Below, piece by piece: positions 1-47,511 of a stretch of DNA of 47,511 nt. The DNA lies in the NCBI GenBank assembly GCA_023664685.1, contig JAMPFC010000012.1:1-47511 (forward strand). The letters run 5' to 3'. The notes below the pieces were generated by a model. That model ran no database searches. It was given only the letters and a program-made list of their open reading frames with translations, and was not told the origin of the DNA. The stretch's first letter is position 1; the number at the start of each line of letters is the position of its first letter. The DNA comes from Roseburia sp. (lineage in GTDB: Bacteria > Bacillota > Clostridia > Lachnospirales > Lachnospiraceae). Both the position numbers and the translations under genes were made by a program.

Positions 1-219
1 ATACTGGATATCATTGGTGACGAGGAAAAAATTGGAAAACCAGTTCATTCCGATGAGAGAAACGAAAAATCTACGTATGCGGCGATACATGGGATCGACG
101 AGTCCAGACAGAAGGCGGCGGAGTATACCGAAGAGGCATTGAGAAAGCTCGGGGCGGCGGGGGATGGTGGCGAGTTTTTGCCGGCACTTATGAATTGGAT
201 GATAGACAGGGATAAATAA
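1..219 (+). CDS. ispA: Polyprenyl (farnesyl/geranylgeranyl) diphosphate synthase, C-terminal fragment
   Basis: The window opens inside this gene; 72 codons are readable in frame 1, ending at TAA (217-219). The fragment carries the usual tail of short-chain trans-isoprenyl synthases: a D-I-I-G-D start, a Y-A-A-I-H-G segment, and an A-x-x-Y-T-E-x-A helix followed by a terminal helix. The family condenses isopentenyl diphosphate with allylic diphosphates in the cytosol. The catalytic DDxxD motifs lie upstream of the window and cannot be checked. Its position 12 bases before dxs, the first enzyme of the MEP isoprenoid pathway, supports the call because ispA-dxs-tlyA-nadK-argR is a common clostridial order. 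The exact chain-length specificity cannot be told. Confidence 0.75.
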   Translation: MLDIIGDEEKIGKPVHSDERNEKSTYAAIHGIDESRQKAAEYTEEALRKLGAAGDGGEFLPALMNWMIDRDK

Positions 220-231
220 TTTAGGAAAAGA

Positions 232-2172
232 GTGAAAATATTGAACACGTTACTGAGTACGATCGAGAAGGAAAATGATATAAAAAACATTGCGCCGGAG
301 GATTACAGAAAGCTTGCCAAAGAAATCCGTGTCAGGCTTGTAAAAAGCATCGGGCGGACAGGGGGACATCTGGCGCCGAATCTGGGCGTGGTAGAGCTTA
401 CAATGGCGCTGCATCTGTTTTTGGATTTTCCCACGGATAAGCTGATCTGGGATGTGGGGCATCAGTCGTATGTCCATAAACTTTTGACCGGACGGAATAA
501 AGATTTTGGGACACTGCGTACTCTGGATGGAATCAGTGGTTTTCCGAAAGTAAGTGAAAATCCGGCGGACACGTTTAATACAGGACACAGCTCTACCTCT
601 CTTTCGATTGCTCTTGGGATGGCAAAAGCAAGGGATATCCGGGGCGGCGATGAGAAAGTGGTGGCGGTGATCGGTGATGGCGCCCTGTCCGGAGGAATGG
701 CATTTGAGGCGCTCAATAATGCTGAGCAGATGAAATCAAACATCATCATCGTATTAAATGATAATAAAATGTCAATTTCTAAAAATGTGGGTGGAATGTC
801 GAGTTATCTCGGAAGAATGAGGACGAACCCCAAATATAATAATCTCAAGGTCAATATCGAGGAGCGTCTTGACCGCATTCCAAACGGTGGTACGACGATG
901 GCAGAGACGATCAAAAATGCAAAAAATTCTCTCAAACATCTCCTTGTACCCGGAATGCTGTTTGAGGAAATGGGCATTATTTATGTAGGGCCGATCGACG
1001 GTCATAATATCGAGAGCATGATCACTGCATTTCAGGCGGCGGCCCGTATCAAAAACCGTCCGGTTCTTGTGCATGTTGTCACAAAGAAGGGAAAAGGCTA
1101 TATACCGGCTGAGAAAAATCCATCGGTATTTCATGGCGTCGGTAAATTTAATCCGAAAACGGGTGAGACACTGGAAAATGCGGAAACGACGTATACGGAT
1201 GTGTTTGGGGAATGGATGCTCGAAAAGGGAAAACAGTGTCCGGAGCTTGTCTCCGTATGTGCAGCGATGCCGGATGGCACCGGTGTAAAAGGATTTGCCG
1301 AAGAATTTCCAGAGCGCTTTTTTGATGTGGGAATCGCCGAGGAACATGCGGTGACATTTTCTGCCGGACTTGTGTCGGGAGGGCTGCGGCCGGTCATATC
1401 AATCTACTCGACGTTTTTACAGCGTGCGTATGACCAGATCATCCATGATATCTGCCTGAACCGGCTGCCGATCATTTTTGCAGTAGACCGGAGCGGGATC
1501 GTGGGAAGGGACGGGGATACCCATCAGGGAATCTTTGATATTTCCTATCTGACTTCCATTCCGAATATGACGGTATTATCGCCGATGGATGGTGATGAAC
1601 TCAAATTGTGTCTGGACTTTGCCTATGCGTCTGACGGGCCGGTCGCTGTGCGCTATCCGCGCGGCGAAGTGTATGGGTTTTTAGAGGAGGGCGGATTTCA
1701 TGAGCCGCTTGAATTAGGTCATGCCAGCGTTATTTTTGCAAAAGGTGAAAGAATCCGTGCTTCGTTCCGTCATGCAGGGGAAAATGGGATCAGCGGAGAC
1801 GTCGTTTTCTTTGCAGTAGGAAATATGGTAAAGACTGCGGTGGAGGCGTCCCGGCTGCTCGGAGAAAAGGGATATGACAGTACCGTTGTAAATATGCGTT
1901 TTCTAAAACCGTTCGATGAGGAGATGATCCGTCGTCTCGTCCCGGAACATAGCGTGACGGTGACGATAGAGGATAATGAACAGACGGGCGGCTTCGGGCA
2001 GCAGGCAGAGGCGATGCTTGTGGAACATGGTGTCGTCCCGGAAAAATTCCTGAATGTTTCGATCCGGGATCATTTTGTGGAACACGGAGCGCCGGAAGAG
2101 TTGTATGAACGCTATGAAATGGATGCGGAGAGTGTGGCTGAAAAAGTTCTGGAATTGTTGGAAAAGGGATGA
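232..2172 (+). CDS. dxs: 1-deoxy-D-xylulose-5-phosphate synthase
   Basis: This TPP-dependent enzyme condenses pyruvate and glyceraldehyde 3-phosphate to make DXP, the entry step of MEP isoprenoid synthesis. The full-length 646-residue protein shows the family signatures in order: G-G-H-L-A-P-N near 44-50, G-H-S-S-T-S near 118-123, the TPP/Mg motif GDG(AL)SGG at about 148-154 with the paired N-D-N near 176-178, and the transketolase pyrimidine segment D-R-S-G-I-V-G-R-D-G near 430. A C-terminal transketolase domain follows. The start is a GTG with AGGA five bases upstream; an in-frame TTG at 241 is an alternative. It sits directly behind the polyprenyl synthase and its stop overlaps the next reading frame, so the block is probably one transcript. 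Confidence 0.97.
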   Translation: MKILNTLLSTIEKENDIKNIAPEDYRKLAKEIRVRLVKSIGRTGGHLAPNLGVVELTMALHLFLDFPTDKLIWDVGHQSYVHKLLTGRNKDFGTLRTLDGISGFPKVSENPADTFNTGHSSTSLSIALGMAKARDIRGGDEKVVAVIGDGALSGGMAFEALNNAEQMKSNIIIVLNDNKMSISKNVGGMSSYLGRMRTNPKYNNLKVNIEERLDRIPNGGTTMAETIKNAKNSLKHLLVPGMLFEEMGIIYVGPIDGHNIESMITAFQAAARIKNRPVLVHVVTKKGKGYIPAEKNPSVFHGVGKFNPKTGETLENAETTYTDVFGEWMLEKGKQCPELVSVCAAMPDGTGVKGFAEEFPERFFDVGIAEEHAVTFSAGLVSGGLRPVISIYSTFLQRAYDQIIHDICLNRLPIIFAVDRSGIVGRDGDTHQGIFDISYLTSIPNMTVLSPMDGDELKLCLDFAYASDGPVAVRYPRGEVYGFLEEGGFHEPLELGHASVIFAKGERIRASFRHAGENGISGDVVFFAVGNMVKTAVEASRLLGEKGYDSTVVNMRFLKPFDEEMIRRLVPEHSVTVTIEDNEQTGGFGQQAEAMLVEHGVVPEKFLNVSIRDHFVEHGAPEELYERYEMDAESVAEKVLELLEKG

Positions 2173-2180
2173 TGGGTACG

Positions 2181-3047
2181 ATGGACAAGGAGAGACTTGA
2201 TGTGCTGCTTGTGAACCGGGGGTTTGTAGAGTCGAGGGAGAAGGCAAAAGCAGTGATCATGACAGGCAATGTGTTTGTGAACGACCAGAGGGAAGATAAG
2301 GCAGGGCAGAAATTTTCAGAGGATGTTTATATTGAAATCCGGGGAAAGAAACTAAAGTTTGTGAGCCGGGGCGGTTATAAGCTTGACAAGGCGCTTCAGG
2401 TGTTCCCGGTCTGTTTAGACGAGTGCGTCTGTATGGATGTGGGGTCGTCTACCGGCGGTTTTACGGACTGTATGCTTCAAAATGGTGCAAAGTTTGTCTA
2501 TGCGGTGGATGTGGGGACGAACCAGCTCGCATGGAAGCTTCGTCAGGATGAGCGGGTGTGTGCGATGGAACAGACCAATATACGTTATGTGACACCAGAG
2601 GATATCGGAGAAGCAGTGGATTTCGTCTCGATCGACGTTGCTTTTATTTCGCTGACAAAGGTTCTTCTGCCGATCAGAGAGCTGATGAGGGAGGGAGCTT
2701 CAATGGTGTGCCTGATCAAGCCGCAGTTTGAGGCGGGCAGAGAGAAGGTTGGAAAGAAGGGGGTCGTTCGGGACAAGGCTGTCCATGAAGAGGTGATTCA
2801 CTCGGTGGTCTCATATGCGGAGAGCCTCGGATTTTTGATCTGCGGACTGGATTATTCCCCAATCCGGGGGCCGGAGGGAAATATCGAGTATTTGCTGTAC
2901 ATACAAAAAAGTTTGCTGAAAAACAATGATTCTACAGGTGAAGAATTTCGTTCTCTTGAGATGACTTCGGAATGGAGTGAAAGAATCAAACAGGTTGTGG
3001 ATGAGGCGCAGGAAAAGACAGTAAAGCATGCGGAGGATTTAGTGTAG
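2181..3047 (+). CDS. tlyA: TlyA family RNA methyltransferase (S4 plus FtsJ-like)
   Basis: A 288-residue protein with an N-terminal S4 RNA-binding domain (E-R-L-D-V-L-L-V then the R-E-K-A-K-A-x-I-x-x-G helix) and a Rossmann methyltransferase domain whose SAM loop reads D-V-G-S-S-T-G-G-F-T-D near 86-96. Family members 2'-O-methylate ribosomal RNA and were once labelled hemolysins. In-frame ATGs exist at 2169 and 2172, overlapping the dxs stop. The ATG at 2181 is preferred because family proteins begin just before the K-E-R-L-D motif, but spacing to the AAGGG at 2164-2168 does not settle it. The acidic and lysine-rich tail is unremarkable. It sits in the conserved dxs-tlyA-nadK-argR order. Confidence 0.93.
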   Translation: MDKERLDVLLVNRGFVESREKAKAVIMTGNVFVNDQREDKAGQKFSEDVYIEIRGKKLKFVSRGGYKLDKALQVFPVCLDECVCMDVGSSTGGFTDCMLQNGAKFVYAVDVGTNQLAWKLRQDERVCAMEQTNIRYVTPEDIGEAVDFVSIDVAFISLTKVLLPIRELMREGASMVCLIKPQFEAGREKVGKKGVVRDKAVHEEVIHSVVSYAESLGFLICGLDYSPIRGPEGNIEYLLYIQKSLLKNNDSTGEEFRSLEMTSEWSERIKQVVDEAQEKTVKHAEDLV

Positions 3048-3097
3048 ATGCAGATGATGATCTACCGCTGTAGAATAAAGAAAATGGAGGGAAGGCA

Positions 3098-3919
3098 GTG
3101 AAAAAATTTTGCCTGATCGTAAATGAAGAAAAGGATGCAGGGCTTTCGGTGGCGAAAGAGATAAAGTCGTATTTGGAAAAATCCGAAAGTTGTGTTAAAA
3201 TATGTAGGCATAGGGATGATTTTTGTTTGGCGGAGGATACCCATATGGCAATCGTTCTGGGAGGAGATGGAACGGTGATCCAAGTGGCAAAAAAAATCGC
3301 CGGAAAAAATATTCCGATCCTCGGCATCAATCTGGGCACGCTTGGCTTTCTCACGGAGGTTGAGACGCCGCGCATCTATCCGGCTTTGGATATGGTGCTG
3401 TCTGGCCGCTATGACATCGAAAAGAGGATGATACTGGCCGGTTCGGTCGGGAAGACGGAGGAGAAGAGCCTTGCAGTGAATGAAATCATTGTCGGGAAGA
3501 GGGATATTGGGCGGATGATTACAACAAGTGTCTGGGTGAATGAAGAATTGCTCGATACGTATGTGGCAGATGGGGTGATCGTTGCTACGCCGACTGGTTC
3601 CACCGCCTATAATCTGTCTGCCGGCGGCCCGGTACTTTCGCCCAACATGGAGGCACTTGTCATTACGCCGATCTGTCCGCATTCGTTAAATAAGCGGAGT
3701 CTGGTCGTTTCTTCGGAAGACCGGATCATGGTTCGGGTGGAAAAAACGCGGGAGAGTTATGTGGATGAAGCGTCGGTGCGTTGTGATGGCGAGAGCTTGT
3801 GGAGTGCCGAGACCGGAGATGAGGTTTATATCCGGAAAGCCAGAGAGTTTTTTGATGTGGTCTGCCTCGGGGATGTCGGATTCTATGAAAAAATGCGAAG
3901 CAAACTGAACCGTAAGTAG
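3098..3919 (+). CDS. nadK: NAD kinase (ATP/polyphosphate-dependent)
   Basis: This enzyme phosphorylates NAD+ to NADP+ in the cytosol. The 273-residue protein has the diagnostic GGDGT at residues 55-59, the N-E dyad in A-V-N-E-I-I-V-G near 126-133, and T-P-T-G-S-T-A-Y at 164-171, all in the order and spacing of the family. The start is GTG at 3098 with a GGAGG-type site at 3086-3091; no better upstream start exists. A 50-base gap separates it from tlyA and it is followed by argR, the standard Firmicute neighbourhood. I see no missing catalytic residue. Confidence 0.97.
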   Translation: MKKFCLIVNEEKDAGLSVAKEIKSYLEKSESCVKICRHRDDFCLAEDTHMAIVLGGDGTVIQVAKKIAGKNIPILGINLGTLGFLTEVETPRIYPALDMVLSGRYDIEKRMILAGSVGKTEEKSLAVNEIIVGKRDIGRMITTSVWVNEELLDTYVADGVIVATPTGSTAYNLSAGGPVLSPNMEALVITPICPHSLNKRSLVVSSEDRIMVRVEKTRESYVDEASVRCDGESLWSAETGDEVYIRKAREFFDVVCLGDVGFYEKMRSKLNRK

Positions 3920-3968
3920 ATTTTATGGCTTGTGCGGAGTGAGTTTTTATGTACAGATGGGGAGAGGT

Positions 3969-4454
3969 ATGAAAAAGAAAAGACAGGAAAAAATAATAGA
4001 AATCATCAATCAGTTTGAAGTCGAGACGCAGGAGGATCTTGCCCGATATCTGAATGAGGCAGGATATTCCGTGACTCAGGCGACGGTATCCCGGGATATC
4101 CGGGAGATGTCACTTACAAAAGTACCCGGGGTAAAGGTAAAGCAGCGGTATATGGTGTCAAAGGAAGGAAATGGCACAGGCGGCGGTGGGTTTGGCAAGC
4201 AGTATGCAGGGGTCTTGCAGGATGGTGTTGTCTCGATGGAGCCGGCGGGAAATCTGCTTGTGATCAAGACCGTGAGTGGGATGGCGATGGCAGTAGCCGC
4301 TGCGATCGATGCGATGAGCCTTGAGGGGATGGTCGGGTCGATCGCCGGGGATGATACGATCTTATGTGCCATTCGGAAGGAAGAAATGGTAGCGGGAGTG
4401 ATGAAAAGCATGCAGCTTCTTATCAACTCAATGTCGTCACCAGAAAAGACATAA
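3969..4454 (+). CDS. argR: Arginine repressor ArgR/AhrC
   Basis: A 161-residue transcription factor. The N-terminal winged helix is seen in R-Q-E-K-I-I-E-I-I followed by the recognition helix S-V-T-Q-A-T-V-S-R-D-I. The C-terminal arginine-binding/hexamerisation domain carries G-S-I-A-G-D-D-T-I-L-C. Family members sense L-arginine and repress biosynthesis or activate catabolism. An ATG-initiated start at 3969 behind GGGGAGAGG is preferred over the 13-residue extension that reaches back to 3930, because the extension is not family-like. No arg genes are in the window, so its targets are elsewhere. Confidence 0.95.
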   Translation: MKKKRQEKIIEIINQFEVETQEDLARYLNEAGYSVTQATVSRDIREMSLTKVPGVKVKQRYMVSKEGNGTGGGGFGKQYAGVLQDGVVSMEPAGNLLVIKTVSGMAMAVAAAIDAMSLEGMVGSIAGDDTILCAIRKEEMVAGVMKSMQLLINSMSSPEKT

Positions 4455-4489
4455 ACGCAGTGAAATAAAAATCATACTGCGTTCATATA
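4454..4489 (+). terminator. Hairpin between argR and yebC
   Basis: AACGCAGT (4454-4461) pairs with ACTGCGTT (4476-4483) around a 14-base loop; an A/T-rich stretch with five T follows. It begins at the argR stop and lies 30 bases before yebC. It could be a weak terminator separating the two genes or a leader hairpin of yebC. The T tract is short, so the call is tentative. Confidence 0.35.
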
Positions 4490-4514
4490 AAATTTTTCAG
4501 GAGGAATCATAATC

Positions 4515-5243
4515 ATGTCAGGACATTCTAAATTTGCTAATATTAAGCATAAAAAGGAAAAGAACGATGCCAAAAAGGGAAAAATATTTACTGTGATCGG
4601 CAGAGAAATCGCTGTGGCAGTAAAAGAAGGAGGCCCGGATCCTGCGAACAACAGCAAGCTTCGTGATGTGATCGCAAAGGCAAAGGCAAATAATATGCCA
4701 AACGATACCATCGACCGGGGCATTAAAAAGGCAGCAGGAAATGTAGACGCTGTAAATTACGTGAATATTACATATGAAGGATATGGCCCGAATGGTACTG
4801 CGATCATTGTCGAAGCGCTTACCGACAACAAAAACCGTACTGCATCTAATGTGCGGAATGCATTTACAAAAGGAAACGGAAATGTTGGAACGACTGGCTG
4901 TGTCTCCTATATGTTTGATACAAAAGGGCAGATCATCGTCGATAAAGAGGAGTATGAGACCGATGCCGACGAATTTATGATGCTTGCTCTCGATGCCGGT
5001 GCAGAGGACTTTGTGGAAGAAGAGGACAGCTATGAAATCCTTACGACTCCGGATGATTTCAGTCAGGTAAGGGAAGCTCTGGAAAAAGAAAATGTGCCGA
5101 TGGCTCAGGCCGAGGTTACGATGCTTCCGCAGACATATGTGGAACTTACCGACGAAAACGATGTGAAAATGTTTCAGCGCATCATGGATCTTTTGGATGA
5201 GGACGATGACGTCCAAGCTGTATACCACAACGTAGATGAATAA
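4515..5243 (+). CDS. YebC/PmpR family DNA-binding or translation-linked regulator
   Basis: A full-length 242-residue YebC family protein. It begins with the family hallmark M-S-G-H-S-K-(W/F)-A-N-I and continues with K-K[11 protein letters not shown], then R-G-I-K-K-A near 70, and the acidic C-terminal third. Members act as transcriptional regulators (PmpR) and, for some, in relieving ribosome stalling; which applies here cannot be told from sequence. The AGGAGGAATCATAATC leader gives an unambiguous ATG start. It stands between argR and recU, without sharing their pathways. Confidence 0.93.
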
Positions 5244-5350
5244 GCTGTGAGTGCGGCGGGGATGTTGTTTTCTGGGAAATGGGGTCAAAAGCACCGGCAG
5301 ACTTTGGCGAAATACGAATGGATTTACAACGATAAGGAGAAAATTTGTTT

Positions 5351-5881
5351 ATGGCTACATGGAATTCCCGAGGACTACGTGGTTCTTTTCTGGAAGAACT
5401 CATTAACCTCACAAATGAAAAATACAGGGCGCAAAAACTTGCCCTGATCCAGAAGGTTCCGACGCCGATCAAACCGATTGATATCGACCAGAACACAAGA
5501 CATATCACGCTTGCGTATTTTGAGCAAAAGAGTACGGTTGATTACATTGGCGTTGTACAGGGGATTCCGGTCTGCTTTGATGCAAAGGAGTGTGTGGAAG
5601 AACGATTTCCGCTTGCGAATGTCCATGAGCATCAGATGAAATTTATGGAAGAGTTTGAGGCGCAGGAGGGCATCGCATTTTTGTTGATCTACTTTAAATG
5701 TAAAGATTGTTTTACTTATCTGCCCTTTATCAAATTGAAAGAATTTTGGAACCGCATGGAAGCCGGAGGAAGAAAAAGTTTTACTTTTTCTGAACTGGAT
5801 CCCGCTTATGAGATTTCTACATATTCAGGAACTTTTGTACATTATTTGGAGAAAATTTCGATGGATATGGAACAGAGATGA
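5351..5881 (+). CDS. recU: Holliday junction resolvase RecU
   Basis: A 176-residue protein starting M-A-T-W-N-S-R-G-L-R-G-S, the classic RecU N-terminus. It continues with the nuclease core: T-P-I-K-P then D-Y-I-G-V-V-Q-G-I-P-V-C-F-D-A-K-E, which provides the D/E-x-K type metal-binding residues. The enzyme cleaves four-way junctions during recombination and chromosome segregation in Firmicutes. It is slightly shorter than the roughly 200-residue Bacillus protein. The ATG at 5351 lies 11 bases behind AAGGAG (5334-5339). An in-frame TTG at 5345 is closer to that site but adds only two residues. Confidence 0.93.
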   Translation: MATWNSRGLRGSFLEELINLTNEKYRAQKLALIQKVPTPIKPIDIDQNTRHITLAYFEQKSTVDYIGVVQGIPVCFDAKECVEERFPLANVHEHQMKFMEEFEAQEGIAFLLIYFKCKDCFTYLPFIKLKEFWNRMEAGGRKSFTFSELDPAYEISTYSGTFVHYLEKISMDMEQR

Positions 5882-5976
5882 CAAAATAGTCTCAGCAAAG
5901 CTGAGCCATTGCAAGTTCCTATCGCAACTTGGGATGCACAGAAAACGTGTGCAAGAATTATGGCAAAACGTTTTGT

Positions 5977-6126
5977 TTACTCCGATTGCTTTAAGGAAAT
6001 AAGTTCAAGCATTTCGCCGAGTGTCTTTAGATTGATAGCGAGAAATTCGATTTCATCTTTTGTAAGACATTCGGATAGCTGGCAGGCGATCGTAGATAGA
6101 AAATAAAGGTCAGAACACGCATTCAC
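5977..6126 (-). CDS. Small protein (49 aa), DUF6774-like
   Basis: A short minus-strand reading frame of 49 residues that begins with GTG at 6126, preceded by GAGGAG (6134-6139 on the plus strand) seven bases upstream. It encodes N-A-C-S-D-L-Y-F-L-S-T-I-A-C-Q-L, then a segment ending L-G-E-M-L-E-L-I. The layout of two amphipathic helices, with an A-C-x-x-x-x-x-x-S-T-I-A-C-Q-L start, an acidic T-K-D-E-I-E-F-L-A turn and a final L-x-x-L-G-E-x-L helix, resembles the tiny DUF6774 proteins of Clostridia, whose function is unknown. The good ribosome site and codon pattern support it. The family assignment is from memory and untested. Confidence 0.6.
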   Translation of the reverse strand: MNACSDLYFLSTIACQLSECLTKDEIEFLAINLKTLGEMLELISLKQSE

Positions 6127-6296
6127 AGGAAAACTCCTCATGTGTTTTTAATATTATAATATGCAGAAAAGAGCATATGTGACAGGGAAAATGTGTTGAG
6201 AATAGAAATAATCCTGCTAAGAATTACCAGAATGAAATAAACCTTCGTGGGTACAATAGTACCAGATAACCGAGTGGCTTAAAAATGAAATGTTTC

Positions 6297-6335
6297 GATA
6301 ACGGAATGTTTCATACAAAAAGACATTCCGTTATC
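6297..6335 (+). other. Perfect 13-bp inverted repeat in the spore-protein leader
   Basis: GATAACGGAATGT (6297-6309) is the exact inverse of ACATTCCGTTATC (6323-6335), with a 13-base loop. It lies 40 bases before the start codon of the spore protein gene. No T run follows on the plus strand, so it is more likely an mRNA leader hairpin or a protein-binding palindrome than a terminator. The rest of 5882-6374 holds only the small minus-strand gene and a weak CTCAGC/GCTGAG hairpin just after recU. Confidence 0.5.
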
Positions 6336-6374
6336 TCTCAAGATAAATACAAAAAAACACGGAGGTGAATGATC

Positions 6375-6572
6375 ATGAGTAAATCCAGCAACAGAATGGA
6401 AGTACCTCAGGCTAAAGACGCTATGGACAGATTCAAGATGGAAGTTGCATCTGAGCTTGGTGTAAATCTGAAAGAGGGCTACAACGGAGACCTCACATCC
6501 AGAGAAGCAGGAAGCGTAGGCGGCGAGATGGTACGTCAGATGATCAAAAAGCAGGAAGAGTCTATGCGTTAG
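6375..6572 (+). CDS. Small acid-soluble spore protein, alpha/beta type
   Basis: A 65-residue SASP that coats and protects DNA in dormant spores and is degraded by the GPR protease at germination. Landmarks are the first helix ending M-D-R-F-K-M-E-V-A-S-E-L-G-V, the protease-site neighbourhood E-L-G-V-N-L-K, and the second conserved helix G-D-L-T-S-R-E-A-G-S-V-G-G-E-M-V-R-Q-M-I. The start ATG at 6375 has GGAGGTGA (6361-6368) at ideal spacing; an in-frame ATG two codons earlier is too close to it. Expression is expected in the forespore (sigma G). A possible sigma-G-like GAATG...AATAGTA arrangement lies at about 6230-6262, but I could not confirm it. Confidence 0.95.
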   Translation: MSKSSNRMEVPQAKDAMDRFKMEVASELGVNLKEGYNGDLTSREAGSVGGEMVRQMIKKQEESMR

Positions 6573-6633
6573 TAATTCAGGAAAATTACTATCAGAAAGA
6601 TTACTAGATAAATCTGCGTAAAAGAAAGTAAAA

Positions 6634-6702
6634 CAGGCCATGTTCTGGCGGAGGCGATCGGATCAGAATCCGGTTGTTTGCCGGGGTGTGGCCTGATTTT
6701 TT
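6634..6702 (+). terminator. Rho-independent terminator after the spore protein gene
   Basis: CAGGCCA (6634-6640) pairs with TGGCCTG (6689-6695) and is followed by ATTTTTT. The roughly 50-base interior can fold into its own CCGG-closed hairpin, so the terminator has an unusually long structured head. Confidence 0.75.
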
Positions 6703-6754
6703 GTGCAGCTCTTTACTTTGGTGTGAATTTTGGTGTGAAAAATGGATTTAATGG

Positions 6755-6784
6755 TTGCGGAAAGGAAGCAGGTATTGGTATAAT
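6755..6784 (+). promoter_or_regulatory. Sigma-A type promoter for the NUDIX gene
   Basis: TTGCGG (6755-6760), an 18-base spacer and a perfect TATAAT (6779-6784) lie about 60 bases before the NUDIX start, after the spore-gene terminator. Confidence 0.6.
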
Positions 6785-6843
6785 GAAAGAGTAAAGAAAG
6801 GGCAGATGCCATTGGTACATAGAGGAAGGAAGTGGAGCTAAGC

Positions 6844-7296
6844 ATGCGGAGGACAGAAGTAGTAAAATTGACAAATATGTGTATGGTCTATGACGGAGAT
6901 AAGATTCTCGTTCAGGACAAGTTGGATGAAGACTTTCGGGGAATTACATTTCCGGGCGGCCATGTAGAAAAAGATGAGCCATTTACAGATGCAGTGATTC
7001 GTGAGGTATATGAGGAGACTGGCCTTACAATTTCATCTCCGGAGTTGTGTGGTATCAAGGATTGGATTTCGGATGGCGGATTCCGTTATGTTGTGCTTTT
7101 ATATAAGACAGATCAATTTGCGGGTTCTTTGAAAAGTTCTGAGGAGGGAGAAGTTTTCTGGATCACCAAAAAGGAACTTTCCGACATGGAATTAGTACAT
7201 AATATGGAGGCATTATTGCAGGTCTTTCTGGATGACTCGCTGAGTGAATTTCGCTATGAGAAAGAAGATGGGAAATGGGAGTATCAGTTGAAATGA
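6844..7296 (+). CDS. NUDIX hydrolase, MutT/8-oxo-dGTP diphosphatase-like
   Basis: A 150-residue single-domain NUDIX protein. The NUDIX box is complete: G-G-H-V-E-K-D-E, seven residues, then R-E-V-Y-E-E-T-G-L (G-x5-E-x7-R-E-x-x-E-E-x-G). The N-terminus R-T-E-V-V-K-L-T-N-M-C-M-V and the later W-I-T-K-K-E-L-S segment match Firmicute proteins labelled 8-oxo-dGTP diphosphatase. The substrate cannot be inferred, since the family also hydrolyses other nucleoside diphosphate derivatives. Start choice is open: ATG 6844 has GGAG six bases upstream, and GTG 6832 sits immediately after AGGAAGGA. It is monocistronic by position. Confidence 0.88.
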   Translation: MRRTEVVKLTNMCMVYDGDKILVQDKLDEDFRGITFPGGHVEKDEPFTDAVIREVYEETGLTISSPELCGIKDWISDGGFRYVVLLYKTDQFAGSLKSSEEGEVFWITKKELSDMELVHNMEALLQVFLDDSLSEFRYEKEDGKWEYQLK

Positions 7297-7457
7297 TCAT
7301 GAAATGGCTTGTATGTAATGAGGGTATGGGGTGGGTAAATAAAACAGAGTACATTTTGGCAAGAATGATAGGATTTGATTGGTTGTCAAAAGGTGATCTG
7401 TTTTTTTGTTATATTTTTCTACATGGAAAGTGTACGAAAATAAGCGAAAAATAAACG

Positions 7458-7486
7458 TTTTGTCGAATTTTGTCGAGCGATTTTTG
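7458..7486 (+). repeat. Direct repeat copy 1, upstream edge of the defence-like island
   Basis: The sequence TTTTGTCGAATT, three variable bases, then TCGAGCGATTTT. It recurs with two mismatches at 10949-10977, and its right half (14 bases, GTCGAGCGATTTTT) recurs exactly at 12650-12663. TTTTGTCGA is itself tandemly repeated here. It lies about 70 bases upstream of the GmrSD-like gene, so it could also act as an operator; TGTCGAA is the core of the Spo0A box. Confidence 0.7.
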
Positions 7487-7553
7487 TGGAAATACAGGAG
7501 AATATGGTGTAAAATGAAAGTACAAAAGTGATTTGAAAGGAAGAATAAAAATT

Positions 7554-9293
7554 ATGTCGAAGTTAAATATTGATCAGCAAACCATTAAAGAATTATTTTC
7601 AAACAAAAGATCTGATTTTTTGATTCCAGATTATCAGAGACCATATGCATGGGGAGAGACAGAGTGTCAAACTTTGTGGGATGATGTATTTTCGTTTGCT
7701 TTTCCAGAAAATGATTATACAAAATTTAATAGTGATGAGGACGAATATTTTTTAGGACCAATTGTTACCTTTAAAAATAATAATAAATTAGAAATTATTG
7801 ATGGGCAGCAAAGGTTAACAACATTTATGCTTATGTTAAGAGCATTTTATTCAAAATTTGGGAATATGAAAGATCCTAATGCAACTAGAACAAGTGAAGA
7901 TATAGCCAAATGTATATGGAAAACAGATGAGTTTGGAAAGCCAGATAAGGATAGACTTAAAATAGATTCAGAAGTATCTACTGATGAAGATAAAAAGGAA
8001 TTTTTATCCATTTTGAAAACAGGAAGTGTAGATGCAGCACAAAAGAGTCGTTATGCAAAAGTATACCGTTTTTTTCAGGAAAAAATTAATGGTTTCCTTC
8101 AGCAATATCCATCATATTTTTCATATTTGCCTACAAGGATATTAAATAATTGTATCTTGCTTCCAATTGAAGCAGAATCACAGGACACTGCGTTAAGGAT
8201 ATTTTCAACATTGAATGATAGAGGTAAACCGTTATCAGATACAGATATATTTAAAGCTAAATTTTATAAGTTTTATTCGGACCAAGGGAAAACAGAAGAA
8301 TTTATTAAGAGATGGGAAAATTTAGAAGTTGGATGCGGAGAGATTTTTTCTGTTTCGTCAGGGTCTCCTATGGACGAGTTGTTTACTAGATATATGTACT
8401 ATGAAAGAGCAAAGCAGGGAATAAGATTGACGACCACAGAAGCGTTGCGTAAGTTTTATGAGAAGAATGAGTATGAGATTTTGAAACGTAACGAAACATT
8501 AAGGAATTTAGAGGATTTGCTGCAGTTTTGGGAGCGTGTATCAAATCAAGATGATGACGCTTTCTCAGATAAAGTGCTTCGTCGGTTAGCTGTCCTGAAT
8601 TATGCACCAAATGGAATGTGGACATATCTTGTTTCTGTATATTTTATGCAATATAGGGATCAAGAGAATTTATTAGATGACGATGCTTTTTTTGATTTTT
8701 TAAATAAAATTACTGCCTTTATTTGGATGTATGCGTTTGTGCGTCCGGGGGTTAATGCACTCAGAAGTCCGGTGTATCCAGAAATGATAGAAATAGTGAG
8801 TAACAGAGTAGTTGATTTTGAGGAGTATAGATTTGATGTTGAGGTTGTGCGCAATGCGATTGAAAACTATGTATTTACCAATGGGAGGCCGATAACAAAA
8901 TCTATGTTAGCATGGTGGGCTTACAATAATAAGAAGCAGGAGTTGATTTCATTAGATATGCCTCTTGAGATTGAGCATATTTTCCCACGTAAGCGTCAGG
9001 AAAATGAAGGCGGTTTTATAGAGGAAAGCAATTTGGAATCATTAGGAAATAAAGTTCTTTTAGAGAAGAGTATTAATGTGCGGGCGACGGATTACCGTTT
9101 TGAAGATAAGAAGAAATATTATAAAGGATTTACAAATAGCAAAGGAAAATACAAAGAAGGAACTAAGAATGTAGAACTTCTGGAGATGGCTGAAAGTCAA
9201 GCAGATTTCCAAGAGGCAGATATTGTTAATCGTAAAAAAGAGATTATTGATGAATTTCTTAGGTTTTTAGAATTAAATCATCTTATAAAATGA
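7554..9293 (+). CDS. Fused GmrSD-type restriction protein (DUF262-DUF1524)
   Basis: A 579-residue protein uniting both halves of the GmrSD type IV restriction family. The N-terminal DUF262 (ParB/sulfiredoxin-fold NTPase) has I-P-D-Y-Q-R-P-Y-A-W at about 24-33, the I-I-D-G-Q-Q-R-L-T-T motif near 81-90, and F-S-T-L-N-D-R-G-K-P-L-S near 220. The C-terminal DUF1524 HNH-type nuclease has I-E-H-I-F-P-R near 472-478 and the G-N-K-V-L-L ... N motif after it. Known members cut phage DNA with modified (glucosylated hydroxymethyl) cytosines; many other DUF262/DUF1524 proteins have different or unknown targets. ATG 7554 is set by AAAGGAAG at 7536-7543. Codon use and base content are visibly richer in A+T than in the flanking core genes, which suggests acquisition. 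Confidence 0.88.
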   Translation: MSKLNIDQQTIKELFSNKRSDFLIPDYQRPYAWGETECQTLWDDVFSFAFPENDYTKFNSDEDEYFLGPIVTFKNNNKLEIIDGQQRLTTFMLMLRAFYSKFGNMKDPNATRTSEDIAKCIWKTDEFGKPDKDRLKIDSEVSTDEDKKEFLSILKTGSVDAAQKSRYAKVYRFFQEKINGFLQQYPSYFSYLPTRILNNCILLPIEAESQDTALRIFSTLNDRGKPLSDTDIFKAKFYKFYSDQGKTEEFIKRWENLEVGCGEIFSVSSGSPMDELFTRYMYYERAKQGIRLTTTEALRKFYEKNEYEILKRNETLRNLEDLLQFWERVSNQDDDAFSDKVLRRLAVLNYAPNGMWTYLVSVYFMQYRDQENLLDDDAFFDFLNKITAFIWMYAFVRPGVNALRSPVYPEMIEIVSNRVVDFEEYRFDVEVVRNAIENYVFTNGRPITKSMLAWWAYNNKKQELISLDMPLEIEHIFPRKRQENEGGFIEESNLESLGNKVLLEKSINVRATDYRFEDKKKYYKGFTNSKGKYKEGTKNVELLEMAESQADFQEADIVNRKKEIIDEFLRFLELNHLIK

Positions 9294-9375
9294 GGCGGTT
9301 GAGTATTATGTTGTTATATTTTACATAGCTAGGAGAGTCTTAAAAGAGAAGATTTCGTGGAGGAGGAAATATTTT

Positions 9376-10854
9376 ATGGAATGGAAAAAATTATTAACAC
9401 AGGCAAGGTTGATTGAAGAAGAGAGAGATCCGAAAGTTTTTGACGATTACTACATAAGCCCATTTGAAAGAGATTATGAAAGAATTGTTTCAAGTGCAGC
9501 ATTTAGAAGACTGCAGGATAAGACACAGGTTTTTCCGTTGTCTAAAAGCGATTTTGTCAGAACCCGATTAACGCATTCGATAGAAGTGTCGACAATAGCA
9601 AAGCAACTAGGAATCATGTGTTTTCAAAATAGTTCACCATATCGTCAACACTTGCCGATTGATCCAGGTGAAAAAGATGATGAAAAGCTAAAGATAAAAA
9701 GGGTTAGCGATATTGAGGCGATTTTATCCTGTGCCGGTTTGTTGCATGATCTTGGAAATCCACCTTTTGGTCACGTTGGTGAAGAAATAATCAGGGAATG
9801 GTTTAAAAACAACCTAAAAAATATTTATCTTCTAAAAAGTGAGGATGAAAGGCCTGTTTCGGATATGTTAAGTAAAAGACAGATTACAGATTTGGAGAAT
9901 TTTGAAGGTAATGCCCAAGCTCTCAGAATTTTATCAAAAGCTAGACATAGATCAGAGATCAACTTGCCATTTTCAATCATTAGCGCTCTGATCAAATATC
10001 CTACAATGTCTGATGAAATAGGTGAACCTGTTGTCAAGCATAAAGTAGGATGTTATCAGGCGGAAGAACGTACTTTTATGCGTATTGCTGAAGAAGTTGG
10101 GACAATCAATCCAGAGGGGAAAGTGATTCGTCATCCGTTGGCATATTTGGTGGAGGCAGCAGATGATATTGCATATATGACTGCAGATTTAGAAGATGCG
10201 GTAAAATCAGGAGTGGTTAGTGTGGATGAATTATTGAACTTTTTTAGAACTACATATAAAGACGAGAGAAAAGGGTATAGTGAATTTAAACGACATGTTG
10301 ATTCAACAAAAACAGAGGAAATTATTGATAAATTAGAGTCTCTTAATAAAACGGAAAAACATGCGGCTAAATTGATGAGTCAATGGGGGACATATCTTAG
10401 AAAATGGATGATGTATACTGTATGTTGGAGATTTTCAACAAGTTATGATGAGATTTTGCAAGGGACATTTGAGCATGATTTATTTTATAATAACAATCAT
10501 AGCCTGACGGTGAAATTGCTAAAAAAAGCAATGAAAGAATTTGTTTTTGATTCGCGCATTATTACTGAACCTGAAATATCTGCACAAACAATTCTTAGTT
10601 TTCTGTTAGATAAGTTTGTTCCCGCAGTTATTCGATTTGATGGTCACGGGGAAATGACAACCCAGGATAAAAAGGTGATTACGCTTGTTTCACCAAGCTA
10701 TATTGCGGATTATTTTAAAGCAAAAGAAGTTGATAATCTCACAGATGAGGCGGAACTTTTATATCGAAGGATATTGATTGCTACAGATTTTATAAGTGGA
10801 ATGACCGATGGATATGCAAAAACATTATATAAGAAGATGTCAGGGATGGAATAA
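9376..10854 (+). CDS. dGTPase-like HD-domain triphosphohydrolase
   Basis: A 492-residue deoxyguanosine-triphosphate triphosphohydrolase family protein. The metal site reads T-H-S-I-E (His67), L-L-H-D-L-G-N-P-P-F-G-H (His124, Asp125) and A-A-D-D-I-A-Y (Asp near 263). The F-E-G-N-A-Q-A-L-R-I-L segment is the usual dGTPase signature. The family splits dNTPs into nucleosides and triphosphate, and related proteins deplete dNTPs as anti-phage effectors. It lies 82 bases after the GmrSD-like gene in the same orientation and with the same A+T-rich style, and ends at a strong terminator. That arrangement favours a joint defence role over housekeeping dGTP control, which is inference. GGAGGAGG precedes the ATG at 9376. 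Confidence 0.9.
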   Translation: MEWKKLLTQARLIEEERDPKVFDDYYISPFERDYERIVSSAAFRRLQDKTQVFPLSKSDFVRTRLTHSIEVSTIAKQLGIMCFQNSSPYRQHLPIDPGEKDDEKLKIKRVSDIEAILSCAGLLHDLGNPPFGHVGEEIIREWFKNNLKNIYLLKSEDERPVSDMLSKRQITDLENFEGNAQALRILSKARHRSEINLPFSIISALIKYPTMSDEIGEPVVKHKVGCYQAEERTFMRIAEEVGTINPEGKVIRHPLAYLVEAADDIAYMTADLEDAVKSGVVSVDELLNFFRTTYKDERKGYSEFKRHVDSTKTEEIIDKLESLNKTEKHAAKLMSQWGTYLRKWMMYTVCWRFSTSYDEILQGTFEHDLFYNNNHSLTVKLLKKAMKEFVFDSRIITEPEISAQTILSFLLDKFVPAVIRFDGHGEMTTQDKKVITLVSPSYIADYFKAKEVDNLTDEAELLYRRILIATDFISGMTDGYAKTLYKKMSGME

Positions 10855-10884
10855 ATCACAAAGTACACCAATCTGATGTATTTC

Positions 10885-10921
10885 AAAAGGTATTAGCAGC
10901 ATCGCTGCTAGTGCCTTTTTT
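10885..10921 (+). terminator. Rho-independent terminator after the dGTPase-like gene
   Basis: GGTATTAGCAGC pairs with GCTGCTAGTGCC around ATC (two G-T pairs), flanked by AAAA and TTTTTT. It closes the two-gene transcript. Confidence 0.85.
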
Positions 10922-10948
10922 GCTGCGTAAATACCGGGAAATGGCGGT

Positions 10949-10977
10949 TTTTGTCGAATTATATCGAGCGATTTTGC
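10949..10977 (+). repeat. Direct repeat copy 2, downstream edge of the defence-like island
   Basis: The same orientation and almost the same sequence as 7458-7486 (two mismatches in the three-base centre, otherwise TTTTGTCGAATT...TCGAGCGATTTT). It lies after the terminator and before the insertion element remnant, so the GmrSD and dGTPase genes are bracketed by it. Confidence 0.7.
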
Positions 10978-10999
10978 TGACTTGAAAAAGTAAATTCCA

Positions 11000-11167
11000 G
11001 TGCAGGACTAAATTCCACTCCCCTTTAAAAATTGCCTATTTTCTTTATTTTTATAGGGCGGGTTGCTTATAAATCTGATATAATAATAGCAACTTCACAC
11101 AAAACAACTGAAATGGAGACATGGAAAACAAGTCGCTGAAGATTCAGTGTGCAGGACTGAATTCCAC
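11000..11167 (+). repeat. Pair of 19-bp direct repeats at the left end of the IS remnant
   Basis: GTGCAGGACTRAATTCCAC occurs at 11000-11018 (R=A) and 11149-11167 (R=G). The A-A-T-T-C-C-A-C portion matches the inverted copy at the other end of the element (12623-12633). The pair suggests either two nested IS ends or an end duplication. The 375 bases between the dGTPase gene and the transposase remnant hold only the terminator, repeat copy 2 and these repeats. Confidence 0.6.
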
Positions 11168-12633
11168 CCGCTGCAGAAGAAAAATGTGAAATGTCTGTTT
11201 CCGGTTTAACAGCAGATTTTGTGTGTTAGTTAACGGTTATAGCGGATCAGCTCAGGCGTCAGGTTCACCTCATCCGGTGGAATGGGCCTGAGCTGGAGTG
11301 CTTTCAGGGCGCTTTCCCCATATGTCCATAAGGCAGTCTTATATGCGTATGGCCGCCAAGGCTCTCCCGCGGCATGGAGTTGATATGGTTTACTATTAAA
11401 TTCACATCCCATTGTGTCAGGAACTCAAAGCTGGTTCCTTTGGGCAGAACCATACGGAGCAGGGTCAACACCGCCCTTCTGACCAATAGTAAATATGTGA
11501 GCATTTTTCGCCATATATGCCCATTTCCAAAGTCTCCGGCCTGCCAAATTCAGAACCGCGGTCTGTCAGGATCGTATGGAACAGAAGATGGAAATCGGTA
11601 TCCAGGCGGTTTTTGAGCTGGTCAAAAACGACGCGGACAGAAGTAGCCGTGCAGCGGTTCATCAGGTAGGCAAGGAACAGTTTTTCCTTCCTAGATAGAA
11701 TGTAAGGAGCACCCTTTTGGAATCCATGGAAGAATGGACAGTATCCATTTTAGCGGCACGTGATATCCGGTCGGGATCAATCATAAGGAAGTCGCTGTAC
11801 CTGCGCCCGGAAAACACTTCACGGTCGGTGATCTGCGTTTTATGGCATTTACGCGGACGGAATTTCGGTTTCCGTTTCAGGTCTACATTCATGGAGGTAA
11901 AAAGTCTCTTGTCAATATACGTGTAAAGGGAACGGACCGACATATCCAGTTCCGGGTGGTTTGTGACAATCTGATAAGGGGACTGCCCCTGGTATATCAG
12001 ATGGGAAACCAGCCTGTCTTTTTCCAGCAGTTCCTTTTTGGTCATGCTGATGCCGGATCTGCAGTCCGAAAGGAACTCACGGTATTTCCGGTCAGCAAAG
12101 CGGGCATTATAGACATACTTGTGTGCAATGGTGCATTTGTGGACTGCCTTATCGCAGCCGTTGCAGACATAAGGGGCTTTAATCCAGCCGGCTGCACCGT
12201 TCCCGGACGAAATCCCTGCTGGTCTGGTTGCAGGTCGGGAAGGAAGCGCATTTGATGCCGCAGAGGATGATCTTGTCGCATGCATTGGTCTTGCGGCAAT
12301 GGTATCTGTGTACGCAGAAATTTCTGGCATTATAAAAGTGCCTTTGTGATACCAGTCGCTGAGGCGGTGTTTTTTAACTTCCTTTGAAATGGTGGTTGGA
12401 TCCTTGCATAGAAAACAGGCGATATTCTTAAAAGATTCACCATGGGAAAGTGCTTTTTCAATATAAATCCGGTCTTCCAGTGTAAGATGTTTTTGGTTGC
12501 CAGGTATAAGGTTGCTCATAATGTCTCCTTCTACTGCTGTCAGAAGGCAAGGCAATCATAACATCATTGTGTGAAAGAGTAAAATCCACTTGTGCAGAGG
12601 TAAACCCCACTGGGATATAAGAGAGTGGAATTT
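11010..12633 (-). mobile_element. Decayed IS30-family insertion sequence
   Basis: The outer limits are taken from an 11-bp inverted repeat, AAATTCCACTC (11010-11020) and GAGTGGAATTT (12623-12633). Between them lies a single transposase remnant of IS30 type on the minus strand. Limits are approximate, because a second similar end sequence lies at 11149-11167 and I could not identify a clear target duplication. The multiple frameshifts mean the element cannot move by itself. Confidence 0.6.
11230..12519 (-). pseudogene. IS30-family transposase, multiply frameshifted
   Basis: The start M-S-N-L-I-P-G-N-Q-K-H-L-T-L-E-D-R at 12519 has AAGGAGA upstream, and an IS30-type helix-turn-helix (T-I-S-K-E-V-K-K-H-R) follows. 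At about 12334 one T is lost; the original reading N-A-R-N-F-C-V-H-R-Y-H-C-R-K continues in another frame until about 12180, where an extra T restores the first frame at K-A-P-Y-V-C-N-G-C. The first DDE aspartate is in K-M-D-T-V-H-S. A base lost from an A run near 11684 shifts the frame again, before M-N-R-C-T-A-T-S-V and the second DDE motif L-T-D-R-G-S-E-F near 11560. Two more breaks follow, with sequence missing around 11490, before the tail P-P-D-E-V-N-L-T-P-E-L. No intact protein is possible. Confidence 0.88.
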
Positions 12634-12649
12634 AAAATTTCATTTCAGG

Positions 12650-12663
12650 GTCGAGCGATTTTT
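12650..12663 (+). repeat. Partial copy 3 of the island direct repeat
   Basis: GTCGAGCGATTTTT, an exact 14-base match to the right half of copy 1 (7458-7486), located 16 bases outside the right inverted repeat of the IS remnant. Confidence 0.55.
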
Positions 12664-12696
12664 CCCTTGTTTTATTGTAATATACATTAAATAGTA

Positions 12697-13268
12697 ATGT
12701 CAGTAATGCGTTGGTTGGGGGCTGTTTTTGCATTGTGGGATGATACGGTCGTATATGCAAATTTTGCAGATGCGGCGGCATGTGTGGCGGTTACAGCGGA
12801 GGAAGAGAACCAGAAACGGGGATTTCTTGATACTGAGGTGTTTATTGATGCGAGTTACAGCAATTATGTGACGTATCCGAAGTGCGGAATGTCAAAGGTT
12901 CCACTCAAGTCAGCAGAGCCAAATGAGAAAAGACGGGAATGGAATCCCTTTTCTATGGATTTCATACTGGAGTATTGGGCGAGGCAGATTCGGCAGGTAT
13001 TAGAGAGAAATTCGCTGGAGCCGGACGATATTGATTATTTTGTCTTTTCGCAGCTGAGTGATGCGTACAATATGAAAACTTTGGAATTGCTTGAGGTGAC
13101 AGAAGATAAATATCATTTCGTGGGAAAAGAATATGGTTATACTGGAAATACTTGTCCGATCTGTGTCTGAACCGCATGTGGGATTTGTATTCAAAGACAG
13201 GAAATAAGATTATATTTTGTACGATTGGTGCAGGATATGCGATCATTGTGCAGTTGTATGAATTTTGA
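12697..13268 (+). pseudogene. Remnant of a FabH-like (ketoacyl synthase III fold) gene
   Basis: The open segment 12697-13170 covers the C-terminal half of a thiolase-fold KAS III-like protein: an I-D-Y-F-V-F-S-Q segment, then E-Y-G-Y-T-G-N-T-C-P-I. The frame then stops, but the next frame continues as L-N-R-M-W-D-L-Y and G-N-K-I-I-F-C-T-I-G-A-G-Y-A-I-I to a TGA at 13268, the family's usual tail. So there is a frameshift near 13160-13168. A second break is likely near 12740, since the upstream reading S-N-A-L-V-G-G-C-F-C-I-V-G lies in another frame. The catalytic-cysteine half is absent and the IS remnant abuts this end. It is a dead fragment; the original substrate is unknown. Confidence 0.65.
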
Positions 13269-13271
13269 GGT

Positions 13272-13310
13272 AGGAGAATCCGCATTAGAGTATAACGGAT
13301 TCTCCTTTCT
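13272..13310. terminator. Bidirectional terminator between convergent genes
   Basis: AGGAGAATCCG (13272-13282) and CGGATTCTCCT (13296-13306) form an 11-bp perfect stem, with TTTCT on one side and A/T-rich sequence on the other. It lies between the plus-strand FabH remnant and the minus-strand operon that ends at 13326. Confidence 0.7.
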
Positions 13311-13325
13311 CATGAAATTTCCCCA

Positions 13326-14465
13326 TCACCCATATACCTTTGCCACTAAACTTGCATCCTCCACACCCTGAAACGGAAGGCTTCCGTGTGTTTCATAATA
13401 CGTTTTCCACTGCTCTAGTTTTTGGCGGCGGTCTGCGATTTCGGCGTCTACGTTATCTTCGTTGAGCAGTATGCCGAAATTATAATATTTGGAAGGCTTC
13501 CCAGCCATTGTGTCGATCATGAGATCGCCGATCTCATAGTAGTAATGAGCAATGTCATAATAGTTGTAGACATTCATTGCCACGTCATTGTAGGTGTTAA
13601 AACACCATACATCTCCGGCGACCTGTACGACCTGCTTTAAGAAATTGTAAAAGCTGTCGCCCTCGTAGCCGATCATCTGGCCGGCAAAGACAGAACCGAA
13701 AAACACCTGAAATTCGACGTCGTGTTTTTCGCACATCTTCTTCATCCGTTTGAGAGAGGCGATGCACTCGCTCGTCACAGCCGATTTGTCTTTTGTCCCA
13801 TTGGTCAGGTTTTTGTAAAAGGCATCTACCTTTTTCTTCATCAGGAAGTTGTAATATTCTTCCGTACCCTTTTTCTCATTGAAATAATCATAGTACTTTG
13901 TCAGGTTACGTTCTCCGGTTTCCAGACAGGGGTAGCGGACGGAGTCATCGGTCAGTTCCTCAAAAGACAGCTTGAGGTTTTTAAAAAGAAAGGTGATGTA
14001 TTCGGCTGCTTTTGACTCGCCGCTGAGCATGGCGGGTGTTTCGTAAATGGCACCCCGGGATTCACGGTCAAACTGCTTGATCTCGGAGGTGGATATCTGG
14101 AGCAGGATTTTCTTTGCCTTTGTGTTTTCTACGATATATTTTGTATAGGCTTCATAATCCTGAAAGTTTCCGGACATCACCCAGCAGTTATAATAATTAT
14201 AGCCATCGAGTTCTTTGAGCTTATCGGTGCGGAGCGCTCCGGCCTTGGAGCCGCCGATCAGATAAGCGTCGTATTTATCGGAAAAATGTTTGATATGTTC
14301 TGCCTTTAGTTCCCGGAGATAGTCATTTTCATCCAGTTCATAACAATCCCCGCTCTGGCTTCGAAAATACCCATAGGGATCGACAAAATAATTGATCCCC
14401 ATAATAGCTAAGAGGGTTGCCAGAATGATGCAAAGAAAGCAGATACACCATTTTTTTGTCGTCAT
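13326..14465 (-). CDS. SGNH/AlgX-DltD-like membrane-anchored protein, paralog 1
   Basis: A 379-residue protein with one N-terminal membrane helix (about 6-27) and an extracellular domain. A D-P-Y-G-Y-F motif follows the helix, then G-G-S-K-A-G-A (Ser73), which resembles the nucleophile block of SGNH esterase/acyltransferase folds, and late in the domain Y-Y-D-I-A-H-Y-Y (Asp304, His307), resembling the D-x-x-H block. Such proteins pair with MBOAT acyltransferases in O-acylation of extracellular polymers, and an MBOAT gene lies just upstream in this operon. Start ATG 14465 follows GAGGTAACT; a 25-codon upstream extension is rejected. It is a tandem duplicate of the next gene. The exact acyl group and substrate are unknown. 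Confidence 0.72.
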   Translation of the reverse strand: MTTKKWCICFLCIILATLLAIMGINYFVDPYGYFRSQSGDCYELDENDYLRELKAEHIKHFSDKYDAYLIGGSKAGALRTDKLKELDGYNYYNCWVMSGNFQDYEAYTKYIVENTKAKKILLQISTSEIKQFDRESRGAIYETPAMLSGESKAAEYITFLFKNLKLSFEELTDDSVRYPCLETGERNLTKYYDYFNEKKGTEEYYNFLMKKKVDAFYKNLTNGTKDKSAVTSECIASLKRMKKMCEKHDVEFQVFFGSVFAGQMIGYEGDSFYNFLKQVVQVAGDVWCFNTYNDVAMNVYNYYDIAHYYYEIGDLMIDTMAGKPSKYYNFGILLNEDNVDAEIADRRQKLEQWKTYYETHGSLPFQGVEDASLVAKVYG

Positions 14466-14558
14466 AGTTACCTCATTTCTGCGCTGCCGCGAATGGTTCA
14501 GCTTTGCATAGCCGTTTGCGCTAGCATTGGCTGTGCGCATGAACGTATTGTTTGTGTG

Positions 14559-15722
14559 TTAGTTGCCTGTCAAGTTTTCCGGGTCTTTGGCGATGTTATT
14601 TGGATCGTCAAAATCAGAGAGCGGGATCGTGCCGGTTTCTTTATAATACTCCCGGATCTCATCGGTCTTTTTCTTTCTGAGTGCGATTTCATCTGCGATG
14701 TTGTCTTTTGTGAGATAAACGCCAAAATCCGAATATTGATCGGTTGTTCCCGCCATCCGCTCGATCATCAGGTCGCCCATCTCAAAATAATAATGGCGGG
14801 CGTTATAATAATTAAACGGATTAAATACCAGATCGTTGTAATTATTAAAGCACCACATGCCGCCGGTGATCTCCACCATCTGGGAGAGCCAGTTATAAAA
14901 ACTGTTTCCCTCGTAGCCGACCATTTCCCCGATAAAAAGTGTGCTGAGGAATACTTGGAGTTCCACGTTATTTTTATCACACAGGCGCTTGATCTCCTTT
15001 AAATATTCAAGATTGCTGTTTACAAGGTCTGCCTTGTCTTTTGTGCCATTGATGAGGCGGGGAAGATAAGGATCGACCTGAGCCTTCATCAGATAGTCAT
15101 AATACTGTGTCGTGTCGTGGTGGGCATTATAATAATCATAATATTTCGTAAGATTACGCTCGCCGGTCGGAAGAACCGCATAAGCAGGGTCTGTATTTGT
15201 GATAGTGTCAAAACTCACAGACAGGTTTTTAAATAAGAATTTTACGACTTCTGCGATTTTTGATTCGCCGCTCATGACTGCAGGCACTTCGTAAATATCT
15301 CCCTTTGCTTCGCGGTCAAACTGTGCGATCTCGGAAGTGGAAATATGGAGAAGGATCTTTTTTGGATGAGCGGTCTCAATGATATATTTTGAATAATTAT
15401 AATAATCTTCAAAGTTTCCGGAGAGAAGCCAGCAGTTGTAATACCGGTAGCCATCGATTTCCGAGAGTTTGTCGCTGTGCAGCGCTCCGGCTTTGGAACC
15501 GCCGACAAGGTAAGCATCATAGTCATCTGCATGATATTTGATGTGTTCTGCCTTTTGCTCTCTCAGGTAATCTTCCTCGTCCATAGAGTAATTTTCACCT
15601 TTCCTTGCTGAGAAATATCCATATGGGTCGATGAAAAAATTTGCACCGGCGATAAATAACAGACAGAGTATTATAAGAAATACAAAGCCGAGTGTCCATT
15701 TTTTTGCATTCATTGTCGTCAT
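14559..15722 (-). CDS. SGNH/AlgX-DltD-like membrane-anchored protein, paralog 2
   Basis: A 387-residue protein, closely similar end to end to paralog 1: N-terminal membrane helix (about 10-29), I-D-P-Y-G-Y-F, G-G-S-K-A-G-A (Ser76), T-G-E-R-N-L-T-K-Y-Y-D-Y, and a late Y-Y-N-A-R-H-Y-Y. At the last site the aspartate of paralog 1 is asparagine (Asn307, His310 kept), so this copy may be catalytically changed or inactive. It lies 29 bases after the MBOAT gene, so the three are probably co-transcribed. ATG 15722 is very close to its GGAAAGGT site; ATG 15713 is an equally good start. Confidence 0.72.
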   Translation of the reverse strand: MTTMNAKKWTLGFVFLIILCLLFIAGANFFIDPYGYFSARKGENYSMDEEDYLREQKAEHIKYHADDYDAYLVGGSKAGALHSDKLSEIDGYRYYNCWLLSGNFEDYYNYSKYIIETAHPKKILLHISTSEIAQFDREAKGDIYEVPAVMSGESKIAEVVKFLFKNLSVSFDTITNTDPAYAVLPTGERNLTKYYDYYNAHHDTTQYYDYLMKAQVDPYLPRLINGTKDKADLVNSNLEYLKEIKRLCDKNNVELQVFLSTLFIGEMVGYEGNSFYNWLSQMVEITGGMWCFNNYNDLVFNPFNYYNARHYYFEMGDLMIERMAGTTDQYSDFGVYLTKDNIADEIALRKKKTDEIREYYKETGTIPLSDFDDPNNIAKDPENLTGN

Positions 15723-15751
15723 ACCTTTCCATATCGTCTTAAGACGTTATA

Positions 15752-17164
15752 CTAGAACTGGAAGTAAAGGAACTGAACTACTTTATCCATGTTCAGGATA
15801 CAAATGATCAGTAACACTGCCGCGTACAACAGATATTTCCAGTTTGGTTTGAATTTCTCAGATATTTTCGATGTGGTCGGACAGAACCAGCAGATGGCAA
15901 GCCCGACAAGTGTAAGAAGCCACATATCCCAGTTATTGACCAGCAATGACTTCAAAGTGGATAAGTGAAGGGTCGAGAAGTTGATCAATCCCTTCAGCAC
16001 GTATTTTGCGTTTGTAAACGTATCCGATACAAATAGGATCCTTGTCAGCACAGCGAGCAGGAATGTAAGCGGAACGCCAAGCCACAGCGGCGTTTTTTTC
16101 TTATGTTTGTTGCGGTAAGAGGCAATACACACAAGAAAACCATTTACAAGTCCCCACACGACGAATGTCCAGCCGGCGCCATGCCAGAATCCGGATACGA
16201 AAAACGTAACCATAGTAGCCACATAATAATTTCTGTATTTTACACCTTTCCGGTATACGTTACGGAAAACATAGGAACCGAGGAAGCGGGAGAGCGTCAT
16301 GTGCCATCTCTGCCAGTATTCCTGAAAATCTTTTGCCTTATAGGGCGAGTTGAAGTTCTGTGGAATCCGTATGTTGAACATCCAGCCGAGTCCGATCGCC
16401 ATGTCGGCATAACCGGACAGGTCGAAATAATAAGAAACGGTGTATTCGATTGAGTGAAACCATGACTGTATCATCGGAAGGTGGTTATTGACATTGTTGA
16501 AAAAGCCCTGCGCATCCGTGGTAAGAGGGTCTGCAATCAACATCTTCTTTGCACATCCGATGGAAAAGATAAAAAGTCCGATCGCCACGTTGTCAAAGAT
16601 CAGTTTGTGGTTTTCCTTACTTTCAAACTGTGGAACGACTTCTGCGTGATGGATGATCGGCCCCACGATAAGCTGTGGGAAGAATGTGATAAATAACAGA
16701 TAGTCAAGGACGTCATAGCTCTTTGTCTCACCGCGGAAAGAATCCACGAGAAAGGCGATGAGCTGAAACGTAAAAAAGGAAATACCGATCGGGAGGATGA
16801 TGTGCTGAAGCGGAATGCTTGTCCCGGCGATAAAGTTTACGTTTTTGATAAAAAAGTCTGTATATTTATAATAGCCGAGAAGCCCGACATTTGCGAGGAC
16901 ACCGGCAGTCAGGAGAAGTCCCCTTTCGATCCGGTGTTCCGCCCCCTGAAGTTTGCTGAGTGTATTTCCGACTACATAGTTTCCGACCACGCTTCCGAGA
17001 AAGAACGGAAAGAAATCCGGGCTTCCTGCTGCATAAAAGTAGAAGGAGGCAAGGACAAGCCATAATTTTGCCAGATTGTGGAACTTAAAGTGGTGAAGGA
17101 AAAAGTAGCCACAAAACGTAATTGGCAAAAAGATCAATATAAATTGGTATGTTGAAAAAATCAT
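15752..17164 (-). CDS. MBOAT-family O-acyltransferase (AlgI/DltB-like)
   Basis: A 470-residue polytopic membrane protein with about ten hydrophobic segments. The MBOAT landmarks are present: Y-W-Q-R-W-H-M-T-L-S-R-F (His288) and the membrane histidine in S-G-F-W-H-G-A-G-W (His328). The N-terminus M-I-F-S-T-Y-Q-F-I-L-I-F-L-P is typical of AlgI-like proteins. The family passes acyl groups (acetyl or others) across the membrane onto polysaccharides or teichoic acids. The two SGNH-like genes directly downstream are the expected partners. The preceding gene encodes an acyl-CoA carboxyltransferase, 53 bases away on the same strand, which may share the transcript without sharing a pathway. Confidence 0.93.
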   Translation of the reverse strand: MIFSTYQFILIFLPITFCGYFFLHHFKFHNLAKLWLVLASFYFYAAGSPDFFPFFLGSVVGNYVVGNTLSKLQGAEHRIERGLLLTAGVLANVGLLGYYKYTDFFIKNVNFIAGTSIPLQHIILPIGISFFTFQLIAFLVDSFRGETKSYDVLDYLLFITFFPQLIVGPIIHHAEVVPQFESKENHKLIFDNVAIGLFIFSIGCAKKMLIADPLTTDAQGFFNNVNNHLPMIQSWFHSIEYTVSYYFDLSGYADMAIGLGWMFNIRIPQNFNSPYKAKDFQEYWQRWHMTLSRFLGSYVFRNVYRKGVKYRNYYVATMVTFFVSGFWHGAGWTFVVWGLVNGFLVCIASYRNKHKKKTPLWLGVPLTFLLAVLTRILFVSDTFTNAKYVLKGLINFSTLHLSTLKSLLVNNWDMWLLTLVGLAICWFCPTTSKISEKFKPNWKYLLYAAVLLIICILNMDKVVQFLYFQF

Positions 17165-17217
17165 GATTTTACTCCTTAATCAATCTGTATTTAGGAAAGT
17201 TTTTCAGCCGCACCTTT

Positions 17218-18729
17218 TTACAAAGGAATATTTCCGTGTTTCTTATGAACACTGTCGGTCGAACGTTTGTCAGAAAGCATCATGATGTCTCCGTAAATTC
17301 TCTCTCTGGTTGCTTCCGGCTTGATGATCTCATCCACATAACCCTGCATGGAAGCGATTCCCGGATTCATGAATTTTTCATTGTACTCATCAATTTTTTC
17401 CTGACGGAAAGCTGCCTTTTCAGCAGGATTCATTGATTTCATCTGCTTTCCATATAAAATATCAGCGGCACCGTCTGCTCCCATGACTGCGATCTCAGCG
17501 GTCGGCCATGCGTAGACAAAATCGGAGCGGAGATGCTTACTGCTCATTGCGATGTAAGCACCGCCATAAGCTTTTCTCAATATGATATTTATTTTTATCG
17601 TAGTTGCCTCTGAATATGCATAGAGAAGTTTGGCGCCGTGGCGGATGATCCCTTTGTACTCCTGATCTTTTCCGGGCAGGAAGCCGGGAACGTCCGTAAG
17701 TGTGATGATCGGGATGTTGTAGGCGTCGCAGTAGCGGATAAAGCGGGCTGCCTTATCGCTTGAATCACAGTCAAGTACGCCGGCCATAAAATTCGGCTGG
17801 TTGGATACGATACCAATCGCAACTCCCTTGATCCGTGCAAATCCGACGACTACATTTTTCGCAAACTCCTCCTGTACCTCTACAAAAGAATTTTCGTCAA
17901 TGATACCGTTGATCACATCATGGATGTCATATCCCTGATTGCTTTTTTCTGGAATGATATGGGCGAGTTCGTGGCGGAATGGCATTGTCTCATTCATCTT
18001 TGGAAGAACCGTACCTTCTTTTATGTGGAGGCATCCGTCCTTATAGCATGGTGGAATGACCGCGATCAAATCCTTCACTTTTTGGAAACACTCCTGCTCA
18101 GAAGGTGCATGGAAATGTGCCACGCCGCTTGTCTGTGCGTGGACAGAAGCTCCTCCGAGCGCTGAGGCGGTAATGTCTTCATTGGTAACGCTCTTGATCA
18201 CTTTCGGGCCGGTTACAAACATCTGGCTGATATCGTCGATCACAAAAATAAAATCTGTGATTCCCGGGCTGTATACCGCACCGCCTGCGCAGTTGCCGGC
18301 GATAATCGAAATCTGTGGAATGTATCCGGACGCCATTGTATTATAATAGAAGATTTCCCCATAACCGGCGAGGGCGTTGACGCCTTCCTGAATCCTAGCT
18401 CCGCCGGAATCATTGATGCCGATGACCGGGCAGCGGTTCTCGATCGCCATTTTGATCGCATTGGCGATCTTATAACCGTGCTGTTTGCCGAGCGTACCCC
18501 CGATTACAGTGAAATCTTCCGAATATATGACTACCTTTTGTCCGCCTATCGTGCCATAGCCGGTGATGACTCCATCATAAGGAAACTGCCCTTTTTTTAT
18601 GTTGAATGCGTCCTCTAAATTGGTGATGTTCGAGCCGATTTCACGGAAAGAATCCTCATCCAATAAGAGACAAATTCGCTCAAGGGCGTGTAATTTACCA
18701 AGTTTGTGTTGTTTTTCCATGTTATACAT
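17218..18729 (-). CDS. Acyl-CoA carboxylase carboxyltransferase subunit (PccB/MmdA-like)
   Basis: A 503-residue protein of the biotin-dependent carboxyltransferase family, with both crotonase-fold halves. N-terminal half: G-I-N-D-S-G-G-A-R-I-Q-E-G-V near 105-118 and G-N-C-A-G-G-A-V-Y-S-P near 144. C-terminal half: F-L-P-G-K-D-Q-E-Y and the R-K-A-Y-G-G-A-Y-I-A-M-S motif. The family moves CO2 between biotin and acetyl-, propionyl- or methylmalonyl-CoA. Whether this works as a carboxylase or as a sodium-pump decarboxylase alpha subunit cannot be told, because no biotin carboxylase, biotin carrier or membrane subunit gene is in the window. GGAGAATGAAAC precedes the ATG. Confidence 0.9.
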   Translation of the reverse strand: MYNMEKQHKLGKLHALERICLLLDEDSFREIGSNITNLEDAFNIKKGQFPYDGVITGYGTIGGQKVVIYSEDFTVIGGTLGKQHGYKIANAIKMAIENRCPVIGINDSGGARIQEGVNALAGYGEIFYYNTMASGYIPQISIIAGNCAGGAVYSPGITDFIFVIDDISQMFVTGPKVIKSVTNEDITASALGGASVHAQTSGVAHFHAPSEQECFQKVKDLIAVIPPCYKDGCLHIKEGTVLPKMNETMPFRHELAHIIPEKSNQGYDIHDVINGIIDENSFVEVQEEFAKNVVVGFARIKGVAIGIVSNQPNFMAGVLDCDSSDKAARFIRYCDAYNIPIITLTDVPGFLPGKDQEYKGIIRHGAKLLYAYSEATTIKINIILRKAYGGAYIAMSSKHLRSDFVYAWPTAEIAVMGADGAADILYGKQMKSMNPAEKAAFRQEKIDEYNEKFMNPGIASMQGYVDEIIKPEATRERIYGDIMMLSDKRSTDSVHKKHGNIPL

Positions 18730-18816
18730 GTTTCATTCTCCATTCTTTCTTGTAGTTCTGCAAAGGCAGACATGATTTCCAGAATACAGGCAATTTGCCA
18801 TAATTACACAAATATA

Positions 18817-18844
18817 ATAATATCATAAGAAGAGAATATGTCAA
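18817..18844 (-). promoter_or_regulatory. Sigma-A type promoter for the carboxyltransferase operon
   Basis: On the minus strand, TTGACA (18844-18839), a 16-base spacer and TATTAT (18822-18817), about 90 bases upstream of the start codon. Confidence 0.65.
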
Positions 18845-18874
18845 TCTTTTGTTAAAAATTATAAGGGAATTAAA

Positions 18875-18995
18875 GGGGGAAGGGTTTTTACGCATGGGCG
18901 CTCGCGCTATATAAAGGCGCAGCGGTATGGGCGTGCAAAATACGCACACCTCATACCGGCGTTTTTCTAACCCATGCGTGAAAAACCCTTCCCCC
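18875..18995. repeat. Long palindromic unit 1 with a shared core
   Basis: The outer arms 18875-18898 and 18971-18995 are near-perfect inverses (GGGGGAAGGG... against ...CCCTTCCCCC, one base inserted). The 72-base interior can itself fold (GGTATG against CATACC). Two interior blocks, 18893-18914 (22 bp) and 18923-18959 (37 bp), recur exactly in inverted orientation in unit 3 at 19289-19310 and 19244-19280. No open frame with coding character spans it. Confidence 0.8.
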
Positions 18996-19146
18996 AAAAT
19001 ATGCCACACGCCATCTCGCCGGTGAGGGGGTTGGGAGACTTACTTTTGGGGGGAGAGAGTTCATCCAACATAATGGTTTCTAACCCATGCGTGAAAAACC
19101 CTTTCCCCCCAAAATATGCCACACGCCATCTCGCCGGTGAGGGGGT
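18965..19146. repeat. 67-bp direct repeat (18965-19031 and 19078-19146)
   Basis: Two copies in the same orientation that differ only by two inserted bases in the T/C runs. Each begins TTCTAACCCATGCGTG and ends CTCGCCGGTGAGGGGGT, which contains a CTCGCCGGTGAG palindrome. The first copy includes the right arm of palindromic unit 1; the second copy stands without its left arm, as if a second unit had lost its first half. Confidence 0.8.
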
Positions 19147-19196
19147 GGACAGAGTCCGCCCACAGCTAGCCCCAACATAAGCGGGGATATCGGGAT

Positions 19197-19341
19197 GCAG
19201 TATTGTAAGAAGTCCTCTGCCCTCTGGCGTGGGTTATAAGCCACCGGTATGAGGTGTGCGTATTTTGCACGCCCATACCGTTGTGTGCTTATATAGCGCG
19301 AGCGCCCATGCCAGAGGGCAGGGGACTCACTGCAATACTGC
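19197..19341. repeat. Long palindromic unit 3, inverted core
   Basis: The arms 19197-19233 and 19305-19341 (37 bases each) are imperfect inverses with an uninterrupted TGCCCTCTGGC/GCCAGAGGGCA block. The interior carries the same two core blocks as unit 1 in opposite orientation, exact over 37 and 22 bp, although the outer arms differ in sequence from those of unit 1. About 40 bases after it the promoter of the export genes begins. Confidence 0.8.
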
Positions 19342-19380
19342 CCCGCCCCCTCGCTTTTCACCGCAAAGTCTTGAAATAAG

Positions 19381-19410
19381 TTGACGAAATACTGTCAATA
19401 ATGATATAAT
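19381..19410 (+). promoter_or_regulatory. Sigma-A type promoter for the surface-polymer operon
   Basis: TTGACG (19381-19386), an 18-base spacer and TATAAT (19405-19410), 88 bases before the GTG of the ABC permease gene. A TTGAC...GTCAA inverted repeat overlaps the -35 region and could be an operator. Confidence 0.75.
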
Positions 19411-19497
19411 CAAATGATTGAAAATCATGTATGACAGAAAAAAGGCAGAGAACTTGGCGGCAGAAACCACAGTTCTAGTGTAAAATGGAGGGTTACT

Positions 19498-20313
19498 GTG
19501 TCACAGGTAATTAAAAATTTCAACCGTTACCGCTACTTGCTAGGGGAGTTGGCGAAGAAGAATATTAAACTTAAATACCGCAGGTCTTATTTGGGAATAC
19601 TATGGACAATGATCGAACCGTTGCTTACGATGATCGTACTCAGCGTGGTTTTTGGCGAACTTCTTGGAAGGGCGGGACGAGAGGATGTCGCTTTTGCGGG
19701 AGTACCGTTTCCGGTATATGTGCTGACCGGACGGCTTTTGTATTCCTTTTTTTCCTCTTCGACAAACAGCGCTATGAAGTCGATCCGTGCCAATGGCGGC
19801 ATGATCAAAAAGGTATATGTGCCTAAATATATGTATCCACTATCCGGAATTTTGTCAAATTTTGCCATATTCCTGATCTCTTTGGTCGTACTTGTCGGGG
19901 TTATGATATTTTTTGTGGCAACCGGTTCTTACGAGGCGCCAATGAATGGATATATGTTTTTGGCGATTGTTCCGCTGATCAATCTGCTTTTACTGGCGGT
20001 CGGCGCCGGACTGACGCTTGCTACCCTCTGTGTATTTTTCAGGGATATTGAATATTTGTGGAGTGTATTACTTATGCTTATTATGTACTGCAGTGCGATT
20101 TTCTATTTTGCCAGTAGTCTGAGTCCGCAGAAGCAGACGTTGATAAAAGTCAATCCGCTGTTTGGGATCATTCATAATTTCAGAAGAGCGTTGTTTGGAC
20201 AACCATTTGATATGCCGCTTCTTGGTTATACATTTGGGATCAGCATAATAGCGATCGGGATTGGGATGTTTGTTTTCTACCGCAAACAAGATACATTTAT
20301 ATTGAATATATGA
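19498..20313 (+). CDS. Polysaccharide/teichoic acid export ABC permease (TagG/Wzm-like)
   Basis: A 271-residue ABC-2 type permease with six predicted membrane segments and the cytoplasmic N-terminal signature Y-R-R-S-Y-L-G-I-L-W-T-M-I-E-P-L near 26-41, diagnostic of polysaccharide exporters. It forms the membrane channel that, with the ATPase encoded next, flips a lipid-linked polymer across the membrane. GTG 19498 is fixed by TGGAGGG at 19486-19492. It opens a run of nine same-strand genes, and the neighbouring tagD and TagF-like genes indicate a teichoic-acid-like cargo. Confidence 0.92.
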   Translation: MSQVIKNFNRYRYLLGELAKKNIKLKYRRSYLGILWTMIEPLLTMIVLSVVFGELLGRAGREDVAFAGVPFPVYVLTGRLLYSFFSSSTNSAMKSIRANGGMIKKVYVPKYMYPLSGILSNFAIFLISLVVLVGVMIFFVATGSYEAPMNGYMFLAIVPLINLLLLAVGAGLTLATLCVFFRDIEYLWSVLLMLIMYCSAIFYFASSLSPQKQTLIKVNPLFGIIHNFRRALFGQPFDMPLLGYTFGISIIAIGIGMFVFYRKQDTFILNI

Positions 20314-20355
20314 TCAGGGATCGTGGAATTAAGGAACATATGATGGAGGTTTGTA

Positions 20356-21114
20356 ATGGCAAAAAAGAATGTGGCGCTGCGGGTAAATCAGGTGAGTATG
20401 AAATTTAACCTCAGCTCGCAGAAGGTCGATAACATAAAAGAATATGTCATTAAAATGATTAAAAAAGAACTGATGTATCAGGAATTTTGGGCGCTGAAAA
20501 ATGTTGATTTTGAAGTGAAGCGCGGAGACCGGGTCGGGATACTCGGGCTGAACGGAGCCGGAAAGAGTACGCTGCTAAAAGTGATCGCCGGCGTGCTGAA
20601 GCCAACCGAGGGAAATGTGGAGTGTTATGGAAAGATTGCCCCGCTTCTCGAACTTGGCGCGGGATTTGACAGGCAGTATACCGGCGCAGAAAATATTTAT
20701 CTTTACGGGGCGGTACTTGGGTACAGCAAGGAATTTATCCAACAAAAGTACAATGATATCGTCAAATTTTCAGAACTCGGTAAATTCATCGATGTTCCGG
20801 TCAAGAATTATTCATCGGGAATGAAGGCGAGGCTTGGTTTCTCGATCGCAACAGTCGTAGAGCCGGAAATTCTCATACTGGATGAGGTTCTCAGCGTGGG
20901 GGACAAGCGTTTCCGGAAAAAATGCGAAGCGAGGATCCAGAGCATGTTTGATAAAGGAGTGACGGTGCTTTTTGTATCCCACTCGACGGATCAGGTACTC
21001 CGCATGTGCAACAAAGGAATTTTACTGGAGCAGGGAAAACTGATCGCTCAGGGCGATGTGGAGGATATCGTGGATCTGTATGATGAGAAGCTTGGTATGG
21101 AACGAGACGACTAA
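20356..21114 (+). CDS. Polysaccharide/teichoic acid export ABC ATPase (TagH/Wzt-like)
   Basis: A 252-residue ATPase. Walker A is G-L-N-G-A-G-K-S-T-L-L; the signature loop reads N-Y-S-S-G-M-K-A-R-L-G-F, the variant typical of polysaccharide exporters; Walker B is I-L-I-L-D-E-V-L-S-V-G-D; and the switch histidine is in V-S-H-S. The G-A-G-F-D-x-x-Y-T-G-A-E-N segment is also characteristic of this subfamily. No C-terminal substrate-binding extension is present, so export probably does not depend on a terminal sugar cap in the way Wzt does. GGAGG at 20345 sets the ATG start. Confidence 0.93.
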   Translation: MAKKNVALRVNQVSMKFNLSSQKVDNIKEYVIKMIKKELMYQEFWALKNVDFEVKRGDRVGILGLNGAGKSTLLKVIAGVLKPTEGNVECYGKIAPLLELGAGFDRQYTGAENIYLYGAVLGYSKEFIQQKYNDIVKFSELGKFIDVPVKNYSSGMKARLGFSIATVVEPEILILDEVLSVGDKRFRKKCEARIQSMFDKGVTVLFVSHSTDQVLRMCNKGILLEQGKLIAQGDVEDIVDLYDEKLGMERDD

Positions 21115-21158
21115 TCGTCTCGCGGATGATTAATCATCCCTACAGACTACTAGTAGTC
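21103..21158. repeat. Three consecutive short perfect palindromes
   Basis: CGAGACGA-CTAA-TCGTCTCG (21103-21122), GGATGATTAATCATCC (21124-21139) and GACTACTAGTAGTC (21145-21158) follow one another at the end of the ATPase gene and in the gap before tagD. Sequences of the three stems are unrelated. They can form a row of mRNA hairpins that may protect or attenuate the transcript. Confidence 0.7.
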
Positions 21159-21217
21159 CCGCAGATGGCTGAGCAGACGAACAAAGGAAAGAGATATTAT
21201 GGAGGACAAGGTTAAAA

Positions 21218-21622
21218 ATGAAAAAAGTTATTACTTACGGTACGTATGATTTGCTTCATGTAGGGCACATTAATTTATTGAGACGTGCAAAAGCGCTCGG
21301 AGATTATCTGATCGTGGTCGTTTCAAGCGATGAATTTAATGCCGGAAAGGGCAAAAAGGCGTATCATTCTTTTGAGGACAGAAAGATCATTCTGGAGGCG
21401 GTTAAGTATGTGGATGAAGTTCTTCCGGAATACACATGGGAGCAGAAGATCGATGATGTTGTAAATAATGATGTAGATATTTTTGTCATGGGAGATGACT
21501 GGGAAGGAAAATTTGATTTCCTGAAAGATTATTGTGAGGTTGTATATCTTCCGAGGACAGAGGGAATATCTACGACAAAGATCAAGGAAGATCTGGGAAT
21601 TGGCGATCAGAAAAATGATTAA
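21218..21622 (+). CDS. tagD: Glycerol-3-phosphate cytidylyltransferase
   Basis: This enzyme makes CDP-glycerol from CTP and glycerol 3-phosphate, supplying activated glycerol phosphate for teichoic acids. The 134-residue protein shows the cytidylyltransferase H-x-G-H at residues 14-17 (L-L-H-V-G-H-I-N-L-L), the K-x-Y-x-x-x-x-D-R segment, and the C-terminal R-T-E-G-I-S-T-T-K-I motif. Length and motif spacing are those of TagD/TarD. It overlaps the next gene by eight bases, and that gene consumes its product, which is good evidence for coupled function. Confidence 0.96.
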   Translation: MKKVITYGTYDLLHVGHINLLRRAKALGDYLIVVVSSDEFNAGKGKKAYHSFEDRKIILEAVKYVDEVLPEYTWEQKIDDVVNNDVDIFVMGDDWEGKFDFLKDYCEVVYLPRTEGISTTKIKEDLGIGDQKND

Positions 21623-22718
21623 GAGAGCAGGATATTTATTATTTGCGTTTTTCTTTTATATATCGAGGCTGTTTCCGCGGGATAAAAAAAAGATATTTCT
21701 CATAGCGACCCATGATGACAGCCCGGAGGGAAATATCGGCATTGTCGCTGAGGCAGTCGAAAGGGAATACAGCGGATACCACATGGTCTGGTTTACGAGG
21801 AAGGATAAGATTACGGAGCCGGTCAATTTTTTCGTAAAAAAGGCATATCATCTTGCCACCTCGTCATATGTATTTCTTGACAATGAGTTCCTTCCGATGG
21901 CATATATCCGGTTTGCCGGAGACGTTAAGGTTGTGCAGCTTTGGCACGGAACCGGCACGATCAAAAAATTTGGACAGGACGCAAATACAGGCGCATTGAA
22001 AAAATTGGAATACCGGGCGAATCAGAGGATTACGCATCTCATTGTAAATTCTCAGGCGGTGAAGCCGGAGTACGCAAGTGCTTTTGGCATCCGGGAGGAT
22101 CGGATCCATGTTTTGGGGCTTCCCCGGACAGATATTCTTCTGGATGAAGCCTTTATGGAAAAAAAGCGGGAGGATTTTTGGCGGGAATACCCGTCGTTGA
22201 GAGGGAAACGGTGCATCCTTTATGCCCCGACGTTCCGGGACGATGAAGTAGAGGAACCGAGGATCCATCTCGATCTTGACCGGCTCAGCGCAGAGCTTTC
22301 GACGGAAGAAGCCATGCTGATCCGTCTGCATCCGCATGTGGCAGAGCGGGTGGGGGATTTTTTGGAAAAGGGAAAATGGAATAATATCATCAATGTCTCG
22401 GAATACTCCGGCGTGACGACGCTTCTTGCTGTCTCGGATGTACTGGTCACAGACTATTCTTCGATCGTATTTGAGTACTGCCTGCGAGACAAGCCAATGA
22501 TTTTTTATGCGTATGATCTGGAGCATTTTGAAAAGGAAGGCAGAAGCTTTTACCGGGATTACCGCAGTTTTGTTCCGGGAGAGGTCGTTTTAGACCAGAA
22601 TGGTTTGATGGAGCAGCTCCGAAAGCCGGATATTTCAGAAAATGAACGTTTTGTAAGGGATATGTTTGAGTTTCTGGATGGAAATTCTACAAAGAGGCTT
22701 TTGGAATTGATTTTTTGA
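21615..22718 (+). CDS. CDP-glycerol glycerophosphotransferase (TagB/TagF-like)
   Basis: A 367-residue peripheral-membrane transferase that adds glycerol phosphate from CDP-glycerol to a lipid-linked acceptor. Family motifs: V-Q-L-W-H-G-T-G-T-I-K-K-F-G near 100 with the catalytic-type histidine, Y-A-P-T-F-R-D-D in the middle, R-L-H-P-H, and V-T-D-Y-S-S-I-V-F-E-Y towards the C-terminus. The length suits a primase (TagB) or a short polymerase; which it is cannot be decided. The ATG at 21615 overlaps the tagD stop (ATGATTAA). The longer frame starting at 21534 would sit inside tagD and is rejected. Confidence 0.92.
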   Translation: MIKRAGYLLFAFFFYISRLFPRDKKKIFLIATHDDSPEGNIGIVAEAVEREYSGYHMVWFTRKDKITEPVNFFVKKAYHLATSSYVFLDNEFLPMAYIRFAGDVKVVQLWHGTGTIKKFGQDANTGALKKLEYRANQRITHLIVNSQAVKPEYASAFGIREDRIHVLGLPRTDILLDEAFMEKKREDFWREYPSLRGKRCILYAPTFRDDEVEEPRIHLDLDRLSAELSTEEAMLIRLHPHVAERVGDFLEKGKWNNIINVSEYSGVTTLLAVSDVLVTDYSSIVFEYCLRDKPMIFYAYDLEHFEKEGRSFYRDYRSFVPGEVVLDQNGLMEQLRKPDISENERFVRDMFEFLDGNSTKRLLELIF

Positions 22719-22735
22719 CAGGTATGGTATATAAT
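22707..22735 (+). promoter_or_regulatory. Possible internal promoter before the LCP gene
   Basis: TTGATT (22707-22712), 17 bases, and TATAAT (22730-22735), overlapping the end of the glycerophosphotransferase gene. A CCCGG/CCGGG hairpin follows in the leader. Confidence 0.5.
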
Positions 22736-22807
22736 GGTAAGCGGACTTAGCCCGGCGGCATGACCGGGACAGGTCTGAACAAGAGAAAAACACTAGGGAG
22801 GTCTACC

Positions 22808-24343
22808 GTGAAAACATTATTAGAAAGAAAAATCAGTATTGTTTTTCTTATTATACAGATCCTTGTAAGTGCTGCCTTTGTTGGTATCGCTTTTTACGTA
22901 GGATTTATCCCGTTAAAATACATTGTCGCACTGATCGCTGTATGTGTGTTCTTTCTGGCTTATGAAGTGTTCAGCCAGATGACCGACAAAAGTTATATCG
23001 TCGGCAGGATCATATGCGGTGTGATCTGTCTGTTTTATGTGGGCGGCGGCTATTATTGTGTCAATACGTACTCAGCCATTGATGAGATGGCGGGACAGCA
23101 GGTAAAGGTCGACCAGATTTCCTGCATCGTGCTAAAGGACGATCCGGCACAGAGTATATACGATACGAAGGATTATAATTTTGGAATCCTTGCAGTCAAT
23201 GACAGGGAAAATACCGACAAGGCGCTTTCCGAAGTAAAAGCGGCGATCGGACAGGATCCTTTGACGACGGAATATCAGGACAATGACACACTGATCGATG
23301 CACTGTATGCCAAAGATGTAAATGTCGTTGTGATCAATGAGGCAAACCGGAATCTGATCGAAGATTATTATAAAACTTTTTCAGAGGATACAAGGGTGTT
23401 AAATACCCACAATGTCGAGACGGTGATCGAACAGGATGATAAAATGGATGATATCACAAAGACACCGTTTAGTGTTTATGTGAGTGGAATCGACGTATAT
23501 GGAGATATCAAGACGACCAGTCGGAGTGATGTAAATGTGATCGTCACGGTAAATCCGAACACAAAACAAATCCTCCTCACGACGACGCCGAGGGATTATT
23601 ATGTGCCTCTTACCGTATCAAACGGTATTCCGGACAAACTGACCCATGCCGGAATCCACGGGGTAGACTGTTCCATCGGAACGCTTGAGGAATTGTATGA
23701 TATTGATATCGATTATTATGTACGCGTCAACTTTACGAGTGTGAAAAAGATCGTGGATCTGCTCGGCGGTGTCAGGGTTTATTCGGATTATGACTTTACG
23801 TCTGATTGGGGGCCAAGCTTCAAAAAAGGTTATAATGACGTAAATGGAAAACAGGCGCTTGCTTTCTGCCGCGAGAGGCATCATTTTGCGGAAGGGGATT
23901 ATCAGAGGGGGCGCGACCATCAGCATATGATCGAGGCGATTTTGAATAAAGCGATGTCGCCGGATATCCTTCCGAATTACGCAAAGCTTTTAAAGACCGC
24001 ATCCAAGAACTTCCAGACGAATATGTCTACGAAGGAGATCACGTCATTAGCGAAGATGCAGTTGGATGATATGTCGCAGTGGACGATTAAGTATGCGAAT
24101 GCCAAAGGTACCGGGGACAAGCGGACGACATTTGCTTATCAGTCGAGAAGGCTGTATGTCTGCGTGCCGGATTATGATTCCGTGGCAAAGATCACGAAGA
24201 GGATCAACAAGGTGCTGAATGCTGAGCCGGAAGATGAGGAAGATGACAGCAAGGCGGACGACAGCAGCACAGACGACAGCAAGACAGATGATGCTTCGGA
24301 TGATGCGAATGACGATTCAGACAGCTTAAAAGATAAAGATTGA
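22808..24343 (+). CDS. LytR-CpsA-Psr (LCP) family cell-wall polymer ligase
   Basis: A 511-residue protein with three N-terminal membrane helices (about 8-95) and an extracellular LCP domain starting near V-Y-V-S-G-I-D-V-Y-G-D at 220. Conserved arginines appear in T-T-P-R-D-Y-Y-V and in the later A-F-C-R-E-R-H-H-F and D-Y-Q-R-G-R-D-H segments. LCP enzymes transfer finished polymers from undecaprenyl lipid to peptidoglycan. The C-terminal 35 residues are a D/S/E-rich low-complexity tail. GTG 22808 is set by GGGAGG at 22796-22801; a 16-residue upstream extension from an ATG at 22760 lacks such a site. A terminator follows, ending this sub-operon. Confidence 0.92.
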   Translation: MKTLLERKISIVFLIIQILVSAAFVGIAFYVGFIPLKYIVALIAVCVFFLAYEVFSQMTDKSYIVGRIICGVICLFYVGGGYYCVNTYSAIDEMAGQQVKVDQISCIVLKDDPAQSIYDTKDYNFGILAVNDRENTDKALSEVKAAIGQDPLTTEYQDNDTLIDALYAKDVNVVVINEANRNLIEDYYKTFSEDTRVLNTHNVETVIEQDDKMDDITKTPFSVYVSGIDVYGDIKTTSRSDVNVIVTVNPNTKQILLTTTPRDYYVPLTVSNGIPDKLTHAGIHGVDCSIGTLEELYDIDIDYYVRVNFTSVKKIVDLLGGVRVYSDYDFTSDWGPSFKKGYNDVNGKQALAFCRERHHFAEGDYQRGRDHQHMIEAILNKAMSPDILPNYAKLLKTASKNFQTNMSTKEITSLAKMQLDDMSQWTIKYANAKGTGDKRTTFAYQSRRLYVCVPDYDSVAKITKRINKVLNAEPEDEEDDSKADDSSTDDSKTDDASDDANDDSDSLKDKD

Positions 24344-24360
24344 TGAAAGCGTTGATATAC

Positions 24361-24404
24361 AAAACAGGAGATTCCGCTGATGGTCAGCAGGGGTCTCTTG
24401 TTTT
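24361..24404 (+). terminator. Rho-independent terminator after the LCP gene
   Basis: AAAACAGGAGA pairs with TCTCTTGTTTT (one G-T pair), with an inner GCTGA/TCAGC stem. The trailing T run is part of the stem. Confidence 0.7.
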
Positions 24405-24486
24405 AACATGATGCGCCATCGTGCAACTGATAAATTTGCATGAAAAAGTTCTTGAATGCGCAAGGGAGCGCAGAAAGGGAGAGGTC

Positions 24487-25704
24487 ATGAATATTCCATT
24501 TTCACCGCCGGATATCACGGAAGAGGAGATTCAGGAGGTAGCGGATACCCTGCGTTCCGGCTGGATCACAACCGGGCCGAAGACAAAAGAATTTGAGCGT
24601 CAGATTGCCGCATATTGTCAGACAAAAAAAGCGGTGTGTCTCAGTTCTGCGACAGCCTGTATGGAGATGACACTCCGGTTGTTCGGGATCGGGCCGGGTG
24701 ACGAGGTGATCACGACAGCTTATACCTATACTGCGACAGCCAGTTCGATCTGCCATACCGGGGCAAAACCGGTTGTTGTGGATACGGGACGGGATTCCTT
24801 TGAGATGGACTATGACAGCCTTGAAAAGTATATCACACCGGCGACAAAGGCAATTATGCCGGTCGATCTCGCAGGTATACCGTGCGATTATGAAAAAATA
24901 TATGAGATAATTGAAAAAAAGAAAGAGTTATATACACCGGGGGAAAACCGTTATCAGAAAGCGATGGGACGCATTCTTGTTCTTTCTGACTGTGCCCACG
25001 GGTTTGGCGCCCGTCTTGGAGGACGTCCGGCGGGACAGTTTTCTGACTTTACCGCATTTTCGTTCCATGCGGTGAAAAATCTTACGACAGCAGAAGGCGG
25101 AGCAGTCGTATGGAAAGAGTTTGGCGGTATCGATCCGGAGGAAATCTACCGTGAGTATATGCTTTTATCGCTGCATGGGCAGTCAAAGGATGCGCTCGCA
25201 AAAACAAAGGCAGGCGCATGGGAGTATGATATTGTCTCGCCTGCGTATAAATGTAATATGACAGATCTTCAGGCTTCGCTTGGGTTGATCCAGTTAAAAC
25301 GGTATTCGGGGATTTTGGCAAGACGCCGGGAGATCATTGAGATGTATGACCGGGGACTGGCGCGGATCAATGAGAAAGGGACGGGGTTCCGGCTCCAAGG
25401 ACTGCGGCATTTTGAGGGAGAGCGGGTTTCGAGCGGCCATCTCTATCTGATGCGGATTTGCGGTTATACGAGGGAGCAGAGGGATGATCTGATCGTAAGG
25501 CTCGCGGAGAAGGGAGTGGCATCCAACGTGCATTATAAACCACTTCCGATGCTGACTGCCTATAAAAAGATGGGGATGGATGTGGAAAATTATCCCAATG
25601 CCTTTCATATGTTTGAGAATGAGCTTACGCTTCCGTTACATACCCTTCTGACCGATGAGCAGATCAGATATGTGTTGGAGACTTTGGAGGATTGTCTATT
25701 GTGA
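24487..25704 (+). CDS. DegT/DnrJ/EryC1/StrS family sugar aminotransferase
   Basis: A 405-residue PLP-dependent enzyme that aminates a nucleotide-linked keto-sugar. Seen are T-T-G-P-K-T-K-E-F-E near 30, S-S-A-T-A-C-M-E-M near 58 (the family's usual S-S-G-T-A is here S-S-A-T-A), D-C-A-H-G-F-G-A, and the PLP lysine in F-S-F-H-A-V-K-N-L-T-T-A-E-G-G (Lys197). The insertion around residues 140-160 (charged, K/E-rich) is mildly unusual. The start M-N-I-P-F-S-P-P at 24487 sits behind GGGAGAGG; the in-frame extension to 24421 is rejected. Together with the next gene it suggests that the polymer starts from an amino sugar. Confidence 0.9.
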   Translation: MNIPFSPPDITEEEIQEVADTLRSGWITTGPKTKEFERQIAAYCQTKKAVCLSSATACMEMTLRLFGIGPGDEVITTAYTYTATASSICHTGAKPVVVDTGRDSFEMDYDSLEKYITPATKAIMPVDLAGIPCDYEKIYEIIEKKKELYTPGENRYQKAMGRILVLSDCAHGFGARLGGRPAGQFSDFTAFSFHAVKNLTTAEGGAVVWKEFGGIDPEEIYREYMLLSLHGQSKDALAKTKAGAWEYDIVSPAYKCNMTDLQASLGLIQLKRYSGILARRREIIEMYDRGLARINEKGTGFRLQGLRHFEGERVSSGHLYLMRICGYTREQRDDLIVRLAEKGVASNVHYKPLPMLTAYKKMGMDVENYPNAFHMFENELTLPLHTLLTDEQIRYVLETLEDCLL

Positions 25705-26381
25705 AAAATTGGGAAGACCTCCCTGATGAGATGAAAAATCAGGCGGTGAGGTATTATTATGATGTGCTGCAAAAGAAAAAAGCATCGCTAGCAGGGAAGA
25801 GGGTATTTGATCTTGTGATGTCAGTTGTTTTGATCGTGGTACTTTTTCCGTTTATGCTTTTGATCGGACTCGCAGTAAAATTGACGTCACCGGGGGAGAT
25901 CGTATTCCGGCAGACGAGGGTCACTACATATGGAAAGCGGTTTTGGATCTACAAATTCCGCACGATGACAGCGGGCGCGCCGGCACAGGGAAGTCAGGTT
26001 ACGGTGAGTAATGATGCGAGGGTTACAGGAATCGGACGGTTTTTAAGAAAAGTACGTCTCGATGAGCTTCCGCAGCTTTTCAATATTTTAAAGGGTGAGA
26101 TGTCATTTGTGGGAACCAGACCCGAGGTGGAGAAGTATGTGGCAGAGTACAGCGATGAAATGTATGCGACGCTGCTGCTGCCCGCGGGGGTTACTTCCAC
26201 AGCGAGCATTGAATATAAGGATGAGGAGAAGCTTTTGTCAGAGGGAAAGGATGTAAATGCTGTTTATACAGGGGAAATCCTTCCGGCAAAGATGAAATAT
26301 AATTTAAAGTATTTGGAGGACTACTCATTTTTTGGAGACATTGGGATTTTGTTCCGCACCGTAGCGGCGGTACTCCGGTGA
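25701..26381 (+). CDS. Undecaprenyl-phosphate sugar-1-phosphate transferase (PglC/WcaJ type)
   Basis: A 226-residue initiating transferase that loads the first sugar phosphate on undecaprenyl phosphate. A single membrane hairpin (about 31-52) follows K-R-V-F-D-L-V-M-S, and the catalytic core carries W-I-Y-K-F-R-T-M, R-K-V-R-L-D-E-L-P-Q and M-S-F-V-G-T-R-P-E, all diagnostic. It overlaps the aminotransferase stop (GTGA), indicating translational coupling. The GTG at 25701 has GGAGG ten bases upstream. It lacks the long N-terminal domain of WcaJ, so it is the minimal PglC-like form. Confidence 0.93.
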   Translation: MKNWEDLPDEMKNQAVRYYYDVLQKKKASLAGKRVFDLVMSVVLIVVLFPFMLLIGLAVKLTSPGEIVFRQTRVTTYGKRFWIYKFRTMTAGAPAQGSQVTVSNDARVTGIGRFLRKVRLDELPQLFNILKGEMSFVGTRPEVEKYVAEYSDEMYATLLLPAGVTSTASIEYKDEEKLLSEGKDVNAVYTGEILPAKMKYNLKYLEDYSFFGDIGILFRTVAAVLR

Positions 26382-26442
26382 GTAGTGGAGAAGATCGATT
26401 TATTGGGCGTGTGTGCAGACACAGGCATGGAGGATAAGGGGA

Positions 26443-27903
26443 ATGATCAACTGGCTTCAGGACTTATTTATAAGTCTGCTGTCACCGTGGATCCCATTTA
26501 TGGGGCGGATCCGTTCAAAAACAAAATACTGGCTTCTGACAGCGTGTTTTGTGGCAGATCTTGTGCTGTTTTGCATTGTGAGGTATGTGCTTCTCAAGGA
26601 GAGTTATTTTTACAACACAGTCTGCGGTATTTTTCTGATGCTTTTGATCGCATTGCTGTCATTAGACCGGAAGCTTGAGAGGAAACCGTGGCGAAGATCC
26701 GTGTGTGTCGCATGGTTTGGGATGTGTGCCGCCTTTACGCTCTCCGATCTTTTTGTGCTGAAAAAGGCGTGTGGGTTAGGGATTATACTGGCATTTGTCT
26801 TTACCGGGGTATTTTTTGTGTGGCAGAACCACAGCCGAAAAGATCTTCTGTGGAAAGCATTTAAGGATGCGGTGAAGTTTTCTTTTCTTCTTATGGCTGT
26901 TATTTCGTTTTTGTTCCGTCCGTTTTTTGAGGGCGGGCGGTATGCGGGGATTTTTACAAACCCGAATACATTCGGCTTGTATCTCTTTGTGATCTTTGCG
27001 GTCTATATGTCCGATCTGGACTGGAACGTAGAGACGGGAAAAAATTTCAGAAAGAGCCTGCCGACGTATCTGCAGCTTGCGCTTGTTATTTTTTATCTGT
27101 CCGTGTCCCAAGCGAGGACAGCGATGCTTGCGATCGCGGCGATCTTTCTTTTGTGGATCGTCCTGCGGCTTTATATGGGAAAGAAACAGGGGCGGTATCT
27201 GAATTTTGTAAAAGGACTGGTGACACTAATTGTTATCTCCGCAGTATGTTATCCGGTTTTTTATGCGGGGGTCAGAAATCTTCCGGAGATCGTTGGGCAT
27301 AAGATCATTTTTGATGAGGACGTGCTGTATCTTTCCAATGGAGAGAAGATCGAGGATATTGGTGACAAGGTACTGGCGGAATCGGATGAGATCGAGAGTG
27401 TCGAGGTAAAAGATAAAAAGATTGAGGATAACAGCATTTGGGGAAGGATCGTAAAGAGCCTTGACAGCAATGCGACGCTGAACAAAATTTCCTCCGGCCG
27501 CATCACGATCTACAAAGCCTATATAAAAAAGCTGAATATAAAGGGACACCGAAGGGTAACACTGAAAATAAATGAAAAGAGGGTATCCCATGCGCACAAT
27601 AACTGGCTCCAGTTTGCGTACACGTATGGAGTGCCGAGTATGTTGTTTTATACGGTCATCACGGTTTTGAGCCTGCTCCGGTCGGTCTTATTTTATATGA
27701 CAAACCGGAGGCGGAATGCGACGTATGCGTTTCTCATACCGGCAATCTGCGTGGGGTTTGTGGTGGCGACGGTTACGGAGTGCCTGTTTCTTCCGTTTGA
27801 GGTATTTCCGGCATTTGCGTATTGGTTTGCGTTCGGGGATATGTTTGAAAAGACGCTTGAGGAGAAAGAGGTAAGCGAAAGCAAGAATGGAGGATTTGTG
27901 TGA
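26443..27903 (+). CDS. O-antigen ligase/polymerase-like membrane protein
   Basis: A 486-residue polytopic membrane protein with about eleven hydrophobic segments. Two family landmarks are present: the N-P-N-T-F-G-L-Y-L block (about residue 173) and S-H-A-H-N-N-W-L-Q-F-A-Y in a large external loop (about 385). These match the Wzy_C/O-antigen ligase superfamily, which polymerises or ligates lipid-linked glycans outside the membrane. The extracellular loop before the histidine is long and charged (about 285-380). ATG 26443 lies behind AGGATAAGGGGA. The gene ends by overlapping the next start. Confidence 0.82.
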   Translation: MINWLQDLFISLLSPWIPFMGRIRSKTKYWLLTACFVADLVLFCIVRYVLLKESYFYNTVCGIFLMLLIALLSLDRKLERKPWRRSVCVAWFGMCAAFTLSDLFVLKKACGLGIILAFVFTGVFFVWQNHSRKDLLWKAFKDAVKFSFLLMAVISFLFRPFFEGGRYAGIFTNPNTFGLYLFVIFAVYMSDLDWNVETGKNFRKSLPTYLQLALVIFYLSVSQARTAMLAIAAIFLLWIVLRLYMGKKQGRYLNFVKGLVTLIVISAVCYPVFYAGVRNLPEIVGHKIIFDEDVLYLSNGEKIEDIGDKVLAESDEIESVEVKDKKIEDNSIWGRIVKSLDSNATLNKISSGRITIYKAYIKKLNIKGHRRVTLKINEKRVSHAHNNWLQFAYTYGVPSMLFYTVITVLSLLRSVLFYMTNRRRNATYAFLIPAICVGFVVATVTECLFLPFEVFPAFAYWFAFGDMFEKTLEEKEVSESKNGGFV

Positions 27904-30278
27904 CAGGGAAAAAGATAAGTGTGATCATTCCGGCTTACAATGTGGAGGGTTATATCAGGAGATGTCTGGATTCTCTTGTGAACCAGACATATGAAAATAT
28001 CGAGATCATCGTCGTGAACGATGGGAGTACCGACCGCACCGCTGAGATCGTCAGGGAATATGAGGAGAGGGAGCCGGAGAAGGTCAAATTGTTTTCACAG
28101 GAAAATAAAGGTCAGGCAGAGGCAAGAAATTTTGGCCTCACAAAAGCAGAGGGCGAATATATCGGTTTTGTGGACAGTGATGATTTTGTGAGTACAAAGA
28201 TGTATGAACTCATGTACCGGGAGGCAGAGGAAAATGGCTGTGATCTTGTGACGTGCGGTTATTATGGATGTGATGATGTGACTGGCGAGATCGCGGTTTA
28301 TCAGACCGGATACCGTGGGGAATTTAACCAGAGCATTTATGAGAATCCGCTGATCCTGCGGGTCAATTCCCCGTATCCGTGGAATAAGCTGTACCGGAAA
28401 GAACTGCTTGAGCGAAGTGGTTTCCACTTTCAAAAAGGGATCATTTTTGAGGATTTGTGCGCCGTATTTCCTCTTTTTATGGATGCGAAAAAGGTGGGAA
28501 GAGTGCATGAAAAGCTGTATTATTATATTAAGGGCCGCAAGGGCGGAACGATCAGTACATTTAATGAAAAGCACGGTCAGATCATCGATGCCCTGAAGAT
28601 CATGAACGACGCTTATCTGGAAAAAGGAAAGTTTGAAACCTTTTATGATATCCTCCTGTTTTTTAATATCCGTCATATCTATGCACGGTTTGATGAGATG
28701 GAAAAGTACGAAAATGAGGAGTTTAAGCGGGAATTTACGGAACGGGCGTATGCGCTTTTGGATAAGTATTTTCCGGGATGGCGGGAGAGTAAAGAATATG
28801 CGGATTATTGCGAGCATGGCTCTGTGGAATCGGTTGAGGAGGAAGTGACCGAAGAGGAAAACGAAGAGCCGCAGGAGAAAGCGGCCCCAAGATCAAAACA
28901 CGGGAAAAAGGCGAAAAAGCGCTCGGAGATTTTTGATCAGCTCGTGGCAGAAAAGCAGCTTGAGAAAAATACAGTGCTGATCGAGTGTTATCACGGAAAT
29001 GATGTGAGGGGAGCCGGGTATTATATCGGGAAAATGCTCGCTGCCGAGGGCGGATACCGCATTTATGTGGCGGCGGCTGATGCGGAGAAGATAAAGAAAT
29101 TCCGGAAAATGCATGATATAGAATGGGATTATGTGGATATGAACTCGGGGGAGTATCTGGAAATACTTGCCAAAGCGGAGTATGTGATCAATAACAGGGC
29201 ATTTCCGGGATTTTACCGCAAGCGCAAAGGACAGTATTTTATTTTCACGGATTTTCTGCCTTCTATTCATGCACAGGGAAAAGATGTGACATATGGGGCA
29301 AAGGATATACAGGGGATACAGTTTAGTCTTGCCCAAGCGGATGTGATTCCGTTTCCGGAGGAGTGCAAGGAGCAACTAAGACCGCTTCTGGCGCGCTATC
29401 ACATGGACGAGATCTGCCGGGGGAAGGGCGTCTTAGTACCGGTCGCCGGATTTTTTGAAGAGAGAAAAGAAGAGGAGATCAAGGTGGCGTACATGCCTTC
29501 TGTCCGGTCTTTTCCGGGGCTTAAGGATGCCAAAAATTATTTGTTTTTAAGTGAATTGAAAAAGAAATTGACCGAACTGGATGAAAAGATTGAAGAGGGG
29601 CGCAGGGTGTATGTCTGCTTTCCGAGGATCATCCGCCGGCGTTTTAAGGAAAATATATGGAAGCATATCGACTTTTTTCCGGAAGATACAGAGCCATATG
29701 AATTTCTTTTTGGATGTCAGGGGCTGATCGGGGAATATGGGAGTGAGATGTGCCTGATGGAAGCGGTATCGAAACCGGTGTGCTATTTTGCCGACAATGC
29801 GCAGGATGTAAGCTGGAGCGAGGGAAAACCGGAGGTGCCGGGGCGGATCACGGTCTGCCAGACAGCCGGAGAGGTTTCGGACTGGATCAATTCCATACCG
29901 CCGGCAGAGAAGGAGAAACTTCCAGAAAGTCATTCCTGCGGGGAATTTCTAAAAGCGATCAAACGCCGCAGGCGCATGAAGACGAGAAAAAAGGTCGTGT
30001 ATGTGCCGGAGTGCAGGCATCGGGAGGAATTTCTGGAATTTATGGGGCATTTCGACGTAGAAAAAAATATCTTTTTTATCGAGAAAGATCATTTTGACGA
30101 CAACATGGCGGCATGGGTGCGGGCGTATAAGCCGGAGATGACGTATGTCGTTATCATACGGAGCATCGTTGTGAGCAAAAAAGAGAGCCGCATGATTAAA
30201 TACAAATTGACGAAAAAATACAGACTAAAAGAAAAGAGGGACAAAGAGAGATATCTCGGTGTGCCGACCGTTCTGTGA
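27900..30278 (+). CDS. Two-domain protein: GT2 glycosyltransferase plus CDP-glycerol-transferase-like C-terminus
   Basis: A 792-residue protein. Residues 1-300 are a GT-A glycosyltransferase family 2 domain: I-S-V-I-I-P-A-Y-N, V-V-N-D-G-S-T-D at 38-45, F-V-D-S-D-D-F at 90-96, and an E-D-L-C acid motif near 184. A charged linker rich in E and K (about 300-350) leads to a C-terminal region that begins E-C-Y-H-G-N-D-V-R-G and includes Y-F-I-F-T-D-F-L-P. Its layout recalls the TagB/TagF fold but the usual W-H-G-T and D-Y-S-S motifs are altered, so activity of this half is uncertain. Fusions of a glycosyltransferase with a glycerophosphotransferase fit a polymer of sugar and glycerol phosphate. 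The GTG at 27900 overlaps the previous stop. Confidence 0.8.
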   Translation: MTGKKISVIIPAYNVEGYIRRCLDSLVNQTYENIEIIVVNDGSTDRTAEIVREYEEREPEKVKLFSQENKGQAEARNFGLTKAEGEYIGFVDSDDFVSTKMYELMYREAEENGCDLVTCGYYGCDDVTGEIAVYQTGYRGEFNQSIYENPLILRVNSPYPWNKLYRKELLERSGFHFQKGIIFEDLCAVFPLFMDAKKVGRVHEKLYYYIKGRKGGTISTFNEKHGQIIDALKIMNDAYLEKGKFETFYDILLFFNIRHIYARFDEMEKYENEEFKREFTERAYALLDKYFPGWRESKEYADYCEHGSVESVEEEVTEEENEEPQEKAAPRSKHGKKAKKRSEIFDQLVAEKQLEKNTVLIECYHGNDVRGAGYYIGKMLAAEGGYRIYVAAADAEKIKKFRKMHDIEWDYVDMNSGEYLEILAKAEYVINNRAFPGFYRKRKGQYFIFTDFLPSIHAQGKDVTYGAKDIQGIQFSLAQADVIPFPEECKEQLRPLLARYHMDEICRGKGVLVPVAGFFEERKEEEIKVAYMPSVRSFPGLKDAKNYLFLSELKKKLTELDEKIEEGRRVYVCFPRIIRRRFKENIWKHIDFFPEDTEPYEFLFGCQGLIGEYGSEMCLMEAVSKPVCYFADNAQDVSWSEGKPEVPGRITVCQTAGEVSDWINSIPPAEKEKLPESHSCGEFLKAIKRRRRMKTRKKVVYVPECRHREEFLEFMGHFDVEKNIFFIEKDHFDDNMAAWVRAYKPEMTYVVIIRSIVVSKKESRMIKYKLTKKYRLKEKRDKERYLGVPTVL

Positions 30279-30292
30279 GGGAAAGGATCGTA

Positions 30293-33010
30293 GTGACAGG
30301 CATGAGCAGAAAAAAATATTATTTAAAATATACTGGGCTGTTTCTTGTAATTTTCTTTTTTGGATTTGTTGTCTTTTTCATACAGGGAAAGAGTCTGGTC
30401 TGGAAGAGTGACGGATACCGGCAGTATTACCCGGTCTTACAGTATCTTGGGGACTATTACCGGCAAATTGTCTCCCGGCTTTTTCACGGAGATTTCAGGC
30501 TTCCCATGCTCGATTACCGCATCGGGCAGGGTGAGGACATGATCACGACATTTGCCAATTATGGGTTCGGGGATCCGCTGACTCTTTTTAGTATGTTTGT
30601 TCCGGGGCGTTATACGGAATACCTGTATGACGTCCTTGTGGTTTTGCGCCTGTATCTGTCCGGCGCAGCATTTCTTATATATTGTGATGGGATGAAACTG
30701 CAGAGGCGTTTCAGCATTTATGGTGCGCTTGTTTATGTATTCTGCGGTTTTGCGATCTGGTCAGTAAAAGATCCGTTTTTTTTGAATGGAATGATTTATC
30801 TTCCGCTTGTGCTTCTCGGGATTGAGTATGTGTGGCGGAGGAAAAGTCCGCTTCTTTTGGCGGTCAGTGTTTTCTTTAGTATCGTGAGCAGTTATTATTT
30901 CTTTTATATGATCGTCATCGCTGCGGTGTGCTATTTTGCAGCGAGAAGCCGGATGAAGGGAATGGATTTAATAAGCATGTGCCGGGAGGGGCTTCGCTGT
31001 ATCGTGGTTTCTGCGGCAGGAGTTCTTTTATCCGGTATCTTTTTTGTACCGTGGATCTTTGGTTATATGGAGAGCGGCAGGACACAAGTGCAGACGTCGC
31101 TTTCTTCTCTTTTGTTTTATGATCTGGCGTATTATAAAAATATGCTTGCCCGGTTTCTGATGACAGCGGAAAATGATGATGCGGCGGCAGTGGGATATTT
31201 TTCGATGGCAGTCATCGTCCTTCCGGCACTTTTGGTTTTATTTTCCGGCAGTAAACCGTTACGGGGCAGGAATGGCAAGGGGATGTCGTTACGACGTGCC
31301 TTACAGAGCTGCGTACTCATAAGCTTATTGGCGGCTGCTTCTCCGTTTATCGGATACATGTTTAATGGGTTTGGGTATGTGACAAACCGTTTTATGTTTA
31401 TTCCGGCATTTTTACTCTCCCTTGTGCTTGTGGTTGTTTTTCCGGAACTTTTGCAGTTTTGGCAGAAGTCGGGGAAAGCGAGGAAGAGGAGAGTCCTTTT
31501 TTGTGCCGGTTATGCAGCGATCAGTCTTTTTTTCTCCTCCCGGGAGGGGGTTCTTCCGTTTGTTTTTATGGCAGTGTTACTTGCCGGAACGGTGGCGGTT
31601 CTTTCTTTTGTGAAAGACAAGAGATGGCGGGGGCGCATTGTCTGTGGACTGATTGCGCTAAATTTGATCGGAAATTGTAATCTTTTGTATCAGGAGGCAG
31701 GAGCCGGCATGGCAGATGCTTATATGGAGGCGGGGACAGTTTATGGGGCTTATATGGATTCTCCGGTGAATGAGGCGAGAAAGCGTTGTGGGAATGGTCT
31801 CGATCGGGTGGACGTTATGCTTCATAACGGGGAGAATCCGAACCAGTCCGTCGTGGCGGATTATCATGGCATATCGGTTTATTATAGCGTGATCGGCTCC
31901 GGATATTCGGATTATATGATGTCGATGGAGAATGCGCCGGATCTGATGTTCAGTCACCGGATGCTTGGAAATGACGGTCGGACGATTCTTGAAAATCTGG
32001 CGAACGTGCGATTTGTGGCAAGTGAAAAAGAGGAGCTTGTGCCATATGGTTTTGAGAAAGTCGAGGGAAAGAAAAATCTGTATGAAAATACGTTGCAGAC
32101 GTCGATTGGTTATACGTATGACCGATACATGGAAGAGGAGCAGTTTGATGCCGCCGGTGTGGCAGCCAGACAGAATGCGCTTACGCAGGCCGCTGTGTTA
32201 GAAAAAGAGTCGGTTCTTTCTGGGCGTGTCCGTGAATCGGGGGAGGTTACTGGAATGGAGATGGAAGAGATCGAGGATGCCTGCACATCACTTCCGTTCG
32301 AGCTTACGGACTGCAAAAATTTTGACTGGTCAGCGGACAGCCTGACCGTGAAAAAGAAAAAAGGGAGTTTTCGGATCGCCTTTGAAATGGAGCCGGGAAA
32401 AGAATATTATCTGAGACTTGGCGGGTTTGAACTGATAAAATCAGATCAAAGCAGTTTGTGGGCAAAAGTAAAAATGGGAAAAATTTCCAAGCAGTTTGTA
32501 ATCTCGGATTCCGGCTATGATTTTTATTTTGGCAGATCGGATTATGTGGTGAATTTGGGAAGTCTTTCTAGCAGCCAGTCAGGGACACAGCAAAAAGAGG
32601 TTACTGTCCGCCTGAGAGGGCCGGCTGTGTACAAACTAGATGATATTGAACTTTTGGAGGTTCCGGTGGAGGAGGCTCTTGGGGCGATTCGTCAGCGAAA
32701 TGCCGAAAGCCTGCAGGACGTCTCTGTCATAACAAACGGACTGACCGGGAAGATCAGGGTGTCGGGAGACCGCCTGCTCTGCATCGCAGTGCCTTACAAA
32801 AAGGGATATACGTTGTATGTCGATGGGAAAAAGACGGAGACCGGCAGGGTCAATAAAATGTATATAGGCGCTTTTTTAGAGGAGGGAGAACATGAGATCC
32901 GCTTGGAATACCGGACGCCGGGAATCTTTGCAGGCGGTGCTTTGACAATAATTGGGATTTTTTACATAATCTTTTTGGTGATTTTACACAAAAAACATTG
33001 TCGAAAATAG
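30293..33010 (+). CDS. YfhO-family multi-pass membrane protein
   Basis: A 905-residue protein with about 11-13 membrane segments in the first 460 residues and a large soluble extracellular part after them, ending with a final membrane helix and K-K-H-C-R-K. Family-like features are the early D-G-Y-R-Q-Y-Y-P loop and the N-Y-G-F-G-D-P-L-T-L-F segment. YfhO proteins are GT-C-like and have been linked to glycosylation of lipoteichoic acid. Position at the end of the polymer cluster, four bases after the two-domain transferase frame, fits such a role. Start options are GTG 30275, GTG 30293 (AAAGGA five bases upstream, chosen) and ATG 30302. Confidence 0.85.
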   Translation: MTGMSRKKYYLKYTGLFLVIFFFGFVVFFIQGKSLVWKSDGYRQYYPVLQYLGDYYRQIVSRLFHGDFRLPMLDYRIGQGEDMITTFANYGFGDPLTLFSMFVPGRYTEYLYDVLVVLRLYLSGAAFLIYCDGMKLQRRFSIYGALVYVFCGFAIWSVKDPFFLNGMIYLPLVLLGIEYVWRRKSPLLLAVSVFFSIVSSYYFFYMIVIAAVCYFAARSRMKGMDLISMCREGLRCIVVSAAGVLLSGIFFVPWIFGYMESGRTQVQTSLSSLLFYDLAYYKNMLARFLMTAENDDAAAVGYFSMAVIVLPALLVLFSGSKPLRGRNGKGMSLRRALQSCVLISLLAAASPFIGYMFNGFGYVTNRFMFIPAFLLSLVLVVVFPELLQFWQKSGKARKRRVLFCAGYAAISLFFSSREGVLPFVFMAVLLAGTVAVLSFVKDKRWRGRIVCGLIALNLIGNCNLLYQEAGAGMADAYMEAGTVYGAYMDSPVNEARKRCGNGLDRVDVMLHNGENPNQSVVADYHGISVYYSVIGSGYSDYMMSMENAPDLMFSHRMLGNDGRTILENLANVRFVASEKEELVPYGFEKVEGKKNLYENTLQTSIGYTYDRYMEEEQFDAAGVAARQNALTQAAVLEKESVLSGRVRESGEVTGMEMEEIEDACTSLPFELTDCKNFDWSADSLTVKKKKGSFRIAFEMEPGKEYYLRLGGFELIKSDQSSLWAKVKMGKISKQFVISDSGYDFYFGRSDYVVNLGSLSSSQSGTQQKEVTVRLRGPAVYKLDDIELLEVPVEEALGAIRQRNAESLQDVSVITNGLTGKIRVSGDRLLCIAVPYKKGYTLYVDGKKTETGRVNKMYIGAFLEEGEHEIRLEYRTPGIFAGGALTIIGIFYIIFLVILHKKHCRK

Positions 33011-33026
33011 TTTCTCATGGTATAAT
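32998..33026 (+). promoter_or_regulatory. Promoter of the hydrogenase operon with an overlapping Spo0A-box-like motif
   Basis: TTGTCG (32998-33003), a 17-base spacer and a perfect TATAAT (33021-33026), 35 bases before the hydC start. The -35 hexamer is embedded in TTGTCGAAAA, which contains TGTCGAA, the known core of Spo0A boxes. The overlap is as seen; regulation by Spo0A is inference. Confidence 0.65.
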
Positions 33027-33061
33027 TTTATCAATAATGACTTGGAAAGGAGAAACAATCA

Positions 33062-33559
33062 TTGACACATCAGGAAATTGCAAAATTGGATGAAATTTTG
33101 CAGAAGCACGATTATAACAGCACTCTTCTGATCGCCGTTATGCAGGATATACAGAGGGAGTACCATTATCTTCCGGAGGAGGCGCTGTGCTACATTGCCA
33201 AAAAGCTTAAGCTGAGTGAGGCAAAGATTTATGGAGTTGCGACATTTTATGAGAACTTCTCACTGGAGCCAAAGGGAAAATATGTGATTAAGATCTGCGA
33301 CGGAACCGCATGTCACGTCCGTAAGTCTGTTCCGATCTTAGAAGAATTTCGGAAGGTACTCGGCGTGAGCGAAGACAGGCCGACGACGGACGATATGATG
33401 TTTACCGTAGAGACGGTGTCCTGTCTGGGAGCATGTGGACTGGCGCCGGTATGTACTGTAAACGACCATGTCCATCCGGCGATGACGCCGGAAAAGGCAA
33501 GGGATTTGATCGAGTCACTAAAGGGGGCAGATAAGGAGGAGCAGGCGGATGAGGATTAA
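33062..33559 (+). CDS. hydC: NAD(P)-linked [FeFe]-hydrogenase, NuoE-like [2Fe-2S] subunit
   Basis: A 165-residue thioredoxin-like ferredoxin subunit homologous to NuoE (complex I 24-kDa). Cluster cysteines are in I-C-D-G-T-A-C-H-V-R and S-C-L-G-A-C-G-L-A-P (C-x4-C and C-x3-C). It passes electrons between the flavin subunit and HydA in electron-bifurcating or NADH-linked hydrogenases, in the cytosol. The start is TTG at 33062 behind AAGGAGA; no ATG fits. The stop overlaps hydB by 11 bases. Confidence 0.92.
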   Translation: MTHQEIAKLDEILQKHDYNSTLLIAVMQDIQREYHYLPEEALCYIAKKLKLSEAKIYGVATFYENFSLEPKGKYVIKICDGTACHVRKSVPILEEFRKVLGVSEDRPTTDDMMFTVETVSCLGACGLAPVCTVNDHVHPAMTPEKARDLIESLKGADKEEQADED

Positions 33560-35438
33560 CACAAGGGAAGAACTGATTGCAAAGCAGAAAGAGTATAAAG
33601 CCTCCTTAAACAGCCAGAAGAAGCAAATTCTGATCTGTGCCGGGACGGGCTGCGTAGCCGGAGGTTCTCTGGATATTTATGAAAAGATGAAAGAAATCAT
33701 CGAGGCGAAGGGGCTGCGGTGCGCGCTGCTTTTGGAAAAAGAGCCTCATGGTGAGAGCATTGGCCTTAAGAAAAGCGGATGCCACGGTTTTTGTGAGATG
33801 GGGCCGCTGCTTCGGATCGAGCCGATGGGATGGCTTTATCTCAAGGTGAAGGTAGAGGACTGCGAGGAGATCATTGAAAAAAGTATCATCAATGACGAGG
33901 TGATCGACCGGCTCGTATACAAAGATAAGAACGCGAAATCATATGTAAAACAGGAGGATATTCCGTTTTATAAGCAGCAGACAAGGATTGCGCTCGAGTA
34001 CTGCGGAAGGATCAATGCAGAGAGCATCGCCGAATACATAGCACTAGGAGGATACAGTGCAGTGGCAAAAGCCCTTTTTGATATGACGCCGCAGCAGATC
34101 GTGGACGAGGTAAGCGAGGCATGTCTGCGTGGACGCGGGGGCGGAGGCTTTCCTGCCGGAAGAAAGTGGCAGCAGGTTCTCGATCAGGACGTCGAAGAAA
34201 AATATGTCGTATGTAATGGTGATGAGGGAGATCCCGGGGCATTTATGGATCGTTCGATGATGGAAGGTGAGCCTCATCGTGTGATCGAAGGTATGCTGAT
34301 CGCGGCGATCGCGACGAATGCCCACCACGGTTATATTTATGTGCGTGCAGAATATCCGCTTGCGGTAGAACGACTGCAGAAAGCGATCGATAAGGCGCTT
34401 GACAGAGGGCTTTTAGGCGAGGATATCCTCGGCTCGGGATTTGACTTTGATCTTAAGATCAGTCAGGGAGCCGGAGCGTTTGTATGTGGAGAGGGAAGCG
34501 CCCTTACAACCTCCATCGAAGGAAACCGAGGTATGCCGCGTGTGAAGCCGCCGCGTACGGTAGAACACGGACTTTTTGACAAACCGACCGTACTGAATAA
34601 CGTGGAGACATTTTGTAATGTGCCGCCGATCCTTTTAAATGGAGCCAAGTGGTACAAAGGCTACGGGCCGGAAAATAACCACGGAACAAAAGCGTTTGCC
34701 CTGACGGGAAATGTAAATAATACCGGACTCATCGAAGTGCCGATGGGTACGACTCTCCGGGAGGTTATTTTTGATATCGGCGGCGGTGTCAAGGGCGGTG
34801 AGTTTAAGGCGGTGCAGATCGGCGGGCCTTCGGGCGGGTGTCTGTGCATCAATGCGACCGAAGACCACCTTGACATGAAACTGGATTTTGATTCGCTGAA
34901 AAAAGTAGGGGCGATGATCGGCTCCGGCGGTCTCGTTGTCATGAACGATAAGAGTTGTATGGTCGAAGTGGCAAGGTTCTTTATGAATTTTACCCAGAAC
35001 GAATCATGTGGGAAATGCGTACCATGCCGCGAGGGAACAAAACGTATGTTAGAACTGCTTACCGATATTACGGAAGGCAGGGGAACGCTTGCCCATATCG
35101 AGCTTTTGGAAAAACTGGCGGATACGATTTCTGCGACTGCCCTGTGCGGTCTGGGAAAGACAGCGGCGTCACCTGTGATCAGTACGCTGAAATATTTCCG
35201 TGATGAATATATGGCGCATGTGGTTGACAAAAAATGTCCGGCTGGACAATGTAAGGCACTTATGACATTGAAGATTGATCCGGATCTGTGTAAGGGATGT
35301 ACAAAATGTGCCAGAATGTGTCCGGTAGGGGCGATATCGGGAACGGTGAAAGAACCTCATGTGATAGATGCGTCAAAGTGTATTAAATGTGGTGCCTGCC
35401 GGGATGGCTGTAATTTTGGGGCAATCATGGAGGTATAG
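33549..35438 (+). CDS. hydB: NAD(P)-linked [FeFe]-hydrogenase, NuoF-like flavin subunit
   Basis: A 629-residue diaphorase subunit. From N- to C-terminus: a thioredoxin-like [2Fe-2S] domain (I-C-A-G-T-G-C, later C-H-G-F-C-E-M-G), the NADH/FMN-binding core with R-G-R-G-G-G-G-F-P-A-G and N-G-D-E-G-D-P-G-A-F, the [4Fe-4S] site E-S-C-G-K-C-V-P-C-R-E-G, and a C-terminal two-cluster ferredoxin domain (C-K-G-C-T-K-C-A-R-M-C-P and C-I-K-C-G-A-C-R-D-G-C). This is the full architecture of HydB/HndC. It exchanges electrons between NAD(H), ferredoxin and HydA. AAGGAGGAG precedes the ATG. Confidence 0.95.
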   Translation: MRINTREELIAKQKEYKASLNSQKKQILICAGTGCVAGGSLDIYEKMKEIIEAKGLRCALLLEKEPHGESIGLKKSGCHGFCEMGPLLRIEPMGWLYLKVKVEDCEEIIEKSIINDEVIDRLVYKDKNAKSYVKQEDIPFYKQQTRIALEYCGRINAESIAEYIALGGYSAVAKALFDMTPQQIVDEVSEACLRGRGGGGFPAGRKWQQVLDQDVEEKYVVCNGDEGDPGAFMDRSMMEGEPHRVIEGMLIAAIATNAHHGYIYVRAEYPLAVERLQKAIDKALDRGLLGEDILGSGFDFDLKISQGAGAFVCGEGSALTTSIEGNRGMPRVKPPRTVEHGLFDKPTVLNNVETFCNVPPILLNGAKWYKGYGPENNHGTKAFALTGNVNNTGLIEVPMGTTLREVIFDIGGGVKGGEFKAVQIGGPSGGCLCINATEDHLDMKLDFDSLKKVGAMIGSGGLVVMNDKSCMVEVARFFMNFTQNESCGKCVPCREGTKRMLELLTDITEGRGTLAHIELLEKLADTISATALCGLGKTAASPVISTLKYFRDEYMAHVVDKKCPAGQCKALMTLKIDPDLCKGCTKCARMCPVGAISGTVKEPHVIDASKCIKCGACRDGCNFGAIMEV

Positions 35439-35478
35439 CATTTACTTTGATCAGATTCAGAAAGGAAAGATAACTAAT

Positions 35479-37203
35479 ATGTCAAATATGTCAAAAAAAT
35501 ACATGATTATAGATGGGATACGCACGGAATTTACGGATGAGAAGAATATTTTACAGGTCATCCATAAAGCCGGCGTCCATGTACCTACTTTCTGCTACTA
35601 TACGGACATGTCGATTTACGGAGCATGCCGTATGTGTGTGGTGGAAGATGAAAGAGGCGGTATCATCGCCTCATGTTCGACCCCTCCGCGGGATAAAATG
35701 GTGATCCGGACGAATACGTCGAAACTCCATCAGCACAGGAAGATGATCCTTGAACTGCTTTTGGCTTCTCACTGCCGCGACTGTACGGTCTGCGAGAAAA
35801 ATGGTGCCTGTCGTCTGCAGATGCTTGCGGCGAGGTTCCGGCTTACAGATGTGAGATTTCCAAATACGCATCCGGAACGATGTATCGATGACTCTTCTCT
35901 CTCGATCGTGAGGGATCCGAGCAAGTGTATCCTCTGCGGGGATTGTGTGAGAATGTGTAATGAAGTCCAGCATGTGGGGGCGATCGATTTTGCGCACCGC
36001 GGGGCAAATATGGTTGTGAGTCCGGCGTTTGGAAGGGATATCGTAGAGACGGACTGTGTAAACTGCGGACAGTGTGCGGCGGTATGTCCGACTGCGGCGA
36101 TCACGATCAAAAACGATCTCAAGGAAGTGTGGCAGGCATTATACGCACCGGATAAACGGGTTGTGGTTCAGATCGCACCGGCTGTCCGTGTGGCGATCGG
36201 TGAGGAGTTTGGTCTTCCTGCCGGAAAAAATTCAGTCGGGAAAATATTTACCGCACTGAGAATGCTTGGTTTTGATACGGTGTTTGATACGAGTTTTGGC
36301 GCCGATCTTACCGTGGTGGAAGAGGCGAATGAGCTTGTGTACAAACTGGAGAATGGCGAAAAGAAATATCCTCATGGAAATTCAATGCCGCTGTTTACCT
36401 CCTGTTGTCCGGCATGGGTTCGCTTTGTGGAGACGAAGCATCCGGAAATCCTCCCATACGTGTCGACCTGTAAGTCGCCGATGGAAATGTTTGGCGCTGT
36501 ATTAAAAGAGCATTACAAACCGGCAGATGAGGAAGCCGGCGTGGAGACGGTTTCTGTGGCTGTTATGCCTTGTGTGGCAAAGAAATATGAGGCGGCAAGG
36601 GATGAATTTAAGCGGGAAAATGTACCGGATGTCGATTATGTTATTACGACGAAGGAACTGATTATTATGATCAAGGAACTCGGGATTCAGTTTAATGAGA
36701 TCGAGCCGAGCGCTCCGGATATGCCATTTTCGATCAGCTCCGGCGCCGGTGTAATCTTTGGTGTGACCGGCGGCGTGATGGAGGCGGCACTGCGTCATGT
36801 GGCGGCGAAGAACAATGAGGCACTTCGTGAGATCGAGTACTCGGGAATCCGTGGTCTGGATGGCACGAAAGTGGCAGAAGTCGAGGTCGCAGGCAAAAAA
36901 CTCAGAGTTGGTGTGGTAAACGGACTTGGAAATGCCGAGGATCTCATCGAGAAACTACAGCGCGGCGAGGAGAAGCTTGATTTTGTAGAAGTGATGGCTT
37001 GTCCTTACGGATGTATCGGTGGAGCCGGACAGCCATTTGGCTACCAGAGTGTCAAGGAAGAGCGGGCAACTGGTATGTATAAGGCGGATAAGTCGGCGAT
37101 CATCAAACGCGCAGAGGAAAATCCGACCCTGCAGAACATGTATGAGAACGGAATGCTTAAAGATAAGGCGCATGAATTATTGCATGTGCATTATGGGAAA
37201 TAA
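35479..37203 (+). CDS. hydA: [FeFe]-hydrogenase catalytic subunit
   Basis: A 574-residue enzyme that reversibly reduces protons to H2. The N-terminus has a plant-type [2Fe-2S] domain (Y-G-A-C-R-M-C), a His-Cys3 cluster site (H-C-R-D-C-T-V-C), and two [4Fe-4S] motifs (C-I-L-C-G-D-C-V-R-M-C and C-V-N-C-G-Q-C-A-A-V-C-P). The H-cluster motifs are T-S-C-C-P-A-W near 307, M-P-C-V-A-K-K-Y-E near 363 and E-V-M-A-C-P-Y-G-C-I-G-G-A-G-Q-P near 504-519. In the last one an alanine replaces one glycine of the usual G-G-G-Q-P. ATG 35479 lies behind AAAGGAAAG; a frame extension into hydB is rejected. No maturases are in the window. Confidence 0.96.
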   Translation: MSNMSKKYMIIDGIRTEFTDEKNILQVIHKAGVHVPTFCYYTDMSIYGACRMCVVEDERGGIIASCSTPPRDKMVIRTNTSKLHQHRKMILELLLASHCRDCTVCEKNGACRLQMLAARFRLTDVRFPNTHPERCIDDSSLSIVRDPSKCILCGDCVRMCNEVQHVGAIDFAHRGANMVVSPAFGRDIVETDCVNCGQCAAVCPTAAITIKNDLKEVWQALYAPDKRVVVQIAPAVRVAIGEEFGLPAGKNSVGKIFTALRMLGFDTVFDTSFGADLTVVEEANELVYKLENGEKKYPHGNSMPLFTSCCPAWVRFVETKHPEILPYVSTCKSPMEMFGAVLKEHYKPADEEAGVETVSVAVMPCVAKKYEAARDEFKRENVPDVDYVITTKELIIMIKELGIQFNEIEPSAPDMPFSISSGAGVIFGVTGGVMEAALRHVAAKNNEALREIEYSGIRGLDGTKVAEVEVAGKKLRVGVVNGLGNAEDLIEKLQRGEEKLDFVEVMACPYGCIGGAGQPFGYQSVKEERATGMYKADKSAIIKRAEENPTLQNMYENGMLKDKAHELLHVHYGK

Positions 37204-37212
37204 ATAAAGCCA

Positions 37213-37287
37213 ACCAGTACCGCCCCATGAAAAACAAGCACAGGCAGAGCCTGCGAAAAGTTTTTCATGGGGCGGTACCGGTTTTTT
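37213..37287. terminator. Large terminator after hydA
   Basis: A long stem formed by the arms 37213-37235 and 37260-37283 (ACCAGTACCGCCCCATG against CATGGGGCGGTACCGGT) with an inner CAGGC/GCCTG hairpin, followed by TTTTTT. On the other strand AAAAAC/T-rich flanks allow it to serve the convergent lipoprotein gene as well. Confidence 0.85.
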
Positions 37288-37343
37288 CTGATGAGATGCT
37301 GTATCTGCCTTGGATACCATCGGAATCTGTCCGCCGGATCCAG

Positions 37344-37739
37344 TCAGCGCGTCACATCATCTACTGCATCTTCGGCACCGTCTACGGTATCTTTTATTCC
37401 TTTTCCAAGACCGTCTGCTGCATCATCTACAGCGTCTCCGGCATCGTCCATAAGATTGTCTTCATCGTCAGCTCCATTGTCATCGTCAAGACCATTGCCA
37501 TCGTCAGTGGCTCCATCGTTTGTCTCGTCATTTGTGTCTCCGCCTGCTCCGGTTGTGTCATCATCGTTGGTAGTGCCTGTTCCGGAAGTGGAATCTGGTG
37601 AAGAGTCCTGTGTATTGTTTTCTGTGGCTGCCGGGGATGGTGAGGCATTATCCGCATCCTCTTTTTTATCGCCGCAGCCGGCAAGGAAAAACGCTGACAT
37701 ACAAAGTAAGGTGGTCAGTAATACGATTTTTCGTTTCAT
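37344..37739 (-). CDS. Small acidic lipoprotein
   Basis: A 131-residue protein with a type II signal peptide: M-K-R-K-I-V-L-L-T-T, a hydrophobic stretch and the lipobox F-L-A-G-C with the lipidated Cys22. The rest is low-complexity, rich in D, T, G, N and A, with D-D-A-G-D-A-V-D-D-A-A-D near the end, a pattern like small CsbD/YtxH-type repeats but with no domain I recognise. It is presumably tethered outside the membrane. AGGAGGAATTTCTC precedes the ATG at 37739, so the 27-residue extension is rejected. It lies 96 bases downstream of the dehydrogenase gene. Function unknown. Confidence 0.8.
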   Translation of the reverse strand: MKRKIVLLTTLLCMSAFFLAGCGDKKEDADNASPSPAATENNTQDSSPDSTSGTGTTNDDDTTGAGGDTNDETNDGATDDGNGLDDDNGADDEDNLMDDAGDAVDDAADGLGKGIKDTVDGAEDAVDDVTR

Positions 37740-37835
37740 GAGAAATTCCTCCTGTTTTACAGTTTGATTCGACATATGATTGTCACAAATAGTATGTGCT
37801 GTAAAATGGATCTTATTCATATCAAAACGAAGAAA

Positions 37836-38561
37836 TCACCAGCCGCCATCAAACCCAATGACTTGTCCGGTTAGATAGTCAGGAGCCTTTAAGAGCAGGG
37901 AGATAAACTCTGCTGTCTCTTCTGCAGAACCCATGCGCCCGGCAGGAATTTCATCGCAGATTTTTTGTATTTCATTTTTTGAAAAACCGTGATTCATTTT
38001 CGTGTCGATCATGCCACAGGCAACCGCATTTACTGCGATGCCGCTCGGTGCGAGTTCTTTGGCAAGCGCCTTTGTGAGAGCGTTCAGCCCGCCTTTGGAA
38101 GCGGAATAGGCGGCTTCACATGAGGCGCCTGAACTTCCCCAGATCGAAGAGATATTTATGATCCTTCCGGATTTTTCATGAACTATATGCGGGATGACTT
38201 GGCGGCACAGGAAAAAAGCGGAGGAAAGATTTGTATTCAGGATGCGGAACCAGTCGTCATCCGATACATCCGTGATCAAGCCGATATGCGAGACTCCCGC
38301 ATTGTTGATGAGCGCATCGATGTGGCCAAATTCTTTTATGGCAGTTTCCGTGATCTGTTTTGCCGTCCGGCTGCTTCCGATGTCACCGAGGAGTGTGAGG
38401 CAGCAGGAGGTGTGCGAAAGGCAGATTTCTTTTGTTTTGTTTAATTCCTTTTCCGATGAATTGCCGCACAGCAAAAGGTCGTAATGTTCCTTTGCGAGTG
38501 CAATGGCTGTTTTGGCACCGATGCCTGTCGAGGCGCCGGTGATGATCGCTGTTTTGTGCAT
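37836..38561 (-). CDS. Short-chain dehydrogenase/reductase (FabG/YmfI-like)
   Basis: A 241-residue NAD(P)-dependent oxidoreductase. The nucleotide motif T-G-A-S-T-G-I-G is at 8-15, N-N-A-G-V near 87, the catalytic serine in I-S-S-I-W-G, and Y-S-A-S-K near 148, then a C-terminal G-Q-V-I-G-F-D-G-G-W. The sequence style matches the FabG-like proteins annotated as elongation factor P 5-aminopentanone reductase (YmfI), but sequence alone does not exclude 3-oxoacyl-ACP or other substrates. GAGGATTACC precedes ATG 38561; the ATG at 38573 lacks a site. Confidence 0.85.
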   Translation of the reverse strand: MHKTAIITGASTGIGAKTAIALAKEHYDLLLCGNSSEKELNKTKEICLSHTSCCLTLLGDIGSSRTAKQITETAIKEFGHIDALINNAGVSHIGLITDVSDDDWFRILNTNLSSAFFLCRQVIPHIVHEKSGRIINISSIWGSSGASCEAAYSASKGGLNALTKALAKELAPSGIAVNAVACGMIDTKMNHGFSKNEIQKICDEIPAGRMGSAEETAEFISLLLKAPDYLTGQVIGFDGGW

Positions 38562-38673
38562 GGTAATCCTCATTTCTGAGCAGATTTGTTTTCGAGTTGC
38601 TTTCTTGACAGTTTATCATTTTTGGGGCGGTTTGGCAAATGGAGGGGGAAAGAAGATGGAGAGAAAAAGATGC

Positions 38674-38702
38674 TTGCAAACCGCAAGGATATGTAATATG
38701 AT
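38674..38702 (+). promoter_or_regulatory. Promoter for the cysteine-peptidase-like cassette
   Basis: TTGCAA (38674-38679), a 17-base spacer and TATGAT (38697-38702), 32 bases before the TTG start at 38735. Confidence 0.55.
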
Positions 38703-38734
38703 GGTAACATGTACAGAAAATGGAGGTAGGCTAA

Positions 38735-40159
38735 TTGATCCGGATTAAGATTCAATCAATAAAAGAAATTAGTGATTATAAAAAACTGGTACAGCATGTT
38801 CCGGCTCATTTAATAAATAAAGATATTATTGAGTGCTTGAGCAAATATGTAGGAACAAAATGTGATACGATCAAGGTTGAATATCCATATTATGACAGCG
38901 ATTACCTGAGTACTTATTATGAGCATTATTCTCAAAAATTTAGAAAATATGACAAAGCTTGCTGTCGATTGCATTTTGAGAAAGAGGATGAATATTATGG
39001 CTATGTTACATTAAGACCGATTATCAATGATAAAAAATTGGGAAAAACATATTTTTCTCCGCAGTTACTGGTAGAATCAGAGGCTTATTTAATGATCAGT
39101 AATTATACGGCACATGTATATGGGCAATCATTTGAAATTGAGTGTTTTCCATGGAAGAGGCAGCAAACGGATATTTCTGTATGTGCACATACAGCAATGT
39201 GGACAGTTATGCGTTACTTTGGAAACAAGTTTAAAAATTATGCAGATATTACAATTGGAGATATTATTGACAGGGTTGAAAATGATTGGGGGAGAAAAAC
39301 CCCATCAAGAGGATTAGATCCTGTTCAAATATCAGATGTATTTAAACAATATGATTTAAATCCATTGATATTAGGTGGAGAGAAGAGAACGGATTATTTG
39401 TTTGTTGATGAGATTATGGCATATGTAGAATCAGGGCTACCAATGGTTGGTTTTCTGAATGCTCCAGAGCATGCTATTTCAATTATTGGACATGGACAGA
39501 TAAGTTATGAGTTTTTAGATAACCCTAAGATGTTAGATCAGCTTATAGATCGAGAAACTGGTGTGATTCCTCATGCTAGACTTATAAAGTCATTGTATGT
39601 AATGGATGACAGATTTTTTCCATATATGGAAATGCCGGTTGATGTGCCAACAAGCAAAAACAAGCTAGATTACGGATTGAATCAGTTATCTTATGCGGTA
39701 GTGCCTTTATATAGTAGAATGCAGTTGACGTATAGTGATGTTTATTCCCGTTTAACTACATGGATCAAAGCAGGAGAATTAAATTGGGAGGAGCAAAAAG
39801 TTTGCAGGATATATATCACCTCTGCCAATTCATTAAAAAGAGAGGTTTTTAAGAGTGAGAGCATGGCAACAGAGTTAAAGGAGATATTACTTACTTTGTC
39901 TATGCCCAAATTCATATGGTGTGTGGATTTGGCAGGAATTGATAATTATAAAAAACATCTTACTTCGGGAAGAATTATTATAGATACGACAAGTGCGACT
40001 TTAGATGAGGAACCGTGGATATTACGTCATGATTCTGAAATTATACAGTATAGAGATTTTGACCATGACCCCGATACTATTTTTGAAAAAAAGGTTATGA
40101 TACCACCATATGAGTTATATCAAAATAATTTGCGATATTACAGAGGGAGTGAGAAATGA
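38735..40159 (+). CDS. Putative papain/C39-like cysteine peptidase, family not recognised
   Basis: A 474-residue protein I do not recognise as a named family. Residues 144-161 read Q-T-D-I-S-V-C-A-H-T-A-M-W-T-V-M-R-Y, with Gln144 and Cys150 spaced as Q-x5-C at the head of a helix, as in C39/papain-like peptidases. A histidine lies in P-E-H-A-I-S-I-I-G-H-G (His247) and aspartates in Y-V-M-D-D-R (291-292), giving a plausible Gln-Cys-His-Asp site. No signal peptide or membrane helix is seen, so it is probably cytosolic. The start is TTG 38735 behind TGGAGGT. The A+T-rich style differs from the neighbours and suggests transfer. It overlaps the next gene by four bases. Confidence 0.6.
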   Translation: MIRIKIQSIKEISDYKKLVQHVPAHLINKDIIECLSKYVGTKCDTIKVEYPYYDSDYLSTYYEHYSQKFRKYDKACCRLHFEKEDEYYGYVTLRPIINDKKLGKTYFSPQLLVESEAYLMISNYTAHVYGQSFEIECFPWKRQQTDISVCAHTAMWTVMRYFGNKFKNYADITIGDIIDRVENDWGRKTPSRGLDPVQISDVFKQYDLNPLILGGEKRTDYLFVDEIMAYVESGLPMVGFLNAPEHAISIIGHGQISYEFLDNPKMLDQLIDRETGVIPHARLIKSLYVMDDRFFPYMEMPVDVPTSKNKLDYGLNQLSYAVVPLYSRMQLTYSDVYSRLTTWIKAGELNWEEQKVCRIYITSANSLKREVFKSESMATELKEILLTLSMPKFIWCVDLAGIDNYKKHLTSGRIIIDTTSATLDEEPWILRHDSEIIQYRDFDHDPDTIFEKKVMIPPYELYQNNLRYYRGSEK

Positions 40160-40731
40160 TGGGATATATTGCACCGGAGTATCTGGAGATAGAACGCAGA
40201 CTGAAACCATTTATTTGTGAACATGGATTAGATGAAGTGACTGTTAAAAGTTTAATACGTGGAAGTGTAGAAATAGTGGAATCGGAACTTCCAACGGCAT
40301 CCATAGCTATTTTAGATGCTGATGATTTTGAAAAAAGTGCAAGTATAAAGTTTGGAAATATTAGATTTAACGTTGAATTTGGTTTGAAGTCTCTTTTTTC
40401 TATGAAAGAGGTGTGCAGTCAAGAAGGGCTTTGGCTTGTCTTGGTTTTGATAAAGACAATGCTATTTTTTATAAAGGAAGTGAAAAAGCCTTTCGGACAA
40501 ATTGAAGCGATAGTACTTTTTTGTGTATACCGGTTACGGAATGCGACAGTAGAGCAAATTCTTGCTTACTACACTGAAGACAATTTTGAAAAAACGGTTA
40601 CTGATATGGAATTAGATGACAAATGTGTTCTCGAAGCTTTAGACAAACTTATGGAGCTTGGGACGATTGATATGAATAATGGAAAGTATTTTGTTAAAGA
40701 GGTTGTTATTGTGAGAAATAATGTTTTGTAA
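40156..40731 (+). CDS. Hypothetical protein coupled to the peptidase-like gene
   Basis: A 191-residue protein of unknown function. The N-terminal two thirds look like an alpha/beta domain (residues 1-95), and the stretch L-V-L-V-L-I-K-T-M-L-F-F-I-K near 95-108 is strongly hydrophobic. The C-terminal 75 residues (Q-I-E-A-I-V-L-F-C-V-Y onward, ending G-T-I-D-M-N-N-G-K-Y-F-V-K) have the helix-helix-helix-wing pattern of a winged-helix domain. The ATGA overlap with the peptidase-like gene indicates translational coupling and so a shared role. A second ATG follows directly and may be used instead. Confidence 0.7.
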   Translation: MMGYIAPEYLEIERRLKPFICEHGLDEVTVKSLIRGSVEIVESELPTASIAILDADDFEKSASIKFGNIRFNVEFGLKSLFSMKEVCSQEGLWLVLVLIKTMLFFIKEVKKPFGQIEAIVLFCVYRLRNATVEQILAYYTEDNFEKTVTDMELDDKCVLEALDKLMELGTIDMNNGKYFVKEVVIVRNNVL

Positions 40732-40762
40732 AAGGGAAAATGTGATGTGATGCAAAAAATGC

Positions 40763-40791
40763 TTGCATAATTAGCCATAATTGCATATAAT
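40763..40791 (+). promoter_or_regulatory. Sigma-A type promoter for the 59-residue protein
   Basis: TTGCAT (40763-40768), a 17-base spacer and a perfect TATAAT (40786-40791), 35 bases before the ATG at 40826. Confidence 0.7.
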
Positions 40792-40825
40792 ATTGGTAGA
40801 TTTTGATTGGAAAGTAGGAAGGAAT

Positions 40826-41005
40826 ATGGCAAGGATAATTTTAAGTCAGGCTGCACAAGCGGGGATTCAGAATGTGACAAAGAAAAAGATAAATGATAGT
40901 GCATCCTATAAAAAACTGGTGGAGGAAGCAAATCAAAAAATTGAGGATAGCAGGCATCGTTATGCGAAGACATATAAAAAGGCTACAACCTATTTGGCAC
41001 ATTAA
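40826..41005 (+). CDS. Small basic hypothetical protein (59 aa)
   Basis: The protein begins M-A-R-I-I-L-S-Q-A-A-Q-A-G and continues with a long charged helix (Y-K-K-L-V-E-E-A-N-Q-K-I-E-D-S-R) ending in T-Y-L-A-H. It is lysine/arginine rich and likely a single coiled-coil helix. AGGAAGG sits seven bases before the ATG, and a strong promoter lies just upstream, so it is probably expressed independently of the peptidase pair. A terminator-like hairpin follows. Function unknown; a small regulator or antitoxin-like role is conceivable but unsupported. Confidence 0.6.
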   Translation: MARIILSQAAQAGIQNVTKKKINDSASYKKLVEEANQKIEDSRHRYAKTYKKATTYLAH

Positions 41006-41052
41006 CTATGTGTTAAAATTTTAGTGATGGAGAAAATGAAATAAGGCAGCAG

Positions 41053-41085
41053 ATCAACAGCCGAGGGAAAGTGGCTGTTGATTTT
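41053..41085 (+). terminator. Hairpin after the 59-residue gene
   Basis: ATCAACAGCC (41053-41062) and GGCTGTTGAT (41073-41082) pair perfectly over ten bases around a ten-base loop, followed by TTTAGTTG. The weak T run keeps confidence moderate. The remainder of 41086-41353 holds a probable promoter and no gene I can support. Confidence 0.6.
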
Positions 41086-41187
41086 AGTTGTGCAATTTTT
41101 TATCTGATGTGCCTTCGAGGGATAGTCAACTGATACGTTAAAGTAATCCTATTTTCGTACTGGGAATAGGTGTTTTGTAAAAACCTA

Positions 41188-41217
41188 TAGACAACACGCA
41201 CCAAAAGGGTATATACT
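41188..41217 (+). promoter_or_regulatory. Candidate promoter for the retroelement operon
   Basis: TAGACA (41188-41193), an 18-base spacer and TATACT (41212-41217), about 135 bases upstream of avd. It is the best match in this gap. One transcript from here could carry avd, TR, RT and target. Confidence 0.45.
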
Positions 41218-41353
41218 AAAATACGACATAAAACGACAAGTGAAGACTTTGAAATGTCAGTCTCAAAAAAGCAGTCATCGTTTTGATACAAACTAACTTA
41301 TTTGCTTTTTACCTGCAGTTCAGATAGAATGGGGAATGCGGGAGGATGAGATC

Positions 41354-41746
41354 ATGAAGAGACGTGCGGAAGATGAGCTGACGGTTATAACAAGGGCCAA
41401 GGAGCTGTGCGAATATATTTTGACAATTACCGACAAGTCACCTAAGAAGTTCCGTTTTACACTGGTAAGCAGACTGCAGAACTATTCTCTGTCTGTCATT
41501 GAACATTTATACCGGGCAAACAATGTTTTTGTTGCTAATAGCGACAAACTGGAGCGGTATGAAAAAAGGCTTGAATTTCAGCATGAGGCAATGACAGAAC
41601 TCAGACTGCTGGCTTATCTGAGCATGATCGCCAGAGAGTCGCAATGCATTCTTCCCAAACAACAGTCGCAGATTTCATCCAAAATCATAGAGACGCAGAA
41701 ACTTTTGTATGCGTGGATAAAAAGTGACGGAGCAAGAGCGAAATAA
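41354..41746 (+). CDS. avd: DGR accessory variability determinant (Avd, four-helix bundle)
   Basis: A 130-residue, all-helical protein. The layout matches bacterial Avd/four-helix-bundle proteins: a first helix with A-K-E-L-C-E-Y-I-L-T-I-T, the conserved K-S-P-K-K-F-R-F-T-L-V turn, S-R-L-Q-N-Y-S-L-S-V-I-E-H-L-Y-R-A-N in helix 2, then a long basic/hydrophobic third helix and a last one. Avd forms a basic pentameric barrel that binds the RT and template RNA and is needed for mutagenic cDNA synthesis. ATG 41354 has GGGAGG eight bases upstream; ATG 41336 is six codons earlier. It sits 37 bases before TR, as in other DGRs. Confidence 0.9.
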   Translation: MKRRAEDELTVITRAKELCEYILTITDKSPKKFRFTLVSRLQNYSLSVIEHLYRANNVFVANSDKLERYEKRLEFQHEAMTELRLLAYLSMIARESQCILPKQQSQISSKIIETQKLLYAWIKSDGARAK

Positions 41747-41783
41747 GATCCTATGGATTTTATCTGGGGATATGGTTGAGAAT

Positions 41784-41901
41784 TTGGTGGCTGCGGTCGC
41801 CGGGCAACAATAGTAATAACGCATCCAATGTGAATAACAATGGAAATGTAAACAAGAATGGTAACAATGTCAACAATAATAATGTCGCGGCGCGTCCCGA
41901 T
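41784..41901 (+). repeat. DGR template repeat (TR)
   Basis: 118 bases aligned without gaps to the VR at 43808-43925. It starts TTGGTGGCTGCGGTCGCCGG and ends in the G+C block GTCGCGGCGCGTCCCGAT. Read in the target's frame, it is dominated by AAC/AAT (Asn) codons, as in DGR templates where both first and second codon positions are meant to be mutated. It contains 41 adenines from the first TGG to the final GAT. It lies between avd and RT and is not itself part of a gene. Confidence 0.96.
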
Positions 41902-41933
41902 CTGCATTTACTTTGCCTGAAACCATTTCTAAT

Positions 41934-42076
41934 GCAGACATGGTCTGTGCACAAATGCAAAGGAACCAGATTCCCTCCCTGAAACGGGAAAATACATGCT
42001 GTCAGAAGATGGGACGAGAAGATTCTTTTTCCAGATTTGAGGAGAATGTATGGAAATGATATGTTCTCCCTGACAG
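41934..42076 (+). ncRNA. Structured TR-RT spacer (probable part of the template RNA)
   Basis: Downstream of TR the transcript can form CAGAC-ATG-GTCTG (41935-41947), TTCCC/GGGAA (41971-41975 with 41986-41990), and an extended stem made of CTGTCAG/CTGACAG (41999-42005 with 42070-42076) enclosing GGAGAA/TTCTCC (42041-42046 with 42064-42069). In the studied Bordetella phage DGR the spacer 3' of TR is required for template priming by RT-Avd. By position this region is its counterpart; the pairing is from inspection only. Confidence 0.5.
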
Positions 42077-42108
42077 TAATCCATTACTTGTATTGTAAAG
42101 GAAATAAA

Positions 42109-43164
42109 ATGGACGAATACGAAAAGATCTACTGTTTTGAGAATTTGTATCAGGCACACAAGATGGCACGGAGAGGAAAGCAGACAAAGAAAGAAGTAAT
42201 TTCTTATGAAATGAGATTGTCAGAAAATATTGAAAAACTGCGTTATCATCTGAAAAATCACACCTATCAGGTTCGGGGATATCGAAAATTTTTGATCCAT
42301 GATCCGAAAAAAAGAGAAATTCAGGCACTATCTTATGGAGACCGGATTGTTCAGCACAGTTTATGTGATAATGTTCTTGGGCCATATTTGGAGCGGCACT
42401 TAATTTATGACAACAGCGCATGCCGGAAGGAAAAGGGAACACATTTCGCGGTCAACCGGCTGACTGGATTTATGAGAAAATATTATAAGAAATATGGTAT
42501 GGAGGGTTATATATTAAAATGCGATATAAGGAAGTATTTTAATTCGATTGATCATACTGTACTAAAGGAGAAAATAAACCGGATGGGTTTGTCTGAGGAT
42601 GTTAAATGGCTGTTAGAGGGGATTGTAGACAGTTATGAATGCCAACCGGGAAAAGGACTGCCGATGGGAAACCAGACAAGCCAGTGGTTTGCCCTTTATT
42701 ATCTGGATGGTTTGGATCGGTTGGTTAAGGAGAAGCTTGGAATCCAGTATTATTCCAGATATATGGATGATATGATTTTGATTCACCAAGACAAGGCGTA
42801 TTTAAAAGAATGTCTGGAGAAAATGCGTTCTTATCTGGAGATGGAATTGAAATTAGAATTTAATGAGAAAACACAAATCCATGCGATCCGGCAGGGAGTA
42901 GATTATTTGGGATTCCATTTTTATATTACGGAGACCGGAAAAGTCATAAGAAAGTTGAGGCAGTCGGGGAAAAAGCGTTTGAAGAGAAAACTCAGGCATT
43001 ACCGGCATGCTTATGCAGAGGGAAAAATTGAACTGGAAGCAGTCAGCCAGAGTGTGGCAAGTTATAAAGGACACTTAAAATATGCCCATGCTTATCGGCT
43101 GCAAAAAAATATATGGAATCAGTTTGTTCTAAAACGAATCAACAAGGAGGAAGGAACATCATGA
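42109..43164 (+). CDS. Diversity-generating retroelement reverse transcriptase
   Basis: A 351-residue RT with the standard blocks: Q-A-L-S-Y-G-D-R-I-V-Q-H at the fingers, the first catalytic aspartate in L-K-C-D-I-R-K-Y-F-N-S-I-D (Asp139), the DGR-specific G-L-P-M-G-N-Q-T-S-Q-W (Q189-Q192, in place of the retroviral/group II Q-G-x-x-x-S-P) and the active site S-R-Y-M-D-D-M (218-221), followed by a basic thumb (K-K-R-L-K-R-K-L-R-H-Y-R). It lacks the maturase and endonuclease domains of group II intron RTs. ATG 42109 has AAAGGAAA seven bases upstream. The stop overlaps the target gene start (ATGA), indicating translational coupling. Confidence 0.96.
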   Translation: MDEYEKIYCFENLYQAHKMARRGKQTKKEVISYEMRLSENIEKLRYHLKNHTYQVRGYRKFLIHDPKKREIQALSYGDRIVQHSLCDNVLGPYLERHLIYDNSACRKEKGTHFAVNRLTGFMRKYYKKYGMEGYILKCDIRKYFNSIDHTVLKEKINRMGLSEDVKWLLEGIVDSYECQPGKGLPMGNQTSQWFALYYLDGLDRLVKEKLGIQYYSRYMDDMILIHQDKAYLKECLEKMRSYLEMELKLEFNEKTQIHAIRQGVDYLGFHFYITETGKVIRKLRQSGKKRLKRKLRHYRHAYAEGKIELEAVSQSVASYKGHLKYAHAYRLQKNIWNQFVLKRINKEEGTS

Positions 43165-46100
43165 CAAAAGAACAAAGAAACAATATCAAAAGGAGACCGC
43201 TGGCGCTTATATTGATCATTGCCCTGTGCATTGGCATCCTGCCGATAAATCAGACACCGGCAAGTAAAGCAGCTTCCCGCGCCGGTTATGGTCTGAGCAA
43301 CCCATCTACGTCCAGTGACGGTGTCACGACATGGGACTGCGTCTGGTTTGGAAATTATCCACAGAGCGACGCAACAGGGGCGACGAAAGAGCCGATTAAG
43401 TGGCGTGTCCTCTCAGTAAATGGGGATGATGCGTTCTTGTTGGCGGATCAAAACCTAGACGTGCAGAGATATAATGATACATATACAAGCATCACATGGG
43501 AAACTTGTACAATGCGGTCATGGCTGAATAGCAGTTTTCTAAACAAAGCTTTTACTGCCTCCGAACAGGCGGCGATCAAAAACACGACAGTAGTCAATGA
43601 GGATAATTCATCTTATGGTACAGAAGGCGGAAATAATACGACAGATAAAGTGTACCTTCTCTCGCTTAGTGAGGTGCTGAATCCTTCGTATGGGTTTACC
43701 TCGACAACGGGTTCCACAGATACAAGAAAAGCGGTAAATACCGCCTATGTGGCAGCGGGGGGAGAGATAAACTCGTCTTATATGAGTAGTGCCGGGAGTA
43801 CAGATTATTGGTGGCTGCGGTCGCCGGGCCACTATAGTGATAACGCATCCCATGTGGATAGCGATGGGGATGTGATCGAGAATGGTAACAGTGTCGACTA
43901 TGATCATGTCGCGGCGCGTCCCGCTTTGCATTTGAATCTATCATCTACCTCAAGCTGGTCATACGCCGGTAAAGTGACCTCGAAAGGGGGAGAGAACGTA
44001 ACAGGGACTCCTGTGCCAGTCCAAACTCCGACCCAGAGCGGTGGAGAAATTCTATTTCCGGCATTTTCTATAGCACCAACTCCCACAATGACTCCAGAAC
44101 CACCAAAAAACAAAGCGGCGAGGAATGTTGCTGCGGCACTTCCAGACATGGGGAATCTTGGAAATGCTGAGCTGAAAGGGCCGGAACTTTCCATCGGTGG
44201 GAATACGTTCAACCTTTTTAAGATGGATATGGAGATGTCGCTCCCGATCTTTAATGATGTGGAATATAACATTGATCTGGCTGGGCATACAGCAGAAGTA
44301 CTGATCGGGATCGACGGAGCAGCAGAGGCAGAAGTAAAGAGTGACCCGGACGATCCTTACTGGAGGGAGTCTTATCAGCAGGTCAAATCCCTTGTCAAAG
44401 CATGTGGCGGAAAAGTTGATACGACGAAACTGTGGAACCGGTTTTCAAAACTAAGGGGAAAACTGAAAAAAATAGAAGGAAGCGCGGCATTCAAAGTAAA
44501 GGGAAATGCAGCAGGATATCTGAAACTACAATTGGATGAAGAGTATAATCCGGTCGGTCTCATCGAGGGCGGCGTCACAGCGGGGCTTGAGGCATCTGGG
44601 AAAGTAAAAGCCCCCCTCTGGTGGATCATCTATTCTGAGTTTGGTGTAGGCGGTTCTGTCGATGGCAGTTTTTGCCTGAAAATGGGAGAAAGCAAGACCA
44701 TTTGCCCGGAAGGTGAGTTAGGGCTTGCAATCAAGCCGAGCGTGGCATTGGGAGCAGATGCTGTCGTTGTTGATATCAAGGGAGGCATCGAAGGAGAGAT
44801 TGGCGGCGGGGTGAAGATTCCGTGGCAGTCGTTCCAAGAATCGGTCAACGCCTACCTGACCGGAAAGGCATTTATCCAAGTGGACACGATCGTTCCGGGG
44901 CTGAGTGGTGGTTATGATTATGAATTTCCTAAACTGGAACTATACCCTGATCTTGGGCAAATCACCAAGCGCTCCCTTGATGTCCAGTATACACGGAGTG
45001 AAAAGCCGACGAAACAGATGGTGGGGGAGATAAAAAAATACGCTTCCGGCGCGGTGGATACAGCAGAGGATGCACTTGTTTATGAAAACGCAAAGCCCGA
45101 GATGGTAAAACTTCCGGACGGAAGAATCCTGATGACATATCTGGATGATAAGACAGAAAATGCGAAGGGACAGGCAAAGCTCATGTACCGTCTGTACAAC
45201 GCAGGAACATGGACAGAAGAAAAGCCGGTCAATTCTAGTGCAAATCTTGATATGGCAGGGAAACTGTGTGTTCATGATGGAACTGCCTATATTATTTATG
45301 AGAACAGCGGCCGCACTGTGACCGAAAACATGACCCAGAAAGAAATACTGGATGGGATGGAGTTATATATTGCGGCATTCGATGCATCAAAAAATTCTTT
45401 TGGAACTCCGCAGAGGATCGGAGTGACTTTGGAAGATACATGGAAATATGGCTATGATTTCGCAGGGGACGGTGAAGATTTGTATGCGGTATGGGCAGAA
45501 AACAGTGATGGTGATGTTTTTCTGGAACATGGAAGCACAGAACTGTACCGGAGCCGCCTGACAGCAGACGGATGGGGAGCGAAAGAGAAACTACATTCCG
45601 AGCCGGGAGCAGTACAGGAATTTTGTGTACAGGTAAAAGATGGAAATACCCGGTTCTTTTATAGTAAGAACAAAAAGCTGTATGTAGACGGATGGGCAGT
45701 AAGTCTTTCGAGAAAGAACGTGGACAGTGTCAAAGTATTTGATGGAACTGTTTATTTTAGGGTAGATGGGCAGTTATATTCGTGGGACGAAGAAACGGAA
45801 GAAGCTGTACGGTCTGGTATCGCTTGTACATCTTCTTACCGGGTTATGGATGGAACTGTTTACTGGACGGAACAGGATAATTTTAAAAGCGAAGTCTGGC
45901 GGTCGGTATTGCCAAAGAGTGGAAGCGTATCCACTGATGTTCCGGTAAAGGTGACAAATGAGGGCGGATATATCGGGAGTTTTTGCCTGAGTAGCGGGAC
46001 TGGCGCAGAGCCGGTTATGGCTTATACACTACAGCGTGTCGAAGAGATGACAAGCGGAGAAAATCCATATGGTCTCACCCTCTTAATGTTTAGGGGCAAT

Positions 46101-47177
46101 CTGTCACGCAGTCAAGGTGAGGTGACAAATGTTGCTTATGATATTCTTAGTTTCAAGCCGGGAGAGGAAAATGAAGTCACTGTTACGATTGCAAATACCG
46201 GAACGACAGAGTTAAATCATATCATCGTAACGATTCGTGATAAAAATGGAAATACTCTGCACGAGGAAGAGGTTTCTGTATCGCTGCAGCCGGGAGAGAC
46301 GAGGGATGCGGTGCTTTCCGTGGAGATTCCGGAAGATTTTGCAGAAGGGGATATTATAGCGTCAGTACGTGCGGATGAACCATTTGTAAAGGGAGAAGAG
46401 GCACAGTATGAGGCAGAATTGCAGACCTGCATGGCAGATCTTGAACTCAGGGAAAAGGATTCTGACACAGTCATCATAAAAAATAAAGCGGAAGACATTG
46501 CGCAAAATGTGACCATTTTTGTAAGAGATCAAGACGAGACCGGAACACTTCTTATGGAAAAGACAGTGGGAACTCTGGAAGCCGGAGAGCAGACAGAGAT
46601 TTCGGTAAATGGGTTGTGGAAGAATACAACAGCAGATGCACAGACCGGGCAAAACTATCTGTATTGCGAAGCATCACAGGAAGAAGACGAATACGAACTT
46701 TGGAACAACAGCCTGCGGCTTGCGAAAGAAAGCAGATACATTTCTTCAGGCGCAACCGGAACGGTTCCTCCTACCGGAACGCCGGTATTGCCCGGGAACC
46801 AGCATCCGGCTGTGGCAGATGCCGCTTCCTCCGGAACAGGAACATCGAGCCAGACTGCGTCCTCCGGATCATCGAAGACGTCAGGTTCGTATAAAGCCCC
46901 GGCAAAAGTAACCGCCCTCAAGCTAAAGGCAAAGAAAAAAGCCCTTCAGGTGAGTTGGAAAAAGGTATCCGGTGCCTCCGGCTACCAGATTTGGTACAGC
47001 ACGTCAAAGAAGTTCAAGAAAAAGAGCGCAAAGACCGTGAAGAAACCAAAACTTACGATCAAAAAACTCAAATCCGGAAAGACTTACTTTGTAAAAGTCC
47101 GTGCTTATACGCTAAAGAATGGGAAAAAGGTGTATGGGGCTTGGAGTAAGACCATGAAGAAAAAAGTGAAAAAATAA
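43161..47177 (+). CDS. DGR target: exported multidomain protein with a variable DUF6273/C-lectin-like domain
   Basis: A 1338-residue protein. A basic N-region and hydrophobic core (about 10-30) end at an A-S-K-A|A-S-R-type site near 37, a signal peptide. Residues 50-262 form a DUF6273-like domain (V-W-F-G-N-Y-P-Q, P-I-K-W-R-V-L, T-M-R-S-W-L-N-S-S-F-L, W-W-L-R-S-P-G, R-P-A-L-H-L), which holds the VR at residues 217-255. A P/T-rich linker (about 270-320), long middle region with repeated beta-strand and glycine-rich patterns, a CARDB/DUF11-like segment (about 985-1075), a T/S/G-rich linker and an FN3-type domain (about 1245-1338) follow. No LPxTG or C-terminal membrane helix is seen, so its attachment to the surface is unexplained. 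AAGGAGGAAGG precedes ATG 43161. Confidence 0.92.
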   Translation: MTKEQRNNIKRRPLALILIIALCIGILPINQTPASKAASRAGYGLSNPSTSSDGVTTWDCVWFGNYPQSDATGATKEPIKWRVLSVNGDDAFLLADQNLDVQRYNDTYTSITWETCTMRSWLNSSFLNKAFTASEQAAIKNTTVVNEDNSSYGTEGGNNTTDKVYLLSLSEVLNPSYGFTSTTGSTDTRKAVNTAYVAAGGEINSSYMSSAGSTDYWWLRSPGHYSDNASHVDSDGDVIENGNSVDYDHVAARPALHLNLSSTSSWSYAGKVTSKGGENVTGTPVPVQTPTQSGGEILFPAFSIAPTPTMTPEPPKNKAARNVAAALPDMGNLGNAELKGPELSIGGNTFNLFKMDMEMSLPIFNDVEYNIDLAGHTAEVLIGIDGAAEAEVKSDPDDPYWRESYQQVKSLVKACGGKVDTTKLWNRFSKLRGKLKKIEGSAAFKVKGNAAGYLKLQLDEEYNPVGLIEGGVTAGLEASGKVKAPLWWIIYSEFGVGGSVDGSFCLKMGESKTICPEGELGLAIKPSVALGADAVVVDIKGGIEGEIGGGVKIPWQSFQESVNAYLTGKAFIQVDTIVPGLSGGYDYEFPKLELYPDLGQITKRSLDVQYTRSEKPTKQMVGEIKKYASGAVDTAEDALVYENAKPEMVKLPDGRILMTYLDDKTENAKGQAKLMYRLYNAGTWTEEKPVNSSANLDMAGKLCVHDGTAYIIYENSGRTVTENMTQKEILDGMELYIAAFDASKNSFGTPQRIGVTLEDTWKYGYDFAGDGEDLYAVWAENSDGDVFLEHGSTELYRSRLTADGWGAKEKLHSEPGAVQEFCVQVKDGNTRFFYSKNKKLYVDGWAVSLSRKNVDSVKVFDGTVYFRVDGQLYSWDEETEEAVRSGIACTSSYRVMDGTVYWTEQDNFKSEVWRSVLPKSGSVSTDVPVKVTNEGGYIGSFCLSSGTGAEPVMAYTLQRVEEMTSGENPYGLTLLMFRGNLSRSQGEVTNVAYDILSFKPGEENEVTVTIANTGTTELNHIIVTIRDKNGNTLHEEEVSVSLQPGETRDAVLSVEIPEDFAEGDIIASVRADEPFVKGEEAQYEAELQTCMADLELREKDSDTVIIKNKAEDIAQNVTIFVRDQDETGTLLMEKTVGTLEAGEQTEISVNGLWKNTTADAQTGQNYLYCEASQEEDEYELWNNSLRLAKESRYISSGATGTVPPTGTPVLPGNQHPAVADAASSGTGTSSQTASSGSSKTSGSYKAPAKVTALKLKAKKKALQVSWKKVSGASGYQIWYSTSKKFKKKSAKTVKKPKLTIKKLKSGKTYFVKVRAYTLKNGKKVYGAWSKTMKKKVKK
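43808..43925 (+). repeat. DGR variable repeat (VR), residues 217-255 of the target
   Basis: Aligned base by base with TR (offset 2024) it shows 18 substitutions, all at TR adenines, giving 16 changed residues (224, 225, 227, 231, 233, 234, 235, 237, 239, 240, 244, 246, 247, 248, 249, 255) and two silent changes (236, 238). Substituted bases are 11 G, 4 C and 3 T. The next base difference, at 43926 (C in TR, T in VR), is the first outside an adenine and marks the boundary. Confidence 0.96.
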
Positions 47178-47204
47178 GGGCATGTTTTTATATGTCAGAT
47201 TCCG

Positions 47205-47238
47205 GGCTGCGAAGTGTATTTTGGCATTTCGCAGCCTT
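47205..47238 (+). terminator. Terminator after the DGR target gene
   Basis: GGCTGCGAAGTG (47205-47216) pairs with CATTTCGCAGCC (47225-47236), one G-T pair and an 8-base loop, then TTGGTATGTT. The hairpin is strong but the T run is weak. Confidence 0.65.
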
Positions 47239-47286
47239 GGTATGTTAGTGGCGTGAAAACCTTGGAAAAAAATTTGCATTTTTTTG

Positions 47287-47491
47287 TTTACAAACCATTC
47301 TTTTTGTAGTATACTCTCTACTATAAAGCATTTATTGTTGCTTTATGTTTCTGAAAATAGATCAGAAAGCACATTCGTGCATGTATTGAAATCCCATAAA
47401 ACGAAGATTAAGTTCAAGTGTTGTCGGGTAAAATCAAGTTTTTTATCTTATCCTCAAAAATGCTTGACTTATCTACATCAAATAGTATAAT
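47287..47491 (+). promoter_or_regulatory. Tandem promoters in the gene-free right end
   Basis: TTTACA (47287-47292), 17 bases, TATACT (47310-47315), then further on TTGACT (47464-47469), 16 bases, TATAAT (47486-47491). An AAAGCA/TGCTTT hairpin lies between them. AGGAAGTGG at 47499-47507 looks like a ribosome site, so the gene they serve probably begins just beyond the window. The remainder of 47239-47511 shows no convincing gene. Confidence 0.55.
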
Positions 47492-47511
47492 AAAGTTAGG
47501 AAGTGGATATT

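Follow-up and report, generated by a model that had tools for sequence, protein, structure and literature searches.

A chromosomal Avd-RT-TR cassette of Roseburia sp. that probably diversifies exported-looking DUF6273 proteins in cis and in trans

The window analysed here is a 47,511-nt stretch of Roseburia sp. DNA (GCA_023664685.1, contig JAMPFC010000012.1, positions 1 to 47,511), taken from a draft genome of 131 contigs. The initial annotation had read avd, a template repeat (TR), a reverse transcriptase (RT) gene and a target gene bearing a variable repeat (VR), all on the plus strand, as a diversity-generating retroelement (DGR). This architecture was borne out by family matches and by the repeat pair, as was the overlap of the RT and target genes. 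The features are as follows.

41336..41746, + strand: avd-like accessory gene (Pfam bAvd, PHROG Avd)
41784..41909, + strand: TR (repeat search, A-specific mismatches)
41890..42108, + strand: 3′ end of the TR with the spacer to the RT gene, RNA predicted to be strongly structured (minimum free energy, MFE, versus shuffles)
41900..41902, + strand: IMH*-like marker in the TR (TR GATCTG versus VR GCTTTG)
42109..43164, + strand: RT gene, 351 amino acids (aa) (RVT_1, PHROG)
43161..47177, + strand: cis target gene, 1338 aa, its start codon (ATG, 43161) overlapping the stop codon of the RT gene (ATGA)
43161..43271, + strand: signal-peptide-like stretch with an ASKA-A site (by eye)
43428..43937, + strand: DUF6273 domain, aa 90-259, C-type-lectin-like by relationship (Pfam PF19789, 1.7e-30)
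43808..43933, + strand: VR, aa 216-258 of the cis target (mismatches at TR A)
43908..43933, + strand: IMH-like coding region, VAARPALHL (TR/VR comparison)
46155..46358, + strand: NPCBM_assoc/CARDB-like domain near aa 1000 (Pfam, 3.1e-6 and 4.5e-5)
46902..47114, + strand: Lys-rich fn3 module (Pfam)

The avd-like ORF encodes 136 aa from 41336, or 130 aa (pI 9.5) from the second ATG at 41354, the start used in the initial annotation. The profile searches that had been proposed there for Avd and for a DGR RT matched both proteins, in Pfam and again in PHROG. Avd hits bAvd over the cut-off (1.1e-10) and the PHROG ‘Avd protein of DGR’ (3.2e-19), whilst its match to NCBIfam Avd (3.1e-11) reaches 43.5 of 80 bits, well under the curated cut-off; among the sequences of solved structures it has no relative by sequence. 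The RT frame contains no internal stop, is open from a TTG at 42037, and matches RVT_1 (Pfam, 9.4e-20) and the PHROG reverse transcriptase (3.4e-118). Its closest solved chain by sequence is 8ub7_A, labelled reverse transcriptase (3.3e-41), which we take to be the BPP-1 DGR enzyme; the next-best solved relatives, group II intron RTs, are far behind (2.5e-12). The RT carries YMDD, and MGNQTSQ at the place of the SQ motif, with M where the DGR motif (I/V/L)GxxxSQ (PMC3521204) has I/V/L. The stretch from 41890 to 42108 folds with an MFE of -62.7 (z = -3.98; 1/200 shuffles as stable), which agrees with a published account of a structured spacer in BPP-1 (PMC12875486). Rfam gave no match over 40700-44200.

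No phage genes were seen around the cassette, as had been reported, a statement that covers part of the neighbourhood, namely 10 larger ORFs plus the pair of genes that precedes avd. Eight of these 10 ORFs have Pfam matches and two have none; the families include DXP synthase, YebC, GmrSD, carboxyltransferase, LytR-CpsA-Psr, YfhO and Fe-hydrogenase. A chromosomal setting of the DGR is supported. The GmrSD-type restriction endonuclease gene lies at 7533-9293 of the window. The two genes upstream of avd overlap each other (38735-40731; 474 and 191 aa) and belong to no Pfam or NCBIfam family, the 474-aa product showing by eye a Cys...His pattern that recalls C39-like peptidases. We consider it extremely unlikely that the cassette is a domesticated phage element whose targets were once prophage decoration proteins. 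The DUF6273 part of the target does match a PHROG Hoc-like head decoration family (1.7e-12), and DUF6273 proteins are described as DGR targets in Faecalibacterium prophages (PMC11792537) and as tentaclins (PMC10743442). Against this, a scan of IMG/VR gave no relative of the target and three of the RT, whose best segments are 33-37% identical, whilst of 50,697 GenBank phage records one gave a match to the stretch from avd to the target, covering 7% of it. In any case, such a history would bear on the origin of the cassette and not on its present function.

The cis target is apparently exported, judging by its signal-peptide-like N-terminus. The C-terminal FN3-like module that had been noted is present (fn3, aa 1248-1318, E 1.8e-6, Pfam). 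The variable face, however, had been paired with that module, and this part of the annotation does not hold: the VR instead forms the last part of the DUF6273 domain, at aa 216-258, and 1080 aa follow it. By relationship, the fold around the VR would be that of a C-type lectin. A DUF6273 profile built from nine members matches the solved chain 9qa6_A, labelled IgA protease (8.7e-12); from this label we take it to be the IgA protease of two published papers. In the parts of those papers that were available, the domain is dispensable for cleavage. The match says nothing on IgA binding. The last 108 aa of the target have a pI of 10.7. Matches to its last 130 aa occur at 21 places in the genome, its own place counted, one of them an 809-aa protein on another contig (C43) with a signal-like start. 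This shared tail may be a module that serves surface attachment or export.

Repeats were searched for blindly over 41000-47511, and the TR/VR pair (126 nt, 85%) alone exceeded 30 nt. TR and cis VR differ at 19/126 positions, and 18 of the 19 are TR adenines, which occupy 42/126 positions (hypergeometric P = 1.9e-9). Read in the frame of the target, the TR holds 17 AAY codons, and an AAG codon is the only one able to become a stop. Up to the 3′ marker all 17 changes in the cis VR fall at adenines. Closest to the 3′ end lie two changes (A to C at 41900 and C to T at 41902) that look like a fixed marker. Among the six best VRs, five read GCTTTG and the sixth, C124a, reads GCATTG, against GATCTG in the TR. 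This site presumably acts as IMH versus IMH*, which would place cDNA integration upstream of the marker. Repeats were compared over the TR core upstream of it (41784-41899; 116 nt, 40 A and 76 non-A) and over the full repeat. The hypergeometric A-bias was dropped as sole proof of a VR and identity at non-A positions used instead, since the bias is not diagnostic alone and P values as small as 2e-6 are reached by RT-less relatives (no RT match at E 1e-40).

Besides the TR and the cis VR, a search of the genome with the TR found seven stretches at E ≤ 3.3e-4, all on contigs other than that of the cassette (C33): one on C43, two on C55, one on C37, one on C73 and two on C124. The claim that the system is complete within 5.9 kb thus stood in part, the cassette being real and the system larger, with VRs of the same TR carried by paralogs on other contigs. 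Over the core, C33, C43 and C55a have no changes at the 76 non-A positions, against 17, 22 and 22 changes, respectively, at the 40 adenines; all 61 changes in these three VRs are at TR adenines. C55b and C37a have 4 and 6 core non-A changes. Over the full repeat the non-A mismatches number 1/84 in C33, 1/84 in C43, 2/84 in C55a, 5/84 in C55b, 7/84 in C37a and 8/80 in C124a. As controls we took one locus from each of eight RT-less genomes of the genus (L111-L118), of which L118 was not homologous and was dropped. The remaining seven DUF6273 stretches have 13-22/84 non-A mismatches, that is, 74-85% of the non-A bases are kept. Compared with the best control, P is 0.0068 for C55b, 0.041 for C37a and 0.11 for C124a, the last falling to 0.0087 when the control mean is used in place of the maximum. 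From these comparisons C33, C43 and C55a are clear VRs of the window TR, C55b a likely one, C37a a probable one and C124a a possible one. We do not count weaker stretches (C73, 12/83; C124b, 17/84; C86, on a further contig, 25/84; C37b, 25/81 non-A mismatches) among the VRs of the window TR.

C33 and C43 are identical at all 84 non-A positions of the VR and at 19/42 A positions, whereas their flanks are 78% (upstream) and 75% (downstream) identical with gaps left out; the flanks of C55a differ by 27-45% from those of C33. Duplication alone cannot produce VRs whose non-A bases are identical while their flanks have diverged, whereas repeated rewriting from one TR can. C43 and C55a agree with the TR at all core non-A sites, besides the fixed 3′ marker, and this is the test of a trans-acting DGR. 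Taken together, the core identity of C33, C43 and C55a and the divergence of the C33 and C43 flanks indicate retrohoming in trans. C55a has one more C to T change at its 3′ end and a 2-nt insertion in the VR that shifts the frame, and the shifted VR (L023, 4317-4444) lies in an apparent tandem DUF6273 gene. The frameshift may be an assembly error; in principle it could also be transient, since homing rewrites the VR. The genes around the remote targets look like housekeeping genes (ribosomal protein L19, HisA, aconitase and ScpA/ScpB, named by eye), and contigs of the 131-contig draft could be misbinned.

An alternative that we regard as unlikely is that the remote VRs are fossils of earlier cassette duplications at which homing has ended, and that only the cis cassette works. 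The frameshift of C55a would fit this, as would the decay gradient formed by the non-A mismatches of C73, C124b, C86 and C37b. However, a duplicate as old as the flanks suggest would have gathered non-A changes, yet C43 and C55a have 0/76 in the core although their flanks differ from those of C33 by 22-25% and 27-45%, respectively. Moreover, searching the draft genome with the RT returned a single match, the cassette's own, and no second copy or remnant at E 0.001 or better; a second RT could be missing from the 131-contig draft. The DUF6273 genes could also be ordinary paralogs with loops under selection, their VR likeness reflecting protein constraint or plain gene conversion. Among the 39 genomes of the genus, own genome included, DUF6273 occurs in 37 and the RT, at E 1e-40, in five; the same residue places vary where there is no RT, and mismatches are A-enriched there too. 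Nevertheless, three VRs have no core non-A changes, compared with the 74-85% of non-A bases kept in the seven RT-less relatives, and plain conversion would not alter adenines and leave the other bases untouched. We regard the paralog reading as refuted for C33, C43 and C55a; it stands for C73, C124b, C86 and C37b; as an account of the whole we hold it to be very unlikely.

In the remote targets about 160 (C43), 170 (C55b) and 380 (C37a) residues follow the VR, as calculated from coordinates, and these VRs are thus not C-terminal. Behind DUF6273 no family was recognised in the C43 protein, whilst the C55b protein has fn3 and the C37 protein a second DUF6273 and Big_2 (Pfam). Among relatives, the cis target of a sister species (G022) is 1654 aa long and carries two VRs, in which 12/12 and 16/16 mismatches to the 83 nt of TR left are at A (12/12 and 15/15 in the BLAST alignments). 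In this genome a deletion has joined the TR directly to the RT gene (L052, 7946-8033), and the RT is without about its first 30 residues; the copy is apparently either broken or misassembled. TR/VR pairs on C52 of G035 are at background level. Given the fusion in G022 and the background-level pairs in G035, it would seem that the DGR decays in relatives or that their assemblies are faulty. More distant DGRs were seen in two other genomes. One (L040 of G036, 4546-4655 and 6649-6758) has an internal VR with 314 aa after it and 9/10 mismatches at A, and two (L041 and L042 of G037) have C-terminal VRs with 14/14 and 16/16 mismatches at A. Several DGR lineages appear to be present within the one genus.

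More widely, 62 loci were examined, of which 34 have a TR/VR pair and 28 have none (L038 and L053, both without a pair, have identical RTs and were both counted). Twenty-nine could be classed, 22 as N-terminal (at least 100 aa after the VR) and seven as C-terminal, with five, including L104, unclassed; these labels are noisy, L076 and L084 having identical RTs and different classes. In a tree of 53 RTs the loci with N-terminal VRs do not form one clade, and the starred branches force at least three changes. At four loci (L070, 9084-11237; L080, 9132-11351; L085, 9050-11131; L089, 2702-5020) the targets are about 690-770 aa long with the VR near the N-terminus. An AAA_5 ATPase domain lies behind the VR in these four of the nine targets scanned, and each target is preceded by an RT relative (42-46% identity in the best segment). 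They are possibly a class of DGR-diversified sensor ATPases in gut and rumen Bacilli and Clostridia.

Guo et al. proposed a hairpin or cruciform shortly after the VR as a conserved requirement (PMC3240598), and in BPP-1 loss of the hairpin impairs homing without abolishing it (PMC12875486). After the window VR we could not find a BPP-1-type hairpin (190/200 shuffles at least as good). After the genome's own six VRs the longest perfect stem is 4-6 bp, in no case better than 51/300 shuffles and never of at least 7 bp, in a search for perfect stems that leaves imperfect structure possible. The same test detected GC-rich stems of 7-8 bp after the VRs of L041, L104 and L105, and is therefore able to see them. 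Counting near-identical loci separately and taking L104 as C-terminal, 10 or fewer of 200 shuffles were as good for 6/24 N-terminal and 6/10 C-terminal VRs, and stems of at least 7 bp followed 5/24 and 4/10, respectively. Some N-terminal VRs thus do have a hairpin. In C33 the bases at and beyond the 3′ end of the VR encode RPALHLNLSS. GCTTTGCATTT, or near variants of it, are present in RT-less relatives too, and this motif may be older than its use by the DGR or a relic of lost DGRs. It is this coding motif that would be recognised. Tentatively, and with somewhat more doubt than belief, we suggest that recognition needs only the conserved DUF6273 coding motif VAARPALHL, free of any hairpin, making the system a genome-wide diversifier of one lectin-like family. 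If so, any paralog that retains the VAARPALHL codons could receive the cDNA, and a mutable module would be possible at any position in a protein.

In summary, the reading that we favour, and think probable, is that a single chromosomal Avd-RT-TR unit diversifies an exported-looking DUF6273 family in cis and in trans. TR RNA would be reverse transcribed with errors at adenines, and the cDNA would replace the VR that lies in the lectin-like domain, both in the adjoining target and in its paralogs elsewhere in the genome. The sequence recognised at the 3′ end would be part of the codons for the conserved motif RPALHL; being inside the gene, it would free the VR from the gene end and allow different C-terminal modules to follow. 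Homing may still be active, and the DUF6273 targets are presumably exported and held at the surface. We infer that the diversified face binds a ligand, which may be host- or competitor-facing as the initial annotation proposed. Such a system suggests a way for a gut bacterium to vary a whole set of exported lectin-like proteins together. Moreover, the system makes directly testable which sequence really marks a DGR target.

Multi-target DGRs and N-terminal DUF6273 VRs have each been published already. Trans and multi-VR DGRs are listed in DiGReF (PMC3521204), multiple VRs per TR are described as common (PMC6642488), and DUF6273 is recorded as a phage DGR target (PMC11792537) and, in a table of phage genes, beside an RT gene (PMC13432834). 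What is new is the combination of trans multi-targeting, an N-terminal VR and no detectable hairpin; in the portions of the literature on DUF6273 and DGRs that were compared, we found no bacterial chromosomal DUF6273 family served in trans. In the survey of Roux et al., as far as its text was available, a C-terminal VR is near-universal but not defining and is explained by noncoding recognition elements; the cis VR, at aa 216-258 of 1338, departs from this norm. Group G3 DGRs, enriched in Firmicutes, also have a VR location unlike that of BPP-1 (PMC6642488), and this change is shared here, whilst a dispersed DUF6273 family is not described in the parts of that paper compared. With BPP-1 the cassette shares the avd-TR-RT order, adenine mutagenesis, IMH/IMH* asymmetry and the structured spacer (PMC3240598, PMC12875486). 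However, in the sections of those papers used, the BPP-1 VR is at the 3′ end of the gene with a hairpin downstream, whereas in the Roseburia cassette the target gene comes after the RT gene and has an N-terminal VR behind which we found no hairpin. The TvpA DGR of Treponema denticola has one TR and one RT for two to seven targets, the extra ones remote (PMC4891356). As in the account of that system available to us, no phage genes were found beside the cassette, and remote targets, here C-type-lectin-like by sequence relationship, would be served; the targets are of DUF6273 type rather than FGE-sulfatase type, with large and differing C-terminal parts after the VR. In Thiohalocapsa PB-PSB1 trans activity was inferred from remote VRs that match the TR at non-A sites (PMC10907252). 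The likeness extends to matches at all non-A sites and to targets with several VRs, although the Thiohalocapsa targets are described as putative conflict-system sensors with population data and ours are exported-looking proteins. Tentaclins, as described in the part of PMC10743442 consulted, likewise have Ig/Fn3 modules behind an N-terminal DUF6273 C-lec domain that contains the VR, and long tentaclin-like proteins occur in bacteria too. Tentaclins themselves, however, serve phages as receptor-binding proteins and have an anchor consensus at the C-terminus, whereas the target here is chromosomal, is 1338 aa long and is one of several loci per TR.
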